From positions 62,001-126,000 of the forward strand of contig NZ_CP011270.1 in NCBI RefSeq assembly GCF_001610835.1: a stretch of DNA of 64,000 bases, read 5' to 3'. The stretch comes from Planctomyces sp. SH-PL14. Lineage in GTDB: Bacteria; Planctomycetota; Planctomycetia; Planctomycetales; Planctomycetaceae. Positions 1-64,000 of this stretch are shown in pieces (position 1 is the stretch's first letter; each line of letters begins with the position of its first letter). The notes under the pieces were generated by a model, which had not been told where the DNA came from, did no database searches, and saw only the letters and a list, made by a program, of their open reading frames with translations. The position numbers were made by a program, and so were the translations under genes.

Positions 1-108
1 GAACTCCGGGCTGTTGAGCGGCGCATCGGCGCTTAGCGAATTCGAGTCGGCCAAGCCCCCATCCGGCGCAGGACTCGACATGGAAGGGGCGGGGGCGGAC
101 TGCGACAT
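1..108 (-). CDS. N-terminus of a CDS cut by the window edge
   Basis: An open frame begins with ATG at 108 and stays open for 36 codons to the left edge. A GGAG ribosome-binding sequence lies 5 nt upstream of the ATG, which supports this start. The visible N-terminus (MSQSAPAPSMSSPAPDGG and on) is rich in Ser, Ala and Pro and has no hydrophobic segment, so it looks like a disordered cytoplasmic leader. The function cannot be read from this fragment. The next 259 bp (109-367) hold nothing I can support. Confidence 0.5.
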   Translation of the reverse strand, partial: MSQSAPAPSMSSPAPDGGLADSNSLSADAPLNSPEF

Positions 109-367
109 ACCGTCTCCGTAGCTGCACGGCAGGGCCCGCCCGGAGACGAGCCGATCTCTCGGAATTCCAACGACTTCGTGAACGCTGCTTCCCCGCCGGC
201 CCAGGCTGGCGACCCAAAACGAGGCGGGAAATCAACAAGCCGCCACGCTAGACGAACGCCCGGCTCATCGCAACCGCCTGATATCGGAACTTACCGAACA
301 GTGATCCGCGGGGTCCCGCGCGGCTCCAGTCCGAACGATTGCTCCGACCTGACACCCCTGACCGACG

Positions 368-1399
368 TCACCGCTGGTAGATCGGCAGGTACCGGTACTC
401 GATCGCCAGACCGAGGACCGACATCGCCGTGCAGTACACCTTCCCCGCCTCCCGCTCCCCGCCGTGCCGCGGCGTCCATGAACCCTCGGCGTCCTGAGTC
501 TCCAGGAGGAGCTTGCAGAGCCGCCGGTGCATCTTCTCCGCGTACTCGCCCCCCATCTTGAACATCCCCACGCCGGTGTAGTAGACGCCATAGTAGAAGT
601 ACTGGCTGTCGTGCCGGAGCTGGTTCTCCAGGAGCGCCTTCGCCCCGCCGATCGCCTCCCGGGTCTCGTGCTTCCCGCAGACTTCCAGGCAGGTGATCCC
701 GGTCCCGGTGAGCGTCGGGGTCGGACCGCTGCCAGGCTGGTAGCCGAACCCCTTGTTGTCCGGGGTGGCGCAGTTCCGGACGTAGTCGACGGCGGCGTCG
801 ATCGCCTCGGCGGGGACGTCGCAGCCGACGTCCTTGGCGGCCCGCAGCGCCAGGACCTGCCAACCCGTGACGCTCAGGTCGCTGTCGCGGCTCTCGACCT
901 GATACCGCCAGCCTCCTTCGTGCCGGCGGTCCTTGTGGACAACCTGCGATTCGAGAATCAGCCGGATCGCCCGTTCGAGGGCCTTCTTGACCTTCGCCCC
1001 GTCTTTCTCGTTCATCATCCCGTAGCACTCGGCCAGCATGAGCGTGGCGATGCCGTGGTCGTACATCGGGCCGTGGCTCCGCTTGGCGATCAGCATCCCG
1101 TTCGCCTCCTGGTGCTCCAGGACCCAGCGGATCCCCTTGTCGATCGTCTCCGCGTAGGGCCCTTCGCCCGGCGTATGCCCCGCGGCCATGAAGGCCATCA
1201 CGGCGAGCCCGGTGATCCCGGTCGACTCCCCGTGCCCTTCGGCCCGCCACGCCCCGTTCGGAAGCTGCTGGGACTTGATGTAGTCCAGGGCGCGGGCGAT
1301 GGCGGTGTCGACTTCCTCGTCCTGCTCCGCCCACGTGGGCGCAGCGAGGACCAGGACCATCGCCGATGTCAGCCAGAGTCGCACGAACCGGTGAACCAT
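368..1399 (-). CDS. secreted prenyltransferase/squalene-oxidase-repeat protein
   Basis: This 343-residue protein starts with a signal peptide (hydrophobic stretch about residues 8-24, ending near TWAEQDEE), so it is probably exported. The body holds several alpha/alpha-toroid repeats of the prenyltransferase/squalene-oxidase type, seen as recurring Q-x-x-x-G-x-W units such as QQLPNGAW, HEGGWRYQV and QDAEGSW. Secreted members of this superfamily are common in planctomycetes and have no assigned reaction; the DxDD motif of true triterpene cyclases is not seen. I chose the ATG at 1399 because the 12 extra upstream residues would put charged residues ahead of the signal peptide. It is divergently oriented from the aldolase gene at 1577. 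Confidence 0.8.
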   Translation of the reverse strand: MVHRFVRLWLTSAMVLVLAAPTWAEQDEEVDTAIARALDYIKSQQLPNGAWRAEGHGESTGITGLAVMAFMAAGHTPGEGPYAETIDKGIRWVLEHQEANGMLIAKRSHGPMYDHGIATLMLAECYGMMNEKDGAKVKKALERAIRLILESQVVHKDRRHEGGWRYQVESRDSDLSVTGWQVLALRAAKDVGCDVPAEAIDAAVDYVRNCATPDNKGFGYQPGSGPTPTLTGTGITCLEVCGKHETREAIGGAKALLENQLRHDSQYFYYGVYYTGVGMFKMGGEYAEKMHRRLCKLLLETQDAEGSWTPRHGGEREAGKVYCTAMSVLGLAIEYRYLPIYQR

Positions 1400-1576
1400 G
1401 AGATCCCTGTCAACGAGAGCACGTCGCAGAAACATGATACCGCGGCGGCGGCCCGATCAAACAGGGACGGTCTGGACTGCGTCTGCCTGATCCCCGGGGA
1501 AGGCTGGCGAAACCCCCGTCCCTTACTTACGTTCCCTGTCGCGCCCGCGAGGCCCGCTTTCTTCCGAAAGAGTTTC

Positions 1577-2692
1577 ATGGATCCGCGTTACCAGATCGAC
1601 GACGTCTCAAACCTCCTCAGCCCCGGGCTGGTCGTGTTCCGCGACCTCGTAGTGCAGAACGTCGAAGCGATGATCCGGATGGCGGGAGGGGTCGACCGGC
1701 TCCGTCCGCACTGCAAGACGCACAAGATGGCCGAGGTGACGAAGATCGAGTTCAAGCTGGGGATCACGAAGCACAAGGCGGCCACGATCGCCGAAGCGGA
1801 GATGCTGGCCGCCTGCGGCGTTCCGGACGTCATGATCTCCTACCCGATCGTCGGCCCGAACCTGGGCCGGGTCGCGAAGCTCATCAAGACGTTTCCGGGT
1901 ACTCGCTTCTCCGTCGTCGCCGATCACGCGCGACCGATCGAGCAGCTCGGCGCGGCAATGACCGCGGCGGGGCTCAAGGTCGATGTCTTCCTGGAGGTGA
2001 ATCCCGGCCGCGACCGGACAGGGATTCCGATCGGTCCCGAGGCCCGCGAGCTGTACGTGAAGCTCTGCAGCACTCCGGGAATCGTTCCAGCGGGGCTGCA
2101 TGTCTATGACGGTCACATCACCGAGCCGGCCTTCGATGCGCGGAACGCGACGATCCGCGGGCATTGGGAGAAGGTCCTGGCGTTCCGGTCGGCCCTGGTC
2201 GACAGCGGGCATGCCGTGCCGCGGATTGTCTGCGGCGGGTCGCCTCAGTTCGGCGTCTACGCTCACATTCAGGGGGCGGGGGTTGAGCTGAGTCCTGGTA
2301 CCTGCGTCCTCCACGATGCCGGTTACGACAAGTATCCGGAGATGCAGTGTTTCACGCCGGCGGCGCTCGTTCTGACGCGGGTGATCAGCCGTCCGACGGC
2401 GAAGCGGGTCACGTTCGATGTCGGGAACAAGGCGATCGCCTCGGACCCTCCGATGGGTCAGCGGCTTGTCCTGCCGGATATTCCGGATGCGGTTCAGGTT
2501 CTACACAACGAGGAGCATCTTGTCGTGGAGACGGCGGACGCGGACCGGTGGCAGCCGGGGGACTGGACGTTTGCGATCCCGAAGCACATCTGTCCGACGT
2601 CGGCCGTGCATAAGTTTGCTTATGCGGTGAGTGGGGGGAAGGTGATTGGCGAGTGGGAAGTCACGTCTCGCGACCGGCGGATCACGATCTGA
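1577..2692 (+). CDS. D-threonine aldolase / D-serine dehydratase-like PLP enzyme
   Basis: The 371-residue product is a fold-type III PLP enzyme (alanine-racemase N-terminal domain, then the D-Ser dehydratase C-terminal domain). The PLP lysine is expected at K47 in RPHCKTHK. The C-terminal metal site reads H337-I-C339. His-x-Cys is the zinc pair of eukaryotic-type D-serine dehydratases, whereas characterised D-threonine aldolases use His-x-Asp, so D-serine dehydratase or 3-hydroxy-D-amino-acid lyase activity is possible. The ATG at 1577 is the first Met and gives normal family length; a longer upstream frame is only antisense read-through of the neighbouring gene. Structured repeat copy A begins 23 bp after the stop codon. 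Confidence 0.8.
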   Translation: MDPRYQIDDVSNLLSPGLVVFRDLVVQNVEAMIRMAGGVDRLRPHCKTHKMAEVTKIEFKLGITKHKAATIAEAEMLAACGVPDVMISYPIVGPNLGRVAKLIKTFPGTRFSVVADHARPIEQLGAAMTAAGLKVDVFLEVNPGRDRTGIPIGPEARELYVKLCSTPGIVPAGLHVYDGHITEPAFDARNATIRGHWEKVLAFRSALVDSGHAVPRIVCGGSPQFGVYAHIQGAGVELSPGTCVLHDAGYDKYPEMQCFTPAALVLTRVISRPTAKRVTFDVGNKAIASDPPMGQRLVLPDIPDAVQVLHNEEHLVVETADADRWQPGDWTFAIPKHICPTSAVHKFAYAVSGGKVIGEWEVTSRDRRITI

Positions 2693-2715
2693 CGAAGCGC
2701 AACATCGCCGCCTCA

Positions 2716-3034
2716 CCGGGTCCAGGGGCACCCTGGTGGGGGGATGCAAGGGGGGCAACGCCCCTTTGCCCGCCGGAGGCCTGGCCGTCGGAAGATGTCT
2801 GAAGGAGCACGTGTCCAGACGCGGACGCCGTGCCGGATGCCCCCTCACTAACCCACCGGGATTCCAGAGCGAGCGACGAGTCCTCAACGCCGGTGACACA
2901 AAGGGAACGCCCGTTGTGTCCCATGGTTCCTCATGGAAGTGCCTCCGGCGGCAAGGGGGCGTGGCCCCCTTGACCCCAGGCTGCCGCGGCACGTTGGGTT
3001 TGAGCTATCGAGTCGTGCCGGCAAGGACGTGGTT
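2716..3034 (+). repeat. Structured dispersed repeat, copy A
   Basis: This is a full copy of a 300-325 bp element seen eight times in the window. It starts 23 bp after the aldolase stop and ends 8 bp before the convergent peptidase stop, so it fills the intergenic space. Visible parts in order are hairpin 1 (CCAGGGGCACCCTGG), hairpin 2 (GCAAGGGG against CCCCTTTGC), a half-site CCGCCGGAGGC, hairpin 4 (CACGTGTCC against GGACGCCGTG), the matching half-site GCCTCCGGCGG about 190 bp later, hairpin 3 (AAGGGGGCGTGGCCCCCTT), and a tail ending GTGCCGGCAAGGACGTGG. Stem imperfections are G-U wobbles if the plus strand is the RNA. Confidence 0.85.
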
Positions 3035-3042
3035 GGTCCGTG

Positions 3043-3843
3043 TCAGTCCCCGTCCCACGTCACAACGTCCCGTTCCTCGGCCGGATCCTGACGGTAATAG
3101 TCCCGGAATAACCCGTAGATCGCCGGATGGTGCCGGCGGAATAGCCGAGGCCGCTCAAAGAATGTCTCCGTCGATACGGCAAAGAACTCGGCCCGGTTCT
3201 TGGCCCCGTACCAGTCGAGAAGCGTCGGAATGCCGTGCGAACTCCGCTCGACCAGCCGCTGGAACTCCGGCTCCATCACTTCGCCCCACCGCCGGGCTTC
3301 GTCGATGGAATCGAGCGGTGGCGTCCCGTCCGTGATCCGCCCATTCATCATGTCAAGCTGATGGGCAAACTCGTGCAGCACCAGATTCCGCCCGGGGCTC
3401 TCCATCCGTCCCCCGGCGCGGGCATCGAGCCACGACAGCACCACCGGGCCGCGCCACCAAGCCTCCCCCAGCCGCGCCTCTTTCCCCTCCAGCACGACGC
3501 CAGCCCGGGTGATCTCGACCCCGTTGGCGACGTAGCCGCTCGGATAAAGGAGGATCGACAGCACGTGGTCGAAGTGAAAATCTTCGGGCCAGCCGACGAC
3601 GAGCAGACACGCCTGCGCCGCGATGACGACCTTCATCTCCTCCGTCAGCTCGAGGCCGCGGCACCCTTCCCAGTTCTTCTCGGCGACAAAGACACGGATC
3701 AGCCGCCGGATCTTGGGCTGGAGCTCGGCCGGAAGGCTCGCGACATGCCGCACGCCGCGCTCCAGCATCCCCTCCCACTCTGCCGGAAACGGCTTGGAAA
3801 GGATCGCGGCGCGACGTCGATTTCGGAACCAGCTGAGGAACAT
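3043..3843 (-). CDS. mtfA: MtfA-family zinc metallopeptidase (M90)
   Basis: The 266-residue protein matches the length of E. coli MtfA (265 residues). The zinc-peptidase motif HEFAHQLD puts zinc ligands at H157 and H161 and the catalytic Glu at E158; a downstream Glu in NRAEFFAVSTETFF supplies the expected third ligand. In E. coli, MtfA is a cytosolic aminopeptidase that binds the Mlc repressor and so affects glucose PTS expression; whether a planctomycete homologue does so is unknown. I chose ATG 3843 because it gives family length and starts at the conserved MFLSWFRNRRR. It is convergent with the aldolase gene. Confidence 0.85.
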   Translation of the reverse strand: MFLSWFRNRRRAAILSKPFPAEWEGMLERGVRHVASLPAELQPKIRRLIRVFVAEKNWEGCRGLELTEEMKVVIAAQACLLVVGWPEDFHFDHVLSILLYPSGYVANGVEITRAGVVLEGKEARLGEAWWRGPVVLSWLDARAGGRMESPGRNLVLHEFAHQLDMMNGRITDGTPPLDSIDEARRWGEVMEPEFQRLVERSSHGIPTLLDWYGAKNRAEFFAVSTETFFERPRLFRRHHPAIYGLFRDYYRQDPAEERDVVTWDGD

Positions 3844-3989
3844 GGTGTCAGGCAACGGTAGCAGTCGAGAGAACCGCGGCAACGGCCGGAACGGAATCAA
3901 TCCCGCGGATTCCAGAATCGTCCCTCGTCGCCCCCCCTGCGGCTCGCGCAGGACTCACCGCCGCAGTTTGACAGACTCGACGGCGGTCT

Positions 3990-6269
3990 GTGGAATCCAA
4001 CCCATCGGCCGTTTCCGTCCCGCCCGGTGATCCCCCATTGAGTACCTCTGCCTCCGTGCCTGCGCCGAACGCAGCTCCGGCCCATCCTGATTCGACGGCC
4101 GCCGCCGGGGCTCCCGCGCCCTGGTGGACCGACTACGTCCTGTGCGCCCTTCTCGCCCTGTCGATCGTCCTCGTCTTCGGACAGGCCGCCGGTTTCGATT
4201 TCGTCAACTTTGACGATCACCTGTACCTCGACAAGCATGACCACGTCCGCGGGGGACCGACGGGCGAAAACCTGCTGTGGGGCCTGACGACGCTGCACCT
4301 CTCCAACTGGCATCCCCTGACGTGGTGGTCGTGGCAGTTCGACACGCTCGTCTGGGGCTACGGCCCCCGCGGCTTCCACATCACGAACGTCCTGCTGCAC
4401 GTTCTAAATACGCTCCTCGTCTACCGCCTCGCCCGGCAATGGACCGAGAATCGAGCGAACGCCTTCCTCCTCGCGCTCGTGTTTGCGGTCCATCCGCTCC
4501 GCTGGGAGTCGGTCGGCTGGATCTCCGAGCGGAAAGGACTCCTGAGCAGCCTGTTCGCCCTGCTGGCGATCGATCGCTACCACGCGTACGTCCGGTCCCC
4601 CGGACTGGCGAGGATGGCAATCGTCGCGCTGTGCCTCACGCTGAGCCTGATGTCAAAGGCCATGGCGGTCACGCTGCCTTTTGTCCTGCTGCTGCTCGAC
4701 TGGTATCCGTACCGCCGCTGGAAGTCCGCTTCCGATCTGCCGCGTCTCATCGCCGAGAAGTGGGCTCTCTGGCTGCTGGTGATTGCTTCCTGCGTCGTCA
4801 CCTACATCGCCCAGAAGGCGGGCGGATCGGTGCGAACACTGGAAGAGGTCCCGGTCGCTCAGCGGTTTGCCAATGTCGGCTGGGCCTACATGACGTATGT
4901 GGTCCAGACGCTCTGGCCGGCGAACCTGTGCGCCTACTATCCAATGGGCCGCCCCCGGCCCATGGAGCAGTACGCTCTGGCCTTCGCGCTCCTGCTCGGG
5001 CTGACAGTCGGGGCGGTCCTGATCCGGCGGCGGCTTCCCGCGGTGACAGCCGGCTGGCTGATCTTTCTCGGGACGCTCGTCCCCGTGATCGGTCTCGTCC
5101 AGGTCGGCGTCGCTGCGCACGCCGACCGCTACACGTATCTCCCGGGCATCGCGCTTCTGATTACCCTGGGGACCCTGGTCGTTAAAGGGATGGAGCATCG
5201 GTTGCCTCAACGGGGCCGGCGTTTCCTGGCCGCCGTTGTCGTGGTCGTCCTGGGAATCGTCAGCCTTCGCCAGGGGGGGACATGGGCCGACGGGCGAACG
5301 CTCTGGACGCAGGCCGCCGCCGCCTCGCCGTGCGAATCGAATTCGTGGCAGCTCGGCGCGTTTGAGATGCGGGCCCGCCGTTACGACGCCGCCGCGGCGG
5401 CCTTCGAACAGGCGTGCCGGCATCTCCCCGAAGCGGCCGACCTGTGGGCGATCCTGGCGACCGCCTATGACAACGCCCAGCGTGGGGACGAGGCCGAGGA
5501 GGCTGCCCGCCACTCCTTGTCGCTCACGAAATTCGTCACGCCCGACTCCCGTGCGCGATGCGAGCTCGTCCTGGGTAAGGCGGCCGAACGCCGCGGAGCG
5601 AGGGACGAAGCGGCCAAGCGGTACATCGCGGGGCTGGATCAGGCGAAAGAGATCGACATTGCTGGCGAGCTCGCCTCGCGTCTCGTGCGGGTTGGCGGGG
5701 CGGAGCAGGCGATCCCGTACCTGCAGAGCCTTTGTCTGGCGCTCCCCGGAAGTTCCGAGTTCCGGGGGAACCTTGCGAATGCGTACGCGGAGCTTGGCAA
5801 CTGGGCCTTCGCGGCGGCCGCCTTCGAGGACGCGGTGAAGCTGAGTCCTGATGATCCCAAGATGCGCAGCCGGTGGGTTACGGCGCTGCTGGCGTCGGGG
5901 AACAAGGAGCGGGCGCGGGAGGAAGCGCTGAGGGTGGTTGAGCTGGATCCGAAGTGGCCGAACGCGGCGCTCCGGGCAGCGAGTCAGATGACGGCGCAGC
6001 AGGTCTCGCGCTCCAAGCTGGAGGAGGGGTACTGGCTGGCTGGCGCGGTGGCGCTCGTGTTTGAGGCGCCGCCGGCGGAGGCGTTGGGGGCGATGGCCAA
6101 TGGCGCGGCGGGGCTGGGCCGTCTTGACGAAGCGGATGCCCTGGCCAAGCAGGCCGCTGAGACCGCGAGAGCCAATGGCCAGACGGATCTGGCTGATGCT
6201 ATTGAAGAGCGCCGGGCCCAGCTTCGAACTGGAGGAGAGGCAGGGCCGGGGCGTGAACCGCCGATGTGA
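3990..6269 (+). CDS. TMTC-like membrane glycosyltransferase with TPR domain
   Basis: The 759-residue protein has an Ala/Pro-rich N-terminus, about ten membrane segments (residues ~48-430) and a soluble C-terminal half of TPR-like helical repeats (~440-745). The membrane part carries the NFDDHLYL and HPLTWWSWQFD blocks and an H-x-x-N-x-x-L-H-x-x-N helix, as in TMTC/O-mannosyltransferase-like GT-C proteins. Such proteins are predicted to move a sugar from a polyprenol phosphate donor onto exported proteins; the acceptor is unknown. The start is GTG at 3990; a TTG at 4038 is an alternative since no Met is near. Repeat copy B starts 23 bp after the stop. Confidence 0.75.
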   Translation: MESNPSAVSVPPGDPPLSTSASVPAPNAAPAHPDSTAAAGAPAPWWTDYVLCALLALSIVLVFGQAAGFDFVNFDDHLYLDKHDHVRGGPTGENLLWGLTTLHLSNWHPLTWWSWQFDTLVWGYGPRGFHITNVLLHVLNTLLVYRLARQWTENRANAFLLALVFAVHPLRWESVGWISERKGLLSSLFALLAIDRYHAYVRSPGLARMAIVALCLTLSLMSKAMAVTLPFVLLLLDWYPYRRWKSASDLPRLIAEKWALWLLVIASCVVTYIAQKAGGSVRTLEEVPVAQRFANVGWAYMTYVVQTLWPANLCAYYPMGRPRPMEQYALAFALLLGLTVGAVLIRRRLPAVTAGWLIFLGTLVPVIGLVQVGVAAHADRYTYLPGIALLITLGTLVVKGMEHRLPQRGRRFLAAVVVVVLGIVSLRQGGTWADGRTLWTQAAAASPCESNSWQLGAFEMRARRYDAAAAAFEQACRHLPEAADLWAILATAYDNAQRGDEAEEAARHSLSLTKFVTPDSRARCELVLGKAAERRGARDEAAKRYIAGLDQAKEIDIAGELASRLVRVGGAEQAIPYLQSLCLALPGSSEFRGNLANAYAELGNWAFAAAAFEDAVKLSPDDPKMRSRWVTALLASGNKERAREEALRVVELDPKWPNAALRAASQMTAQQVSRSKLEEGYWLAGAVALVFEAPPAEALGAMANGAAGLGRLDEADALAKQAAETARANGQTDLADAIEERRAQLRTGGEAGPGREPPM

Positions 6270-6292
6270 CCGCGCCATGCCGCCACCTCATC

Positions 6293-6616
6293 GGGGTCCA
6301 GGGGCACCCTGGTGGGGAGTGCAGAGGGGCAACGCCCCTTTGCCCGCCGGAGGCCCTCTCGTCGAGAGATGTCTGAAGGAGCACGTGTCCAAGCGCGGCC
6401 GCCGTGTCGGATGCCCCCTCACCAACCCGTGGAGATTTCAACGCGAGCGGTGTTGTGTGAGGGAGTCCTCATAGCTGGTCCCACAAAACGGTCGTCCGTT
6501 GTTTACCAAGGTTCCTCATGGAAGTGCCTCCGGCGGCAAGGGGGTGCCCCCTTGACCCCAGTGGCCGTGGCACGTTGGGTTTGAGCTGGCGAAGTCTTGC
6601 CGGCGAGAACGTGGCT
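6293..6616 (+). repeat. Structured dispersed repeat, copy B
   Basis: This full copy is in the same orientation as the TPR/GT-C gene and begins 23 bp after its stop codon. Hairpin 1 is identical to copy A. Hairpin 2 is GCAGAGGGG against CCCCTTTGC, with a G-U wobble on the plus strand. Both long-range half-sites are exact. Hairpin 3 has shortened its loop to AAGGGGGTGCCCCCTT yet remains paired. The tail reads TTGCCGGCGAGAACGTGG. The remaining 78 bp up to the DUF2079 gene contain nothing else I can identify and probably hold its promoter. Confidence 0.85.
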
Positions 6617-6694
6617 CGAGTCCGCGGCGCAAGCCAGCCCGGTCGACATGACATCGACCGACGACAACATTCCACCAGTCGAATATCGTAAGGC

Positions 6695-8854
6695 ATGGCT
6701 GCTCGTCCCCCCCGACCACCGGTTCCGCTCCTCTCCGTTCCGCGTCCCGTCCGCGGTCTGCTGACCGTCGTCCTCGGGCTGATCGGCACCTGGCTGGCCG
6801 CCGTGACAATCTTCGAGAGCAGCCAGCTCGCCGCCGCCTACGTCCCACCCCGCATGTACGCCGGCTTCGTTCAGACGCTCGGCGGCAAACTCGACCTCCA
6901 GAACGGCCAGGTCGTCGGAGCGCGGCTCCCGCTGGCGCCAATCCTCCTCCCGCTGGCGGTCCTGACCGGCATCACCTGGGTCGGCGGCGCCTTGGTCGTC
7001 AGCCGCCGGCGGCGGATCGACCTCGTCGACGCCATGAGCGCGTGGGGCTCCGCCGGATGGTCATGGTGGTTCCTGCCGGGAGCCTGGGCCCTCGGCGTGA
7101 CACTGACAGGCGGCGGAAGCAGCAGCCTCGGCGTCACGCTCCAAGCCCTCTCGGAATTCGCCCTGTCGATCGCCGCCGCTGGCTGGATCGCCACCTGGAC
7201 CTGGCTCGTGACCGTCCCGGCTCCATCGCCTGCGGACTCCGACGTGGCCGCCACGGACGCCGCCAATCATCGACGGTTCTCCCGGATCGTCCTGATCGGA
7301 ATGGCGATCTACGTCGTCGTGTTCACCGCGATGAACTGGGGACTGTGGTTCAACATGCGGATTCCCCACGGGGATTCGGCGATGTACGAGGAGCACCTGT
7401 GGAATCTCCTCCACGGCAAGGGCTTTCGCAGCTACCTCGATCCGGGGCTGTTCCTGGGCGAACATATCCAGGTCATCCACCTGTTCCTGATCCCCGTCTA
7501 CGTTCTCTGGCCGTCGCACCTCCTGATGGAGCTGTGCGAGTCGCTGGCCCTCGCTTCGGGAGCCTGGTTCGTCTTCCGGATGGCGGAGCAGCACGCCCGC
7601 AGCTCCCGCATCGGAGCGGGCCTCGCCCTCTGCTATCTGCTCTACGCCCCGATGCACTTTCTGGACATCGAGATCGACCTCAAGACCTTCCGCCCCGAGG
7701 CGTTCGGAATCCCGCTCCTGCTCTGGACGCTGTGGAAGGTCGACCAGCAGAAATGGAAGTCCGCCGCCGTCGGCCTCGTGCTGACGCTGCTCGTGAAAGA
7801 GGACTATCCGCTCGTCTTCGCGCCGCTCGGCGTCTGGATCGCGCTGTGGGGAAATCCCGGGGAGCGTCCCGACGGCACCAAGCCCTCGCGACGTTTCCTG
7901 TGGTGGTTTGGCGGGGCCGTGACGGTCCTGTCGGTCGCCTACCTGCTTGTCACGGTCAAGTTCGTGATTCCGTGGTTCAAGGGGCAGCAGGTCCACTACG
8001 CCAGCTACTTCGCCAAGTTCGGCAAGACAACGGGTGAAGTCATGCTGAACATGCTGATCCGCCCGGACATCCTCTGGTCCGAGATCGTCCAGCCGCGATC
8101 GTTTATCTACGCCGCGCACCTGCTGGTCCCGATGGGGATGCTGTGCCTCTTCGCGCCGACGCGTCTGCTCGTTGCCGTGCCGACCTTCATGCTCCTCTGC
8201 CTGAACGAACTCGCCCAACAGCCCCCGGCCCCGGTCCATCACTTCCACGCCCCGATCATCCCGGTCCTGTTCTGGGCGGCCGCCGGAGGGCTCGGCTGGA
8301 TGTCACGGCCGTCCTGGCTGTCACCCTACATCACAAAGTTCCACGTCCTCGGAACGGGTGTCAGCCCCGCGCCCACCGAACGGGAACGGGGCGAAGCGCT
8401 CGCCGTCTTTGCCGTCGCTTGTGCCGGGCTGACCGGCGCGGTCGTCGGCTTCTCGCCGCTGAGCCTCAAGTTCTGGGAGCCGGGCCAGCCGCACTACTGG
8501 CGGTCGCTGTATCTCCCGGGAGAGCGTCCGAAGGAGTTCGCCAAGATCGCCGACCTCATTCCGCGAACCGCCCGCGTCGCCTCGACCGACTTCGTCCACC
8601 CGCGGTACACGCATCACGAGCGATCGTACGACTACAGTAACTACATCCGCGCGGTGGCGGGCTTCACGACCTCCGTCCCGCCGGACACGGAGTACATCGT
8701 CATCGACACGCAGCACCCCTACAGCGAGATCCGCTCCCCGGCCGACGTCCGCGAACTCAAGGACGCGCCCGATGAGTGGGAGCTGCTGCCGGACACGACC
8801 GATGGTTACTTCATCGTCCTGAGGAAAAAGAACGTAGCCGCAAAGGAGCGGTGA
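6695..8854 (+). CDS. DUF2079 polytopic membrane protein (GT-C-like)
   Basis: The 719-residue protein has many membrane helices through residues ~25-600 and a soluble C-terminal region. DUF2079 signatures are visible: HGDSAMYEEHLWNLLHGKG, then LGEHIQVIHLFLIPVYVLWP, a conserved FRPEAF and the KEDYPL motif. DUF2079 proteins belong to the GT-C superfamily and are inferred to be polyprenol-phosphate-sugar-dependent transferases; no substrate is known. The acidic residue in HGDSAMYE is the expected catalytic-type position in the first periplasmic loop. The ATG at 6695 has AAGG just upstream. It may be co-transcribed with the Uma2 gene 131 bp downstream. Confidence 0.8.
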   Translation: MAARPPRPPVPLLSVPRPVRGLLTVVLGLIGTWLAAVTIFESSQLAAAYVPPRMYAGFVQTLGGKLDLQNGQVVGARLPLAPILLPLAVLTGITWVGGALVVSRRRRIDLVDAMSAWGSAGWSWWFLPGAWALGVTLTGGGSSSLGVTLQALSEFALSIAAAGWIATWTWLVTVPAPSPADSDVAATDAANHRRFSRIVLIGMAIYVVVFTAMNWGLWFNMRIPHGDSAMYEEHLWNLLHGKGFRSYLDPGLFLGEHIQVIHLFLIPVYVLWPSHLLMELCESLALASGAWFVFRMAEQHARSSRIGAGLALCYLLYAPMHFLDIEIDLKTFRPEAFGIPLLLWTLWKVDQQKWKSAAVGLVLTLLVKEDYPLVFAPLGVWIALWGNPGERPDGTKPSRRFLWWFGGAVTVLSVAYLLVTVKFVIPWFKGQQVHYASYFAKFGKTTGEVMLNMLIRPDILWSEIVQPRSFIYAAHLLVPMGMLCLFAPTRLLVAVPTFMLLCLNELAQQPPAPVHHFHAPIIPVLFWAAAGGLGWMSRPSWLSPYITKFHVLGTGVSPAPTERERGEALAVFAVACAGLTGAVVGFSPLSLKFWEPGQPHYWRSLYLPGERPKEFAKIADLIPRTARVASTDFVHPRYTHHERSYDYSNYIRAVAGFTTSVPPDTEYIVIDTQHPYSEIRSPADVRELKDAPDEWELLPDTTDGYFIVLRKKNVAAKER

Positions 8855-8985
8855 ATCCGCGTCTGCGGACACGCGCGATGTTCGAGCCATCGCGGTCCGA
8901 CATGCTGGCGAAGCTCCTCCCCGTATCCGACCATGTCACCGACCTTTCTCTCCCCTCTCATCGACCTCGCTCGCCAGCCCGCCCC

Positions 8986-9576
8986 ATGCTGCAGCCACTC
9001 ATGACCATCGAAGAGTTCCTCGAAAAACGCCCGGATCTCCCCGAGTCCGGACAGTGGACCGAACTCCGCGACGGCGCCCCCGTCAGCTTCGATCCCCCAG
9101 GCGTCGACCACGGAACCGTCATCCTCAATCTGTCGAAACTCCTCTCCGAATACGTCCACCAGTCCGATCAGGGCTACGCCGCGTTCGACGTCGGAGTCGT
9201 TCTCCACCGCAGCCCCGACTTCGTTGTCTTCCCCTCCGTCAGCTACTTCCTCGAAGGACCGCGCTTCGCTGAGTCCGACAACGCCGTCGCCACCCGCCCC
9301 CCCGCTTTCGTCGTCGAAATTCTCTCCACGCCGGACCGGCAACGGGAATTTGCCGCGCGTGCCGGCCGCTACCTGGAGGCTGGAATTCCACTCGTCTGGG
9401 GAATCGTCCCCACCAACCAGACGGTCGACGTTCTGACACAAACCGGCCCTGCCCGTCGAGCCCTGCGGACCGATCACCTGACCGCCGATCCGGTCCTGCC
9501 GGAATTTGGTGTCACCGTCGCGTCGCTCTTTGTGGAGCCCGACTGGTATTCCCGCCCCGCCCCCCGGAAAGAGTGA
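8986..9576 (+). CDS. Uma2-family protein, possibly catalytically degenerate
   Basis: The 196-residue protein has the family opening MTIEEFLEKRPDLP, the central ELRDGAPV strand and the closing strand-helix VVEILS...YLEAGIPLVWGIVP of Uma2 (DUF820) proteins, a PD-(D/E)xK nuclease-like fold abundant in planctomycetes and cyanobacteria. In this copy the PDV position appears to read PSV (FPSVSYF), and the usual Lys ahead of the YLEAG helix is Arg or Ala, so nuclease activity may be lost. The glutamate in VVEILS is kept. ATG 8986 gives normal family length; an in-frame ATG at 8878 would add 36 residues. No partner antitoxin or toxin lies nearby. Confidence 0.75.
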   Translation: MLQPLMTIEEFLEKRPDLPESGQWTELRDGAPVSFDPPGVDHGTVILNLSKLLSEYVHQSDQGYAAFDVGVVLHRSPDFVVFPSVSYFLEGPRFAESDNAVATRPPAFVVEILSTPDRQREFAARAGRYLEAGIPLVWGIVPTNQTVDVLTQTGPARRALRTDHLTADPVLPEFGVTVASLFVEPDWYSRPAPRKE

Positions 9577-9603
9577 CGAGACACGCAGGGCCGAGGGACA
9601 GGA

Positions 9604-10395
9604 TCAGTCGTCAGCCGGCTCGCCGGACTGGACCACCGCCTCGACCGATTGGCCGGTCGTGCAGGCGACGAACATCTCGACGATCGCCGCCGCCGACTCC
9701 TCCGGCCGCCCCCGCAGCACCATGTGTCCCATCGGAAACACCCGTCGAACGAACTCCGGACACTGCGGCGCATGCCGCTCGACGATCTTCTCCATGGCCC
9801 GCGAATTCCAAGGCGGAACGAGCAAATCAAATCGCCCGGACAGGCTCAGCACCGGAACGGCCAGTTTCTTAAGTTCCTCGCGGTAGTCGATGACCAGGGT
9901 CTGGCGAACCCGGTCGGCAAACACCTGGGGAGGCATCGTCTCGACCACCACGCCGATCGCGTTCTGGATGCCGATCGACTTCTCCCAGTGAAAAACCCGG
10001 TTCGCCCAGCGGAGAATCGGGAACGCGGTATGAACGAGAGGGCCGATCAGGTGCCGGGACACCTTCGGAATCCACGGATGAGGAGAGCGGGCGAACCCGA
10101 CCGCCAGGATCAGCCCCATCAGGTTCCCGTGCTTCTCGGCTGCCAGTCGGATCGCCAGCGGCCCGGCAAACGAGTGTCCCAGCAGCAGATACGGCTCGTC
10201 CGGGGGAAGCGAGCCGCGGGTGAACTGCGTCAGTTCGTCATAGGTGAGCGGAACATCCTGCGGATAGCACAGGACTTTCGTCGTCAGCGTCTGGGGAAGA
10301 CACGCCCGGAGCGGTTCGAAGATGGTCTGGCATCCATCGAGGCCAGGCAACATCACCAGCGTCGGGTTTCGAGCGCCGGAGTATTCGTGGACCAT
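9604..10395 (-). CDS. alpha/beta hydrolase
   Basis: The 263-residue protein shows the alpha/beta-hydrolase core: an oxyanion-region strand TLVMLPGLDG, the nucleophile elbow G-H-S75-F-A-G, an acid-bearing strand LSLSGRFDLLVP and a late histidine in PMGHMVL. Together these form a complete Ser-Asp-His triad. There is no signal peptide, so it is probably cytoplasmic. The substrate cannot be told; carboxylesterase or thioesterase-like activity is the general expectation. It is convergent with the Uma2 gene (27 bp between stops) and divergent from the secreted-protein gene at 10616. Confidence 0.75.
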   Translation of the reverse strand: MVHEYSGARNPTLVMLPGLDGCQTIFEPLRACLPQTLTTKVLCYPQDVPLTYDELTQFTRGSLPPDEPYLLLGHSFAGPLAIRLAAEKHGNLMGLILAVGFARSPHPWIPKVSRHLIGPLVHTAFPILRWANRVFHWEKSIGIQNAIGVVVETMPPQVFADRVRQTLVIDYREELKKLAVPVLSLSGRFDLLVPPWNSRAMEKIVERHAPQCPEFVRRVFPMGHMVLRGRPEESAAAIVEMFVACTTGQSVEAVVQSGEPADD

Positions 10396-10615
10396 GATTC
10401 ACCGGGAGCGCGGGCACAACCCCGCCGGATCCCAGCGGCCGAAGCAGACGCCAGGGACTTGCGAGCGCATTCCGGCAGAAACCGCCCGGTTCGTCAATCG
10501 GTCAGGCCGCCGGAAGGGGCCTTTCCCGGGTGGCGGTCTTGTCGCCAAAACCCCCGGACGCGATGATTGTTTCAACGGGCACCGTTCCGTTTGTGCTCCG
10601 ATGCGTGAGGCGTTT

Positions 10616-11806
10616 ATGAAGATTCGATGGCCTTCCCTCCGTTCGTTCCTCCGCTCCGCCACCGTGGCTCTCGCCCTGGTCGCGGTCAGCGTCGCCCTCG
10701 CCTGCCCGTTCTGCAGCGCCCCGAGCCTGACGCTCAGCCAGCAGCTCCAGCAGTCCGACACCGCCGTCCTCGTCCAGTGGGCCGGCGGCGACCGGGCCAG
10801 CCGTGAAGAGGGCTCGGTCGGCAACACCGTCTACGAAATCGTGAAAGTCGTTCACGACTCCTCCGGCGCCGCCAAGAAGGGGGAGCGGATCGTCCTCGAC
10901 CGCTACCGTGACGGGAAGTCAGGGGACCTCTTCCTGCTGTTCGGCAGCAAGGGGGCCATGATCGAGTGGGGGAGCCCGATCGAAATCACGGAAACCGGCT
11001 TCAACTACGTCGCCCAGTCCCCGTCGAAGGAAGTGAAGCCGGCCGAGCGGCTCGAGTACTTCTCGAAGTTCCTCGAGTTCCCGGACCAGATGATCTCGGA
11101 CGACGCGTACGGTGAGTTCGCCAACGCGGACTACAAGGACATCGCCTCGATCGCCAAGCACTTCGACCCCGCCAAGATCCGCTCCTGGCTGGCGAGCGAC
11201 AAGACGAACCCGACCCGCCTCGGCCTCTACGGCCTGCTCCTCGGCCTCAGCGGCGGCGAGCAGGATGGCGAGTTCCTCAAGAACAAGATCCTGGAAAAGG
11301 TGGACGGCTACCGCCTCGGGATCGACGGAATGATTTCCGGCTACCTCGTCCTCGCCGGCGACAAGGGCTTGGAAGTCGTCGAGAACTCCAAGCTCAAAGA
11401 CAAGACCTGCACGTTCTCGGAAACCTACGCCGCGATGCAGGCGATCCGCTTCATGTGGACCTACGGCGACAACCGCATCAGCCAGGAACGGCTGCGGGCC
11501 GCCATGCGGACGCTCCTCGACCGCCCTGAACTCGCCGACCTCGTGATCACCGACCTCGGCCGCTGGAACGACTGGTCGGTCGAGGACAAGCTGATGGAGC
11601 TCTACGGAAACGAGAGCTACGACATCCCCTCCATCAAGCGGGCGATCGTCCGGTTCTACCTCGTCGCCGAGTCGACGAAGCCGAAGGATCCGAAGGCGGA
11701 AGTTCCGGCCCACGTCACGAAGGCCAAGGCCCACCTCGCGACCCTCCGCAAAGACGACCCCGAAACCGTGAAGGCGGCCGAGGAGTTCTTCTTCCTCAAC
11801 TTCTGA
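10616..11806 (+). CDS. secreted protein of unknown function with CPFCSAPS motif
   Basis: The 396-residue product has a signal peptide (about residues 1-29, ending ALACPF) followed by CPFCSAPSLTLSQQL, an N-terminal motif I associate with exported planctomycete proteins of unknown role. A beta-rich segment follows (residues ~45-150), then a long helical region that may be HEAT-like (~170-390). ATG 10616 is preceded by GAGG at 6 nt spacing, which favours it over the ATG at 10601 that would add five residues before the signal peptide. The Cys pair could be redox-active or bind metal, but nothing proves this. A strong terminator-like hairpin lies about 100 bp downstream. Confidence 0.65.
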   Translation: MKIRWPSLRSFLRSATVALALVAVSVALACPFCSAPSLTLSQQLQQSDTAVLVQWAGGDRASREEGSVGNTVYEIVKVVHDSSGAAKKGERIVLDRYRDGKSGDLFLLFGSKGAMIEWGSPIEITETGFNYVAQSPSKEVKPAERLEYFSKFLEFPDQMISDDAYGEFANADYKDIASIAKHFDPAKIRSWLASDKTNPTRLGLYGLLLGLSGGEQDGEFLKNKILEKVDGYRLGIDGMISGYLVLAGDKGLEVVENSKLKDKTCTFSETYAAMQAIRFMWTYGDNRISQERLRAAMRTLLDRPELADLVITDLGRWNDWSVEDKLMELYGNESYDIPSIKRAIVRFYLVAESTKPKDPKAEVPAHVTKAKAHLATLRKDDPETVKAAEEFFFLNF

Positions 11807-11904
11807 TATTGTTCGCCCAGCGGACGGCCCCCCCGAGCGGCCCTCCGCCGCGGCAACGATCTCCCGAGCGACGCTCCTATTGTGAGGCCGTCCTCCTGCC
11901 CACG

Positions 11905-11936
11905 ATCGCCCGAGTTCGCTCGGGCGATTTTCGTTT
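11905..11936 (+). terminator. Terminator-like hairpin just before pyrF
   Basis: The arms ATCGCCCGAG and CTCGGGCGAT pair perfectly around a TTCG loop and run into TTTTCGTTT, which is a canonical intrinsic terminator on the plus strand. It ends the 10616-11806 unit, but it lies only a few bases before the pyrF ATG at 11940. pyrF therefore either depends on read-through, so the hairpin acts as an attenuator, or is translated from a leaderless or very short transcript. Confidence 0.7.
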
Positions 11937-11939
11937 GGC

Positions 11940-12851
11940 ATGAGCTACCGCGACCGACTCGACGCCGCTGTCCGCACCAAGAAGACCCCTGCCCTCGTGG
12001 GTCTCGATCCCCGGCTCTCCCAGATTCCGCAGGAGATCCAGGAGCGAGCCCGCCGCCGGGCCCTCAGTGCGTCCGAAGTGACGGCTCTCGCCTACGAAGA
12101 GTTCTGCTGCAGGATCATCGACGTCGTCGCCCCCCTGGTCCCGGCGGTCAAGCCGCAGGCCGCCTTCTTCGAGGAAGCGGGCCCGGCCGGGACCGTCGCC
12201 CTCTGGCGGGTCACTCAGTACGCCCGCGCGGCGGGACTGATCGTGATCATGGACGCCAAGCGGGGGGACATCGGCACAACCGCGGAAGGTTACGCGCGGG
12301 CCTACCTCGCGGGAGCCGATGTCGCCGCGGCGCCGTGGGGAGCGGACGCCCTGACCGTCAACGCCTACCTCGGACCGGACACGCTGGAGCCGTTCGTCAA
12401 AGTGGCGAGCGAGCGCGAGGCCGGAATCTACGTCCTCGTCCGTACGAGCAACCCCGGCTCGGCCGGCTTTCAGTCCCGCCCGGGCGACGCCGTCCCGATC
12501 TACCGCAGCGTGGCGGAACTCGTTGAGACCCTGGCCGCCCGTACCGGCGGTGCCGTCGGGGCGGTCGTCGGCGCGACCTATCCGGAAGAACTCGTCGAAC
12601 TCCGCGGCGTGATGCCGAGTGCCCCACTTCTCGTCCCCGGCTACGGCGCCCAGGGGGGAAGCTCGGCCGACACCGCCGCCGCCTTCCACTCGACCGGCCT
12701 CGGCGCCCTCGTCAACAGTTCCCGCGGGATCATCTTCGCGTTCGAGAAGAACCGGACGCCCAGGTGGGAAGACGCCGTCGAGGCGGCGACGAAGGCGATG
12801 ATCGCCGACCTGGCGGCCCACACCCCAGCCGGAACTCTGACGAAATCGTGA
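11940..12851 (+). CDS. pyrF: orotidine 5'-phosphate decarboxylase (type 2)
   Basis: The 303-residue protein catalyses OMP to UMP, the last step of de novo pyrimidine synthesis in the cytoplasm. The active-site signature D105-A-K107-R-G-D-I-G is intact, preceded by ALVGLDPRL and VKPQAAFFE, as in the longer type 2 (PyrF_2) subfamily; its length is normal for that group. ATG 11940 begins the conserved MSYRDRL leader. No ribosome-binding sequence is seen, because the T-tract of a terminator-like hairpin lies directly upstream, so expression may be controlled by transcription through that hairpin. No other pyrimidine gene is adjacent. Confidence 0.92.
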
Positions 12852-13087
12852 GCCGCCCCTGCCGTCACGACCGTCATGGTCGGCGCGATCGGCAAACTCG
12901 ACGGGACGTTCCTCCGTGTCGGTGAGGCGAAATGAAAACGCTGCCGACGGCGGCGGTTGTGAAAACCTAAGCTGAAGCGATCCCCCCGCCCCTGTTGCCC
13001 TCCGGCAACACGCCTTCAGCGGTGCCGCGCATGAGTTCCGTCCTCCCTCCCTCGCCGACCCGGCCTCAGTCGCCTTATGTTGGAGGC

Positions 13088-14692
13088 ATGACGACAGAGC
13101 AGGAAGACGATCAGGTCCCGGTTCTTGAAGACCGGACTCCGGACTGGTTCCGGATGCGTCCGAGCGGACTCGCGCTCGTCTGCGCCCTGTGCGTCGTCTT
13201 CTTCATCATCAACCAGTACACGCTGTTCCCGCAGTTCCGGCTGTGGCACAACGACCTGTGGGGGCACATCGCCTACGGCCGCTGGATCGTCGAACACAAG
13301 GCGCTCCCGGAGACCGAGCCGCTGATGCCGCTCGCCCGCGGCGTGCCGATGATCGACACCGCCTGGGGAAGCCAGGTGATCGGGCACCTGACCTATTCGG
13401 AGCTCGGGATCTTCGGCCTCCGTCTCCTCTACACCGGCTCGATCATCACCGCCCTCGCGCTGATTTCCCTCGCGGTCTACCGCCGCACGGAAAGCGTCCT
13501 GGGGGGACTGCTGTCTCTCGCGGTCTTCTCGGCGGTCTGTTACCAGATCTTCTGGGTCTCCCGCCCGCAGCTCGCGGGGATCGTCTGCTTTGCCGCGACC
13601 CTCGTGATCGCCACCTCGCGATCGTGGCCCAAGTGGTACTGGGTCGCCGTCCCGGCCCTCTTCGCCGTGTGGGCCAACCTCCACGGTTCGTTCCCGGTCG
13701 GATTCGTCGCCCTCGGCCTGATGGCGGCCGGCCACGCCTTCGATGTCTACCGCCAGTCCCGTTCGCTCGGGGCGGTCGTCGCCTCCGCGCAGGTCCGGCG
13801 GCTCGTGATCGCGACGGAGCTCGCCGCGGTCGCCACGCTCCTTAATCCTTACGGCTGGAACCTCCACCGCGAGATCCTGACGTTCGCCGACAACCCGAAC
13901 CTCCAGAGCCTCGCCGAGTGGGATCCGCTTACGCTCCGCGACTATCCCGGTCAGGCGATGGCAGTCGTCGTCATCGGCCTGATGTGGCTCTATCGCCAGA
14001 CGCCGCGGCGAGTGAGCACGTCGGAGATCCTGCTGCTCTTCGGCCTGGGACTCTGGTCCCTCTGGACCGCCCGGATGATCTGCTGGTGGGCCCCGGTCGC
14101 CGCCTACTTCGGAGGCCTGCACCTTGCGGCCCTCTCCCAGCGGTGGTTCCGCGAGTCCAGCGGCCGCCCGGCAGCAGGGATCTGGACCGTGACCGCCCTC
14201 TCGATGGCGTTCTTCGTCGTCATGCTGACCCCCTCTGGGATCGGGGCGACGCAGGCGTTCAAGAAGTCGCTCGGGATGAAGCTCGTCGAGCCGGACGCCA
14301 AGAAGCAGGAGATCCAGTTCCGCAACGCCGTCTCGCCGGTCACGCCGGTGCTGGCGGTCGAATACCTCAAGAAGCACCCGCCGAAGGGGCAGGTCTACAA
14401 CAGCTTCGAGTACGGCGACTACCTGAACTGGGCCATGCCCGAGGTCTCGGTCTTCGTCACGAGCCACGTGCACCTGATCCCCGGCGAAGTCTGGGACCAC
14501 TACCTCGAGATCGCCAACGCCGCCGGCGAATGGCAGCAGCGTTTCGACTGGTACGGGGTGAACTGCGTGATCCTCTCGGTGAACCGCCACCCGGCTCTCG
14601 TCCGGGCGCTGCGGAAGGAGACCGGCACGTGGGAGGTCGCCTTCGAAGAGAAGAACCACACGATCATCTTTGAGCGCCGCCGCCCGCTGTAG
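13088..14692 (+). CDS. polytopic membrane protein, probable GT-C-like transferase
   Basis: The protein (534 residues from this start) has about ten to twelve membrane helices over residues ~20-400, then a soluble C-terminal domain. The first loop reads HNDLWGHIAYGRWIVEHK, followed by IDTAWGSQVIGH; a D-L-W-x-H pattern of this kind is typical of GT-C-like transferases using polyprenol-phosphate sugars, but I cannot name the family. An in-frame ATG at 13031 is an alternative start; GGAGG lies only 1 nt before the 13088 ATG, too close to be decisive. A short perfect hairpin (TGTTGCC/GGCAACA) sits at 12993-13010. It is probably co-transcribed with the next gene 70 bp downstream. Confidence 0.65.
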   Translation: MTTEQEDDQVPVLEDRTPDWFRMRPSGLALVCALCVVFFIINQYTLFPQFRLWHNDLWGHIAYGRWIVEHKALPETEPLMPLARGVPMIDTAWGSQVIGHLTYSELGIFGLRLLYTGSIITALALISLAVYRRTESVLGGLLSLAVFSAVCYQIFWVSRPQLAGIVCFAATLVIATSRSWPKWYWVAVPALFAVWANLHGSFPVGFVALGLMAAGHAFDVYRQSRSLGAVVASAQVRRLVIATELAAVATLLNPYGWNLHREILTFADNPNLQSLAEWDPLTLRDYPGQAMAVVVIGLMWLYRQTPRRVSTSEILLLFGLGLWSLWTARMICWWAPVAAYFGGLHLAALSQRWFRESSGRPAAGIWTVTALSMAFFVVMLTPSGIGATQAFKKSLGMKLVEPDAKKQEIQFRNAVSPVTPVLAVEYLKKHPPKGQVYNSFEYGDYLNWAMPEVSVFVTSHVHLIPGEVWDHYLEIANAAGEWQQRFDWYGVNCVILSVNRHPALVRALRKETGTWEVAFEEKNHTIIFERRRPL

Positions 14693-14761
14693 TGCGGCTT
14701 GGTTCGGGTTGTCAGTCGTCCGTCATCAGTTCTCAGCTTGATCACACCTCGGGGTGTTGCC

Positions 14762-16048
14762 GTGCCTGTCCGCCGTCGCAACGTTGTCGTCTTCCTCGCC
14801 GTCCAGGCGGTCGCCTTTGCCGGCGTCGCCGTGGCGTGGGTGCTCGGCCCGAACCTCCTGAAGACCTCCGGCCTCCAGGCGTCGACCGCCGGGCACCTGC
14901 CGGTTCCGGTCGCGATCCACCGCAAGACGCCGCTGCGGATCGCTCCGCTTTACGACCGTCCCGACCTCGTCAGCGATGCCGACCTTGCCGCGGTGCTGGA
15001 GCAGGTTCAGCCGCGGTTCGACCGCAAGAACCTCGCTCCAAACTTCGTCGAGCACGCGCTGCGGATCTGGGGGGTGAATGCCCAGTTCCAGGATCCAGCC
15101 GTCCTGTCCGGAGCCGACATGACGACGTTCCTGACGGACCATCGGAGCTTCATCGCCTCCTGGGGTCAGGAAACGATGCCGCTGCTGATCGACCGCCAGG
15201 ACGGCCTTGCGGTCCGCTGGACGAAGGAGCCGGGGGGCTCGGTTCACCACGATCACTGGCTCGCCTCGCTGACCGAAGCGGGGATCTCGCTCGATCACAC
15301 GGTCTACGGCCCGTCGCTGCGGCGGGGGATGACGATCGAAAACGTCGTCGAGGAATCGGTCCGCGACTTCCGGCTCGACGAGCGTGAGGCGGAGTGGACG
15401 GCGATGGCTTTCGGGCTGTGGTTTGCTCCAGAGACGCACCGCTGGACCGGCGGCGACGGCCGGCGGTACTCGTTCGACCTGATTGCCCAGCGGCTCATGC
15501 GGGGGCAGAAGCAGCTGGGCGTCTGCGTCGGGACGCACCGGGTGTACTCGCTGGCGGTTCTGCTGCGGCTCGACGAGGAATACAAGATTCTCTCGCCGGA
15601 CGTCCGGCAGGCGGTGTGGGACCATCTCGCTTCGGTGCGGGATGCGATCGCGAAGTCGCAGTTCCCGGACGGGCACTGGCCTTCGAACTGGCCGGACGCG
15701 GAACTGGCGGTCGAGAAGCCGATCGAGGAGGAGCTGCACAAGAAGGTGATCGCGACAGGGCATCATCTGGAGTGGATGGCGATTGCTCCTCCGGAGCTGC
15801 ATGTGTCGGACGAGCAGCTCAAGAAGGCTTGCGACTGGGTCATCAAGACGACGGTGGAGCAGACTCCGGCGGAGATCCTGCAGCGGTATACGTTCTTCAG
15901 CCATGTCGGGAATGCGTTGGCGCTGTGGCGGCACCAGCATCCGGCGAGTTTCTGGCAGTCTTGGGAGCAGCAGCATCCGTTTCACACGCGTCCGAAGCGG
16001 GAGGCGTCGAAGGTGGAAGTGAAGGCGGCAGCAGGCCACGAAGAGTAA
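14762..16048 (+). CDS. membrane-anchored protein with alpha/alpha-toroid-like domain
   Basis: I do not recognise this 428-residue protein. It has one N-terminal membrane segment (residues ~6-28, NVVVFLAVQAVAFAGVAVAW) and an exported body. The C-terminal half holds helix-pair units such as GTHRVYSLAVLLRLDEEY and SQFPDGHWPSNW that resemble terpenoid-cyclase-type alpha/alpha-toroid repeats. The GTG at 14762 places the membrane segment properly at the N-terminus; a TTG at 14699 would add 21 residues. It follows the GT-C-like gene by 70 bp on the same strand, so a joint cell-envelope role is possible. Repeat copy C starts 18 bp after its stop. Confidence 0.55.
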   Translation: MPVRRRNVVVFLAVQAVAFAGVAVAWVLGPNLLKTSGLQASTAGHLPVPVAIHRKTPLRIAPLYDRPDLVSDADLAAVLEQVQPRFDRKNLAPNFVEHALRIWGVNAQFQDPAVLSGADMTTFLTDHRSFIASWGQETMPLLIDRQDGLAVRWTKEPGGSVHHDHWLASLTEAGISLDHTVYGPSLRRGMTIENVVEESVRDFRLDEREAEWTAMAFGLWFAPETHRWTGGDGRRYSFDLIAQRLMRGQKQLGVCVGTHRVYSLAVLLRLDEEYKILSPDVRQAVWDHLASVRDAIAKSQFPDGHWPSNWPDAELAVEKPIEEELHKKVIATGHHLEWMAIAPPELHVSDEQLKKACDWVIKTTVEQTPAEILQRYTFFSHVGNALALWRHQHPASFWQSWEQQHPFHTRPKREASKVEVKAAAGHEE

Positions 16049-16066
16049 AGCGACCTCCCAGCCAGT

Positions 16067-16381
16067 CGGGTCCAGGGGCACCCTGGTCAGGGGATGCAAG
16101 GGGGAGAATCCCCCTTGCCCGCCGGAGGCCTGACCGTCGAGAGATGTCTGAAGGAGATCGTGACCAAACGCGGACACGATGCCGTATGCCCCCCACACCA
16201 ACCCGCGGGGATTACGCACCGAGCGTGGATTCCCCGGCGCCGGTACCACAAAGGGGCCATCCGTTGCATACCACGGTTCCTCGTGGAAGCGCCTCCGGCG
16301 GCAAGGGGTTGCCCCCTTGACCCCGGCTGCCGTGGCACGTTGGGCTTGAGCAAATGACGCTGTGCCGGCAAGGACGCGGTT
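16067..16381 (+). repeat. Structured dispersed repeat, copy C
   Basis: This full copy starts 18 bp after the upstream stop codon on the same strand. It is the most informative copy for structure. Hairpin 2 has a different loop and stem closure (GGGGGAGAATCCCCC) but still pairs, and hairpin 4 reads ATCGTGACC against GGACACGAT where other copies have CACG/CGTG, a compensated change of the outer pairs. The long-range half-sites CCGCCGGAGGC and GCCTCCGGCGG are exact, and the tail reads GTGCCGGCAAGGACGCGG. The 56 bp between it and the next gene show nothing else. Confidence 0.85.
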
Positions 16382-16437
16382 CGTGCCTCTCGATACGATG
16401 ACGACCTGACCCGCTTCTGCCCGGCAGGCTTTCCCCG

Positions 16438-17169
16438 ATGACCACGCGCCCCTCGGACGCCACCCCCGAACTACGGCTCCCCCGCGCCTGGGGCACCGTA
16501 ATCGCGTTCCTCGTCGTCGCCGCCCTGATCCTCTCTCCGAAACTGCGGACGGCCGTCCTCGGGCCTCAGCCAGCCCCCCCGGCTCAAGTCGACCCACCAT
16601 CCGACGCCCCCGACTCGACGGCCCGCCAGGTCCCGACGGCGACCAGGCCACAATCCAAGCCCGAACCGGAATCGACACCGCCCCGGCCGGACGAATCGGC
16701 AACATCTCCCTCCAAGCCCGCTGGGTCAAAGCCGGAAGTCGGCAACAGCGACAAAGCCCCGCCCGCAGGGCCGCGTCTCGGTGAGCTCAAAGAGGTCCGC
16801 AAGGGAGTCTTCCGCTCGACCGCTGGCCTCGTCTACCGCAACGGCAGCGTCGACGGCCACCGCATCGATCACGTCATGCGGCACGGCCAGGATGATCTCG
16901 ATAAGCCGGTTCACGGGGTGTTCGTCGGCAACCGCGAGGAGATCTTCGCCCTCGTCGACGAGGGCTACCAGCTGACCCAGAAGCGCGGCCCGCCGCTCGT
17001 CAAGAAGGAGACCGAAGGGGACCGGACCGTCTACCTGATCGACATGAAGCGGAAGGTCGGCTACCTCGGCGGTCAGGTCGGCAAGCGGAAGAACCATCCC
17101 CCGTGCCGCCTGCTGCAGCTTGTCCTGGAAGGGGACGAAGTCATCACCGCCTTCCCGACCGATCGTTGA
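16438..17169 (+). CDS. membrane-anchored protein with a His-rich C-terminal domain
   Basis: This 243-residue protein has one membrane helix (residues ~20-34, VIAFLVVAALILSPKL), a Pro/Ser/Thr-rich linker (~42-112) and a compact C-terminal domain (~118-243). The domain opens with GHRIDHVMRH and ends LEGDEVITAFPTDR. A G-H-x-x-x-H-V-x-x-H opening with a closing ITAFP strand recalls BECR-fold (barnase/EndoU/colicin E5/RelE-like) nucleases, but this is only a pattern-level resemblance and the domain might equally be a non-enzymatic planctomycete family. It is the first gene of a three-gene cluster (gaps of 55 and 7 bp). Confidence 0.6.
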   Translation: MTTRPSDATPELRLPRAWGTVIAFLVVAALILSPKLRTAVLGPQPAPPAQVDPPSDAPDSTARQVPTATRPQSKPEPESTPPRPDESATSPSKPAGSKPEVGNSDKAPPAGPRLGELKEVRKGVFRSTAGLVYRNGSVDGHRIDHVMRHGQDDLDKPVHGVFVGNREEIFALVDEGYQLTQKRGPPLVKKETEGDRTVYLIDMKRKVGYLGGQVGKRKNHPPCRLLQLVLEGDEVITAFPTDR

Positions 17170-17224
17170 GGCGGCTGTCCCTCCCTGTCCTGCTCACCAC
17201 GCCTTCGCCCTCCGGAGACCGCCG

Positions 17225-17794
17225 ATGAGTCGTCGCCGGATCGCCGAAGTCGTCGTCATGCTCGCCCTGGTGGCGACGGTCGGAATGCTGGTCCTCCAGT
17301 TTCTCAATGAGGACCACCCGCCGGCGGAGCCGACGACATCGGCCCTCACAGACGCTCCGCCCGCGGTCCAGCTCGAAGTCGCCGGCTGGCAGGTGCGGCA
17401 GTCGGCCAGCGGGGGGGACGCGCACGCTCTCGAAGCCTCGCGGCTCGAGCGGTTCCGCGGCATCGCCCGCGCGGCCCGGACGATTCCGCTCCCGCTGGAA
17501 ACGGACCGCATCGAGCGGGGTTTCCTCGAATCGGGCGTTCTGTGGGAACGCCGGGAGCGATACGGCCCCGCGGAACTTCGAATCTCCGGCGACTCTGCTT
17601 GCACTCTCGCGGTGTTTGTCGTGGAATCCGGTGATCCCGCGGGAGAGCGGGTGATCGCGTGGTCCACGCGGCTTCCGGCCGGAACCAGCGGCGGCAATCA
17701 GGTCCAGATCCTGGAAACCGTTCGCACGCCCGCCTCCGAACCGGAGCTTCCGCCGGCCTCCGCGATCGCGCCGGGTCCAACAACAGAAGAGTGA
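17225..17794 (+). CDS. small membrane-anchored protein of unknown function
   Basis: I do not recognise this 189-residue protein. One membrane helix (residues ~5-24, AEVVVMLALVATVGMLVLQF) is followed by an acidic, Pro-rich stretch and a beta-rich exported domain (~50-160), with a low-complexity Pro/Glu tail. The ATG at 17225 begins MSRRRIAEV, a positively charged lead-in typical of membrane anchors. It sits between the His-rich-domain protein and the CpaB/SAF-like protein, with only 7 bp to the latter, so the three are probably one transcription unit. Confidence 0.6.
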   Translation: MSRRRIAEVVVMLALVATVGMLVLQFLNEDHPPAEPTTSALTDAPPAVQLEVAGWQVRQSASGGDAHALEASRLERFRGIARAARTIPLPLETDRIERGFLESGVLWERRERYGPAELRISGDSACTLAVFVVESGDPAGERVIAWSTRLPAGTSGGNQVQILETVRTPASEPELPPASAIAPGPTTEE

Positions 17795-17801
17795 TCGATC
17801 C

Positions 17802-18611
17802 ATGAAGGGCATCGCCGGGATCCTGCTGGCCGCCGGGCTGGGCCTCTTGGGAGCACTCTGCAACTGGTTCTACCTGCAGCGGGCGGTCCAGTTTCACGAC
17901 GAGGTCTACTTCATCGCCATCCGCCAGGCGGTTCAGCTCAACGTCGGCGACCTCATCACGGAGGAGCAGATCGAGCGGGTCGAAATCCCCAGGTTTGCGG
18001 TCGGGAACCTGATCCACGTCGCGCCACAATGGTCCGCCAAGGACGCCGTCCTCGGCCACCGCGCGACCCGGTCCTACATGGGGGGCGAGATCATCCTCGA
18101 CATGGACCTGACGACTCCCGTCCAGCAGGACCTCGCGGCGACGCTCAATGAAAACGAAGTCGCCCGCTGGGTCCCGGTCGATCCGCGGAGCGTGATCCCG
18201 GAGCAGATCAACCCGGGCGACCTCGTCTCCTTCGAAGTCCAGGCCCCTCTGCAGAACGCCGCCATCGCGCTCCCGGCGGCAACGCCCAGAACGCCTCCTC
18301 CGAACCCGGACGACGAACCGGCCCCACCCCCGTCGTCCCCCTCCCCTCGCTCATCGCCGCCGCAGGCTCCCATCGCGTCGCAAGCCGAGATCATCGGCCC
18401 CTTCCGGGTTTTGGCACTGGGAGGCCGCCGCGAGCGGCGGAATATCCAGGCCGCCAGCCGCGGCCGCGGGGGTCCGGAGAACACGATCACGATCCTGGTC
18501 CGGCTCAACGACAACAAGCTCGAGCCCAAAGCGGCCCGCCTGTTCGACGCCCTCCGCGGCGGCAAAACGGCGACCGTCCAGCTTCACTCGTCGCGGGCGA
18601 AAGAGCTCTGA
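17802..18611 (+). CDS. CpaB/RcpC-like protein with SAF domain
   Basis: The 269-residue protein starts with a membrane segment (residues ~3-20) and then carries an SAF-type domain (VYFIAIRQAVQLNVGDLITEEQIE written here in part: QAVQLNVGDLITEEQI) followed by VPVDPRSVIPEQINPGDLVSF. This order is that of CpaB/RcpC proteins of Flp/Tad pilus systems, where they support assembly through the cell envelope. A Pro-rich linker (~175-203) splits the C-terminal part, unlike standard CpaB. No other tad gene is nearby, so a pilus role is inference. It starts 7 bp after the preceding gene. Confidence 0.65.
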   Translation: MKGIAGILLAAGLGLLGALCNWFYLQRAVQFHDEVYFIAIRQAVQLNVGDLITEEQIERVEIPRFAVGNLIHVAPQWSAKDAVLGHRATRSYMGGEIILDMDLTTPVQQDLAATLNENEVARWVPVDPRSVIPEQINPGDLVSFEVQAPLQNAAIALPAATPRTPPPNPDDEPAPPPSSPSPRSSPPQAPIASQAEIIGPFRVLALGGRRERRNIQAASRGRGGPENTITILVRLNDNKLEPKAARLFDALRGGKTATVQLHSSRAKEL

Positions 18612-19546
18612 TCGACTGACGGCTGGAGAGTTGCCGCGATCGCCCGCGTCCGTTCGATGTCCCGCCCGAGCTGCTCCCGCAACTGGTCGACCGACTCGAA
18701 CTTCGTGATGTCCCGCAGGTGATCGAGCAGGTCGACGTGGATCGTCTGCCCGTAGAGGTCCCCGCTGAACCCGACGAGGTGGACTTCCACCTTCTGGGCG
18801 TGCTCGCCGAAGGTCGGATTGGGACCGATGTTGATCGCCGCGGGGTAGTCCATCCCGGAGATGTTGACCCGGCCCGCATAGACGGCATTCCGCGGGATGA
18901 GCGTTTCGATCCGGTCGAGGTTCGCTGTCGGGAACCCGAGCAACCGCCCGCGGCGAGCACCGGGGGCGACGTGCCCGGTCATCCGGAACGCCCGGCCGAG
19001 AGCGAAGTTCGCGTCCTGAATCCGCCCGTCGCGAAGTGCCGTCCGGACCGAGGTCGACGAGACGTCCTGCCCCTCGAAGGCGATCATCTCGCAGATCGTC
19101 AGGTCGAGATGCGCCGCATCGCACATCGTCCGCAGCGTCTCGATCGTTCCTCCCCGGCCGCGGCCGAAGCAGAAATTCGGCCCTTCCACCATCCCCCGCG
19201 CGTGGATCTCCTCGCGGACGATCCGCTGGAAGAACTCCTCCGCCGTCAACTGCAGGAGCTCCCGGTCGGTCGGATAGGCGATGAGGCAGTCGAGCCCCAG
19301 CTCGGCCAGCAGGCGGGCCTTCTCGGGGAGCGTCGTCAGCTGCGGGGGAAGCCGCTCGGGGGCCAGCAGGGCGAGCGGGTGCGGCTCGAACGTCAGGACG
19401 ACCGCGGGCCCGCCCAGGCGGCGGGCCTTGGCAATCAGCCGCCGCAGCATCTCCTGGTGCCCGCGATGGACCCCGTCAAAGTTCCCCAGCGACAGAGCTC
19501 CTCCGCGATACGCCGCAGGATCGGTGAATCCGCTGAGAAGAATCAT
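18584..19546 (-). CDS. ribF: bifunctional riboflavin kinase / FAD synthetase
   Basis: The 320-residue protein makes FMN from riboflavin and then FAD in the cytoplasm. The N-terminal nucleotidyltransferase domain has GNFDGVHRGHQEML and the later SSTSVRTALRDG motif; the C-terminal riboflavin-kinase domain has the GRLLGFPTANLD motif and INIGPNPTFG. Length and order fit the family. Its 3' end overlaps the 3' end of the CpaB-like gene by 28 bp on the opposite strand. purA lies 69 bp upstream on the same strand, separated by a small GGTCGC/GCGACC hairpin. Confidence 0.93.
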   Translation of the reverse strand: MILLSGFTDPAAYRGGALSLGNFDGVHRGHQEMLRRLIAKARRLGGPAVVLTFEPHPLALLAPERLPPQLTTLPEKARLLAELGLDCLIAYPTDRELLQLTAEEFFQRIVREEIHARGMVEGPNFCFGRGRGGTIETLRTMCDAAHLDLTICEMIAFEGQDVSSTSVRTALRDGRIQDANFALGRAFRMTGHVAPGARRGRLLGFPTANLDRIETLIPRNAVYAGRVNISGMDYPAAINIGPNPTFGEHAQKVEVHLVGFSGDLYGQTIHVDLLDHLRDITKFESVDQLREQLGRDIERTRAIAATLQPSVDQSSFARDE

Positions 19547-19566
19547 TTGGGGAACAAAGTCAAACT

Positions 19567-19581
19567 GGTCGCGCAGCGACC
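19567..19581 (-). terminator. Small hairpin between purA and ribF
   Basis: GGTCGC and GCGACC pair perfectly around a 3-nt loop 35 bp after the purA stop and 20 bp before the ribF start. The downstream minus-strand sequence is only modestly T-rich, so this is a weak terminator or attenuator candidate rather than a clear one. Confidence 0.35.
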
Positions 19582-19615
19582 TTCGCCGCCACGCACTGCC
19601 AACTCCCGACCGCCA

Positions 19616-20896
19616 CTAGCTCAGCACCGTCTGCTCGCGGTCCGGTCCGACCGAAACGATCTCGACCGGGGCTCCGACGAGTTCGGAGACCGAGTCCAGA
19701 TAGGCCCGCGCTTCCTTCGGGAAGTCGGCCATCCGCCGGACTCCGGTGATGTCCTTCTTCCAGCCCGGGAGCGTCCGGTAGACCGGCTTCGCCTTCGCCA
19801 GATCGTCGACGTGGCTCGGGAAGTCGGTCGTCCGCTCGCCGTCGATCTCGTACGCCTCGCAGATCTTCAGTTCGTCGAGCTTGCCGAGGACGTCGAGGAG
19901 CATGACGGCGATGCAGTCGACTCCCGCCAGGTTCGCTCCGTACTTCGTCGCGACGGTATCGAGCCAGCCGCAGCGGCGGGGGCGTCCCGTCACGGTGCCG
20001 TACTCGTGCCCTTCGTCCCGGATGTGCTGCCCGATCTCATCAAGAAGCTCCGTCGGGCAGGGACCGCCGCCGACGCGGGTCGTGTACGCCTTGACGACGC
20101 CGATGATCCGGTCGATCGCCCGCGAGGGAACGCCGCTACCGGACTGGATCCCGCAGGCCGAGGCGTTCGACGAGGTGACGTACGGGAAGGTGCCGTGGTC
20201 GATATCGAGGAGGCTTCCCTGAGCCCCTTCGAAGAGGATCGACTTCTTATCGCGGAGGGCCTTGTGCAGGAACGTCGTCGTGTCGACGACCCGCGGCCGG
20301 AGCTGATCGGCGTAGCCCATGTACTCGTCGTAGAGGGCCTGGACTTCAAACGGCTTGAAGTTCGGGTCGAGGCACTTCAGGATCTGGTTCTTGTAGGGAA
20401 CGATCTCTTCGAGCCGCTTCCGGAGGACTGCCGGGCGGACGAAATCGCCGACGCGGATGGCGTGCGCGCGGCCGATCTTGTCCCGATAGCAGGTCCCGAT
20501 CCCCCGCATCGTCGTGCCGATCTTGCTGTCGCCGCGGCTCGCTTCGAAGATCGCCTCTTCCGCGTGGTGATACGGGAAGATCACGTGCCCGCGGTCGCTG
20601 ATGATCAGGTTCTCGCCGATCGGCAGGCCGCGATCGGTGATCGACTTCATCTCTTCCAGAAGGGCCTTGGGGTTGATGACGACCCCGTTGGCGATCACCG
20701 ACTGGACCCCCGGGCGGAGGATGCCGGCGGGGAGGAGCGAGAGCTTGTAGGTCTGGCCGTCAAACTTGACCGTGTGGCCGGCGTTGTTGCCCCCCAGATA
20801 GCGGACGACGATCTCATGCTGATCGGTCAGCAGGTCGACGATTTTTCCCTTGGCTTCGTCTCCCCACTGGAGGCCGATGACTGCGGTCACTGACAT
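19616..20896 (-). CDS. purA: adenylosuccinate synthetase
   Basis: The 426-residue protein joins IMP and aspartate with GTP hydrolysis, the first committed step from IMP to AMP. The N-terminal P-loop-like [14 protein letters not shown], the catalytic-lysine segment that follows it, GNNAGHTV, and the later [10 protein letters not shown] are all present. E. coli PurA is 432 residues. I chose ATG 20896 ([14 protein letters not shown]) because the upstream frame is Arg-rich and unlike any PurA N-terminus. ribF follows 69 bp downstream. The 376 bp upstream separate it from a divergent membrane-protein gene. Confidence 0.95.
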
Positions 20897-21272
20897 GACG
20901 GAATCCGATACTGCCTGACCCCTTGCGGGGCGCACACGGCGGTCGCTCCGCGCGCGGGCGCGCACGGAATCCGCCTGAACTGGCCCCGGCGGGGCCGTCG
21001 ACGTGAACCGGCTCGACGGGAGCGGCTCGTCTGACGCGCTCCGGTCAGGCCAAAGTGGCGAGTGTAGCGGCTTCCGCCAATCGGATGCCAACCCTCGCCT
21101 CCCCGTTTTCCGCATCTGCCGCGGCAATACGTCGGCCGTGCTGGATGCGTCGACTGGAGAGCGGCCTGCCGGCGGCCCGGTATCGTTTCGCCGCGGACAT
21201 TCCTCCTTTTCGCCATTTCCCCCACCTCCGTATTCCCCGCCCCGGTTCCTTTAGATCGATTGATGAGTCAGA
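20897..21272. other. Intergenic region between divergent purA and membrane-protein genes
   Basis: These 376 bp separate two divergent genes and must carry both promoters. I find no coding frame with family features, no long inverted repeat and no copy of the dispersed element. A very GC-rich stretch (about 20930-20975) precedes purA; the part next to the plus-strand gene is pyrimidine-rich. Confidence 0.5.
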
Positions 21273-22643
21273 ATGCCGGCGACCAGCGACGGCGGGCCTC
21301 CCGGTCCGTTCTCCGCCCCCATGATTGACCTCCGGAGTGACCGAGTGAGTTCCAGCGACGTGCCCCCCGCGTCTTCGCCCGCCTACCCGCTCGAGGAGGA
21401 CTTCTGGGAGACCGGGACGGCGCGGTTCAAGCGGTGGATCCCCTGGCTGCACCTGTTCCAGGCCTTCCGGATCGCGATGGACTACCGCAAGCTGCTCGTG
21501 GCCGCGGTCGGGATCCTCCTGCTGGCGGCGGGGGAATGGGCCTGCTCGCTGATGCCGTTCGCTCCCTCCACCTTCCGGTATGTCTGGCCGTGGGAGTCGG
21601 CCTACGACTCGCCGCTGAACGGCCTCGCGGTCTCGGCGAATGCATCATCCATTGGGGCGCCCCTGAGCGACTCGACGGTCTTCGGTGTCCGGGTGCTGCG
21701 TCCGCTGCGGGACTTCGTTTCCGCCGGATGGCCCCTCGTCCGTCCCTCCCGCACCTGGGGCGAGATCGCCCTCGGCTGGACCCGGCTGCTCTGGCTGCTC
21801 GCCGTGACGGGGCTGTGCGGCGGCATGATCGCCCGGCTGGCTGCACTGAACTTCGCCGGGAAGGACTGCTCGCTGCGGAGCGCGTTCCGGTACTGCTTCG
21901 TCCGGCTGGCCTCCTACATGGGGGGACCGCTGCTTCCGGTCGTCGGGCTCGGACTCCTGTGGGGACTCTGCGCGGTTGGCGGTCTGGTCGGGGTGATCCC
22001 GGTCGCCGGACCGTGGCTCGTCGCCATCTTCTGGTTCCTGCCGCTGATCCTGGGGATCATGATGTCGGTCGTGCTCCTCGGCGTCGGCTGCGGCTGGCCG
22101 CTGATGTACGCCACCGTCAGCGCCGAGGGCTCTGACGCCTTCGACGGACTCAGCCGCAGCTATAGCTATCTCTTCAGCCGCCCCTGGTACGCCCTGTGGC
22201 TCCTGGTCGTGACCTGCGTCTATGGAACCGCCCTCGTCCTCTTCCTGCATACGGTGATCGACCTCGGCGTGCGGTGCGCCTTCTGGTCGGTCCAGAGCGG
22301 CATGGGCGAGGATCGGCTGCGGGCCCTCGTGCCGAGCGAGTTCGCCGGGGCGCCGACCGACTTCGTCGGCGCGACCGGTCCGGAGCGGGTGACCGAGGTC
22401 TGGATGAACGCCGTCCGGATGGCGGAGCCGGCGTTCCTGTTCAGCTACTTCTGGACGGCCGCCGCGATCGTCTACTTCCTGCTTCGCCGCAGCGTCGACG
22501 CGACCCCGCTCGACGCCGTCGACGAAGATTTCCCGCTCTCGACCGAACCGTTTCCCCTGGTCGGCATGCCGGCGGTCGAGAAGCGCGAGGCGGCGAACGA
22601 CTCCGGCCCCGAACCGACGAGCCCGCCGGCTCCGGCGACATAA
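21273..22643 (+). CDS. polytopic membrane protein of unknown function
   Basis: The 456-residue protein has about six membrane helices: residues ~70-90, ~175-195, ~220-250, ~255-285, ~310-330 and ~390-410. The spacing and the acidic soluble tail (~415-456) do not match a transporter family I know. The segment YATVSAEGSDAFDGLSRSYS between membrane helices resembles a conserved block in DUF975/YciC-like integral membrane proteins, but I am not confident of this. ATG 21273 is the first Met; ATG 21321 (MIDLRSDRVS) is an equally good start. It is divergent from purA. Confidence 0.65.
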   Translation: MPATSDGGPPGPFSAPMIDLRSDRVSSSDVPPASSPAYPLEEDFWETGTARFKRWIPWLHLFQAFRIAMDYRKLLVAAVGILLLAAGEWACSLMPFAPSTFRYVWPWESAYDSPLNGLAVSANASSIGAPLSDSTVFGVRVLRPLRDFVSAGWPLVRPSRTWGEIALGWTRLLWLLAVTGLCGGMIARLAALNFAGKDCSLRSAFRYCFVRLASYMGGPLLPVVGLGLLWGLCAVGGLVGVIPVAGPWLVAIFWFLPLILGIMMSVVLLGVGCGWPLMYATVSAEGSDAFDGLSRSYSYLFSRPWYALWLLVVTCVYGTALVLFLHTVIDLGVRCAFWSVQSGMGEDRLRALVPSEFAGAPTDFVGATGPERVTEVWMNAVRMAEPAFLFSYFWTAAAIVYFLLRRSVDATPLDAVDEDFPLSTEPFPLVGMPAVEKREAANDSGPEPTSPPAPAT

Positions 22644-22672
22644 CATCCCGCCGTCACGGTCCGTCGGCCAAG

Positions 22673-23476
22673 TCAGACCAGAGGCGAACCCGGCTCGCCC
22701 CGGGTCGGCGGCTCCTTCGCGGCCGGTAGCCAGTCGGGGACGAGGCCGAACGTCTCCCAGTAGTCCGGCCGCAGCGTCCCGAACAGCCGGTCCCAGATCA
22801 GGGTGTAGAACCCGTAGTTGCAGTTCACGTCCTGATGATGGCGGGCGTGAAAGGTGCCGCCGGTGATGGTCGCCAGCAGCGGGACGCGCTGCCACCACGC
22901 GGGGAGGGGCTCGACCCCGAGGTGCCCGATCATCCCGAACAGGACATTGAGCGCCAGGTAGATCGACATCCCGAGCCACGACGCCTGGTAGACCGAGATC
23001 ACGACGAGCCAGAGCGCCCCGAACGCCAGATTCTCGAGCGGGTTGAGGATGAACAGCGTCAGCGGCCGCGGGCGGTCGTAGCGGTGATGGAGGGCGTGCA
23101 TCCAGCCGTAGAACCACGGATGGTGCGCCAGCCGGTGGAGGCCGTACATCGCCAGATCCATGACGAGGAGCAGGATCGGCACGTCGAGCCACGCCCGCCA
23201 GCCGACATCGGTCCGGAACCGGACGATCCCCGCCCGCCACAGGAACAGGCCGACGATCGTCGTCACGGTGTTGAGCAGGACGTTGCTGAGGGCCAGCACG
23301 ACCTCGTTCTGTTCGAGATCGCGGGCCGGCAGAGCGACCCGCCGCCGCTCATGCCGCCGGACGAGCCACTGCCCCAGGAGGACGACGCCGACGAAGATGA
23401 CGACGTTCTCCAGCAGCAGGGCCATCATAGCCTGCCGGAGCGGCGCCTCTCGCAGCCAGATCAGCGCGGCTTCCAT
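22673..23476 (-). CDS. sterol desaturase / fatty acid hydroxylase family protein
   Basis: The 267-residue integral membrane protein has four or five membrane helices and the complete di-iron histidine set of the superfamily: HRLAHH, HALHHRYD and HARHHQD. Such enzymes hydroxylate or desaturate lipids or lipid-like substrates using O2 and a di-iron centre; the substrate here is unknown. I chose ATG 23476 (MEAALIWLRE), because the 21 extra residues of the longer frame are Ser/Arg-rich and not hydrophobic. It is convergent with the preceding membrane protein (30 bp between stops). Confidence 0.85.
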   Translation of the reverse strand: MEAALIWLREAPLRQAMMALLLENVVIFVGVVLLGQWLVRRHERRRVALPARDLEQNEVVLALSNVLLNTVTTIVGLFLWRAGIVRFRTDVGWRAWLDVPILLLVMDLAMYGLHRLAHHPWFYGWMHALHHRYDRPRPLTLFILNPLENLAFGALWLVVISVYQASWLGMSIYLALNVLFGMIGHLGVEPLPAWWQRVPLLATITGGTFHARHHQDVNCNYGFYTLIWDRLFGTLRPDYWETFGLVPDWLPAAKEPPTRGEPGSPLV

Positions 23477-23615
23477 TCGGTTCGCCTCGCCCCGGGACGC
23501 GGAAAAGGAAGACGGCCGCGGCATCGCAGCCATAGACAACTGTCCGCAATCGGGACATCCGATTCACCCGGATGTCCCGCAGTCCGCGCTCATTCGACGA
23601 CCGACGTCGCGTCGT

Positions 23616-24878
23616 CTACATCCCCTGCTTCAGCGCCACGAGGTGCCGCGAGAAGTGGTCCGCCAGAACGTCACGATAGGTCTGCGGATGGGCCTCCAGG
23701 CAGGCCTTGATCTTCGGGCCCAGTTCGTCGTTCGTCAGCACGGAGCCGAACGTGCAGTGCAGGATCTGCCGCCCCGGCTTGGTGAACCCATGTCCGGCGG
23801 GAACGTGCTCCCACATTTCCAGATAGGCCTGCTCCAGCTCCCGGATCGGGACCGCCTTCGACGGCGGCGCGTCGTAGAGGCGGGCCGAGACGTGATAGGT
23901 CGCCCGGTCGATCTCATACCGGTCGCGGCTGAAGTCGATCACCTGCCGGAACAGGGCGTCGTCGTGCCGGGCAACCACGCGGAGGGCTTCGAGGTAGCTG
24001 GTCCCCGCCGTCTTGACGTGGAATTGCCCTTTCGTGGCCCGGGCAAGGACCGGGTACATCGACAGCTTGTCCGAGCCGGAGTGGAGGCTCAGCTTGTAGG
24101 GGCCAAGGGCCTGGGCGATCGCGGCGTGATCGAACAGCGACTTCTCGAGCGAAGCGACGACCCCCTTGTAGTCGACTCCCTTTTCGAAGTTCCCGATGTA
24201 CCGCGGGGCGAGGCTGATGAGCTTCATCCCGTTTTTGACGCACTGCTCGGCGATGATGTAGTGCTCGGCCAGCGTCGTCGGCTGCTCGGTCTCGTCGACG
24301 CTGAGCTCGATCTCGTAGGGCCGCCCGAGCCGCTGGTGCACACGGTCGATGTGGCGGGAGAGGTCGAGCGCCGCTTCGATCGCCTTGCCGTACTTCACGG
24401 CGGCGCGGGACAGGACTTCCGACGTGAACTTGATCTCCGTCCCCGTAGAGAGTGTGATCGTCTTGTCCTTGTAGTCCGCCATCCAGGGGCAGGCGGACAG
24501 CACCGCCGGCAGCTTCTCGCGGACCTGGCTCTCGCTGTAGTCGTCCGCGTGCTGGTCGACGTGGCCCGAGGGATCGATCGTAAAGAACGTGAACCCGACC
24601 GCCGCCGTCACCTCGACATCTTCGTAGGTCTTGAGATGGTCGGCGTCCGCGCCGGTCTTCCCTGTCCAGCCAGCGGCCTCCGCCCCCTTGAGGGCGTCGT
24701 CCATCACCTGCTGCGGCGTCCGCTTCGTGCGGGACATCTCGCGGATCGACTGCTGCGGAAAGATCGGCTCGATGCCGCTGCCGGACTGCTGCATCGCGGC
24801 GACATGGCCGGGGGTGCCGAGACCAGTCCGGTCGCCGAATCCGAAGGAGGGGGCCAGGCCCAGAGTGACGGGGGTCAT
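23616..24878 (-). CDS. tagaturonate 3-epimerase family protein (UxaE-like)
   Basis: The 420-residue protein resembles Thermotoga maritima UxaE (TM0440), which interconverts D-tagaturonate and D-fructuronate in galacturonate breakdown. Shared blocks seen here include FGFGDRTGLGTPGHV, GADADHLK, SVDETEQPT, SLHSGSDKLS and FHVKTAGTSYLEALRV. The Thermotoga protein has about 80 further residues ahead of the FG-x-GDR block that are missing here; the block starts at residue 12. ATG 24878 (MTPVTLGLAP) is the most natural start, with 16 possible upstream residues from the longer frame. The GH88-like gene lies 87 bp upstream on the same strand, so a uronate-degradation operon is likely. Confidence 0.8.
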   Translation of the reverse strand: MTPVTLGLAPSFGFGDRTGLGTPGHVAAMQQSGSGIEPIFPQQSIREMSRTKRTPQQVMDDALKGAEAAGWTGKTGADADHLKTYEDVEVTAAVGFTFFTIDPSGHVDQHADDYSESQVREKLPAVLSACPWMADYKDKTITLSTGTEIKFTSEVLSRAAVKYGKAIEAALDLSRHIDRVHQRLGRPYEIELSVDETEQPTTLAEHYIIAEQCVKNGMKLISLAPRYIGNFEKGVDYKGVVASLEKSLFDHAAIAQALGPYKLSLHSGSDKLSMYPVLARATKGQFHVKTAGTSYLEALRVVARHDDALFRQVIDFSRDRYEIDRATYHVSARLYDAPPSKAVPIRELEQAYLEMWEHVPAGHGFTKPGRQILHCTFGSVLTNDELGPKIKACLEAHPQTYRDVLADHFSRHLVALKQGM

Positions 24879-24965
24879 GATGGTGTGCCGGCAGGTCGCC
24901 GGAATTAAGTCCGTAAAGCGTCTCACTTCTATCTTCGCAGGTCGGAACGCCGAAACAATCGACGC

Positions 24966-26348
24966 TCACGCCACCGGCCCGAAGAAGCGGTAGGCCGGTT
25001 CGCCGGTCGCCATCCGCTGGACCATCAGCGCCGCTTCGCGAAGGTGGTAGTCCCCCCACTGGCACGATTCCCCGCAGGGAATCTTTCGGCCAGCCGGAAT
25101 GTGGTCCCAGCCCCGCGGACGGTGGTAGACCGAATGCAGCAGGAGCCCCTCGTGCTCGGGACTGCCGCTCAGGTAAGGCTCCCGCAGCAGCGACCGCAGG
25201 ACGGTCAGCCCGGCCGAGACATAGCGGTCTCCCGAAGTCGGCCGCCGCACATTGAGCCACAGTCCCAGCCGGATCAGCCCCTGACAGCCGATCGCCGCCG
25301 CGGAGCTGTCGACCGGCTCGTACTCGTTGAACGGATCCGCCGCCCGATCGAGACCCCCTTCGAGCCGCGCGAGTCCCGGCGCCCCGGTGTCCCAGTAGGG
25401 AATGCCGTCGATCGGCGTCTGGTCGATGTAGAAGTCGCAGGAGGCGAGAGCCGGTTTCAGCAACTCGTCGATCACCGCCGAACGTCCGCCGAACGGCTGC
25501 AGGTCGGAGTCTGGCAGCGTATCGAGGAACTCGAGCTGCTCCGGATAGCCGAGCATGACCCAGCTGAGACCGCGGGTCCAGGTCGTGAAGGGGCTGTAGC
25601 CCTGCTGCGAACTCGGACAGCGGTACCGACCGTCGTTCGTATTGAAGACACTCTCGTGCGCCACCCGGCCACGGATGTCGTAGAAGTCCCGCCCCTCGCC
25701 GTAGAAGACGTTGTAGCGGGCATTCGACCGGGCGTGCTCGATCAGCCGGCCGAGGAGGCTGATCGACTCGTCATTCTCCCCCGCCAGCCGGTGGCCGAGA
25801 TGGTGGGCGAGGGCCAGCGAGCGGAGGGACCGCATCGTGTCGCAGAACAGCGAATGCGGACCGTTGAATGAATAGATGTACCCGTCGCCGTCGGAGGTCC
25901 GGCTCCACCGGGCTCCCTGGACCGCCCCGCTCACCCGCAGCGCCAGCTCGTACCAGCCGAGTTCCGCCGGGTCGTGCGGGATGCGGCCTTCGAGCATGAG
26001 CCGCCGCAGGGCCCCGTAGGTGCTGACGTTGTTGAACCCGTGGTCGTGAACGCCGATGTGGCTGACGTGCGACGCCATCCGCTCCTGCGTGCTCTTCCGG
26101 CCCATCTCCAGGAAGCGGGTCTCACCGGTGGCGTCGAACTGGAGGATCGGCGAGCCGAACTGAAACCCCTGCGTCCATTCCGTCCAGCCCCGCGCGGTGT
26201 AGCGTCCTTCGATCGTGAAGACCGGAGCGCCATCCTCCGGCTGCCATCGCTGGTCGAGGCGATCGATCTTGGCGGCCGAAACGTCCCACATCGCCCGGAT
26301 CGCCGGAAGAAGATCAGAAGGGGTGAGCTTGGAATCGACCTGGATCAT
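24966..26348 (-). CDS. glucuronyl-hydrolase-like glycoside hydrolase (GH88-type)
   Basis: The 460-residue protein has the alpha/alpha-barrel landmarks of unsaturated glucuronyl/galacturonyl hydrolases: HDHGFNNVSTYG, a central TTWTRGLSWVMLGY, WDTGAPGL and the acid-bearing EYEPVDSSAAAIGCQGL. These enzymes remove the 4,5-unsaturated uronic acid that polysaccharide lyases leave on oligosaccharides. No signal peptide is seen, so the substrate is probably imported first. Family assignment rests on pattern, and GH105 is an alternative. It is the first gene of a two-gene operon with the UxaE-like epimerase, which fits the same pathway. Confidence 0.7.
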   Translation of the reverse strand: MIQVDSKLTPSDLLPAIRAMWDVSAAKIDRLDQRWQPEDGAPVFTIEGRYTARGWTEWTQGFQFGSPILQFDATGETRFLEMGRKSTQERMASHVSHIGVHDHGFNNVSTYGALRRLMLEGRIPHDPAELGWYELALRVSGAVQGARWSRTSDGDGYIYSFNGPHSLFCDTMRSLRSLALAHHLGHRLAGENDESISLLGRLIEHARSNARYNVFYGEGRDFYDIRGRVAHESVFNTNDGRYRCPSSQQGYSPFTTWTRGLSWVMLGYPEQLEFLDTLPDSDLQPFGGRSAVIDELLKPALASCDFYIDQTPIDGIPYWDTGAPGLARLEGGLDRAADPFNEYEPVDSSAAAIGCQGLIRLGLWLNVRRPTSGDRYVSAGLTVLRSLLREPYLSGSPEHEGLLLHSVYHRPRGWDHIPAGRKIPCGESCQWGDYHLREAALMVQRMATGEPAYRFFGPVA

Positions 26349-26440
26349 GCGGGCGCCTGAACGGGGAAGCCTCCGCCAGCAGGCGAAGGTGGGCCGAAGA
26401 ATAGTGACGGCCGGGGAATGCTGTCACGGGTGCGCGGTCG

Positions 26441-26848
26441 CTAGCAGAACAGCGACGCCGGCCCCTCGGGATCGATGGCCGATGGAAAGTGCTCCACCAC
26501 CGGCGGCTCTCCGGTCTTCCACAGGATCGAGACGACATCGAACCGGCAGCGATGCTCGAGCAGCCGCCGCCGCTTGAGCCACGCCAGCGCGGACCGCGTG
26601 ATCCGCTGCCGCTTGGCCCGGTTGACCGCCTCGGCCGGTCGCCCCGCCCGTTCCGTGCTCCGCGTCTTCACCTCGACGAAGACGATGCAGTCTCCATCGA
26701 GGGCGATCAGGTCGAGCTCGCCGAACCGCTCGCGGCACTGCCGGCTCAGAATCCGATATCCCTTCTTCTGAAGGACCTTCGCGGCGAGCCGCTCCCCCGC
26801 ATCCCCGAGCAGCCCAGCGAGCCAGCGGCGAATCGTCGAAGGGAACAT
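26441..26848 (-). CDS. YraN/UPF0102-family endonuclease-like protein
   Basis: The 135-residue protein has the full UPF0102 pattern: GDAGERLAAKVLQKKGY, then FGELDLIALDGD and FVEVKTR, which together give the E/D/E-x-K catalytic set of a restriction-endonuclease-like fold. UPF0102 (YraN) proteins are widespread and have no settled role; a function in DNA repair or recombination is suspected. The small basic cytoplasmic protein stands alone, 92 bp before the GH88-like gene start on the same strand. Confidence 0.85.
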   Translation of the reverse strand: MFPSTIRRWLAGLLGDAGERLAAKVLQKKGYRILSRQCRERFGELDLIALDGDCIVFVEVKTRSTERAGRPAEAVNRAKRQRITRSALAWLKRRRLLEHRCRFDVVSILWKTGEPPVVEHFPSAIDPEGPASLFC

Positions 26849-26930
26849 GCGGCCGGCCCGGAGAGTGATGGCGTGTCACCGCACAATAAAAGATCGCCGT
26901 CCGCCGTCGCCAGTTCTCCCTCGGGAATGC

Positions 26931-26963
26931 AAAAACCCCCGCCGTCTTTAGCGGCGAGGGTTT
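26931..26963 (-). terminator. Intrinsic terminator after the coiled-coil gene
   Basis: On the minus strand AAACCCTCGCCGC and GGCGGGGGTTTTT form a stem with one mismatch around a short AAAGA-type loop, closed by a run of five T. It lies 28 bp after the stop codon at 26991 and is a clear rho-independent terminator. The stem is also A/T-flanked on the plus strand, so it could work in both directions. Confidence 0.8.
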
Positions 26964-26990
26964 GCGAATGGCCTGCGGCGAGTGAACCGA

Positions 26991-27737
26991 TCAGGACTTC
27001 TTCTCTTCGACCGGATTTTCGGCGGCCTGCTTCTCTTCGGCCTTCGGGGTTTCCGTCGGCTTCTTGGCCGCGTCGAGTTCCTTCTTCATCGCCTCGAGCT
27101 GCTTCTTGAGGTCGTCCGACGCGCTCTTCGAGGCGGTCGCCTCATCCTGCGAGCTCTTGAGCTTCTTCTCGGCGTCATCCTTTTCCTTGCGGGCCTTCTC
27201 GGCGGCGTCCTGGGCCGCCTTCGCGTCCGCAACTGCCTTTACCTGGGCGTCGACAGCCACCTTCTTTTCGGCTTCGGCCTTCTCAGCGGCCGCCTTCGCG
27301 GCGTCCGCCTGCTTCTTCGATTCGACCGCCTGGGCGTCCGCCTTCTTCTGCGCCGCGACAGCCACCTGAGCCTGGCTCTTCGACTGCTCTGCGTCTTTCA
27401 TCGCCGCGTCCCGCTGGGCGATCGCGTCCGCCGCTTCCTTCTTCGCGGCGGCGAGCTGCTCCTGCAGAGCGGCCATCGCCTTTTCGGCGTCGCTCAGCTT
27501 CTGTTCGGTCGACGTCAGCTGTCCCTTCGTCTCCCACAGGGCCGCTTCGGCGACGTTCGCCTGCTCCGCCCGCTGCAGGGCTTCACTGTAGGAGAGCATC
27601 CGGCCGTACGAGCTGCCGCACGGATTGAAGGCCCCGGCCGGCACGCACGGAGCGCACCCGCGGCGGCCGCCCGCGTGGACATCGGCCGTGGAGGCCAGCA
27701 GCAGAGCGGGAAGGACCCACAGGACGGAACGCAGCAT
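26991..27737 (-). CDS. exported coiled-coil protein
   Basis: The 248-residue protein has a signal peptide (residues ~1-22, ending ADVHAGGRRG), a short Cys-containing segment (CAPCVPAGAFNPCGSS) and then a long Ala/Lys/Glu coiled coil (~60-235) with heptad-like repeats such as AAAKKEAADAIAQRDAAMKD. The tail is Glu/Lys-rich. It probably forms a periplasmic rod or scaffold; no specific role can be assigned. ATG 27737 has GGAG at 9-nt spacing, which decides the start against a 49-residue extension. A strong terminator follows the gene. Confidence 0.75.
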   Translation of the reverse strand: MLRSVLWVLPALLLASTADVHAGGRRGCAPCVPAGAFNPCGSSYGRMLSYSEALQRAEQANVAEAALWETKGQLTSTEQKLSDAEKAMAALQEQLAAAKKEAADAIAQRDAAMKDAEQSKSQAQVAVAAQKKADAQAVESKKQADAAKAAAEKAEAEKKVAVDAQVKAVADAKAAQDAAEKARKEKDDAEKKLKSSQDEATASKSASDDLKKQLEAMKKELDAAKKPTETPKAEEKQAAENPVEEKKS

Positions 27738-28134
27738 GACGGACAACTCCAGTGCAGTGTTCTGACTCGCCGGGAAAACCGGTGTCCCGGTCCGGACGAC
27801 GTTCAGGGAAGGATCGGGGGCGGAAGGCCGCGATTGGGCTCGAAGCGCTTGTACCATCCTGGGACGCTCTCGACCTCGATGCAACCGGCGCGGCGGGACA
27901 TCGTGGGAGGGGGGCGGGGGCTGTGTGGATCACTCCGTTCGCGCCGGCGATGACGGCCGCGACCGGGCAACCTGTTGCCCCTTCTGAACACCCACCGCCC
28001 ACTGGACTCTCACGGGCGGGAACGCCGGCGGCAAACCTCGCGTCTCTTTTCTTATCAGAACGCCCCCGCCCCGCCGTTCAGCCGAATCCGCCGGAAGCCC
28101 GCCCCAGCCGCCGGGTCGGGCGAACGGGGGGAAT
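27738..28134. other. Intergenic region upstream of the coiled-coil gene
   Basis: These 397 bp separate two minus-strand genes and hold no convincing coding frame. The only clear structure is a perfect inverted repeat GGGCAAC-CT-GTTGCCC at 27965-27980. The promoter of the coiled-coil gene should lie near 27740-27850. A pyrimidine-rich stretch lies at 28040-28065. Confidence 0.5.
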
Positions 28135-28701
28135 CTAAGCGAATGTATTGACCGTAGCAAACGCGACCATGATGAGGCCGATGATCAGTTTGCCGACAGT
28201 ACCGAGCATTCGCCCCACCATCGCCGCCTTGCTGACGACCCGCCGGACGCCGGGATCGGTCCCCCGCCCCGACTCTCCGATGTACGCCCCCAGGTAAGCC
28301 CCCGCGGCGGCTCCTCCGAGAACCCCCACGAACGGTCCGACAAACGGGATCGGCACCGTGATCATCGCCCCGAACAGGCTGCCGATGGCGGTCCCGGCCA
28401 GCGACATCGCCATCGCCCGCCGGCTCGCCCCCGCCTTCTTGGCCTTCGACGCCCCGGTCCAGAACTCCACGATCTCGCCGACGACCGCCATGATCCCCAG
28501 GATGATGACGGTCCCCCATCCGACTCCCAGGCCGCTTGGCTTCTCCGGGAGGAAATAGGCCGCCGCCCCCATCGCCAGGACGATGATCCAGTTCCCCGGC
28601 AGCATGAACAGCGTCCCGACCCACGACAGGACATTCACCACCAGCAGGACGACCCCGATGAGGTAGTAGATCCAGTCGGGTTGGACGACGTCGGTCGGCA
28701 A
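28135..28701 (-). CDS. DUF456 membrane protein
   Basis: The 188-residue protein is almost entirely hydrophobic, with four to five membrane helices and Gly/Ala-rich turns (GVLGGAAAGAYLGAYIGE), as in DUF456 proteins. The family motif VLSWVGTLFMLPGNWIIVL near residues 23-41 is clear. The function of DUF456 is unknown. It lies 147 bp downstream of the aminotransferase gene on the same strand. Confidence 0.8.
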   Translation of the reverse strand: MPTDVVQPDWIYYLIGVVLLVVNVLSWVGTLFMLPGNWIIVLAMGAAAYFLPEKPSGLGVGWGTVIILGIMAVVGEIVEFWTGASKAKKAGASRRAMAMSLAGTAIGSLFGAMITVPIPFVGPFVGVLGGAAAGAYLGAYIGESGRGTDPGVRRVVSKAAMVGRMLGTVGKLIIGLIMVAFATVNTFA

Positions 28702-28848
28702 CTACTCTTCCCGTTCACGGGTGAGGACGAGGAGAACAGCAACAGGAACGGGCTGTTGCGGGGATTGGATCACCGGGATGTTCCTTCGACCCCAGTGGTC
28801 GAGCGGAGCCGGGTGGCCCATCGGGAGTCCGTCCGGTGGAACGCGGTT

Positions 28849-30111
28849 CTAGACCTCGTAGGGCTTCGTGAGGCGGAACTGGGGCTTGGATTCGAGGTAG
28901 GCCTGGATCCGCTCCGGGCGGGCCAGGGCCTTCGGAATGAAGTCGACCGCCTGCTGCAGCCGCTCGTTCGGCTCAGCACAGCTGAACCGCAGGAACCCGC
29001 CCCCCGCCTCGCCGAAGCACTCGCCGCCAAGGCAGGCGACGCCGAACTTGTCGTCCGCGGCTTCCAGCAGATAGAGCGCGAGGCCGTGGCTCGTGATCCC
29101 CAGCTTGTTGCAGACCGGAGCCACGTTCGGGAAGACGTAGAACGTCGCCGTCGGATCGAGCGTCTTGAAGCCTTCGATCTTGTTGAGGCCGTTCGCCAGC
29201 AGCAGCACCTTCTCCCGGAACAGCCCCATCTGGCGGTCCCGCTCCGAGTGGTCCCGCTTGAGGGCGTTCATCCCGGCGAGCTGCACGATCGGCGGCGTGC
29301 AGGAAAGGGTCGTGTTGATCATCTTTCCGATCGAGTCGATGATCGGCGCGGACGAGACCGCAAACCCCAGCCGCCAGCCGCTCATGCTGTAGGACTTGCT
29401 GAAGGTGTAGGCCGCCACGCAGTGATCCATCATCCCCGGCTGTTCCAGCAACGAGCGATGCCGCCCCTTCCAGACCATGTGGCAGTACGGCTCGTCGCTG
29501 AAGACGGCCACGTTCGTTCCGCGGACGAGGTTCGCGATCTCGACGAGGTCCTGTTCGGTCGTCACGCCGCCGGTCGGGTTGTGGGGGGAGTTGAGGAAGA
29601 TGGCCCGCGGGTTCTTGGCCGTCTTGAGGAAGGACTCGATGTCCTTGATCGACGGGCGAAACTCATTCTCCTGCTTGAGGGCGCTGTAGACGATGTTCGC
29701 CGACCGCCGCAGGATGTTCGGGACGTAGGTCGGGAAATAGGGGCTGAAGACGAGGACGCTGTCGCCCGGATCGAGGAAGGCTTCGCAGAAGTACTGTTCG
29801 AAGACCTTGGCGCCAGGGGCGACGACGATGTTCTCGGCCTTCGCCGGGATGTTGAACTCTTTCTGGACGAACTCCGCGGCGGCGGCCCGGAATTCGGGGA
29901 GGCCGGGGGACGGGCAGTAGTGTGTCTGGTTGGCCTGGATGGCTTCGATGCCGGAAGACTTGGCGGAGGGGGTGCTTTCGAAGGGGCTGTCACCGATTTC
30001 CAGTTCGACGACGTCCTTCCCCTGGGCCTTGAGGGCCTTGGCGATGGCGAGGACGCTGAAGGCGGTCTCGACGGTGAGGGACTTGGCGAATGAGCTGAGT
30101 GGAGCACCCAC
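28849..30111 (-). CDS. PLP-dependent aminotransferase, class I/II
   Basis: The 420-residue protein is a fold-type I aminotransferase. The PLP lysine is K239 in FSKSYSMSGWRLGF; the substrate-binding motif SPHNPTGG and the phosphate-binding R of GWRLGF are present, and HYCPSPGLPEFR opens the domain. The group includes aspartate, alanine and aromatic aminotransferases; the substrate cannot be told here. The start is GTG at 30111 (MGAPLSSFAKS). It stands between the rhodanese/repeat region upstream and DUF456 downstream. Confidence 0.85.
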   Translation of the reverse strand: MGAPLSSFAKSLTVETAFSVLAIAKALKAQGKDVVELEIGDSPFESTPSAKSSGIEAIQANQTHYCPSPGLPEFRAAAAEFVQKEFNIPAKAENIVVAPGAKVFEQYFCEAFLDPGDSVLVFSPYFPTYVPNILRRSANIVYSALKQENEFRPSIKDIESFLKTAKNPRAIFLNSPHNPTGGVTTEQDLVEIANLVRGTNVAVFSDEPYCHMVWKGRHRSLLEQPGMMDHCVAAYTFSKSYSMSGWRLGFAVSSAPIIDSIGKMINTTLSCTPPIVQLAGMNALKRDHSERDRQMGLFREKVLLLANGLNKIEGFKTLDPTATFYVFPNVAPVCNKLGITSHGLALYLLEAADDKFGVACLGGECFGEAGGGFLRFSCAEPNERLQQAVDFIPKALARPERIQAYLESKPQFRLTKPYEV

Positions 30112-30216
30112 GGCGCAATCTCTTCTTCGATGTTGGAGAGGAAAGCTGGGGCTGAGGCCCGAGCGAGGCGAGTCTATCGGGGCTGGCTTGGCCCGTCGAA
30201 CGAGCGGACCGCCTCC

Positions 30217-30525
30217 TCGCCGGCAGAGCGGTGGTAGCTCAAACCCGACGTGCCACGGCAGCTTGGGGTCAAGGGGGTCTCACCCCCTTGCCGCCGGAGG
30301 CACTTCCATGAGGAACCGTTGTAAGCAACGGACGCCCCCTTGGTGGAACCAGCGTTGCGGACTCACCGCTTGTATCGGAATCCCCGCGGGTTGGTGAGGG
30401 GGCATACGGCACGTTGTCCGCGCTTGGATACGCCCTCCTTCAGAGATCTCTCGACGGCCAGGCCTCCGGCGGGCAAAGGGGCGTTGCCCCTCTGCACTCC
30501 CCACCAGAGTGCCCCTGGACCCGGT
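30217..30525 (-). repeat. Structured dispersed repeat, copy D
   Basis: This full copy is on the minus strand and begins 25 bp after the rhodanese stop codon at 30551, in the same orientation as that gene. Hairpin 1 reads CCAGGGGCACTCTGG, where the one change makes a G-U pair on the minus strand. Hairpin 2 is GCAGAGGGG against CCCCTTTGC. Hairpin 3 is GGGGGTGAGACCCCC, with a loop different from copies A and G but a fully paired stem. Both long-range half-sites are exact. The 3' tail reads TGCCGGCGAGGAGG, so the end is slightly diverged. The aminotransferase gene starts 105 bp further on. Confidence 0.85.
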
Positions 30526-30550
30526 GATCGGCGGCGTTCAGAAGCAGCAG

Positions 30551-30925
30551 CTACTTCTCGATCGGCTCGTTCGCCTCCGTCCAACCCCGCCAACCACTAT
30601 CCATCGAGATCACGTTCGTATAACCCATCTTCTGAATACTGTCCGCCGCCAGCGCCGACCGGAACCCACCACCGCAATAGAGCACCAGCGGCGTCGACGA
30701 GTCCGGAATCTTCTCCTCAATGTCCCGCTCGATCACCCCCTTGCCGAGATGAATCGCACCCGGAATATGCCCCTTCGCATACTCGCTCTCCTCCCGCACA
30801 TCGACCAGCACAAACTTCTCCCCCGCCGCCCGCCGCGCCTTCATGTCCGGAATCGTGCACTCGCGGACGCGGCTCTTGGCGTCGTTCACAATGTTGAGAA
30901 AACCGGGGGCGTGCTGCTTGGCCAT
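30551..30925 (-). CDS. rhodanese-like domain protein
   Basis: The 124-residue single-domain rhodanese has the cysteine loop YC84GGGFRS, the preceding VLVDVREESEYAKGHIPGA and the closing GYTNVISMDSGWRGW. The active-site Cys is intact, so sulfur transfer or a persulfide role is plausible; the partner is unknown. ATG 30925 has GAGGAG upstream at about 10 nt spacing and is preferred over a 69-residue frame extension that overlaps the DUF1501 gene region. Repeat copy D begins 25 bp after the stop. Confidence 0.85.
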   Translation of the reverse strand: MAKQHAPGFLNIVNDAKSRVRECTIPDMKARRAAGEKFVLVDVREESEYAKGHIPGAIHLGKGVIERDIEEKIPDSSTPLVLYCGGGFRSALAADSIQKMGYTNVISMDSGWRGWTEANEPIEK

Positions 30926-31022
30926 GATCGAACAATCTCCTCGGAAACAACGGGTCCGCTGGATCCTACGAAGTTCCGGGAAGCCCCGCGAATGTCTCCC
31001 GCCGAAGGCCGCTCGCCCCGGC

Positions 31023-32510
31023 TCAGGCGAGGATCTCGCGAATGGGATGCCCGTAATCCAGCTCCAGGCGCTTCTGCCCGGGGATCTCCAGAAGCCGCGG
31101 ATCCAGGCCGAGCTGATGGAGCAGCGTGGCATGAATATCGGTCACATAGTGCCGGTTCTCCACCGCATGGAAGCCGATCTCATCCGTCGCGCCGTGGACC
31201 ACTCCGCCCTTGATCCCGCCCCCTGCCATCCAGACGCTGAATCCGTAGGGATGGTGGTCGCGGCCGTCCGACTTCTCCGCCCCTGGCGTCCGGCCGAACT
31301 CCGTCGCCCACACCACAAGCGTCTCATCCAGGAGGCCACGCCGCTTCAGGTCAGTCAGTAGGCCCGCGATCGGCTTGTCGACCGCCGCGGAGCGCGTGCT
31401 GTGATTCTTCAGCAGCTGCGTGTGCGCGTCCCAGCCGTCGTCATAGATCTGGACGAACCGCGTTCCCCGCTCGACCAGCCGCCGTGCGGCGAGACTGTGC
31501 CGCGCCGCCTCCCGGCAGGCGGGATCGTCGAGCCCGTACAGGGCCTGTGTCTCCGCGGTCTCGTCTTCGAGCCGGACCACCTCGGGGACCGACATCTGCA
31601 TCCGGAACGCGAGCTCATAACTCTTGATCCGGGCTCGCATGGCCGGATCGTCGGGGTAGTCGACTCCGGCGAGCGAGTTCAGCTCCCCGAGGAGATCGAG
31701 CTGCTGCCGGCGCTCCGTGACGAAGACATCCCCCCCGGGAGTGCCGAACGGAAGAGGCCGGTTGGGATCGAGCGCGAGCGAGCACGCCGAGTGCTCCGGT
31801 CCCAGGTAGCTGCCGTCATGGGCGCCGCTCCCTCCGCAGCAGTCCCCAGGCCCCTTCCCCAGGACCACGAACTGCGGCAGGTTGTCGTTGAGTGAGCCGA
31901 GCCCGTAGTGCACCCACGATCCGATCGACGGAAAGAACCCGTCGAAGATGTGACGTCCGGTGTGGAACTGGAGCTGCGCGGCGTGATCGTTGTCCGTCGT
32001 CCACATCGAGCGGACCACCGCGATGTCGTCGACGCATCCGCCGACGTGCGGCCACCAGTCGCTGACCCAGGTGCCGGATTCCCCCCGCTGCCGGAACCCG
32101 ATCTGCAGCGGGTAGAGCTGCGCCATCAGGGCCCGCGGCGTCCCGGAGAAATCGCGGACGTTCTTGCGATAGTGCGGAGAGTCGAGGACCGCGCTCTTGT
32201 AGGGGGACTCTTCGATCGTCTTGCCGGCGTATTTGTTGACCGCGGGCTTGTAGTCAAAGCTCTCCAGGTGGCTCGTTCCACCGAGCATGAAATACCAGAT
32301 GACGCTCTTCGCCCGAGGAGCCAGGGACGGCAACGCCTCACTCAGCGCCGGCTGCGCTCCGCGGACCAGGCCGTCGCGCTGCAGCAGTGATCCAAGCGCC
32401 AGCCCCGTGAGCCCCATGCCGACGTCGGACAGAAAGGTCCGCCGCCCGCGCCCGGTCCCGGTGTGGGCGGCGGTCGGTCTGGAGGGAGCTGGGTCGATCG
32501 GCTGAAGCAT
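31023..32510 (-). CDS. DUF1501 sulfatase-like exported protein
   Basis: The 495-residue protein has an Arg-rich lead ([20 protein letters not shown]) ahead of a hydrophobic segment, which looks like a twin-arginine-type signal. The DUF1501 core follows: [18 protein letters not shown], a [12 protein letters not shown] segment, GRDHHPYGF and LHQLGLDP near the end. DUF1501 proteins belong to the alkaline-phosphatase superfamily and are hugely expanded in planctomycetes; they nearly always pair with a DUF1549/DUF1553 protein, as here. Their role is unproven and is thought to involve sulfated polysaccharides. ATG 32510 has GGAG at 9 nt spacing. The start is 30 bp from the partner gene's stop. Confidence 0.85.
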
Positions 32511-32540
32511 TGTCTTCTCCCGTCGCACAGTGATCGCAGG

Positions 32541-35500
32541 TCAGCGAACGGTGACGAAGTCGTTGTGATTGAACAGGACGTGAACCAGGTTCTCGCGCGC
32601 TCGCTGCCCGGGGGCAGCCGCTGGTGGGCGGCGGCCGGCCGCCGCGGCGGGGAACCGCGGCTCGCCTTCCTGCGTCAGCAGGACCTGGTTCTTCTCGAGA
32701 AACACGAGACAGGCCCGCACTTCCCGTTCGTCGGGAGGGCGGGACAGGATCTGTTCGAAGGCCGCGGCGATGAACGTCCGGCGCGCCGGCTCGTCGTCCG
32801 CGCTTCCCGGCGGAGCGGACAGGCGTTCCGCGAGGACCCGCGCCGCTTCCAGGGCCAGGGGGCTGTTCATCATCGCGAGCGCCTGGTGCGGAACGACACT
32901 CTCCTGGCGACGGTAGCAGGCGTTCGGATCGGCGACGTCGAACGTCTCCAGGAGCGCCATCTTCTCATTGGGGGTCAGGCGGAAATACAGGCTCCGCCGG
33001 AAGGTCGTCTCCCCTTCGGACTCGGGGATCTCGGGGCCTCCGCGGGTCGGCAGCAGGAGTCCGGCGCTCGAGAGCACGGAGTCGCGGACCACTTCCGCCT
33101 CCATCCGCCGGGAGTTCATCCGCCACAACAGCCGGTTCGACGGGTCCGCCCCGTTCGGATCCCCCTCCGCGCTCCAGGCGGTCGCGGCGACCGTCGACGA
33201 GCTCTGCCGGTAGGCGGCCGAGAGGACGATCATGCGGTGCAGCGGCTTCATGCTCCATCCCTGCTCGACCAGCTCCGTCGCCAGCCAGTCCAGCAGTTCC
33301 GGATGGGTGGGACGGTCTCCGTTGAGTCCGAAGTTGGCGACGCTGGGGACGAGTGCCTGTCCGAAGTGGCGGAGCCAGATGTGGTTCACCGCGACGCGAG
33401 CGGTCCGTGGATTGTCGCGCCGGGTGATCCACCGGGCGAGCGCGAGGCGGCGTCCCGTGCTCGTGACCGGATAGATGTCGCCCAGCGGGCTGTAGGTCTC
33501 CCCCGGAGCGTCGAAGGCCGCGCGAGCCATCCTCAGCGTCTCCTCAGCCTGTGCGACTTTCTTCCTGGCGTCGTCAACGGCGGAGGCAGCCGCGGACGGA
33601 GACGACTGGAGCAGGGCGAGGGCCATGGACGCCTGCCGCTCCGCTTCGACTGCCTTTTCCACCGCGCCCCTTTTCTCGGCCCGGGCGGCGGCAGCGGCCA
33701 GGGAATGGCAGGTCTCGGCCGGGGCGCCTTCGTACTTCGCCCGTTCCGCATTGAGGCGAGCCTGGAGAGAACTAGCGTCCGCGCGGGCGATCGATTCCCG
33801 CTGAAGCGCCAATTCGCGTTCCGCCTTCGCGGACTCAGCCGCCCGCAGCAGGTCCTCCCGTGTCGGAGCGAGTGCCGAGAGCTCGACATCCAGGAACTCG
33901 GCCGCGCCGCTGTGGACCCACAGGGCGAACTGGCCGTCGCGACGGGGAACGGGCATGACGTATTCGAGCTTCGCTTCGCCGTTGACGCGAATCGAGAGCG
34001 ACTGCCCCCGAGCCATGACTTCGACGACGACCTCATCCCCGACAGCGATCGGGGTCCGGACAATTCCGGCGGCAGGGTAATCCTGCTTTCCTCCCACACG
34101 ATGGAAGGCCTGAACCGTGGAGGCCTGGTCGTTCGCGCTCGTGTAGACGTCCTGCGAGTCCCCGGCACCAGCCCGATCGAAACTGAAGCCGACTGACCGA
34201 TACTGCCCACCCGGCAACGTTCGATAGCGGACCCGCGCGCGGAAGTCGCGGGGATGTTGCCCAGCGGCGACCAGCGTGGCAAAGTTTCCGAACGACTTCT
34301 CCGTCAGCCGGCCGTCCATCCACCGCCAGTCCCCAGACACGACCTTCCAGACCTCCGGCCGCGGCCCGGCGAACCCGTCCGACAGGAAGGGTCCGACGCG
34401 TCGCGGCGCGTCCTCGGGGGTCCACGCTGCCAGCGCAGCGCCCGCGCGATCCGCGTCCCGCTGCGCCGCGTCCACCGCCAAGTGAGCTTGCCGCACCTTC
34501 TCGTCCGCGGCGGCGATCAGCCCTTCCGCGATCTCCGGACGGAGTTGCGGATAGAACGCGGCGGGTGGCAGGGGGACGGCGGCGATCGGGAAACCCCCTC
34601 CGCCGAGCGCTGCCGGAACATCGGGTGTGAGGGGCCGCCCCTCGTCCGGCGAGCGGGAATCGCCGCGCTGGAAGAGGTAGGTCGGCACATCGAGTGTTTT
34701 GTCAAAGACGCGCGCGACCCCTTCCGTCAGCACCGGCCCGAGCGTGGCGTCCTTCTCCGTCGGAGTCCCGGCCCGAAGCGGATCGGTCCGGACGTCGTGC
34801 GGCTCGAAGAAGGCCCGGAACCGGTAGTACTCCTCCTGTGTGATCGGATCGAATTTGTGGTCGTGGCAGCGGGCGCACTTGAACGTCAACCCGAGGAACG
34901 CCTGCCCCGTCTGCTCGACCGTGTCGAACATCCACACGTTCCGGTCGAACTTGTACCAGTTCCGCCCGAGGAACCCCGTGGCCCGGTGGACCGAAGGGTC
35001 GAGCGGAGCGAGTTCATCCCCGGCCAGCATCTCGACGAGCATCCGGTCATACGGGCGATCCGCGTTGAGCGACTCGACGATCCAGTCCCGCCATCGCCAG
35101 ATAGGCCTCTGGCTGTACCGGATCTCATTCCCCCCGCGGCTGCCGTACCAGTCGCTATACCGCCAGACATCCATCCAGTGTCGTCCCCACCGCTCGCCGT
35201 ATTCGGGGCGCTCCAGCAGCCCGTCGACCACCCGCTCCTCCGCATCCGGCCTGGCATCCGCGAGGAATGCCTGAAGCTCCTCGCGGGTCGGAGGGAGGCC
35301 GATCAGGTCGAGAGAGACCCGGCGAAGCCACACTTCGCGAGGCGCCGCGACACGTGGAGCCAGGCCGCGCTGCTCGAGGGCGTAAGCGATCCAGGCGTCG
35401 ATCGGCGTTCGCCCCCATTCCGAATGCTGGATCGGCGGGAGGGAACTCCGGACGGGAGGCTGATAGGACCAGTACGTGCGGGGGTCGGAGGGGACGCGTT

Positions 35501-35885
35501 CCTCCGGCGGCATGGCGGCCCCCTGCTCGATCCACCGCCGGATGAGTTCGAGCTGCGAGGGACTGAACGCCTCCCCCTCTCCCGCAGGGGGCATCCGGGA
35601 CGCGCCGTCGGCCGAAGAGTCGCTGATCCGATTCCAGAGTGGGCTGGCCGCAGGGTCGCCGGGAACGACCGCCGCGCCGCTGTCGCCGCCGGACCGGATC
35701 AGCTGGGACGCATCGAGCCGAAGGGCGGCCTGTTGCTTGAGCGCCCCGTGGCAGGCGAAGCACTTGGCGGCCAGGAGCGGCTGGACGTCGCGGGCGTAAT
35801 CCACGACCTCCCCGAATGCCACTCCGGGCAATAGGAGAAGACACAGTCCGAGCGCGATTCGGGACCGGTGGCGCAAGGAACTCAC
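32541..35885 (-). CDS. PSCyt1/DUF1549/DUF1553 exported protein
   Basis: The 1114-residue protein begins with a signal peptide (~1-25), then a planctomycete cytochrome c-like PSCyt1 domain with the haem motif C42-F-A-C45-H46, a DUF1549 domain (~150-360) ending in a second C-x-x-C-H block (FKCARCHDHKFDP), a LamG/3-keto-disaccharide-hydrolase-like beta domain (~505-680), a short coiled coil (~690-800) and DUF1553/PSD1 (~810-1075). Such proteins are thought to act on complex polysaccharides in the planctomycete cell, but no activity is proven. The start is GTG at 35885. It is followed by DUF1501, the usual partner, 30 bp later on the same strand. Confidence 0.85.
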   Translation of the reverse strand: MSSLRHRSRIALGLCLLLLPGVAFGEVVDYARDVQPLLAAKCFACHGALKQQAALRLDASQLIRSGGDSGAAVVPGDPAASPLWNRISDSSADGASRMPPAGEGEAFSPSQLELIRRWIEQGAAMPPEERVPSDPRTYWSYQPPVRSSLPPIQHSEWGRTPIDAWIAYALEQRGLAPRVAAPREVWLRRVSLDLIGLPPTREELQAFLADARPDAEERVVDGLLERPEYGERWGRHWMDVWRYSDWYGSRGGNEIRYSQRPIWRWRDWIVESLNADRPYDRMLVEMLAGDELAPLDPSVHRATGFLGRNWYKFDRNVWMFDTVEQTGQAFLGLTFKCARCHDHKFDPITQEEYYRFRAFFEPHDVRTDPLRAGTPTEKDATLGPVLTEGVARVFDKTLDVPTYLFQRGDSRSPDEGRPLTPDVPAALGGGGFPIAAVPLPPAAFYPQLRPEIAEGLIAAADEKVRQAHLAVDAAQRDADRAGAALAAWTPEDAPRRVGPFLSDGFAGPRPEVWKVVSGDWRWMDGRLTEKSFGNFATLVAAGQHPRDFRARVRYRTLPGGQYRSVGFSFDRAGAGDSQDVYTSANDQASTVQAFHRVGGKQDYPAAGIVRTPIAVGDEVVVEVMARGQSLSIRVNGEAKLEYVMPVPRRDGQFALWVHSGAAEFLDVELSALAPTREDLLRAAESAKAERELALQRESIARADASSLQARLNAERAKYEGAPAETCHSLAAAAARAEKRGAVEKAVEAERQASMALALLQSSPSAAASAVDDARKKVAQAEETLRMARAAFDAPGETYSPLGDIYPVTSTGRRLALARWITRRDNPRTARVAVNHIWLRHFGQALVPSVANFGLNGDRPTHPELLDWLATELVEQGWSMKPLHRMIVLSAAYRQSSSTVAATAWSAEGDPNGADPSNRLLWRMNSRRMEAEVVRDSVLSSAGLLLPTRGGPEIPESEGETTFRRSLYFRLTPNEKMALLETFDVADPNACYRRQESVVPHQALAMMNSPLALEAARVLAERLSAPPGSADDEPARRTFIAAAFEQILSRPPDEREVRACLVFLEKNQVLLTQEGEPRFPAAAAGRRPPAAAPGQRARENLVHVLFNHNDFVTVR

Positions 35886-36104
35886 CCAAGGCGGACCAGA
35901 CGGATCAACACGAACGCATGGGTCAGGCTAATGGCAAGTCGGGCCGAAGGAAAGCGACCTTCCGAGCCGGAACGGCTCGAATTCCGAAGGCTCATCCCCT
36001 GCGAGACGATGCCGGGCGGCCCGGCCGATACAATCGCGCCGCTCAAGTGTGACGGACTTTTGACTCATCGATCTCGAGCGAATCGATCTCCTTGAAAGTC
36101 TCTG

Positions 36105-38045
36105 ATGGGAACCCTCTGTCTGGTGATCTCCGTGGCGACCGCAATCCTCGCCGGCCAGTCCGCAGCCGAAGACCCGATCCGGCCTCCTGCGATCACGGTC
36201 GAAAACGTGCCGGTGATTCCCCCCGAGCTCCGCGAGCGACTGGAGCAGTATCAAGCGGTCCGCTCCGCGGCGTTCCGGGGCTGGGCCCCGGACGGCAAGG
36301 GGATGCTGATCGCCACCCGGTTCGCCAACACGACGCAGCTCCACCGCGTCTACGAACCGGGGGGCCGCCGCGAACAGGTCACCTTCTACGGCGAGCCGGT
36401 CGACGGCCGCTTCCGCCGCGGCGACACCACCGAGCTCGTCCTCGATGTCGGCACCGGCGGCAACGAGAATTTCCAGATCCTCCGCCACGACCTCGACACC
36501 GGACGCCACGACCGCCTGACCGACGGCAAGTCGCGGAACATCCGCGGCCCGATGGCGGACGACGGCTCGTTCCTGCTCTTCACGAGCAACCAGCGGAACG
36601 GCCGGGACATGGACCTGTACCGGCTCCCGCTGGTTGAGGCCTCGTCCCCCGAGCTGGTGATGCCGGTCGAGAACCAGCAGTGGAACCCGACCGACATCAG
36701 CTCCGACGGCGGGACCGCCCTGCTCGTCCGGTATGTGTCGATCAACGAGACCTATCCCGCCCTGCTCGACCTGAAGACAGGCAAGCGGACCGATCTTCCC
36801 ACGCCCCCGCCCGACAAGGCGGGGGGGAAGGTCGCCGTCAGCGAGCTCCATTTCGCCGCGGACGGCCAGTCGCTCCTGATGGCCACCGATGCCGTCGGCG
36901 AGTTTCAGCGGCTCTTCCGGTACGACCTCAAGACCAAAGAGTTCCGGGATCTGTCGAAGGAGATTCCGTGGGACATCGAGTCGGTCGCGGTCGATCCGAA
37001 GTCGGGCCAGGTCGCGGTCACGACGAACGAAGATGGCGCCAGCTCACTGTTTCTTCTGAAGGGGGACCGCCTGGAGAAGGTCGAAGTTCCCCTGGGGCTC
37101 GTCGGCTCGCTCGAGTTCTCCCCGGACGGAAAGCATCTCGGCCTGACGCTGGCCCGCGCCAAGGCTCCGGCGGACGCTTACTCGCTGGAACTCGCCACGA
37201 GGGCGCTGACCCGGTGGACCTACAGCGAAGTCGGCGGGCTGAATCCGGAGACGTTCATCGAGCCGACCCGGGTGAGGTTCCCCTCGTTCGACGAGCGGAA
37301 GATCCCTGCCTTCGTTTTCACTCCGAAGAACGCCTCGAAGGAGCATCCCGTTCCCGTCCTGATCTCGATCCACGGCGGGCCCGAAAGTCAGTCTCGCGCG
37401 AGCTTCTCGGGACTCGATCAGTTTTATCTCAACGAGCTGGGGATCGCGGTGATCTACCCGAACGTCCGGGGCTCGGCCGGCTACGGCAAGACCTATGTCG
37501 CTCTCGACAACGCGGAGAAACGGGAGGACAGCGTGCGAGATATCGGCGCGCTGCTCGACTGGATCGCCACGCAGCCGCAGTTCGATTCGAAGCGGGTCAT
37601 CGTCTACGGGGGGTCGTACGGCGGGTATATGGTCCTGGCTTCGCTCGTCCATTACAGCGACCGTCTCCGGGGAGGGATCGACGTGGTGGGGATTGCGAGC
37701 TTTCGGACGTTCCTCGAAACGACAAGCGCTTACCGCCGCGACCTCCGTCGGGCGGAGTACGGCGACGATCGCGATCCGAAGATGGCCGCCGTCTTCGAGA
37801 GGATCGATCCTCTGAACAATGCCCACAGGATCAAGACCGCCCTGATGGTGGTTCACGGCAAGAACGACCCGCGGGTGCCGTTCTCGGAGGCGGAGCAGAT
37901 CGCCCCCAAGGTCCGGGCGAATGGCCAAACGGTGTGGACGCTGTACGCCGACAATGAAGGGCACGGCTTTGCCCGAAAGGAGAACCGGGACTATCAGGTC
38001 GCAGCGATGACGTTGTTCCTGAAAGAGTTCCTGCTGGCGAAGTAG
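36105..38045 (+). CDS. S9-family peptidase (prolyl oligopeptidase type)
   Basis: The 646-residue exported protein has a signal peptide (MGTLCLVISVATAILAG), a WD40-like beta-propeller (~45-370) and a C-terminal alpha/beta-hydrolase domain. The catalytic Ser is in GGSYGGY (about residue 503), with Asp in HGKNDPRVP and His in NEGHGFA, giving a complete S9 triad. These enzymes release short peptides in the periplasm. ATG 36105 starts the signal peptide. It is divergent from the DUF1553 gene, and repeat copy E begins 5 bp after its stop codon. Confidence 0.88.
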   Translation: MGTLCLVISVATAILAGQSAAEDPIRPPAITVENVPVIPPELRERLEQYQAVRSAAFRGWAPDGKGMLIATRFANTTQLHRVYEPGGRREQVTFYGEPVDGRFRRGDTTELVLDVGTGGNENFQILRHDLDTGRHDRLTDGKSRNIRGPMADDGSFLLFTSNQRNGRDMDLYRLPLVEASSPELVMPVENQQWNPTDISSDGGTALLVRYVSINETYPALLDLKTGKRTDLPTPPPDKAGGKVAVSELHFAADGQSLLMATDAVGEFQRLFRYDLKTKEFRDLSKEIPWDIESVAVDPKSGQVAVTTNEDGASSLFLLKGDRLEKVEVPLGLVGSLEFSPDGKHLGLTLARAKAPADAYSLELATRALTRWTYSEVGGLNPETFIEPTRVRFPSFDERKIPAFVFTPKNASKEHPVPVLISIHGGPESQSRASFSGLDQFYLNELGIAVIYPNVRGSAGYGKTYVALDNAEKREDSVRDIGALLDWIATQPQFDSKRVIVYGGSYGGYMVLASLVHYSDRLRGGIDVVGIASFRTFLETTSAYRRDLRRAEYGDDRDPKMAAVFERIDPLNNAHRIKTALMVVHGKNDPRVPFSEAEQIAPKVRANGQTVWTLYADNEGHGFARKENRDYQVAAMTLFLKEFLLAK

Positions 38046-38050
38046 CGTAA

Positions 38051-38271
38051 CCGGGTCCAGGGGGACCCTGGTGGGGAGTGCAGAGGGGCCTGTTCTGTTT
38101 TTCTGGCCCCCTGCCCGCCGGAGGCCTGGCCGTCGGAAACTGTCTGAAGGAGCACATGTCCAAGCGCGGACAGCGTGCCGTATGTCCCCTTACCAACCCG
38201 CGGGGATTGCAGAGCCGGCGGTGGGGCCAGAGAGAGTCCTCAACGCCGCTTCCACAAAAGGGACGCCCGGA
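38051..38271 (+). repeat. Structured dispersed repeat, copy E (truncated)
   Basis: This copy starts 5 bp after the peptidase stop and ends just before the stop of the convergent PA14 gene (38278). It has the first two thirds only: the 3' half-site GCCTCCGGCGG, hairpin 3 and the tail are missing. Hairpin 2 has an enlarged loop, with AGGGGCC and GGCCCCCT pairing around a T-rich loop of about 15 nt, so the stem is kept although its loop is unrelated to other copies. Hairpin 1 reads CCAGGGGGACCCTGG. Confidence 0.8.
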
Positions 38272-38277
38272 ACGACC

Positions 38278-39270
38278 TCAGCGTTTGGGGATCGCCCCCT
38301 TGCTCTGGAACAGGCACTCGGCGGGGATCCGGAGCTCCCGATCCCCCTTGGGGGGAATCCAGTGGAGGTAGTAGCCCCCCCAGGCGATGGAGTTCACGAA
38401 GTCGATCCGGATGGCGTACGGGACGCCCGCCTCAAGGTCGATGAAGGCGGTGTCCGCCTTCTTGTGCTCGTAGGAACCTTCGATCACCGGCTTGCCGTCG
38501 ATCCAGACCTGCGCCCGGTCGTCGGCCCAGGCGATCAGCTTGTACTGCCCGGTCACCGGCGGCACGAGCACCCCGGTATAGCGGGCGGCCCCCTGGGTCT
38601 TGAGGCCGACCGCCGCGGCGCCCCGGTCTCCCCACATCGCCTCCGTTCCACTGACGCGTCCGGTCCCGAACTTTCGCGCGAACTTCCGGTCGAAGTACTC
38701 CGCCACGAGGCCCCGCTTGTCCGCTCCGATGCGCTGCGGCTTTCCCTTGGCGGCTTCCTCGTCCAGGAAGAATGCGTCGGTCGGAATCGCGGCCGCGGTC
38801 GGGGCGCCGGTCGGCTGCCACATGAGGACCGCCCACGCGGTGGCGGGGCCTTCGAAGAGCTCCATCTGGATCGGAACCGGGACATCCTCGAGCTCGATCG
38901 AGGCCTCGCGGAGGTCCGACTTCGCCCGCCAGTCGTCGATGATCTTCTGCCCGCCGATCCAGAGCCGAACGCCGTCGTTCGCCTGGACCAGGAACTTGTA
39001 GCGTCCCTTGGCGGGAGGCCTCAGCCAGCCGCTCCAGCGGACCGAGAAGTCGTCGATGGGCGCACTCTCGTGCGGCGCCCCGTGGTCCCAGTAGTGCTCG
39101 ATATTCGGATCGACCTGTTCCGCGATCTTCTGCTCGAAATTGCGTCCGGCGTAGATCTCCGCCTTGAGTCCGTTCACAAGGGGCTTTTCATCGTCCCCGC
39201 TGGCAAGAGCGGCGAACGCCAGACAGACGAGGCCGACCGCCGCGTTGAGAATCCCCCGAACAGACCGCAT
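38278..39270 (-). CDS. exported protein with two PA14 domains
   Basis: The 330-residue protein has a signal peptide (~1-24) and two tandem PA14-type beta domains. Domain 1 (~32-155) carries RPPAKGRYKFLVQANDGVRLWIGG and its WGVL-type closing strand; domain 2 (~185-325) carries PPVTGQYKLIAWADDRAQVWIDG. Paired PA14 domains bind carbohydrate on the cell surface or in the periplasm. The D-D-x-x-x-x-W-I-G/D pattern is intact in both, so both are probably functional. Its 3' end is 6 bp from truncated repeat copy E. Confidence 0.85.
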   Translation of the reverse strand: MRSVRGILNAAVGLVCLAFAALASGDDEKPLVNGLKAEIYAGRNFEQKIAEQVDPNIEHYWDHGAPHESAPIDDFSVRWSGWLRPPAKGRYKFLVQANDGVRLWIGGQKIIDDWRAKSDLREASIELEDVPVPIQMELFEGPATAWAVLMWQPTGAPTAAAIPTDAFFLDEEAAKGKPQRIGADKRGLVAEYFDRKFARKFGTGRVSGTEAMWGDRGAAAVGLKTQGAARYTGVLVPPVTGQYKLIAWADDRAQVWIDGKPVIEGSYEHKKADTAFIDLEAGVPYAIRIDFVNSIAWGGYYLHWIPPKGDRELRIPAECLFQSKGAIPKR

Positions 39271-39481
39271 GTTGCCCCCGTACTTCCTGACGACCGACCG
39301 ATCGGCGGATGTTCATACACGAAGTCCGCAGAGCCTGCCAAGACCCGGTCCGGTCTTCATCGCCTTTTCGCCGTCCGCTGGCTCTGCCGGCTCCCGAGCA
39401 CGATGTGGCTCATTCGCGAACACCGGGCGAACGCGGTAGTCTGGTCCCAAAGCGGCTCGGGTTCTGCGGGTGAGGGGCGAC

Positions 39482-40390
39482 ATGTTGAACGTCATTGTCT
39501 TCCTGGTAGCGGGTCTGTTGGGCCAGGCCCCACCGTCGTCCCCGCCGGCGACCGCCCCCCCCTCAGGACACCAGGGACAGATCACCGTCATCGACCAGGC
39601 CGAAGTCCCGGCGCGGGAGATGGGAGTGCTGAAGCGGCTCCATGTGAAAGAAGGGGAGACTGTCGAGGCGGGGCAGCTTCTGGCCGAGCTCGACTCGGTT
39701 GATGCCGAGCTCGCGGTGCGGCAGGCGCGGGACGAGCTGGCGATCGCCGACGCCCAGGCCCGGCACGAGATCAAGGTCAAGGTGGCCGAGCTGACGCACG
39801 CCGTCGCCGAGGCGGAGCTGAACCGGGCGGTGGAGTCGAACAAGAAGTTCGCAAACGCCGTTTCCGTCACCGAACTCGAGCAGCTCCAGCTCGACCGCGA
39901 CCGGGCCCGCGCCGGAATCGACGAAGCCCGCTACGAGCTGTCGATCGCCGCCCTGACGGTACGGCTGAAGGCGACGAATCTCGTGGCCGCAGAGCAGGCC
40001 TTTGAGAAGCGGAAGATCTACGCCCCGATTCCCGGCCAGGTCGTCACGATCAAGAAGCGCACCGGCGAGTGGATTCAGCCCGGCGAGAAGTTGTTCCAGG
40101 TCACCGATTCCAGGCGGGTCCGGGCCGAGTGCCTGCTGAACGCCCGGGAATTCGCCGAGGACCTGACGGACCGTCCGATCCGGGCACTGCTGGCGACAAA
40201 GGAGGGAGGGCCCGTCACTTTCGAGGGGCGGATCACGTTCGTCGATCCGGAGATCAATCCGGTGAGCGGCCAGTACCGGATCTGGGCCGAGCTTCCCAAT
40301 CCTGACGGCCGCCTCCGCCCCGGTCACCGTATCACGCTTCAACTGGCGCCAGCGCCCGCCGCCGCGCCACCTCCCCCCTCAGCCCAATAA
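39482..40390 (+). CDS. HlyD-type (biotin/lipoyl and coiled-coil) membrane fusion-like protein
   Basis: The 302-residue protein starts with a short signal or anchor segment (MLNVIVFLVAGLLG) and then has a split lipoyl half-motif (MGVLKRLHVKEGETVEAGQLLAELD), a coiled-coil hairpin (~85-180), a second lipoyl half (APIPGQVVTIKKRTGEWIQPGE) and a beta-barrel domain (~215-285), as in periplasmic adaptors of efflux systems. No inner-membrane pump lies next to it, so its partner is elsewhere or absent. ATG 39482 has GAGGGG upstream. It is convergent with grpE. Confidence 0.8.
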   Translation: MLNVIVFLVAGLLGQAPPSSPPATAPPSGHQGQITVIDQAEVPAREMGVLKRLHVKEGETVEAGQLLAELDSVDAELAVRQARDELAIADAQARHEIKVKVAELTHAVAEAELNRAVESNKKFANAVSVTELEQLQLDRDRARAGIDEARYELSIAALTVRLKATNLVAAEQAFEKRKIYAPIPGQVVTIKKRTGEWIQPGEKLFQVTDSRRVRAECLLNAREFAEDLTDRPIRALLATKEGGPVTFEGRITFVDPEINPVSGQYRIWAELPNPDGRLRPGHRITLQLAPAPAAAPPPPSAQ

Positions 40391-40435
40391 TCGGCGAGCC
40401 CAGGTATTCCTGGCCCCCGGCAATTCCTCTTTCTT

Positions 40436-40517
40436 TTCTCTGTGTCCCTCTGCGTCCTCTGTGTTTCCGACGCTTCAAGAAGAACTTGAAACACAGAGGA
40501 CACAGAGAGCGCGGAGA
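40436..40517. repeat. Imperfect palindrome of the CACAGAGG type
   Basis: The left arm has TCTGTGTCCCTCTGCGTCC and the right arm has GGACACAGAGAGCGCGGAG; flanking CTCTGTGTTTC and GAAACACAGAG complete an imperfect stem with a loop of about 20 nt (40468-40487). It lies between two convergent genes, so it is probably a bidirectional terminator. The core CACAGAGGACACAGAG is a sequence I know as recurring in many bacterial genomes. Confidence 0.6.
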
Positions 40518-40550
40518 ATGAGGGTCTGAGCGCCGATCTGTGTCCCAGCC

Positions 40551-41102
40551 CTACTGCGGCTTGGAGGAGACGATCACCTTGCTCGGGCGAATGACCCGTT
40601 CGTGCAGCGTGTAGCCCCGCTCCGCTTCCTGGAGGACGGTCATCGGCTCGTGGGCCGGCGAGGGGACCTGGGCGATCGCCTCGTGCAGGTTGGGATCGAA
40701 CGCCGTCCCCGTGCTGACGATCGGCTTGGCCCCGTTCCGCTCGAAGACTTCGTCGATCTGCTTGAGGACCATCGAGACCCCCTGGACGATCGTCCCGGTC
40801 TCTCCCGCGGCTGTGGCGGCGTCGACCGCGCGGCGGAGGTTGTCGAGCGCGGGGAGGAGGTCGCGGATCAGGCCGAAGGGGGCGAACTTGCGGTCTTCGT
40901 CCCGGTCCTTGTTGACCCGCTTGCGGTAATTCTCAAAGTCCGCCTGCGTCCGCAGGAGCTTGTCGAAGTTCGCGTCGCGCTCGGCGATCACCTGGGCCAG
41001 TTCGTTCTCGAGCCCGTCGATCGCGACGTCGGGAGGAGTCTCCACCTGCGAGGCGGAAGAAGGGGCCTGATCCTGAGGGTCCGGTTGAGAGGTCGCAGTC
41101 AT
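40551..41102 (-). CDS. grpE: nucleotide exchange factor GrpE
   Basis: The 183-residue protein is the nucleotide-release factor of the DnaK Hsp70 chaperone. It has the family's acidic, disordered N-terminus (~1-30), a long coiled coil (~30-90) containing RTQADFENYRKRV, and the C-terminal beta domain with FDPNLHEAIAQV and ERGYTLHERVIRPSKVIV, the strongest GrpE signature. No dnaK or dnaJ lies nearby, so it is a lone grpE. ATG 41102 gives normal length. Confidence 0.93.
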   Translation of the reverse strand: MTATSQPDPQDQAPSSASQVETPPDVAIDGLENELAQVIAERDANFDKLLRTQADFENYRKRVNKDRDEDRKFAPFGLIRDLLPALDNLRRAVDAATAAGETGTIVQGVSMVLKQIDEVFERNGAKPIVSTGTAFDPNLHEAIAQVPSPAHEPMTVLQEAERGYTLHERVIRPSKVIVSSKPQ

Positions 41103-41268
41103 CGATCCAAGCTGATTTGTCGGAGAAGACGGAAGTCCGGCACACGGTTATGCAACCGCTGTGCCGCACGACAATTCCGTCGGTCCTCCGTAGCTTATCC
41201 GATCAACGCTCCTGTCTCGACGTCCCAACCTGCCAGATCGGCAGATGCCGGAGGGCTGATGCCCGCAC

Positions 41269-42168
41269 TCAATCCAGCAGAGGATGCTGCGAGCCGACCG
41301 CCCTAGCAGAGGCCGCGCGTGGCTCGGAGGCCGCTGGTTCCGGAGCAGCGGGAGTCTCCGCGGCAAGGGGATTGAGGCGACTCCGTCCCTTCGTGGAAGA
41401 GGATGCGGTGGGCTGCGTCGCGGCCGGCGCCGGTTCGTCGCTGGCCAGATCGGCCGCCAGTTGCCTCAGCTTTTGAACCTTCAGGTCCTGACTTCGCTGG
41501 CGGGCCTCGTCCCCCAGGCGGATCGTTTCCACATGCTCCGCGGTGAGCCCGGGCAGCAGACGCGGAGGAGCGGGAGAGGCTCCGACGACCTCTTCATGCG
41601 ACGCCTGCTGGATGCCGCTTCTCTGCGGCCCCGGGGTTGAGTGTCGCTGGGCGGATGCACCGACCGGCCTTGTCCCGGGAAGGGCCACGGCACAGGAGCG
41701 GGAGTGAACCGTATTCCCGACGTTCGGCATGAAGCGGACACGAAGCTGGCAATCGGCGTGCTCGTTGCCCCGCTTGGTGTAGGGAATGAAGATCTGATAG
41801 GCGTTGCCGAAGTTCGTCTCGGTCAGGAACGTATTCCATGCGAGTCCCGGGAAGTCGAACTGGTGGATCGGCTTCGAGGGGTCTCCGTCGGGACCGTTCT
41901 GGTCAAAGACGTAGATCCGGATGTCGCCATCGACCTTGGCGGGAGACTTCTGGCCGGCGGTGAAGAACAGGACCTGTCCACGAAAACCTCGACAGGGCAT
42001 TCCGTCCAGACCCGTCCCCTCCGCCGCCTCCCAGAGGCACATGACGTCGATCACGGGATGCCGTTCGTCGGCGACGATTTCCGGCTTGAACATCCGCGAG
42101 ACATTGAGCGCCGTGCATCCCGAGGTCAGGACGATCAGCGACAGGATTCCGGTGACGGTACGTGTCAT
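41269..42168 (-). CDS. lipoprotein of unknown function next to the secretin gene
   Basis: The 299-residue product has a lipoprotein signal ending at LTSGC (Cys about residue 18). A globular region (~40-160) includes VDGDIRIYVFDQNGPDGDP and AWNTFLTETNFGNAYQIFIPYTKR, a beta-rich pattern. The C-terminal half (~160-299) is Ala/Pro/Ser-rich and probably disordered. I do not recognise the family. The lipoprotein follows the secretin-like gene by 102 bp on the same strand, a position in which pilotins or accessory outer-membrane lipoproteins occur; this is inference from context only. ATG 42168 places the signal peptide at the N-terminus. Confidence 0.7.
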   Translation of the reverse strand: MTRTVTGILSLIVLTSGCTALNVSRMFKPEIVADERHPVIDVMCLWEAAEGTGLDGMPCRGFRGQVLFFTAGQKSPAKVDGDIRIYVFDQNGPDGDPSKPIHQFDFPGLAWNTFLTETNFGNAYQIFIPYTKRGNEHADCQLRVRFMPNVGNTVHSRSCAVALPGTRPVGASAQRHSTPGPQRSGIQQASHEEVVGASPAPPRLLPGLTAEHVETIRLGDEARQRSQDLKVQKLRQLAADLASDEPAPAATQPTASSSTKGRSRLNPLAAETPAAPEPAASEPRAASARAVGSQHPLLD

Positions 42169-42270
42169 GGCGGCACTGGTGGAAGGAACCGTGCGGAGCG
42201 GAGCCCCGCAGAAATCAGGATCACACGTCATCGACGGCCGCTCCGACGGGAGCGGCCGGGGAGGCACGCT

Positions 42271-45200
42271 CTACTCGATGACACCGATGCCGGGACCTTC
42301 CGGGTTCGGCGGCGTCGGCGTCGGGCGAGCGGGGTAGACCGACTGGGGCCGCGGAATCGGACGGGGCTCCACGGGGATGTGGGCGTCGTCCGGGAATCCC
42401 GCCGGAGGGGCGGGGACCGGCATCGGGGCCTGCTGGAATTCCATCGTCGGATCGATCGGGCCGAACGTCTCGGCGGGAGTCGTGAACAGCGGGCCCTGGA
42501 TCGCTTCGGCTTCGTCAACCAGGAAGTGCAGCCGCTCCGCCTCGACCTGCTTGATGAACTCCATGTCCTCGCTGCAGTGGATGATGCGGGGGGTCAGGAA
42601 GATCAGGAGCTCGGTCCGGCGATTGTTGACGAAGTCGTACCGGAATGCCTGGCCGAGGATCGGCACGTCGGCCAGCCAGGGAACCTTGCGGGACACGACT
42701 TCTTCGCTGGAGGTGATCATCCCACCGACGACGATCGTCTGGCCGTCAGGAACTTTCACCGTGGTGCGGGCGGTCGTGATGTCCTTGATCGGCGACGTGA
42801 TCGTGTTGCCGGTCGTCGGGTCGACGTAGATCGGAACTCCCGCCGCCCCGGTCTGGAAGGCGCTCTTCTCTGCGGCGACCTCCATGACGATCTGTCCCTC
42901 CGGGCTGATCCGGGGGGTGACCGTCAGGATGATCCCCGCGTTGTCCTGCGTGACCGTCGGGTTCGCCGTCCCCAGGGCGTTCGTCTGGAATCCGGTCACA
43001 ATCGGCACCTGCTGGCCGACCTGGATCTGGGCCAGCTGGTTGTCGACCGCCAGGACCTGCGGACGGCTCAGGACGCGGACGTTCCGCTTGGCTGCCAGGG
43101 CCCGGATCAGGACGCTGACCGCCTCCGAACTCGCCGACAGGACGAGACCGCCGAACCCGAGGTCCGAGTTCGTCCGGCCGACGGCAAAGTTGCTGAGCCC
43201 CTGCGTCCCGACGCGGCCGGAGCCGTTCGACGGGTTGTTCCCCAGCGGCTGGTTGTTGAACAGGAAGCCCGGGGTGGCCGCCTGCGAAATGATCTGCTGC
43301 GTCGTCGTCTGGACGCCGTTGGGGGCGGTGCTGGTGCTTTCGAGGAGCTGGATGTTGTCGATGGCGCTCCGCCGGAACAGGATCCGGTCCTGGAACCCGA
43401 GCTCGACGCCGAACTCGTCGGTGTTCTCCAGCTCGACCTCGACGAGCAGGGCCTGCATGATGACCTGCGCCGGCTCCTGGTCGAGGTCGCGGGCGATCCG
43501 CATGATGTCGTCGTAGTACCGCGGCGTGGCGCTGATGAGCAGGCTGTTGGTCACCGACTCAGCGGTCACGATGACCTCCTGCTCGAGGATCTCGCTCGTG
43601 CTGATCCGGCCCGGATCGAGCTGGGCGAGATCCCGCTGCGACTGGAGGAACTGGTTGATCGCCAGGGCGACTTGCGAGGCGGGGCTGTTCCGCAGCTTGT
43701 AGACCGTGCTCTTGCGGTTGCGGATGTCGCTCAGATCGAGCCGCAGCAGGATCGATTCGACGATCCGCAGCGCCTCCGCGCCCCCGACGGCAATGACGCT
43801 GTTCGTGCGGGCGTCGGTCCCGAACTTGAGCGGGATGAGCGTGCTGCTGGGGTCTTCCGCCCCGGCGATCTGCAGGCCGACTCCCTGGTTCTGCTGGTTC
43901 TGGTTCCCCTGCTGCTGGTTGGAAGAGAAGATCGACGTCAGCAGCTCGACCGCCGATGCGGCGTCCGAGTTCTTGAGCGTGAAGACCTTGATCTCCGCCA
44001 CCTGGGCGGCGGGCTGGTCGAGGATCGCGACGAGCTCCTCGATGAAGGGGATGCTCGGCTGCGGCGCGGTGACGATGAGGGTGTTGGTCCGGACGTCGGG
44101 ATTGAACCGGATGTCCGAGAGCAGCCCTGAGCGGACGAGCTTTTCCGTCGCGTCGCTCTTGGCGAGGAACTCCAGGACGACCGACTTTGAGTCCCGCAGT
44201 TCCTGCGGAGCCTGGTTCGCCCCTCCCTGGCCTCCCCCCTGCCCGAACTGGCCGCCCTGCTGGGTGGTGATCTGGGACGGCGGGGAGATCGCCTGCTGGA
44301 GAGCGTTCTGCAGGAAGGCGGCCAGCTCGTCGGCGACCGCGTAGTTCAGCTTGATGCGGTGGATGCGGGAGACCGCGTTCGAGTCCGCCCGGTCAATCTT
44401 CTTGATCAGGAGGGTGATCTCGCTCAGCTCGTTCGGCTTGGCCTGGACGATGACCGAGTTTGTACGGGCGTCGGCCGTGACGGCGATCTTGGTGCCGAGG
44501 CCGACCCGCTCCTCATAGTGGCTCTCGATGAGCGTCACGACCTGGGAGGCGATGGCGTGCTTGAGGCGGAAAATCTCGACTTCCGTCGCCGGGTCGACCG
44601 GCTGGTCGAGTTCTTCGATGAGCTGGACCACCCCTTCGAGGAGGATCGGCGGCGCGATCACGAGGACCGCGTTCGGCTTGCTCACCGCGACGACGTTGAC
44701 CGTCTTCGACTGCTGGGTGCTGGAAGTGCTCCCCTGCTTGATCGTCGTCAGCTTCTCGTAGACTTCGGTCAGGAGCGCGGCGAGCGACTCCGAGTCGACG
44801 TGGTTGAGGAACTGCACGTGGATGCCCGGCGTCGTTCCCTGGGCCATCCGCTCGATGGCCTGGATCACGTTCATGACCGCTTCGACATCCTTCTCGTTCC
44901 CGCGGATCACGAGGACGTCGAGGTCGCCGACCGACTCGACAATGACCTCACCTTTGAGGTTGCCGAGCAGCTGCTGGACGTCCCCGGCGAGGCCGTTGGC
45001 CGGAGCCTCGGGCGCCTTCGGATCGATCGGCATCGGCGCCGGAGCTTCGGGGGCGTTGCTGTCGAGCGGATTGCGGACCGCGGCGGCGGGGTTCTGCCCC
45101 TGGCGATTCTGGACGATCCGGTCGAGTTCCGGCTTGAGCTTGTCGGCCACCCCCTTGAGGTTCCCTTCGCCCGCCATGATCTTTGTCGATTCCCCGGCGG

Positions 45201-46299
45201 CGGGAGTCTGGTCGAGGCGGCCAATGAGGACCGGGACGCTGGCCGCGGTCCGGGCGTCACCGGTGACCCACAGCGAGTTCTTCTCCGTGTCGATCTCGAG
45301 CGTGAACCACAGCGGGCCGCGCAGCGTCGTCGCCTTCTCTTCCGCCGGGGCGGGGTGATAGACCCGGATCCCCGGGAGTCCCTTCGGGCCGGCGTCGATC
45401 AGCTCGGATCGCGATTCGAACGTCTTGTAGATCTGCCTGGCGATGTCGACCGCGGTCCGCTTCGTCGGCGTCACGGAGACCGACTTCTCTTCGATCGGGT
45501 TGGCCGGAACCGGGGTGGCGGGCTGGGCCTGCGCGGCGGGCGGCGCAGGATCGGCCGGCGGCTGGTTCTCCGCGAACTGGGCCTGGACGATCGAACGTCC
45601 CGACTGGCCGGCCCGCTCGGCGGCGGAGACCTGGGCGATGCCGGTTCCTTGCGTCCGGGCCGCGACCGGCGCGGCAGCGGGGGTGATCGAGTCGAACCGG
45701 CGCTGCGGGCCGGGGGAGGGATCTTCCTTCGGGACGGCCGACACGAGCTGATTCTTGGCGCGTTCCTGCGGATAGACCGGCCGGCGGTATTCCGTGCGGG
45801 CCCGTCCCATCTCGATGACCGTCAGGAACTCACCCTTCTCCAGAATCCGGTAACCGAGCGGTTCGAGCTCCCGGTTCAGGACCGCGACCGCTTCCGTCCG
45901 GTTCAGCTTTTCGAGCCCCTGCCGCGACCAGCGTCCCGGCGGGACGTCGTGCATGACGAGGGTCGAGCCGGTCTTGGTGGCGACATCCTGGAGGATGTGT
46001 GACCAGGTCGCACTGACGTAGTAGAGGCGGACACGGCCGTCCTCACTCGCTTTCCCCTTCTCGTCCGACTGCGCCCCGTGCGGGACGGCGATCGAGTTCC
46101 CGACCGGCCTGCCGACGACCTTGGCCTGGTCGACCGACTCGCGGGCGGGAGTCGGGTTCGCCTTCTCGGCCCGCTGGACGTCGACCCGCTTCCAGCGGGC
46201 CGGGTCGAGGGCATAGGCCGCCGACTGCAGCGAAGCCAGCAGATACCAGACAACGAGGCAGCACCGGAACATGCGGCCCGAATCGGTGGTTCTGTTCAT
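42271..46299 (-). CDS. very long secretin (type II/III-like), GspD family
   Basis: The 1342-residue protein is about twice the length of GspD. It has a signal peptide, an N0/STN-like domain (~75-140), a Pro/Ala-rich linker (~170-280), four N1/secretin_N-type domains (blocks near VEIFRLKHAIASQVV, IHRIKLNYAVADEL, IKVFTLKNSDAASAV, STVYKLRNSPASQV) and the secretin core, seen in VRVLSRPQVLAVDNQLAQ and GIILTVTPRISPEG, ending in a Pro-rich tail. Secretins form outer-membrane channels. Start is uncertain: ATG 46299 fits the signal peptide best; ATG 46311 and GTG 46323 are alternatives. The lipoprotein gene follows at 102 bp. Confidence 0.85.
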   Translation of the reverse strand: MNRTTDSGRMFRCCLVVWYLLASLQSAAYALDPARWKRVDVQRAEKANPTPARESVDQAKVVGRPVGNSIAVPHGAQSDEKGKASEDGRVRLYYVSATWSHILQDVATKTGSTLVMHDVPPGRWSRQGLEKLNRTEAVAVLNRELEPLGYRILEKGEFLTVIEMGRARTEYRRPVYPQERAKNQLVSAVPKEDPSPGPQRRFDSITPAAAPVAARTQGTGIAQVSAAERAGQSGRSIVQAQFAENQPPADPAPPAAQAQPATPVPANPIEEKSVSVTPTKRTAVDIARQIYKTFESRSELIDAGPKGLPGIRVYHPAPAEEKATTLRGPLWFTLEIDTEKNSLWVTGDARTAASVPVLIGRLDQTPAAGESTKIMAGEGNLKGVADKLKPELDRIVQNRQGQNPAAAVRNPLDSNAPEAPAPMPIDPKAPEAPANGLAGDVQQLLGNLKGEVIVESVGDLDVLVIRGNEKDVEAVMNVIQAIERMAQGTTPGIHVQFLNHVDSESLAALLTEVYEKLTTIKQGSTSSTQQSKTVNVVAVSKPNAVLVIAPPILLEGVVQLIEELDQPVDPATEVEIFRLKHAIASQVVTLIESHYEERVGLGTKIAVTADARTNSVIVQAKPNELSEITLLIKKIDRADSNAVSRIHRIKLNYAVADELAAFLQNALQQAISPPSQITTQQGGQFGQGGGQGGANQAPQELRDSKSVVLEFLAKSDATEKLVRSGLLSDIRFNPDVRTNTLIVTAPQPSIPFIEELVAILDQPAAQVAEIKVFTLKNSDAASAVELLTSIFSSNQQQGNQNQQNQGVGLQIAGAEDPSSTLIPLKFGTDARTNSVIAVGGAEALRIVESILLRLDLSDIRNRKSTVYKLRNSPASQVALAINQFLQSQRDLAQLDPGRISTSEILEQEVIVTAESVTNSLLISATPRYYDDIMRIARDLDQEPAQVIMQALLVEVELENTDEFGVELGFQDRILFRRSAIDNIQLLESTSTAPNGVQTTTQQIISQAATPGFLFNNQPLGNNPSNGSGRVGTQGLSNFAVGRTNSDLGFGGLVLSASSEAVSVLIRALAAKRNVRVLSRPQVLAVDNQLAQIQVGQQVPIVTGFQTNALGTANPTVTQDNAGIILTVTPRISPEGQIVMEVAAEKSAFQTGAAGVPIYVDPTTGNTITSPIKDITTARTTVKVPDGQTIVVGGMITSSEEVVSRKVPWLADVPILGQAFRYDFVNNRRTELLIFLTPRIIHCSEDMEFIKQVEAERLHFLVDEAEAIQGPLFTTPAETFGPIDPTMEFQQAPMPVPAPPAGFPDDAHIPVEPRPIPRPQSVYPARPTPTPPNPEGPGIGVIE

Positions 46300-46462
46300 G
46301 CGGGGGGACATAGTTTCTCGCACTGGGTGCGGCCGTGTGAAAAGGCCAAGGGTGCCCGATGTGTCCCCCCGGACGATCCCCGCTCAACGCGGCGATACGC
46401 ATCGGTACAATCGATGTCATCGGAAAACTTTCCTCAGCCGCTGAACTCAATCCTCCGCGCGC

Positions 46463-46498
46463 AAAGAAAAAGGGCCGCCGAACTCGTCGGCAGCCCTT
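46463..46498 (-). terminator. Intrinsic terminator after trigger factor
   Basis: On the minus strand AAGGGCTGCCGA and TCGGCGGCCCTT form a stem with one mismatch around ACGAGT-type loop bases, followed by a T-rich tract (TTTTTCTTTG). It lies 25 bp after the trigger-factor stop at 46524 and is a clear rho-independent terminator. It also separates that gene from the secretin gene that follows on the same strand. Confidence 0.8.
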
Positions 46499-46523
46499 GG
46501 TAAACTTGAGCCTGAATGAAGTT

Positions 46524-47981
46524 TTATTCTTCGTCGGCTTCTTTTGCCGAAACGTCCTTGATCGACCGCAGCACGGCCCGATCGACCGCCTCGACCGAGG
46601 TGTCGACCGGCGACTTCATGGCGATGTCCTTGAACTCGGCGTTGTCGAGGACCACGTCGACCGCCTTCCGCTCGCGGATCTGGGCGTGCAGGTTCTCGAT
46701 GAGACCGGTCTTGATCATCCGCGACCGCAGCCGGCGGGGATTCTCGCCGCTCTGCCAGGCCATCATGAAGATCTCGTTTTCGAGCTCTTCGCGGGAGACG
46801 TCGATGTTCTCCTCGGTCGCGACGCGGTCGAGGATGAAGTGCTCCTTCAGGTTCTGACGGGTCGTCGTGAGCGACTTCTGCCGCAGCTGGTTCTCACGGG
46901 CGGCGATTTCCCGCGTCGTGAAACCGGCCTGCTGCATTTCGAGGATTTCGCGGTTCAGCGCGTTCTCGACCTGCTTCGAGACGAGGTCTTCCGGCAGCTC
47001 CCACTTGGCGGAGTCGGTGATCTGCTGGAGCACCTGGCGGCGGCAGGCCTGCCGCTGCTCGTACTTCACCTGCCGCTCGAGGGTCGTGCGGACCTGCGTG
47101 CGGAGGGTCTCTTCCGAGTCCGAGCCGAGGCGGGCGAGGATGTCGTCGTCGATCGCCGGGAGCGAGGCCCGCTTGACGGACAGCACGTGGAACTTGGCCT
47201 GGATCGGCTCGCCCCGCATGTTGATGTCCGCGGCTTCGCTGGAGATCTTGAACTCCGCTTCCTTCGTGTCCCCTTCCTTGGCAGCGACCATCAGCTTGTC
47301 GAAGCCGGCCAGTTCGGCGTCCGGGAACTGGAGCGTCGGGCGGACGCGGAAGTTCTCGGCGCTGTACTCGTTGACCTGCGTCCCCTTGTGGGAGAAGGTC
47401 ACGTCGGCCGTGATGTAGTCTTCGAGGGCCGCGGCCCCTTCGACCGGCTCGAGCGTGGCGTACTGCTCGAGGTACTTGTTGAGGTACTGGTTGACTTCGG
47501 CGTCGGTGACTTCATGGGTCGGACGCTCGATCTTGAGACCCTTGTAGGTCGGCAGATCGAAGCTCGGCCGGACTTCGACGTCGAACTCGTACTCGAAGTC
47601 CCCTTCTTCCGGGATGTCGATCGTGTCGAGGTCGAGGTTCGGCTCGTTGATCGGATCGATGTTCGAGTCTTCGGCGAGCTGCTCCAGGCTCTGCATCAGA
47701 ACCTGCTGCTTGAGCTGCTCGGAGAGCTCCTTCTTGAAGCGGCGGCGGACCAGCGACTCCGGCACGCGGCCGGCGCGGAAGCCGGGGACCTCGGCGCGGG
47801 AGACGTAGTCGCCAAGGATCTTCTCTTCGACGGCGTCGATGGAGCCGCGCTCCACCGAGACGCGGATGTGCTTCTTGCACGGTCCCACGTCCTTCACGTC
47901 GATCTTGAGCTGGAGCTTGGCCTGGCCTGCATCAACCGCGACCTGCTCTTCCGCCGTCGGAGTGCTCGTGGATTCCGTCAC
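46524..47981 (-). CDS. tig: trigger factor
   Basis: The 485-residue protein is the ribosome-bound peptidyl-prolyl isomerase and chaperone that meets nascent chains. The ribosome-binding motif VPGFRAGRVP is at residue ~65-75, a divergent FKBP-like middle domain at ~160-250, and the long helical C-terminal substrate-binding region follows, with the typical acidic end. The GTG at 47981 follows AAGGA at 7-nt spacing and gives MTESTSTPTAEE; a TTG at 47996 would add five residues. A clear terminator follows. tRNA-Gly lies 120 bp upstream on the same strand. Confidence 0.92.
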   Translation of the reverse strand: MTESTSTPTAEEQVAVDAGQAKLQLKIDVKDVGPCKKHIRVSVERGSIDAVEEKILGDYVSRAEVPGFRAGRVPESLVRRRFKKELSEQLKQQVLMQSLEQLAEDSNIDPINEPNLDLDTIDIPEEGDFEYEFDVEVRPSFDLPTYKGLKIERPTHEVTDAEVNQYLNKYLEQYATLEPVEGAAALEDYITADVTFSHKGTQVNEYSAENFRVRPTLQFPDAELAGFDKLMVAAKEGDTKEAEFKISSEAADINMRGEPIQAKFHVLSVKRASLPAIDDDILARLGSDSEETLRTQVRTTLERQVKYEQRQACRRQVLQQITDSAKWELPEDLVSKQVENALNREILEMQQAGFTTREIAARENQLRQKSLTTTRQNLKEHFILDRVATEENIDVSREELENEIFMMAWQSGENPRRLRSRMIKTGLIENLHAQIRERKAVDVVLDNAEFKDIAMKSPVDTSVEAVDRAVLRSIKDVSAKEADEE

Positions 47982-48100
47982 AGGGCTTTCCTTCAAAGAA
48001 CTACGGCCAATGACCGCGAGAAGCAGTCAATGGCCGACGGGTAATCGGGTTTCCCACAGGTCTCTAAGTGCGACGGAAATCCTGTGGGACCATGAACAAG

Positions 48101-48173
48101 AGCGGGTGAAGGGACTCGAACCCTCGACATCCACGATGGCAACGTGGTGCTCTACCAACTGAGCTACACCCGC
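48101..48173 (-). tRNA. tRNA-Gly (anticodon GCC)
   Basis: The minus strand reads GCGGGTG at the 5' acceptor arm and CACCCGC at the 3' arm, a perfect 7-bp stem. The D arm (GCTCAGTTGGTAGAGC), the anticodon stem CCACG/CGTGG with loop TTGCCAT, and the T arm GAGGGTTCGAGTCCCTT are all canonical. The anticodon GCC reads GGC and GGU glycine codons. The mature length is 73 nt and CCA is not encoded. Confidence 0.97.
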
Positions 48174-48373
48174 ACAGCGAAAACCGCTGGGCGAGCGGGG
48201 ATTATGAACGAATCGCGAGTGTCGTCAAGCGAGCATTCGCAGAGATCCAACTCACTGGGAGAAAATGAGATGGACGGATTCGTCGGCGTTGATCCCCGCT
48301 ATCACCGCAGGAAAGCAAACCTCACGCCCCGGCCGCTTCGTCTCCTCGAAACAGCTGGTATTCCGCGAGAGTC

Positions 48374-49207
48374 TCAGCGATCGCGAAGCGCGGTCTTCCG
48401 GCTGTAGAGATCCTGCTGGTACTGCTGGAAGGAGACCCACTTCGTCTGCGCCGCGGCGATCGAACGCTCCCACTGCGTGATGAGCCGCTTGTCGACCGCT
48501 TCCAGTTCCCACGCGAACTTGTGGTCCGCCCGCAGGTGCAGCTCGGAGTCGACCTTCACGCGGAGGGTGACCTGGCTCGGGAGCAGCTTGCGCTTCAGCA
48601 GCACCGTGTTGAGGTGGACCCGCGGCTCCGGCATGGTGGAGTGCGGGTGCAGGATCGAGTTCAGCTTCGCCGCCCAGGTGGCGTACGCCAGATATGTCTC
48701 GGCACAGGATTCGGACGGCGGAACGATCGCCTGGACTTCGTAGCTCAGGAATTCGCCACCGAGCGACAGCTTTCGCGACGCCGGATCGAATGACTCCTTA
48801 AAGGTCGGCATCAGTTGGAACCGGATCGCCGCGCCATGCTCGGCCGCCAGCCGGTCTCCCTTCGTTTCGAGTTCGTCGACGTACTTCTCCGCGGCGATCG
48901 TCGCGGACTTCAGGAACTGGTTCAGTTCCTCGAAGGAAACGATCGTCGCCTTCTGGCTCGCTCCCAGGAGGACGAACCGGCTCTGCTGCGGGTCGAGGAT
49001 CACGACCTCGCCCACCTTCTCCATGAAGTCATAGACCTTCCCGGCGTGGAAGATCGTCAGGCTGTGGCTCATCAGCGTGGGGGTCTCGCCTGGCCGTCCC
49101 TCATCGGTGACGGTGGTATAGACTCGCATGTCCTGAGCTAGGAGTTGGCCGGTCAGGGTCGACGCAATCAGGATGACCAGAAGGGCGAGAAGCTGCAGAC
49201 GGAGCAT
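48374..49207 (-). CDS. exported protein of unknown function
   Basis: The 277-residue protein has a signal peptide (residues ~1-24, LLALLVILIASTLTGQLLAQ) and a mature part with a beta-rich N-terminal half (MRVYTTVTDEGRPGETPTL) and a charged helical C-terminal half. I do not recognise the family. ATG 49207 has GGAGG at 6-nt spacing, which decides the start. It stands between the Gfo/Idh/MocA gene (95 bp upstream) and tRNA-Gly; the 200 bp after its stop hold no coding frame I can support. Confidence 0.65.
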   Translation of the reverse strand: MLRLQLLALLVILIASTLTGQLLAQDMRVYTTVTDEGRPGETPTLMSHSLTIFHAGKVYDFMEKVGEVVILDPQQSRFVLLGASQKATIVSFEELNQFLKSATIAAEKYVDELETKGDRLAAEHGAAIRFQLMPTFKESFDPASRKLSLGGEFLSYEVQAIVPPSESCAETYLAYATWAAKLNSILHPHSTMPEPRVHLNTVLLKRKLLPSQVTLRVKVDSELHLRADHKFAWELEAVDKRLITQWERSIAAAQTKWVSFQQYQQDLYSRKTALRDR

Positions 49208-49301
49208 TGTGACCTCCATGTCACGTTGCACGGGAGACGCCGGGACCGACGGTGCAGATCGGCCGGCGAGACAGTCAGGATGGGCGAAGTGGGGCGGGGT
49301 G

Positions 49302-50216
49302 CTAACAGGCGAGGGCGGGATCGATCTCGCGCAAGTGAACGGGCGCTCCGCCGCGGCGCTCGCTTTCCAGCGCGGCTAAAACGAAGGCGACTTCTTCGAC
49401 AATGACTTGTTTCGGGACGAGCGGAGTTCCGGTTTCGAATCCGTGAACGAGCGCCCGCAACAGGTTCCGGTAGGCGTTCGTGGCCGACAGGGACAGCGGT
49501 ACGACGCCGTGTTCGCAGCAAATCACCGCCCCGTAGGCGGTGCAGCCGCGGCGGATACCGCGAACGGTGCCGAGCCGACCGTCTTTCCAGGTTCCGGTGA
49601 CGACGTCGGCCCCTTCGGTGCTCGCCGCGGTGACTGACTCACAGCCTGCCCCAAGGATGGTGAACAGGACCTCGACGGCATGGATTCCGTAGTGGAACAG
49701 GCCGGGATTCATGGGATGGTGCTTTGCCGGACCGTAGCTGACCGCGCCGTGCACGGATCCCCAACGGGCAAGCGATGCCGGCACCGCGAGGAGTTCGTCG
49801 CAGAACCGCATTCCCGAGGCATACTGCAGGAGGGCCTGATGCTCGTCGGCGAGCCGCAGGATCTCGCGGGTGTCGGGGGCGGTCAGTGCGAACGGCTTGT
49901 CGACGAACGTCGGCTTTCCCGCCTTCAATGCAGGCGTCGCAGACGCGCGGTGGTCTCCGCCGCACAGCGACAGGACCAGGACCGCGTCGCTCCCGGCGAT
50001 CACCGCCTCCTGCTCCGCGATCTCGACGCCGCACTCTTTCATCAAAGGCGTAAACTGGGCTGCTCGCTCGGGAGCCATCGCGCTCGTTCCAGGTGCCCCC
50101 AGGACGACACGGGCCCCGCCGACGAACTGGCCCGGGCTCACGCCGACACCGTTGAGGCGACGGGTGAACTCGACGCAGTGCGAGGAATCGAAGTCGAGGA
50201 TTCCCAGGCGGAGCAT
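49302..50216 (-). CDS. Gfo/Idh/MocA-family oxidoreductase
   Basis: The 304-residue protein has a Rossmann-like N-terminal half (MLRLGILDFDSSHC) and the family's lysine-proline motif in TFVDKPFALT, which positions the catalytic Lys. The C-terminal half carries a HYGIHAVEVLFTILG segment matching the C-terminal Gfo/Idh/MocA domain, including the His thought to bind the sugar substrate. The usual G-x-G-x-x-G dinucleotide fingerprint is weak at the N-terminus. The substrate is unknown. It is divergent from metX, 380 bp away. Confidence 0.8.
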   Translation of the reverse strand: MLRLGILDFDSSHCVEFTRRLNGVGVSPGQFVGGARVVLGAPGTSAMAPERAAQFTPLMKECGVEIAEQEAVIAGSDAVLVLSLCGGDHRASATPALKAGKPTFVDKPFALTAPDTREILRLADEHQALLQYASGMRFCDELLAVPASLARWGSVHGAVSYGPAKHHPMNPGLFHYGIHAVEVLFTILGAGCESVTAASTEGADVVTGTWKDGRLGTVRGIRRGCTAYGAVICCEHGVVPLSLSATNAYRNLLRALVHGFETGTPLVPKQVIVEEVAFVLAALESERRGGAPVHLREIDPALAC

Positions 50217-50595
50217 GGAAAGGATTCAAGGAATGGAACCGGAAGACCGGGGGCGTGTCTGTACCCTGCTCCACGCCGGGGGAACAACACGAGTCCCCAC
50301 CCTCCAGAGTGTCCTCCGGAGCCGTCACGCTCCTCTCCGTGACACGGCAACGACCGCGCCCAGGTGGCAGTCGTTCACGCAACCTTTGATTCGACAGCGT
50401 GTTGCGAACCGGCCCCCCTGCCGGAACTGGTCGTCGATCAGTACAGCATTCGGCAGCGGACTTTGTGGAGACTGGTTCCCGTTCGCGGTACATTCATTCG
50501 AAGTTCGGCAAAGCCTGCAGGAGGTTGCCCGGTCGCATACCCTGACGACGGCCGCCCCGAACGACGTCCGCCGCGCGAGCGAAAAGGCCCTTGAA
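50217..50595. other. Long leader/intergenic region upstream of metX
   Basis: These 379 bp separate two divergent genes and must hold both promoters. Because metX is often under SAM control, I looked for SAM-I, SAM-II and SAH riboswitch cores and found none I could recognise. There is a modest hairpin-forming stretch near 50335-50380 (GTGACACGGCAACGAC and GTCGTTCAC arms). An open frame runs through part of it on the plus strand but lacks family features. Confidence 0.45.
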
Positions 50596-51849
50596 GTGAG
50601 TTCTGTGACCGCCGCCGCTGCCGCCAATACCACCGCTCCCGCTCCCCACGCTTCTGCGGCGGCCCCGGAGTCCTGCGGGCTCGTCAAGCCGCAGAACGTG
50701 ATCCTGTTCGGGGCGGAAGATCCGCTGCAGCTCGAGTCCGGGAAGACGTTCGGGCCGGTCCACGTCAATTACGAGACGTACGGGACGCTCTCGCCCGCCA
50801 AAGACAATGCAATCTTCATCTGCCACGCCCTGACCGGCGACGCCCACGTCGCCGGCCGCCGCACCGCGGAAGACCGCAAGCCGGGCTGGTGGGACGGATT
50901 CGTCGGTCCCGGGAAGGGGATCGACACCAATAAGTACTTCGTCATCTGCGCGAACGTCCTCGGCGGCTGCCAGGGGACGACCGGCCCGAACTCGATCGAC
51001 CCGCAGACCGGCAAGCAGTACGGGCCGCACTTCCCGTTCATCACGATCGCCGACATCGTCCGGGTCCATAAGTCGCTGGTCGAGTACCTCGGGATCACGA
51101 AGCTCCTGGCGGTGGTCGGCGGGAGTCTCGGGGGGATGCAGGTCCTGGAGTGGGCGGCGCGGTATCCCGATTCGCTCGGGGGGGCGGTCGTCCTCGCTTC
51201 GGGGGCGAAGCTGAACGCCCAGGGGATCGCGTTCAATGCCGTGGGGCGGCGGGCGATCTACACCGATCCCGCGTTCTGCGAAGGGAACTATTACGACCAC
51301 GCGGAGAAGCCGCGGTTCGGGCTGGCCCTGGCGCGGATGATCGCCCATATCACGTATCTCTCGGAGCAGTCGATCGAGCTCAAGTTCGGGCGGCGGCTGC
51401 AGGACCGTGAGTCGCTGGCGTACGACGTGAAGCAGGAGACCGAGTTCCAGATCGAGAGCTATCTCCATTATCAGGGGAAGCGGTTTGTCGAGCGGTTCGA
51501 TGCGAACAGCTACATCTGGCTGACTCGGGCGATGGACTATTTCAATCTCGACGCGTCGTACGGGTCGCTGGAGAACGCGCTGGGGCGGTCATCGGCGCGG
51601 TTCCTTGTCGTTTCCTATGACACCGACTGGCTGTTTCCGACGTCGCAGAGCCTGGAGATTGTCCGGTCGCTGATTTCGGCCCGGCAACATGTGACGTCGG
51701 CGGAGCTGTCGAGTCCGCATGGGCATGACGCGTTCCTGATTGATTCGGAATTGCCGATGCTCGAGGGGTTGGTGGTGCCGTTCCTGGCGCGGGTGCAGGA
51801 GGGGATGCGGGATGCCGCGGTCGCGACGGACGGGGCTGTCAGCCAGTAG
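50596..51849 (+). CDS. metX: homoserine O-acetyltransferase
   Basis: The 417-residue protein acetylates homoserine, the entry to methionine synthesis by direct sulfhydrylation. The nucleophile elbow GGSLGGMQ (Ser about 177), Asp in DTDWLFP (about 342) and His in GHDAFL (about 377) complete the alpha/beta-hydrolase triad, and the conserved HALTGDAHVAG, NVLGGCQGTTGP and WAARYPD blocks are typical of MetX. The GTG at 50596 follows AAGG and gives an Ala-rich leader of about 25 residues before the conserved core; the true start may be slightly further in. An inverted repeat (copy F) starts 7 bp after the stop. Confidence 0.92.
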   Translation: MSSVTAAAAANTTAPAPHASAAAPESCGLVKPQNVILFGAEDPLQLESGKTFGPVHVNYETYGTLSPAKDNAIFICHALTGDAHVAGRRTAEDRKPGWWDGFVGPGKGIDTNKYFVICANVLGGCQGTTGPNSIDPQTGKQYGPHFPFITIADIVRVHKSLVEYLGITKLLAVVGGSLGGMQVLEWAARYPDSLGGAVVLASGAKLNAQGIAFNAVGRRAIYTDPAFCEGNYYDHAEKPRFGLALARMIAHITYLSEQSIELKFGRRLQDRESLAYDVKQETEFQIESYLHYQGKRFVERFDANSYIWLTRAMDYFNLDASYGSLENALGRSSARFLVVSYDTDWLFPTSQSLEIVRSLISARQHVTSAELSSPHGHDAFLIDSELPMLEGLVVPFLARVQEGMRDAAVATDGAVSQ

Positions 51850-51856
51850 CTCTAAC

Positions 51857-52182
51857 CGCGTTCTTGCCGGCGCAGCTCTCATAGCTCAAACCCAATGTGC
51901 GACGGCTGCTGGGGTCAAGGGGGTCTCACCCCCTTGCCGCCGGAGGCGCTTTCCCGCTGAACCGTGGGAAGCAACGGACGTCCCCTTTGTGGCACCGGCG
52001 TTGAGAACTCCCTCAAGGTGGATCGCTTGCTCTGGAATCCCCGCGGGTCGGTGAGGGGGCATACGGCACGTTGTCCGGGCTTGGATACGCCCTCCTCCAG
52101 ACATCTCTCGACGGCCAGGCCTCCGGCGGGCAAGAGGGCGTTGCCCCCTTGCATCCCCCACCAGGGTCCCCCTGGACCCGGT
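51857..52182 (-). repeat. Structured dispersed repeat, copy F (inverted)
   Basis: This full copy lies 7 bp after the metX stop but in the opposite orientation, so its 3' end abuts the metX stop and its 5' end points toward the zinc-ribbon gene 76 bp away. It is the only copy not downstream of a same-strand gene. Hairpin 1 is CCAGGGGGACCCTGG, hairpin 2 is GCAAGGGGG against CCCTCTTGC with a G-U pair on the minus strand, and hairpin 3 is GGGGGTGAGACCCCC as in copy D. Both long-range half-sites and the tail GCCGGCAAGAACGCGG are present. Confidence 0.85.
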
Positions 52183-52258
52183 ATGGTCTCCCTTCTTACT
52201 CGAAGGTTCTGCCTGCAATCTTCTATCATCAACGGAGTTCGACGCCTCGGAGGATCTC

Positions 52259-54259
52259 ATGCCCCTGTCTGTCACCTGTCCGGAATGCGCCAAAACTCTG
52301 CAGATCCGCGACGAAAGCTTCCTGGGCAAAAAGGTCCGCTGCCCCAGCTGCCAGAACGTCATCGTCCTTCGGCTCCCCGGAGAAACGGAAGATGATGACG
52401 AAGTCCTGATCGAACTCGTCGATCCGATCACCCCCACTCCCCCGTCCCGCCCGACTCCGGCTCCGACCTCCGCCCCCAAGTCCGCCTCGGCTCCCGCCGC
52501 TCCCCCGGTTGCCCCCTCCCCTTCTCCCATTCCCGCAGCCAGACCGGCGGCCCGCCCCGCCCCAGACCCGTTCGGAATCGTGGAGGAAGAAGAAGAGCCC
52601 GCCGCCTCCGGTGCCGCCGCCGAACACCTGCGGCGGATGATCGAACAGAAGAAGCGCCGCAGCCGCAACAACGCCGTCCTGATCGTCGGAGTGCTGGGAA
52701 TCGCGGGCATCGCCGGAGCGATCGCGATCCCGATGCTCAACAGTGCCAAAATGCCGGTCGCGGCCGCGCCCTCCGCGGGGACACCCGCCACGCCGGGCGC
52801 TCCGGCCGCCGTTCCCGTCGCCGCCGGCGTCGTCACCGAAGAGGACCTCAACCGGCAACCGGAACTCATGGCCGAGTTCCGGCCGACCAACGGCAAGCCG
52901 ATCGACCTGCGGATGGTCCCGGACGGCGTCAACTTCCTGATCCACCTCCGCCCCGCGCGGCTGTGGGCCAACGACGAAGCGATGACGGAGCTCCGCTCCT
53001 GCCTCACGGAGCCGGTCGTGAAGTGGATCGAAGGAGCGATCCAGCGGAACTGCCGCCGCACGCCCGACCAGATCGACGAGCTGCTCGTCGCCATTGTCCT
53101 CGGTCCCACCGGCTCCCCGCCGCAGATCGCGGCCGTCGTCAACCTCGTCGCTCCGGCCAAGCCCTCCGACCTGATCGAAGAGTTCAAGGGGCAGATCGTC
53201 AAAGAGGCGGGCAACGCCCGTCTCATCACGAATGGCCAGAACTACTTCGTGGTCTCCGGCCTGCAGCAGTTCGCCATCGGACCGGCCAACGCGGCCACGG
53301 AGATCGAAGCGGCCCTCACAGCTCCCAACGAAACGATCCCGGACGGCGTCCTGGAGGTCGTCCGCCAGTCCGACCGGGACCGGCTGTTCACGATCGTCTT
53401 CGAGATCGACGACGTCCGCCGGAACGTCGATACGCTCTTCGCCCCTGTGGCGATCAAAGCGATCAACAACGTCCTGGACTGGTTCGGCGAGGACGTTGCA
53501 ACCGTCGGCTGGTCGGCCCATCTCGGCGACACGTTCCACTCCGAGTTCACGTTCTTTCCCAAGGGGAGCCGCAGCGCGCGGGGGGTTGTGGCGACACCAC
53601 GGGTGGTGCAGGAGACGTTCCGGATGCAGCTTCCGGACATGCCGCCGCTCCTCGCAGACGCGGTGAAGAAAATGAATCCGCCGACGGCCGGCTTCCGGCA
53701 GATCATCGGCCGGTTTCCGGCAATGATGCAGGCGGTCGCGCTGGAGACGGCGGCGACGGTCAACGCCCGGACCGCGCGGCTGACGACGGTCCTCCCGGCG
53801 AAGGCGGCGTCGAATCTCGCGCTGGGGACACTGTTGACCTGGGACGAGTCGACCCGGACGAACTTTGCGTCGGCTCCGGCGTATGAGGTGGCCGATGCCA
53901 AGCCGGCGCTGCCGGACAAGGTGGAAGATCGGCTCCGCATCCCGATCGACTGCGACGTGACATTCCCGCTGGAGCCGGCGTTTGCTTATCTGCTTGGTGA
54001 AGTCGGGGTCGAGGTCTTCGTGGACGGGAACGCGCTGAAGTCGGCGGGGATTACGAAGAACGAAGTCCAGACGCTGAAGCTGGGGAAGGCACCTCCGTTC
54101 AAGGCGATCCAGGCGATTCTGAATCGGTCGGACCGGGTCCAGACCTATCCGGAGATCGCGTTGTCGATCGATCAGGCGGCGAAGAAGATCACGGTGACGA
54201 CGAGGGCGGACGCGGCGGCGAAGGGTTTGCCGATCTTCGACATCCGGGGGATGAAGTAG
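52259..54259 (+). CDS. zinc-ribbon membrane protein of unknown function
   Basis: The 666-residue protein opens with a zinc ribbon (CPECAKTLQIRDESFLGKKV, then RCPSCQ) of the MJ0042/planctomycete type, followed by a Pro/Ala-rich linker (~60-115), one membrane helix (~140-158) and a large exported domain (~190-660). The exported part is beta-rich with several LVxxL/VxLV blocks. The arrangement puts the zinc ribbon inside and the large domain outside the cytoplasm. I cannot name the family; no enzyme motif is evident. ATG 52259 has GGAGG at 5-nt spacing. Repeat copy G begins 20 bp after its stop. Confidence 0.7.
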   Translation: MPLSVTCPECAKTLQIRDESFLGKKVRCPSCQNVIVLRLPGETEDDDEVLIELVDPITPTPPSRPTPAPTSAPKSASAPAAPPVAPSPSPIPAARPAARPAPDPFGIVEEEEEPAASGAAAEHLRRMIEQKKRRSRNNAVLIVGVLGIAGIAGAIAIPMLNSAKMPVAAAPSAGTPATPGAPAAVPVAAGVVTEEDLNRQPELMAEFRPTNGKPIDLRMVPDGVNFLIHLRPARLWANDEAMTELRSCLTEPVVKWIEGAIQRNCRRTPDQIDELLVAIVLGPTGSPPQIAAVVNLVAPAKPSDLIEEFKGQIVKEAGNARLITNGQNYFVVSGLQQFAIGPANAATEIEAALTAPNETIPDGVLEVVRQSDRDRLFTIVFEIDDVRRNVDTLFAPVAIKAINNVLDWFGEDVATVGWSAHLGDTFHSEFTFFPKGSRSARGVVATPRVVQETFRMQLPDMPPLLADAVKKMNPPTAGFRQIIGRFPAMMQAVALETAATVNARTARLTTVLPAKAASNLALGTLLTWDESTRTNFASAPAYEVADAKPALPDKVEDRLRIPIDCDVTFPLEPAFAYLLGEVGVEVFVDGNALKSAGITKNEVQTLKLGKAPPFKAIQAILNRSDRVQTYPEIALSIDQAAKKITVTTRADAAAKGLPIFDIRGMK

Positions 54260-54279
54260 AGAGCGGAGTACATTCTCCA

Positions 54280-54603
54280 CCGGGTCCAGGGGCACCCTGG
54301 TGGGGGATGCAAGGGGGCAACGCCCTCTTGCCCGCCAGAGGCCTGGCCGTCGAGAGATATCTGAAGGAGCACGTATCCAAGCGCGGACACCGTGTCGTAT
54401 GCCCCCTCACTAACACGCGTGGATTCCAGAGCGAGCGGTCCATTTTGAGGGACTTCTCAACGCCGGCACCACAAAGTGGATGCCCGTTGCTTACCACGGT
54501 TTCTTATCGGAGTGCCTCCGGCGACAAGGGGGCGTGGCCCACTTTATCCCAGCGGCCGTAGCGCGATGGGTTCGAGGTAGCAGCGCCGCGCCGGCAAGGA
54601 CGT
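54280..54603 (+). repeat. Structured dispersed repeat, copy G
   Basis: This full copy starts 20 bp after the zinc-ribbon gene stop and ends 1 bp before the stop of the convergent FG-GAP gene, filling the gap. Hairpin 1 is intact. Hairpin 2 is GCAAGGGGG against CCCTCTTGC. This copy is the most decayed in structure: the long-range half-sites read CCGCCAGAGGC and GCCTCCGGCGA, with two mismatches, and hairpin 3 has one mismatch. The tail GCCGGCAAGGACGTCC is present. Confidence 0.85.
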
Positions 54604-54604
54604 C

Positions 54605-55783
54605 CTATCGTTTCGGATTCTCATACCAGACGACGTTCTTGCTGAGCTGCCCCGCCAGCAGGATGTCCAGGTCCCCGTCCACATCCATGTCGACCGCCCG
54701 CAGATCATAGGCGCACTGATCGCGGTCCAGGACGTGCCTCCGGAACTGCCCGGTCCCGTCGTTCTCAAACCACGCCGCGATCTTGCTCTCATACGCGCAC
54801 GTCGCCGCGTCCACATCGCCATCCAGGTCCAGGTCGACCACCGCGAGACAGTGAGGCGAGCGCAGTTCCGTGTCGAACTCATGAGCCCGCCACCCGGGCG
54901 CCTCGTACCACACCAGTCCCACGCCGTGTCCGCGGCTCGCCAGGATGTCGACCTTGCCATCCCCGTTGACGTCCGCGGGATGAAGGTTGGTCGCCCCAGG
55001 CTGATTGGCGGCGACCATGGTCTTCTTCCAGCCCCGCTGCATCGGGTCGCGCGGCTGCTCCCAGAACGCGAACCACTCCCCCGTCCCCGGCACCGCCTGC
55101 GGGCCCCCCTTGGCCGCGGTGAAGATTTCCTTGCGGCGATCGCCCGTGACATCGCCAAGCCCCAGGTAGTGGCTCAGCCCCGGTGCATCGCCGTCCGCCG
55201 CGATCGTCCGCTCCCAACGCTCCGCCGTCCGCGGATCGGCCGGGACGCGGAACCACGCGACCGAGTTCGCAAACGGCGGCTTCGGCTGTCCGGAGTTCGC
55301 GATCAGATCGAGCCGGCCGTCGCCGTCGACGTCCCCCACCAGAACGCCATGAATGCCGTGGATCTGATCATCGACCGTTCGAGACTTCCACGAACCCGCC
55401 GGGGCCCCGCCCGGATTCTCCAGCCAGAAGATCAGTCCGGGATCGTACCGGGCTCCGATATAGTCCGGGTCGCCGTCTCGGTCGATATCGAAGGTCTCGC
55501 TGTGGATCGCTCCATGGTCGGGGGTCTCGTCGACGATCGTCTCCCGCCAGTCAGGAGCGACCAGCAGCCGCGTCTTTCCGGCGGCATTGAAGATCACGTC
55601 GACCTTCCCGTCGCCGGTGTAATCGGCGGCGACAACCGTGGTGTTGTGCAGTCCTTCGTGAACGACGTGCTTCTTCCAGGCCTCGTCGGCGCGGCTGACC
55701 GACAGGCCGGTCAGCGCGAAGGCGACCAGCGTGGGCGTCCGCAGATTGCGGAAGAGAAGAGAAAGAGCAGCGCGCGGGGGCAT
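54605..55783 (-). CDS. exported FG-GAP/VCBS-repeat protein
   Basis: The 392-residue protein has a signal peptide (~1-32, ending SVSRADEAW) and a beta-propeller built from FG-GAP/VCBS repeats. Recurring Ca-binding D-x-D-x-D-G loops are visible: DYTGDGKVDVIF, DIDRDGDPDYIG, DVDGDGRLDLIA, DVNGDGKVDILA, DLDLDGDVDAAT and DMDVDGDLDILLA. Such propellers bind Ca2+ and act in adhesion, polysaccharide interaction or secretion. ATG 55783 begins the signal peptide; 17 extra residues upstream do not look like one. It is convergent with the zinc-ribbon gene and divergent from rhomboid. Confidence 0.85.
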   Translation of the reverse strand: MPPRAALSLLFRNLRTPTLVAFALTGLSVSRADEAWKKHVVHEGLHNTTVVAADYTGDGKVDVIFNAAGKTRLLVAPDWRETIVDETPDHGAIHSETFDIDRDGDPDYIGARYDPGLIFWLENPGGAPAGSWKSRTVDDQIHGIHGVLVGDVDGDGRLDLIANSGQPKPPFANSVAWFRVPADPRTAERWERTIAADGDAPGLSHYLGLGDVTGDRRKEIFTAAKGGPQAVPGTGEWFAFWEQPRDPMQRGWKKTMVAANQPGATNLHPADVNGDGKVDILASRGHGVGLVWYEAPGWRAHEFDTELRSPHCLAVVDLDLDGDVDAATCAYESKIAAWFENDGTGQFRRHVLDRDQCAYDLRAVDMDVDGDLDILLAGQLSKNVVWYENPKR

Positions 55784-55974
55784 GCGGTGAATCCTGTCGT
55801 GGCCGGTCGACGTTCGAGCGCGATTCTGCGCCATCGCTCGCCGCTTCGCAAACGCCGCGGCTTCGTTCGCCCCGTCAACGGAACCCTAGCGGCCCGCCGG
55901 GCAGCCCCTGTTGCCCTCTCGGCGTCCGGCCCCCTATCCTTGCGATTGGTAGTTCGCCTGCTTGGGAAGACGAC

Positions 55975-56871
55975 ATGGGGCTTGATGATCGGGATTACGC
56001 GCGGGACATGGGTCGAGGAGGGTGGTCCAGCCCCCGCTCCGACAGCCTCTTCTCCACGGCGGTCAAGACGCTGATCGTCGCCAACGTCATCGTTTACGTC
56101 ATGCAGCTCCTGACGGCCCAGCATGACCCGCTGTCGCGGTGGTTCGCGCTCGATCCCATGTCCGTCCTGTACGGCCAGATCTGGCGCCTGACGACTTACG
56201 ACTTCCTCCACGACATGGGGGGGCCCTGGCACATCTTCTGGAACATGTACGTCCTCTGGATGGCAGGGAACCACCTGGAAGAGGGGGTCCTGGGACGACG
56301 GGAGTTCTTTGGATTCTACCTCGCCGCGGGAGTCGTCTCCGGGCTGTGCTACTGCCTGTGGGAACTGGCGTCGGGCCATCCGCACTCGGCGATCGGCGCC
56401 TCGGGAGCCGTCTCGGCGGTCATGCTCTTTTACGCGCTCCGTTTCCCGGACCACATCTGGCGGATCTTCTACATCATCCCGGTTCCGGTGATCGCGATCG
56501 TGTTCATCAACCTCATCGTCGACCTGCACCCCGTCCTGCTCCAGCTCGGCGGAATGCGGGGCGGCGACGGCGTGGCCCACGTGGCGCACCTGGGAGGGAT
56601 GGCGTTCGGCTACTTCTGCCATCGGACCGATTTCCGGGTCACGTCGATGCTCGACCACTTCCATCCGTTGCGGTCGCTCGAGCGATGGAAGACGCGGCGA
56701 CGCTTCCGCGTGGTGCGCGACGAGGAGGCCCCCGCCCCCCGCGCCGCCAAGGACTTCGACGCCGAGGTCGACCGGGTCCTGGCCAAGGTCCATGCCAGCG
56801 GTCAGGAGAGCCTGACGGAGGCGGAACGGCAGATCCTCACGGACGCGAGCCGCCGTTACCGCAAGTCCTAG
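55975..56871 (+). CDS. rhomboid intramembrane serine protease
   Basis: The 298-residue protein has a soluble N-terminus (~1-28), six membrane helices and a charged C-terminal tail (~215-298). The catalytic dyad is complete: S143 in GASGAVS and H205 in HVAHLGG. The rhomboid loop WRLTTYDFLH and the HIFWNMYVLW segment fit. Rhomboids cut membrane-anchored substrates within the bilayer; the substrate is unknown. ATG 55975 is well placed. truA follows 141 bp downstream on the same strand. Confidence 0.9.
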   Translation: MGLDDRDYARDMGRGGWSSPRSDSLFSTAVKTLIVANVIVYVMQLLTAQHDPLSRWFALDPMSVLYGQIWRLTTYDFLHDMGGPWHIFWNMYVLWMAGNHLEEGVLGRREFFGFYLAAGVVSGLCYCLWELASGHPHSAIGASGAVSAVMLFYALRFPDHIWRIFYIIPVPVIAIVFINLIVDLHPVLLQLGGMRGGDGVAHVAHLGGMAFGYFCHRTDFRVTSMLDHFHPLRSLERWKTRRRFRVVRDEEAPAPRAAKDFDAEVDRVLAKVHASGQESLTEAERQILTDASRRYRKS

Positions 56872-57012
56872 GCCCTCGGACCGTCGTGACGGCCTCAGCC
56901 GATTCGCCGACCGCCCACCAGTCCGAAGCGCCGGCGAGGGACGTTCCTCCTGCCGCGCTGGCTGCTCCAACGATGCAGCCCGCCCGGCTCCCATCCCCCC
57001 TTCCTCGTTCCG

Positions 57013-57870
57013 ATGACCAACCTTCGTCTTACACTCTCCTACGACGGAACCGACTTCGCGGGATGGCAGGTGCAGCCCAATCAGCGGACGGTCCAGGACG
57101 AGGTCGAAAAGGGAATCGAAAACCTGACCGGGGAGCGGGTCCGCGTGATGTGCGCCGGGCGGACCGACGCCGGCGTCCACGCCCTCTCGCAAGTGATCAA
57201 CTTCCGGACAACGTCGTCGATTCCGCCCGAAAAGTGGCGCCCCGCGCTTCAGACGCGGCTTCCCCCGGACATCGTGATCCGCAGCGCCGAAGGGGTCCCC
57301 GACGACTTCCACGCGACGTATTCCGCCAAGAGCAAGCGGTATCGCTACCTGATTCTCAACAGCCGCGTCGACGATCCCTTTCTGCGGCGATTCGCCTGGC
57401 GGCTCGGCTACCGGCTCAACGTTTCCGACATGCACCGGGCGGCGCAGGTCCTGGTCGGAACGCATGACTTCCGCAGTTTCGAATCGAACTGGCCCAACAA
57501 GGCGTCCAGCGTCCGTTCGGTCTACGACGTCGCCGTCCGTCGGATCCGGCAGCATGACCTTTTCCTGCCGAAGGCCCTGTTGACGCCCGGGGGAGCGGAG
57601 GAGGCGCCGGATGAGCCGCTGGTTTGCGTGGAGATCGAGGCCAACGGCTTTCTCTACAACATGGTCCGGTCGATCGTCGGGACGCTGGTCAACATCGGCC
57701 GCGGGACTTGGCCCGTCGAGTCGATGAAGCGGATCCTGGAGTCAATGCACCGCCTGCACGCCGGGGACACGTCGCCGGCCCAGGGGCTGTTTATGGCGAC
57801 GGCCAATTACGACCGCGACATGGGAGGGGAACCGGGCGTCCCGGACGAAGGGGACGGGACGGAGGAGTAA
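57013..57870 (+). CDS. truA: tRNA pseudouridine synthase A
   Basis: The 285-residue enzyme converts U38-U40 in the tRNA anticodon arm to pseudouridine. The catalytic Asp is D52 in the family motif CAGRTDAGVHA; GTHDFRSF and the closing NGFLYNMVRSIVGTLVNIGRG are also present. Length is normal for TruA. ATG 57013 begins MTNLRLTLSYDGTDF. Repeat copy H lies 128 bp after its stop, in the opposite orientation. Confidence 0.93.
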   Translation: MTNLRLTLSYDGTDFAGWQVQPNQRTVQDEVEKGIENLTGERVRVMCAGRTDAGVHALSQVINFRTTSSIPPEKWRPALQTRLPPDIVIRSAEGVPDDFHATYSAKSKRYRYLILNSRVDDPFLRRFAWRLGYRLNVSDMHRAAQVLVGTHDFRSFESNWPNKASSVRSVYDVAVRRIRQHDLFLPKALLTPGGAEEAPDEPLVCVEIEANGFLYNMVRSIVGTLVNIGRGTWPVESMKRILESMHRLHAGDTSPAQGLFMATANYDRDMGGEPGVPDEGDGTEE

Positions 57871-57998
57871 GCGACATCCCCTCGTTGGCGTTTACGCTTC
57901 AGCGTGGCTCGCCGGACTCGCTCGATTGTAAGGCATCCCAGCGGCCAGCCTGAACGTGGAACTCCAACAAACTGCCGGTCCCAGCAGAGGACTGCTCG

Positions 57999-58298
57999 CT
58001 TAAACCCAACGTGCCACGGCAGCCTGGGGTCAAGGGGGCCACGCCCCCTTGCCGCCGGAGGCGCTTCCATGAGGAACCGTGGGAAACAACGGGCGCCCGC
58101 TTTGTGGAACCGGCAGTGAGGACTCCCTCAATCTACACCGCTCGCTGTGAAATCCCTGCGGGTTGGTGAGGGGGCATACGGCACGGTGTCCGCGTTTGGA
58201 TGCTCACTCCTTCAGACAGTTGTCGACGGCCAGGCCTCCGGCGGGCAAAGGGGCGTTGCCCCTCTGCACTCCCCACCAGGGTGCCCCTGGACCCCGGT
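57999..58298 (-). repeat. Structured dispersed repeat, copy H
   Basis: This copy is on the minus strand, downstream of the amt1 3' RNA pair on the same strand (it starts 82 bp after RNA copy 1). Hairpin 1 is intact, hairpin 2 is GCAGAGGGG against CCCCTTTGC with a G-U pair on the minus strand, hairpin 3 is AGGGGGCGTGGCCCCCT, and both long-range half-sites are exact. The 3' tail has diverged and is not recognisable beyond ACGTTGGGTTTAAGC. Confidence 0.85.
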
Positions 58299-58380
58299 GG
58301 CCCGTATCTGGCGACCACCAATCAGCGAATGCGCCCACCGGGGAGGGACTCTGCGCCAACAGTCCCCCTAAAAGCAGGAA

Positions 58381-58487
58381 GACCCAGCCTCCCGAGGTGG
58401 TCGCACAGACCTCGAGAGACTGGGTCAATCCTTCGTGCATCATGCACGCACCAACACCGAAGTTCCCAACTTCGGTCGCCAGGGAGA
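58381..58487 (-). ncRNA. Structured RNA element, amt1 3' region, copy 1
   Basis: On the minus strand this 107-nt element starts with TCTCCCTGGCGAC, then a hairpin (GAAGTT/AACTTC), GTGTTGGT, a second hairpin (CGTGC/GCACG) and a 16-bp terminal hairpin opening CCCAGTCTCTCGAGGT and closing ACCTCGGGAGGCTGGG. Two stem positions of the terminal hairpin are U-G pairs on this strand and would be A-C mismatches on the other, so the minus strand, the same as amt1, is the likely RNA. A TCTTCCTGCTTTT tract follows, so it may end transcription. The GAAGTT and CGTGC stems covary with the other copies. Confidence 0.6.
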
Positions 58488-58643
58488 TCACGCTTCCACT
58501 GAGGTTTCGTTCCGGGCTCGACTCCGGGACAGCCATTTCAGTGGAAGTGTTTCGTTGTCTCCTTTGATTCGGCTTCGGAGTGGAAGACTCGCAAAGCCGC
58601 AGAGTGTGTCTTGTTGACCTCGTCCCGCTCGGGAGGAGGGGAG

Positions 58644-58752
58644 GACCCAGCCCCCCGAGGTGGTCGCACGGACCTCGAGGGACTGGGCCAATCCTCAGTG
58701 CGTCTTGCACTTACCAACACCGGAGTTCCCAACTCCAGTCGCCAGGGAGAGA
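58644..58752 (-). ncRNA. Structured RNA element, amt1 3' region, copy 2
   Basis: This copy starts about 23 nt after the amt1 stop codon and precedes copy 1. It has the same order: TCTCCCTGGCGAC, hairpin GGAGTT/AACTCC, GTGTTGGT, hairpin AGTGC/GCACT and the terminal hairpin CCCAGTCCCTCGAGGT/ACCTCGGGGGGCTGGG. Relative to copy 1, the first hairpin changes A-U to G-C and the second changes C-G to A-U, both compensated. No T-tract follows the terminal hairpin here. Confidence 0.6.
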
Positions 58753-58775
58753 CTTTTCGCTCGGCTCGGTTCGGC

Positions 58776-60287
58776 TCAGTTGTAGTGGTAAGCCGATTCG
58801 CCGTGCTCGTTGATATCCAGACCTTCTTCTTCGGTCGTTTCGCTGACCGTGAAGCCGATCGTCTTGTGGATCAGGAGACCGAGGATGATCGTCAGGACGA
58901 AGGCGTAGACGCCGGTCGAGACGAGGCCGATGGCCTGCAGCTTGACCTGCTCCATGCCGCCCATCACCGGACGAACCGCGAAGTAACCAACCAGGAGAGC
59001 ACCGAGGGCTCCACCGACACCGTGGACGCCGACGACGTCCAGCGAGTCGTCGTATCCAAGCTTCGGCTTGGCCTGAACCGCGAGGAAGCAGACGAGACCG
59101 CCGATCAGACCGATCACCAGGGCACCGCCCGGGCTGACGTGGCCGGCACAGGGGGTGATCACGACGAGGCCCGCCACCATTCCCGACGCGACGCCGAGGG
59201 CGGTCGGCTTACCAACCTTGAGCCATTCGGCGAACATCCAGGAGCCCGTCGCGGCACTGCCGGCGATGGCGGTTGTGGCGAAGGCCATCACGGAGACGGC
59301 ACCGGCGACCGGCAGGAAGTCCTTGCCGACGGCGATGGCCGAACCGGCGTTGAATCCAAACCAGCCCACCATCAGCATGCCGGCCCCCATCAGGGTCCAG
59401 CCAACGCTATGCGGAACGAACTGCGGACCGGGGTAGCCCCGACGCTTCGGAAGAATCAGGATCAGGGCGAGAGCGGAGACACCGGCGAGGACGTGGACGA
59501 CCGTACCACCGGCGAAGTCCATGACACCCTTCTGGAACAGCCAGCCGTTGACGTTCCACACCCAGTGGGCCACCGGGTTGTAGACGATCGTGGCCCACAG
59601 GACGGTGAAGAGACACCACGCACTGAACTTCACGCGTTCGGCCACGGCACCGACGATCAGGGCCGGGGTGATGATGGCGAACATCATCTGGAACATCGCG
59701 AACATCAGCTCGGGAATCCCGACCGGAACCGAGCCGACCGTGTCACCGCTGGTGAGCTGGCGACCGTAGGTATCGTCGAACTTCATCGGATCCGTCGGCG
59801 TGAAAGCCTTCAGGAAGACGAGCCCCGGCTCCCAGGCCAGGTAGCTCAGCTTCGGCTTGTCGGTGCCGTCGTCATTCTTTCCGGCATCGGACGTGATGAC
59901 GGAGTTCACGGAGAAGGCCATGTTGTAGCCGTAGGCCACCCACTCAATTGCGATGAGCGGGACGCAGACCATGACGACCATGAACATGTTGAGCAGGTTC
60001 TTCGAGCGGACCATCCCGCCGTAGAACAGGGCGAGGCCCGGCATCATGAAGAACACGAGGGCCGCACTGACCATGATCCACGCGGTCGAACCGGTGTCAT
60101 AGGCCGGAGCGGCGGCCGGAGCCGCGGCGGAGGCCGCCTCAGCAGAGGGCGCCGCCGGGGCGGCTGGCGTTTCAGAGGCCGCTGGCGCGGCCGCAGCAGG
60201 GGGTGTTTCCTGAGCACCGACAGTCGGCGTCAAGGCCGTGGTCCAGAGGACCATGGCGAGGAGAGCGAGCGCGCACTTTCTGAGCAT
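58776..60287 (-). CDS. amt: ammonium transporter (Amt family), first copy
   Basis: The 503-residue protein has a signal peptide (~1-24), an unusual Ala/Pro-rich linker (~28-62) and eleven membrane helices of the Amt/Rh fold. Amt landmarks include ALFYGGMVRSKN, GTVVHVLAGV (first pore His) and GVHGVGGALG (second pore His), plus the C-terminal EGLDINEHGESAY. It conducts NH4+/NH3 into the cell. ATG 60287 is preferred over a TTG at 60296. A sigma-54-type sequence lies 95 bp upstream of the ATG, and two structured RNA copies follow the stop. No glnK/glnB gene is nearby. Confidence 0.9.
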   Translation of the reverse strand: MLRKCALALLAMVLWTTALTPTVGAQETPPAAAAPAASETPAAPAAPSAEAASAAAPAAAPAYDTGSTAWIMVSAALVFFMMPGLALFYGGMVRSKNLLNMFMVVMVCVPLIAIEWVAYGYNMAFSVNSVITSDAGKNDDGTDKPKLSYLAWEPGLVFLKAFTPTDPMKFDDTYGRQLTSGDTVGSVPVGIPELMFAMFQMMFAIITPALIVGAVAERVKFSAWCLFTVLWATIVYNPVAHWVWNVNGWLFQKGVMDFAGGTVVHVLAGVSALALILILPKRRGYPGPQFVPHSVGWTLMGAGMLMVGWFGFNAGSAIAVGKDFLPVAGAVSVMAFATTAIAGSAATGSWMFAEWLKVGKPTALGVASGMVAGLVVITPCAGHVSPGGALVIGLIGGLVCFLAVQAKPKLGYDDSLDVVGVHGVGGALGALLVGYFAVRPVMGGMEQVKLQAIGLVSTGVYAFVLTIILGLLIHKTIGFTVSETTEEEGLDINEHGESAYHYN

Positions 60288-60381
60288 TGGAAACAAAGCC
60301 TCCCGGGTAGCGGAAACACTAACGACAACGGCCCTTACAACCAGCAGAAAGGGTGTCTGGCTGTGGCGTGCTCACGCATTA

Positions 60382-60397
60382 AACAATTCGCGTGCCA
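60382..60397 (-). promoter_or_regulatory. Sigma-54-type -24/-12 promoter for amt1
   Basis: The minus strand reads TGGCACGCGAATTGTT, which matches the sigma-54 consensus TGGCACG-N4-TTGC in every position except the last C of the -12 box (T here). It lies about 95 bp upstream of the amt1 ATG, leaving a leader of roughly 85 nt. The same arrangement occurs before the second amt gene. Confidence 0.6.
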
Positions 60398-60535
60398 GTT
60401 GTCCCCGCCGAGATCGCCGGGAGGCGTTCTGAGTCGGCCAGAGACTCGCGATTTGCAATTTTTGCTACGTCAAGAGGCAGTTGAAGAATGGCCCGAAAGT
60501 CGCAGGGACTGCACAAACAGGAAGCACCTGTGCGC

Positions 60536-60653
60536 AAAAAAAGCGCCCAGCCTCCCAAGGTGGTCGCACGGACCTTGAGAAACTGGGCGGCTTTATGTGC
60601 GTCATGCACTTACCAACACCGGGGAGTTCCAAACGCCGGTCGCCAGGGAGAGA
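60536..60653 (-). ncRNA. Structured RNA element, amt2 3' region, copy 3
   Basis: This copy is the second of the pair after amt2. Its first hairpin differs (CCGG/CCGG closing pairs), the second is GTGC/GCAC, and the terminal hairpin is CCCAGTTTCTCAAGGT/ACCTTGGGAGGCTGGG. The change of a G-C pair (CGAGG/CCTCG) to A-U (CAAGG/CCTTG) is compensated. The hairpin is followed by GCGCTTTTTTTG, with seven T in a row, so this copy ends in a clear intrinsic terminator. It separates amt2 from the amt1 promoter. Confidence 0.65.
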
Positions 60654-60757
60654 TTTGAGATCCGAGTCCGCCACGCTTTCGATACCACTCAGCGGGCTGC
60701 GATTCGAACGGTGTCTTGATCCTTTGACTGCGACTTCCGGGGAAGGCTTTCAGGAGA

Positions 60758-60866
60758 GGTCCCAGTCTCCCGAGGTGGTCGCACGGACCTCGAGAGACTG
60801 GGCCAATCCTCAGTGCGTCATGCACTTACCAACACCGGAGTTCCCAACTCCAGTCGCCAGGGAGAG
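60758..60866 (-). ncRNA. Structured RNA element, amt2 3' region, copy 4
   Basis: This copy starts 12 nt after the amt2 stop codon. It is almost identical to copy 2: TCTCCCTGGCGAC, hairpin GGAGTT/AACTCC, GTGTTGGT, hairpin AGTGC/GCACT, and terminal hairpin CCCAGTCTCTCGAGGT/ACCTCGGGAGACTGGG with only one G-U pair. It lies 215 nt before copy 3 and shows the same order and spacing relative to the gene as copy 2 does for amt1. Confidence 0.6.
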
Positions 60867-60878
60867 AACACTTGTCTT

Positions 60879-62381
60879 TCAGCCGTGGGAAGCCGTGTGG
60901 ATCAGCGGCTTGGCCAGGAAGTTCGGGTAGCACTCGTTGCCGTGTTCGCCGACATCGAGACCTTCGAATTCCTCTTCCGAGGTGACCCGGATTCCCATCG
61001 TGATCTTGAGGACCAGGAAGATGACCAGCGAGGTGGCGAACGACCAGACGCCGACCGCCCCGATCCCCTTGAGCTGAACCATGAGCTGATCCATCATCGT
61101 CCACTTGTCGGCGGGGATCACGGCCCCGGACGAATCGACCGGCGGAAGGGCCGCGATCGTGGAGGCGATGTCGTAGTTGTAGAACAGGGCGACGGCCAGC
61201 GTTCCAAAGACACCGTTGAGCAGGTGCACCGACAGAGCCCCCACCGGGTCGTCAATCTTCAACTTGTCGAAGAACAGCACACCTACGACCGCCAGCGCAC
61301 CGCCGATCGCACCGACGATTGCCGCCGACTGGATGGTGATGAAGGCACACGGAGCAGTCACGGCCACAAGGCCAGCGAGGCACCCGTTGAGGATCATGCT
61401 GAGGTCCGGTTTGCCGAGAAGGACCCAGGCCACCACCAGAGCGGCGAGAGACCCCGTGCAGGCACCCATATTGGTTGCGACGAGGACATGGCTGATCGCC
61501 TTGCCGTCGCCGACCGACATCGTCGAGCCCGGATTGAATCCGAACCAGCCGAGCCACAGGATGAACACGCCGAGTGAAGCCGACGTCAGGCTGTGACCAG
61601 GAATCGGAATGACCTTGCCATCCTTCGCGTACTTGCCGATGCGGGGCCCCAGGACCAAGATCCCGGCCAGGGCCGCCCAGCCTCCCACGGAGTGAACCAC
61701 CGTGCAGCCGGCGAAGTCGCGGAAGTTGTTCGCTCCCAGGAACCCGCCCCCCCAGATCCAGTGACCGCTGATCGGGTAGACGAAGGCGACGAGGATGAAG
61801 CTGAAAATCAGAAACGCCATGAACTTGATTCGCTCGGCCACCGCCCCGGACACGATCGTGGCGGCAGTCCCGGCGAACACGGTCTGGAAGAAGAACTTGG
61901 CCCAGAACGGGACCGGGGTCCAGTTGATCGCGCCGTAAACGCCCTTGTACTCCTCGGTCGAGAACGGGTTCATCGCCGCGTAGGCGGAACCGAGAGCCGG
62001 CGAGTTGTCTTCACCCGCGGCAAAGAACAGCCCCTGCTGGCCGTAGTACGGGGTTCCATCGCCGAACATCAGGCCCCAGCCGATCACCCAGAACGAGAGG
62101 GCGGACGCGGCGAAGACGATGAAATTCTTGGCGAGGATGTTCGTGCAGTTCTTCGCCTGGCACAGACCGCTCTCCACGAGAGCGAATCCGGCGTTCATCC
62201 AGAACACGAGCATGCCGGCGATAAGAACCCACATCGTGTCCATGCCGATGCGGAGAGACGACGAATTCGAAGTCAGAGAGGCCAGGGGGTCCGCCGGCGG
62301 CGTCTCCTGGGCCAGCCCCGAACTGGCCGCTAACGACCAAAGGAATACGGTACATAGAGCGAGCGCGCACGATCTCCACAT
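60879..62381 (-). CDS. amt: ammonium transporter (Amt family), second copy
   Basis: The 500-residue protein has a signal peptide (~1-24) and no Ala/Pro linker, then eleven membrane helices. Pore markers are ALVESGLCQAKN, CTVVHSVGGW (first pore His) and SVHLLNGVFG (second pore His); the C-terminus carries EGLDVGEHGNECYP. It conducts ammonium. It is on the same strand as the first amt gene, about 590 bp upstream of it. A sigma-54-type sequence lies about 143 bp upstream of the ATG, and RNA copies 4 and 3 follow its stop. Confidence 0.92.
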   Translation of the reverse strand: MWRSCALALCTVFLWSLAASSGLAQETPPADPLASLTSNSSSLRIGMDTMWVLIAGMLVFWMNAGFALVESGLCQAKNCTNILAKNFIVFAASALSFWVIGWGLMFGDGTPYYGQQGLFFAAGEDNSPALGSAYAAMNPFSTEEYKGVYGAINWTPVPFWAKFFFQTVFAGTAATIVSGAVAERIKFMAFLIFSFILVAFVYPISGHWIWGGGFLGANNFRDFAGCTVVHSVGGWAALAGILVLGPRIGKYAKDGKVIPIPGHSLTSASLGVFILWLGWFGFNPGSTMSVGDGKAISHVLVATNMGACTGSLAALVVAWVLLGKPDLSMILNGCLAGLVAVTAPCAFITIQSAAIVGAIGGALAVVGVLFFDKLKIDDPVGALSVHLLNGVFGTLAVALFYNYDIASTIAALPPVDSSGAVIPADKWTMMDQLMVQLKGIGAVGVWSFATSLVIFLVLKITMGIRVTSEEEFEGLDVGEHGNECYPNFLAKPLIHTASHG

Positions 62382-62895
62382 CGATTCTTACCCCACTGTT
62401 TTCAGACAGGATGCCAAAACAAAAGCAGCGACAGCCTCCCACTGCACCGCTCAGGAAGCTTGCGAAACGAGAAAAGCCATTGGCTCCAAGCCGCCGGACA
62501 TCAAGTCAGGTAAAACCCGTCATAACATTCCGCATGCCAAATTGCGTTCGTTTGAAATTTGCGCGGAATTCAAGGTTTTTCTAAAGCCTCGTGCTTTCTG
62601 GCCCAACGGCGACACGACCGACCGCTCACAAACCGGGCACAAGTCGCTTGGGTCTGCAGCAATCACCTGACGTTGCCGGAGATTTTTCCTGACGCGCGGG
62701 GGAAGGTCGATCAGGTGGCCGCAGGTCCCGGCAAACCAGCCACATCGCACGCTGAAAATGGACGTTACGTCCAACTCAACATTTTCTGCGGGAGATCGTG
62801 TCGATTTCCCGCCGAGCCGAGCGACGCTCTGGTGACAACGCCGGCAAACATCAGCGGCGAACCACCTCAACAGTCATTCGATCGGAGCTTCGGAC
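62382..62895. other. Intergenic region between amt2 and the YciI gene
   Basis: These 514 bp separate two divergent genes. The only feature I can name is the sigma-54-type sequence at 62524-62539; the first part is A/T-richer than the surroundings and probably holds enhancer-binding sites for amt2. A 116-codon frame on the minus strand (62520-62870) has Cys pairs (CRRC, CPVC) but no family match or start signal, so I do not call it. Confidence 0.5.
62524..62539 (-). promoter_or_regulatory. Sigma-54-type -24/-12 promoter for amt2
   Basis: The minus strand reads TGGCATGCGGAATGTT, identical at 13 of 16 positions to the amt1 site. It keeps the GG of the -24 box and the 10-nt spacing to the -12 box, and again has T for the final C. 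It lies about 143 bp upstream of the amt2 ATG, which leaves a leader of about 130 nt. Confidence 0.55.
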
Positions 62896-63330
62896 ATGCG
62901 AGTTATGGTCATCATCAAGGCGGACAAGGACAGCGAAGCGGGCGTCATGCCGAACACCGAGCTGCTGACCCAGATGGGGCAGTTCAACGAGGAACTCGTC
63001 AAGGCGGGCGTGATGCTCGCAGGCGAAGGCCTGCACCCCAGCTCGAAGGGGGCCCGCGTCCGGTTCTCCGGAAAGGAACGAACCGTGATCGACGGGCCGT
63101 TCGCAGAGACCAAGGAGCTGATCGCCGGATTCTGGCTCTGGCAGGTCCGCTCGATGGCGGAAGCGATCGAGTGGCTCAAGCGGTGCCCCAACCCGATGGA
63201 GGGAACGTCGGAGGTCGAGATCCGCCCGGTCTTCGAGATGGAAGACTTCGGCGAAGCGATGTCCCCCGAGCTCCGCGACCAAGAGGACCGCCTCCGCACG
63301 GAGATCACCGCTCAGCAGCAGAAGAAGTAG
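62896..63330 (+). CDS. YciI-related protein (DGPF domain)
   Basis: The 144-residue protein has the family's MRVMVIIKADKDSEAG start, the conserved IDGPFAETKELIAGFWLW block (which names the DGPF domain) and the closing EIRPVFEMEDF. YciI-related proteins are small cytosolic proteins, often encoded beside ECF sigma factors and SRPBCC proteins; the function is unproven. ATG 62896 begins the conserved start. An SRPBCC gene follows 107 bp downstream on the same strand, which fits the usual neighbourhood, though no sigma-factor gene is seen in this window. Confidence 0.85.
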   Translation: MRVMVIIKADKDSEAGVMPNTELLTQMGQFNEELVKAGVMLAGEGLHPSSKGARVRFSGKERTVIDGPFAETKELIAGFWLWQVRSMAEAIEWLKRCPNPMEGTSEVEIRPVFEMEDFGEAMSPELRDQEDRLRTEITAQQQKK

Positions 63331-63437
63331 CGGAACGGTTGAAACCAGAGCCGCGGCCGGACCGGGGCTGTTGCCTCGAACGCGGCGGAACGTCCTTTCC
63401 CTTTCCTCTCGACCTCAACGTCGCTCAGGAGTCAGTC

Positions 63438-63977
63438 ATGCTCAAGATCCTGTTGATTGTCGCGGCAGTGATTGCCGTTCTGCTCGTCACGACACTCGTC
63501 CTGGCCGCTACGAAGCCGGACATCTTCGAGGTCCGGCGGACGGCGGCCATCAAGGCCCCGCCGGAAAAGATCGCGGCGGTCATCGAGGACTTTCAGACCT
63601 GGGGCCAATGGTCCCCCTACGAGAAAGTCGATCCGGACATGAAGCGGACCTACTCCGGGGCGCAGGCGGGCCGGGGGGCCGTTTATGAATGGGACGGAGA
63701 CAACAACATCGGGGCGGGACGGATGGAGATCGTGGAGGCCTCTCCGAAGGGGGTCGGAATCGACTTCCGGATGTCGCGGCCCATGACCTGCCACAACGAA
63801 ATCGCCTTCACGCTCGAGCCGGCGGGCGACTCAACGAACGTCACCTGGATGATGCGCGGTCCGAACACCTACTTCGGGAAGCTGATCCAGACGTTCATCA
63901 GCATGGAGCGGATGGTCGGCAGCCAGCAGGAAGAAGGGCTGCAGAACCTCAAGACGCTCCTCGAAGGCTCCAAGTAA
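63438..63977 (+). CDS. SRPBCC-family protein with N-terminal membrane segment
   Basis: The 179-residue protein has one N-terminal membrane segment (residues ~3-23, LLIVAAVIAVLLVTTLVLAA) and a SRPBCC/START-like lipid- or ligand-binding domain (~30-175), recognisable from VRRTAAIKAPPEKIAAVIEDF, FQTWGQWSPYEKVD and TWMMRGPN. The domain is probably exported or membrane-tethered; the ligand is unknown. ATG 63438 begins the membrane segment; a long upstream frame extension is read-through. It follows the YciI gene by 107 bp and they may be co-transcribed. Confidence 0.85.
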   Translation: MLKILLIVAAVIAVLLVTTLVLAATKPDIFEVRRTAAIKAPPEKIAAVIEDFQTWGQWSPYEKVDPDMKRTYSGAQAGRGAVYEWDGDNNIGAGRMEIVEASPKGVGIDFRMSRPMTCHNEIAFTLEPAGDSTNVTWMMRGPNTYFGKLIQTFISMERMVGSQQEEGLQNLKTLLEGSK

Positions 63978-64000
63978 CCCGCGGCCGGCCGGCGGCGTCC

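Follow-up and report, generated by a model that had tools for sequence, protein, structure and literature searches.

Two neighbouring ammonium-transporter genes of Planctomyces sp. SH-PL14 are each followed by two tandem copies of one structured element of about 110 nt, and the question raised by this locus is what such doubled elements may do at the 3' end of a message. The window, i.e. the whole stretch of DNA that was analysed, comprises 64,000 nucleotides and corresponds to bases 62001-126000 of a single 8.44 Mb contig. Both genes belong to the Amt family and are arranged head to tail, each on the minus strand; the labels amtB and amtA are our own. The best NCBIfam model for amtB is TIGR03644 ("marine subtype"), which scores below its curated cut-off, while TIGR00836 scores above. 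The two proteins are 30% identical. The genes and the element copies, with P3 denoting the third hairpin of the unit, are arranged as follows:

60879..62381, minus strand, amtB, ammonium transporter of 500 aa (NCBIfam)
60752..60867, minus strand, copy B1, first after amtB, 12 nt past the stop codon, without U-run
60536..60653, minus strand, copy B2, second after amtB, P3 directly followed by UUUUUUU
58776..60296, minus strand, amtA, ammonium transporter of 506 aa (TIGR00836 above cut-off)
58640..58754, minus strand, copy A1, first after amtA, 23 nt past the stop codon, without U-run
58370..58489, minus strand, copy A2, second after amtA, P3 followed by CCUGCUUUU, a weak U-run

An earlier note, made from the sequence alone, had described two tandem copies per amt gene on the amt strand, beginning 12-23 nt after the stop. 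All four are present at these distances, and the spacing that it gave is borne out as well, with copy starts separated by 263 nt behind amtA and about 213 nt behind amtB. Pairwise identity among the copies is 80-95%, highest between the first copies A1 and B1 (95%) and lowest between the second copies A2 and B2 (80%). Homology ends sharply at the borders of the units; flanks and most of the spacer fail to align. Homology between the spacers of the two 3' UTRs was considered too, and the alignment was not convincing.

Every copy is predicted to fold into two small hairpins, P1 and P2, and a third one, P3, that is long and GC-rich; in copy B1 they are located as follows:

60829..60860, minus strand, hairpin P1, CUGGCGAC...GUGUUGG with wobble-rich base and apical GUUGGGAAC
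60812..60826, minus strand, hairpin P2, AGUGC-AUGAC-GCACU
60752..60810, minus strand, hairpin P3 including its outer helix, 16 pairs in the consensus and 3 more outside them, loop CCGUGCGACC

The three hairpins proposed earlier reappear in the RNAalifold consensus, which contains 38 pairs, six of them with double-sided changes among four copies from one genome. The compensated changes that had been pointed out are real (GGAGTT/AACTCC versus GAAGTT/AACTTC, AGTGC/GCACT versus CGTGC/GCACG, CGAGG/CCTCG versus CAAGG/CCTTG). Shuffled alignments gave 1.8 double-sided pairs, and none of 500 shuffles reached the observed six; this control uses four sequences and a structure derived from the same four, and their relatedness is only partly allowed for. 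Paired cells amount to 98.7% and drop to 37-48% when the partners are slid by 1-3 columns. In P3, which has at least 16 pairs, all cells are paired (100%) and double-sided changes occur; covariation extends to the outer helix. The description of TCTCCCTGGCGAC and GTGTTGGT as conserved unpaired segments stands in part: UCUCCC, located ahead of P1, is invariant and unpaired in the consensus, whereas most of the remainder is predicted to pair mutually, because the base of P1 is formed by CUGGC.AC and GUGUUGG through several U-G and G-U wobbles.

Minimum free energy z-scores of the four copies are -4.2, -4.6, -3.8 and -2.5. P1 and P2 alone give -1.3, -2.4, -1.9 and +0.4, values that are unremarkable in three of the copies and not remarkable at all in B2; it is P3 that accounts for most of the low folding energy. 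Placement of the RNA on the amt strand is upheld by all four copies, whose sense folds (-59.7, -61.9, -60.9 and -49.4 kcal/mol) surpass the antisense folds (-49.1, -49.4, -50.2 and -40.9 kcal/mol) by 8-12 kcal/mol; an element on the antisense strand was rejected on account of this poorer fold. Two further interactions are permitted by the sequence, namely a switch with UCUCCC competing for the 3' side of the P3 stem, and a pseudoknot between UGGU of P1 and ACCA of the P3 loop. The bases concerned are invariant in the four copies, and neither interaction was adopted.

In all four copies P3 presents a GC-rich stem-loop behind the stop codon on the strand of the gene, as expected of an intrinsic terminator. 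The strong U-run stands directly after P3 of B2; it is the seven T of the earlier note (60536-60542), which follow the second copy behind the upstream amt gene, and together with P3 it looks like an intrinsic terminator. P3 was passed over by a simple terminator scan, since its loop is longer than 8 nt and the scan accepts loops of 3-8 nt; only a competing stem at A2 was scored. The third hairpin alone resembles a terminator. A plain terminator would have no use for P1, P2 and the conserved loops, and no U-run follows the first copies.

How far the element extends beyond these two genes was examined in the host genome and in wider collections. DNA search, a loop pattern and strong covariance-model matches agree that the four copies are the only ones in the 8.44 Mb genome. 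In the host, a third amt gene (L084 1728-3113) precedes two genes with translations resembling PII/glnK proteins (L084 1728-4117), and neither this amt gene nor its glnK-like neighbours bear the element in the host genome search. As the rest of the genome is devoid of it, no other nitrogen gene there carries it. A different repeat of about 300 nt occupies intergenic positions 58000-58345 of the window and occurs in at least 40 copies genome-wide, 85-91% identical and on both strands; this count reflects a scoring of just 40 of 1180 candidates, so that more copies probably exist. Similar stretches seem to be present near 51900-52230 and 54190-54500. In the same genome nine matches to the CsrA family exceed the Pfam cut-off and no Hfq was found, an unusual set of RNA regulators.

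The earlier note knew of no matching Rfam family, and indeed none of all 4227 families, including glnA, Downstream-peptide and L17DE, reaches its gathering threshold. Scanned against Rfam, the window yields only a tRNA, and the element region only scr4677 (12.7 bits against a threshold of 41, E 1.8). Covariance model R1 was run on 59 relatives and on genomes of the family (170) and the phylum (392), and gave only weak matches beyond the four copies, the fast, stricter filters of the large searches being such that very diverged relatives could be lost. The weak matches that were inspected (L006-L009, L025) show isolated hairpin likeness, and none of these lies downstream of an amt gene. The earlier note had asked for recurrence next to amt, glnK or glnA, and this was sought in the family and phylum genomes and not found. 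The pattern CCTGGCGACNGN{1,6}TTNGGAAC has two foreign matches in the 392 phylum genomes, both at loci without R1 score, and a DNA search of 367 class genomes returned fragments of 22-26 nt only, at chance level. Plasmids yielded no element, and 17 matches to a 17-letter pattern in viral contigs were dismissed as chance. One viral contig (L077 70-150) has an inverted repeat GTCGCCAGGGAG/CTCCCTGGCGAC running into CCGTAGCTTAGGAACTTGG; its likeness to the 5' part of the unit is partial, without R1 score and probably due to chance. No second species of the same genus was among the genomes searched. Taken by the objections raised beforehand, the element is not scattered at random genes, does show covariation and matches no known family.

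The corresponding slot in related genomes is well populated. Homologues of amtB often precede amtA in the same gene order; three relatives (L033, L035, L036) have the order amtB-glnK-amtA-glnK with two strongly similar glnK-like genes, and in others (L038, L041, L042 among them) a single hairpin with U-run follows the amtB or amtA homologue. Since relatives place glnK or hairpin terminators here, the element sits in an ordinary end-of-message slot. It resembles these terminators in place, GC-rich hairpin and, after the second copies, U-run, and differs from their single short hairpins by its three hairpins per unit, two units and conserved sequence. Two planctomycete-like contigs, for which the label Kuenenia is doubtful, share another conserved amt 3' structure of unrelated sequence, a nested long hairpin behind the amtA homologue (L016 3030-3115, L017 3864-3934; GGGTGCCCC...GGGTGTGTACTCCGCA.TTACACACCC...GGGGCAT).

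That two amt genes carry a structured RNA without Rfam match in their 3' UTRs, on the amt strand, is supported by our observations. As to its role, the reading we prefer, with about an even chance of being correct, is that the 3' UTRs of the two adjacent amt messages share a structured, lineage-specific module, a terminator joined to a stabilising structure, doubled and copied between genes. We infer that transcription would run through the first copy, which has no U-run, and end at P3 and the U-run of the second (UUUUUUU in B2, CCUGCUUUU in A2). The first copy would remain in the message as a stable structure, blocking 3' exonucleases and backing up the message end. The unit would have been doubled and then transferred between the amt 3' ends, either recently or with continued homogenisation, as proteins only 30% identical and first copies 95% identical imply that the elements either spread separately from the old divergence of the genes or have been kept alike since. 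Termination alone does not call for the conserved P1/P2 sequence and P3 loop, so an added role is likely; conservation of P1/P2 suggests protein binding, perhaps, or a 3'-derived small RNA, and the near-invariant P1/P2 part and P3 loop are probably binding sites as well, most likely for a protein. Either role seems likelier than a ligand because the element is missing from the other nitrogen genes of the genome. Binding of CsrA was considered in view of an invariant GGA at the tip of P1 and the CsrA paralogues present, and the GGA was not counted, being too common in such sequence.

Small RNAs could instead be the actual product, each unit of about 110 nt being released from the amt 3' UTR, and nitrogen limitation that raises amt mRNA would then release them too. 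The invariant 5' UCUCCC, unpaired in the consensus, lies in a CU-rich segment (UCUCUCCC), and the ribosome-binding sites of other mRNAs could be targets for pairing with this segment. With two hairpins and a terminator behind the segment, the unit is laid out as small RNAs usually are; its ends are sharp and its copies repeated. We nevertheless regard this as unlikely: no sigma-70-like promoter precedes any copy, so release would require cleavage; Hfq was not found in the genome (a control search detected it in 5 of 14 genomes); neither amt leader contains a complementary run of at least 8 bases; relatives for a seed comparison are missing; and A1 and B1 lack the U-run. A repeat with no function of its own, derived either from recombinational duplication of a unit or from a once mobile element and kept alike by gene conversion between the tandem amt loci, would account for its being found in only one of the genomes searched, the sharp borders and the closeness of the tandem copies, in a genome with other dispersed intergenic repeats. 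REP- and BIME-like extragenic palindromes are likewise repeated palindromic units between genes. Such families are dispersed, with many scattered copies, whereas here just four copies in one orientation stand at two sites, all directly past two amt stops and none elsewhere in the genome. Moreover, the changes between copies preserve pairing, and neither inverted-repeat insertion ends nor a transposase was noted alongside. We give this explanation, too, a low probability.

The earlier note had implied a nitrogen-sensing tandem aptamer, and a 3' metabolite aptamer for glutamine, ammonium or 2-oxoglutarate that controls termination or decay of amt messages would suit the two amt genes, the doubled units and the conserved P1/P2 part and P3 loop. 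There is precedent in glnA RNA and Downstream-peptide RNA, small, structured and sometimes tandem elements linked to nitrogen genes including ammonium transporters, with tandem glnA RNAs known upstream of such genes (PMC2864571). Doubling and the link to nitrogen genes are shared; those RNAs, however, are 5' leaders of cyanobacterial or marine origin, whereas our element has a 3' position, another sequence and fold, and no match to the glutamine or other Rfam families. Riboswitches recur across species with covariation, while this element was found in one genome only, and there neither the third amt gene nor the glnK-like genes next to it nor any other gene has it. P3 is also judged too stable to be opened by the short UCUCCC/GGGAGA pairing, as it contributes most of a total fold of -49 to -62 kcal/mol. 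No positive evidence for ligand sensing emerged, and we consider such an aptamer highly improbable. A broader proposal is a novel class of regulatory RNA, arranged in tandem within 3' UTRs and residing in the glnK slot of relatives. By binding a protein or ligand at P1/P2 and the P3 loop, it would make termination, decay or small RNA release of the ammonium-transporter mRNAs respond to a signal in the cell; we hold this to be distinctly doubtful. The closest parallel in position is the L17 downstream element, a structured 3'-UTR motif of one kind of gene, often without a gene directly behind (PMC2864571). That element is widespread and tied to ribosomal protein L17, in contrast to a doubled element of one planctomycete genome, two amt genes and no Rfam match. 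No result backs membership in either the L17 downstream element or glnA RNA, and we treat the element as an unclassified structured 3'-UTR RNA; for RNA elements of ammonium transporters in planctomycetes, PMC2864571 was the only relevant work found in the open-access literature searched.

If the module of the two amt messages is regulatory, ammonium uptake would be controlled by a doubled RNA at the 3' end, in a phylum where regulation by RNA has hardly been studied and in a genome with nine CsrA-family proteins above the cut-off and no Hfq found. If it serves only as terminator and stabiliser, it would be an example of a structured 3' end that arose in one lineage and was copied between neighbouring, anciently diverged paralogues.
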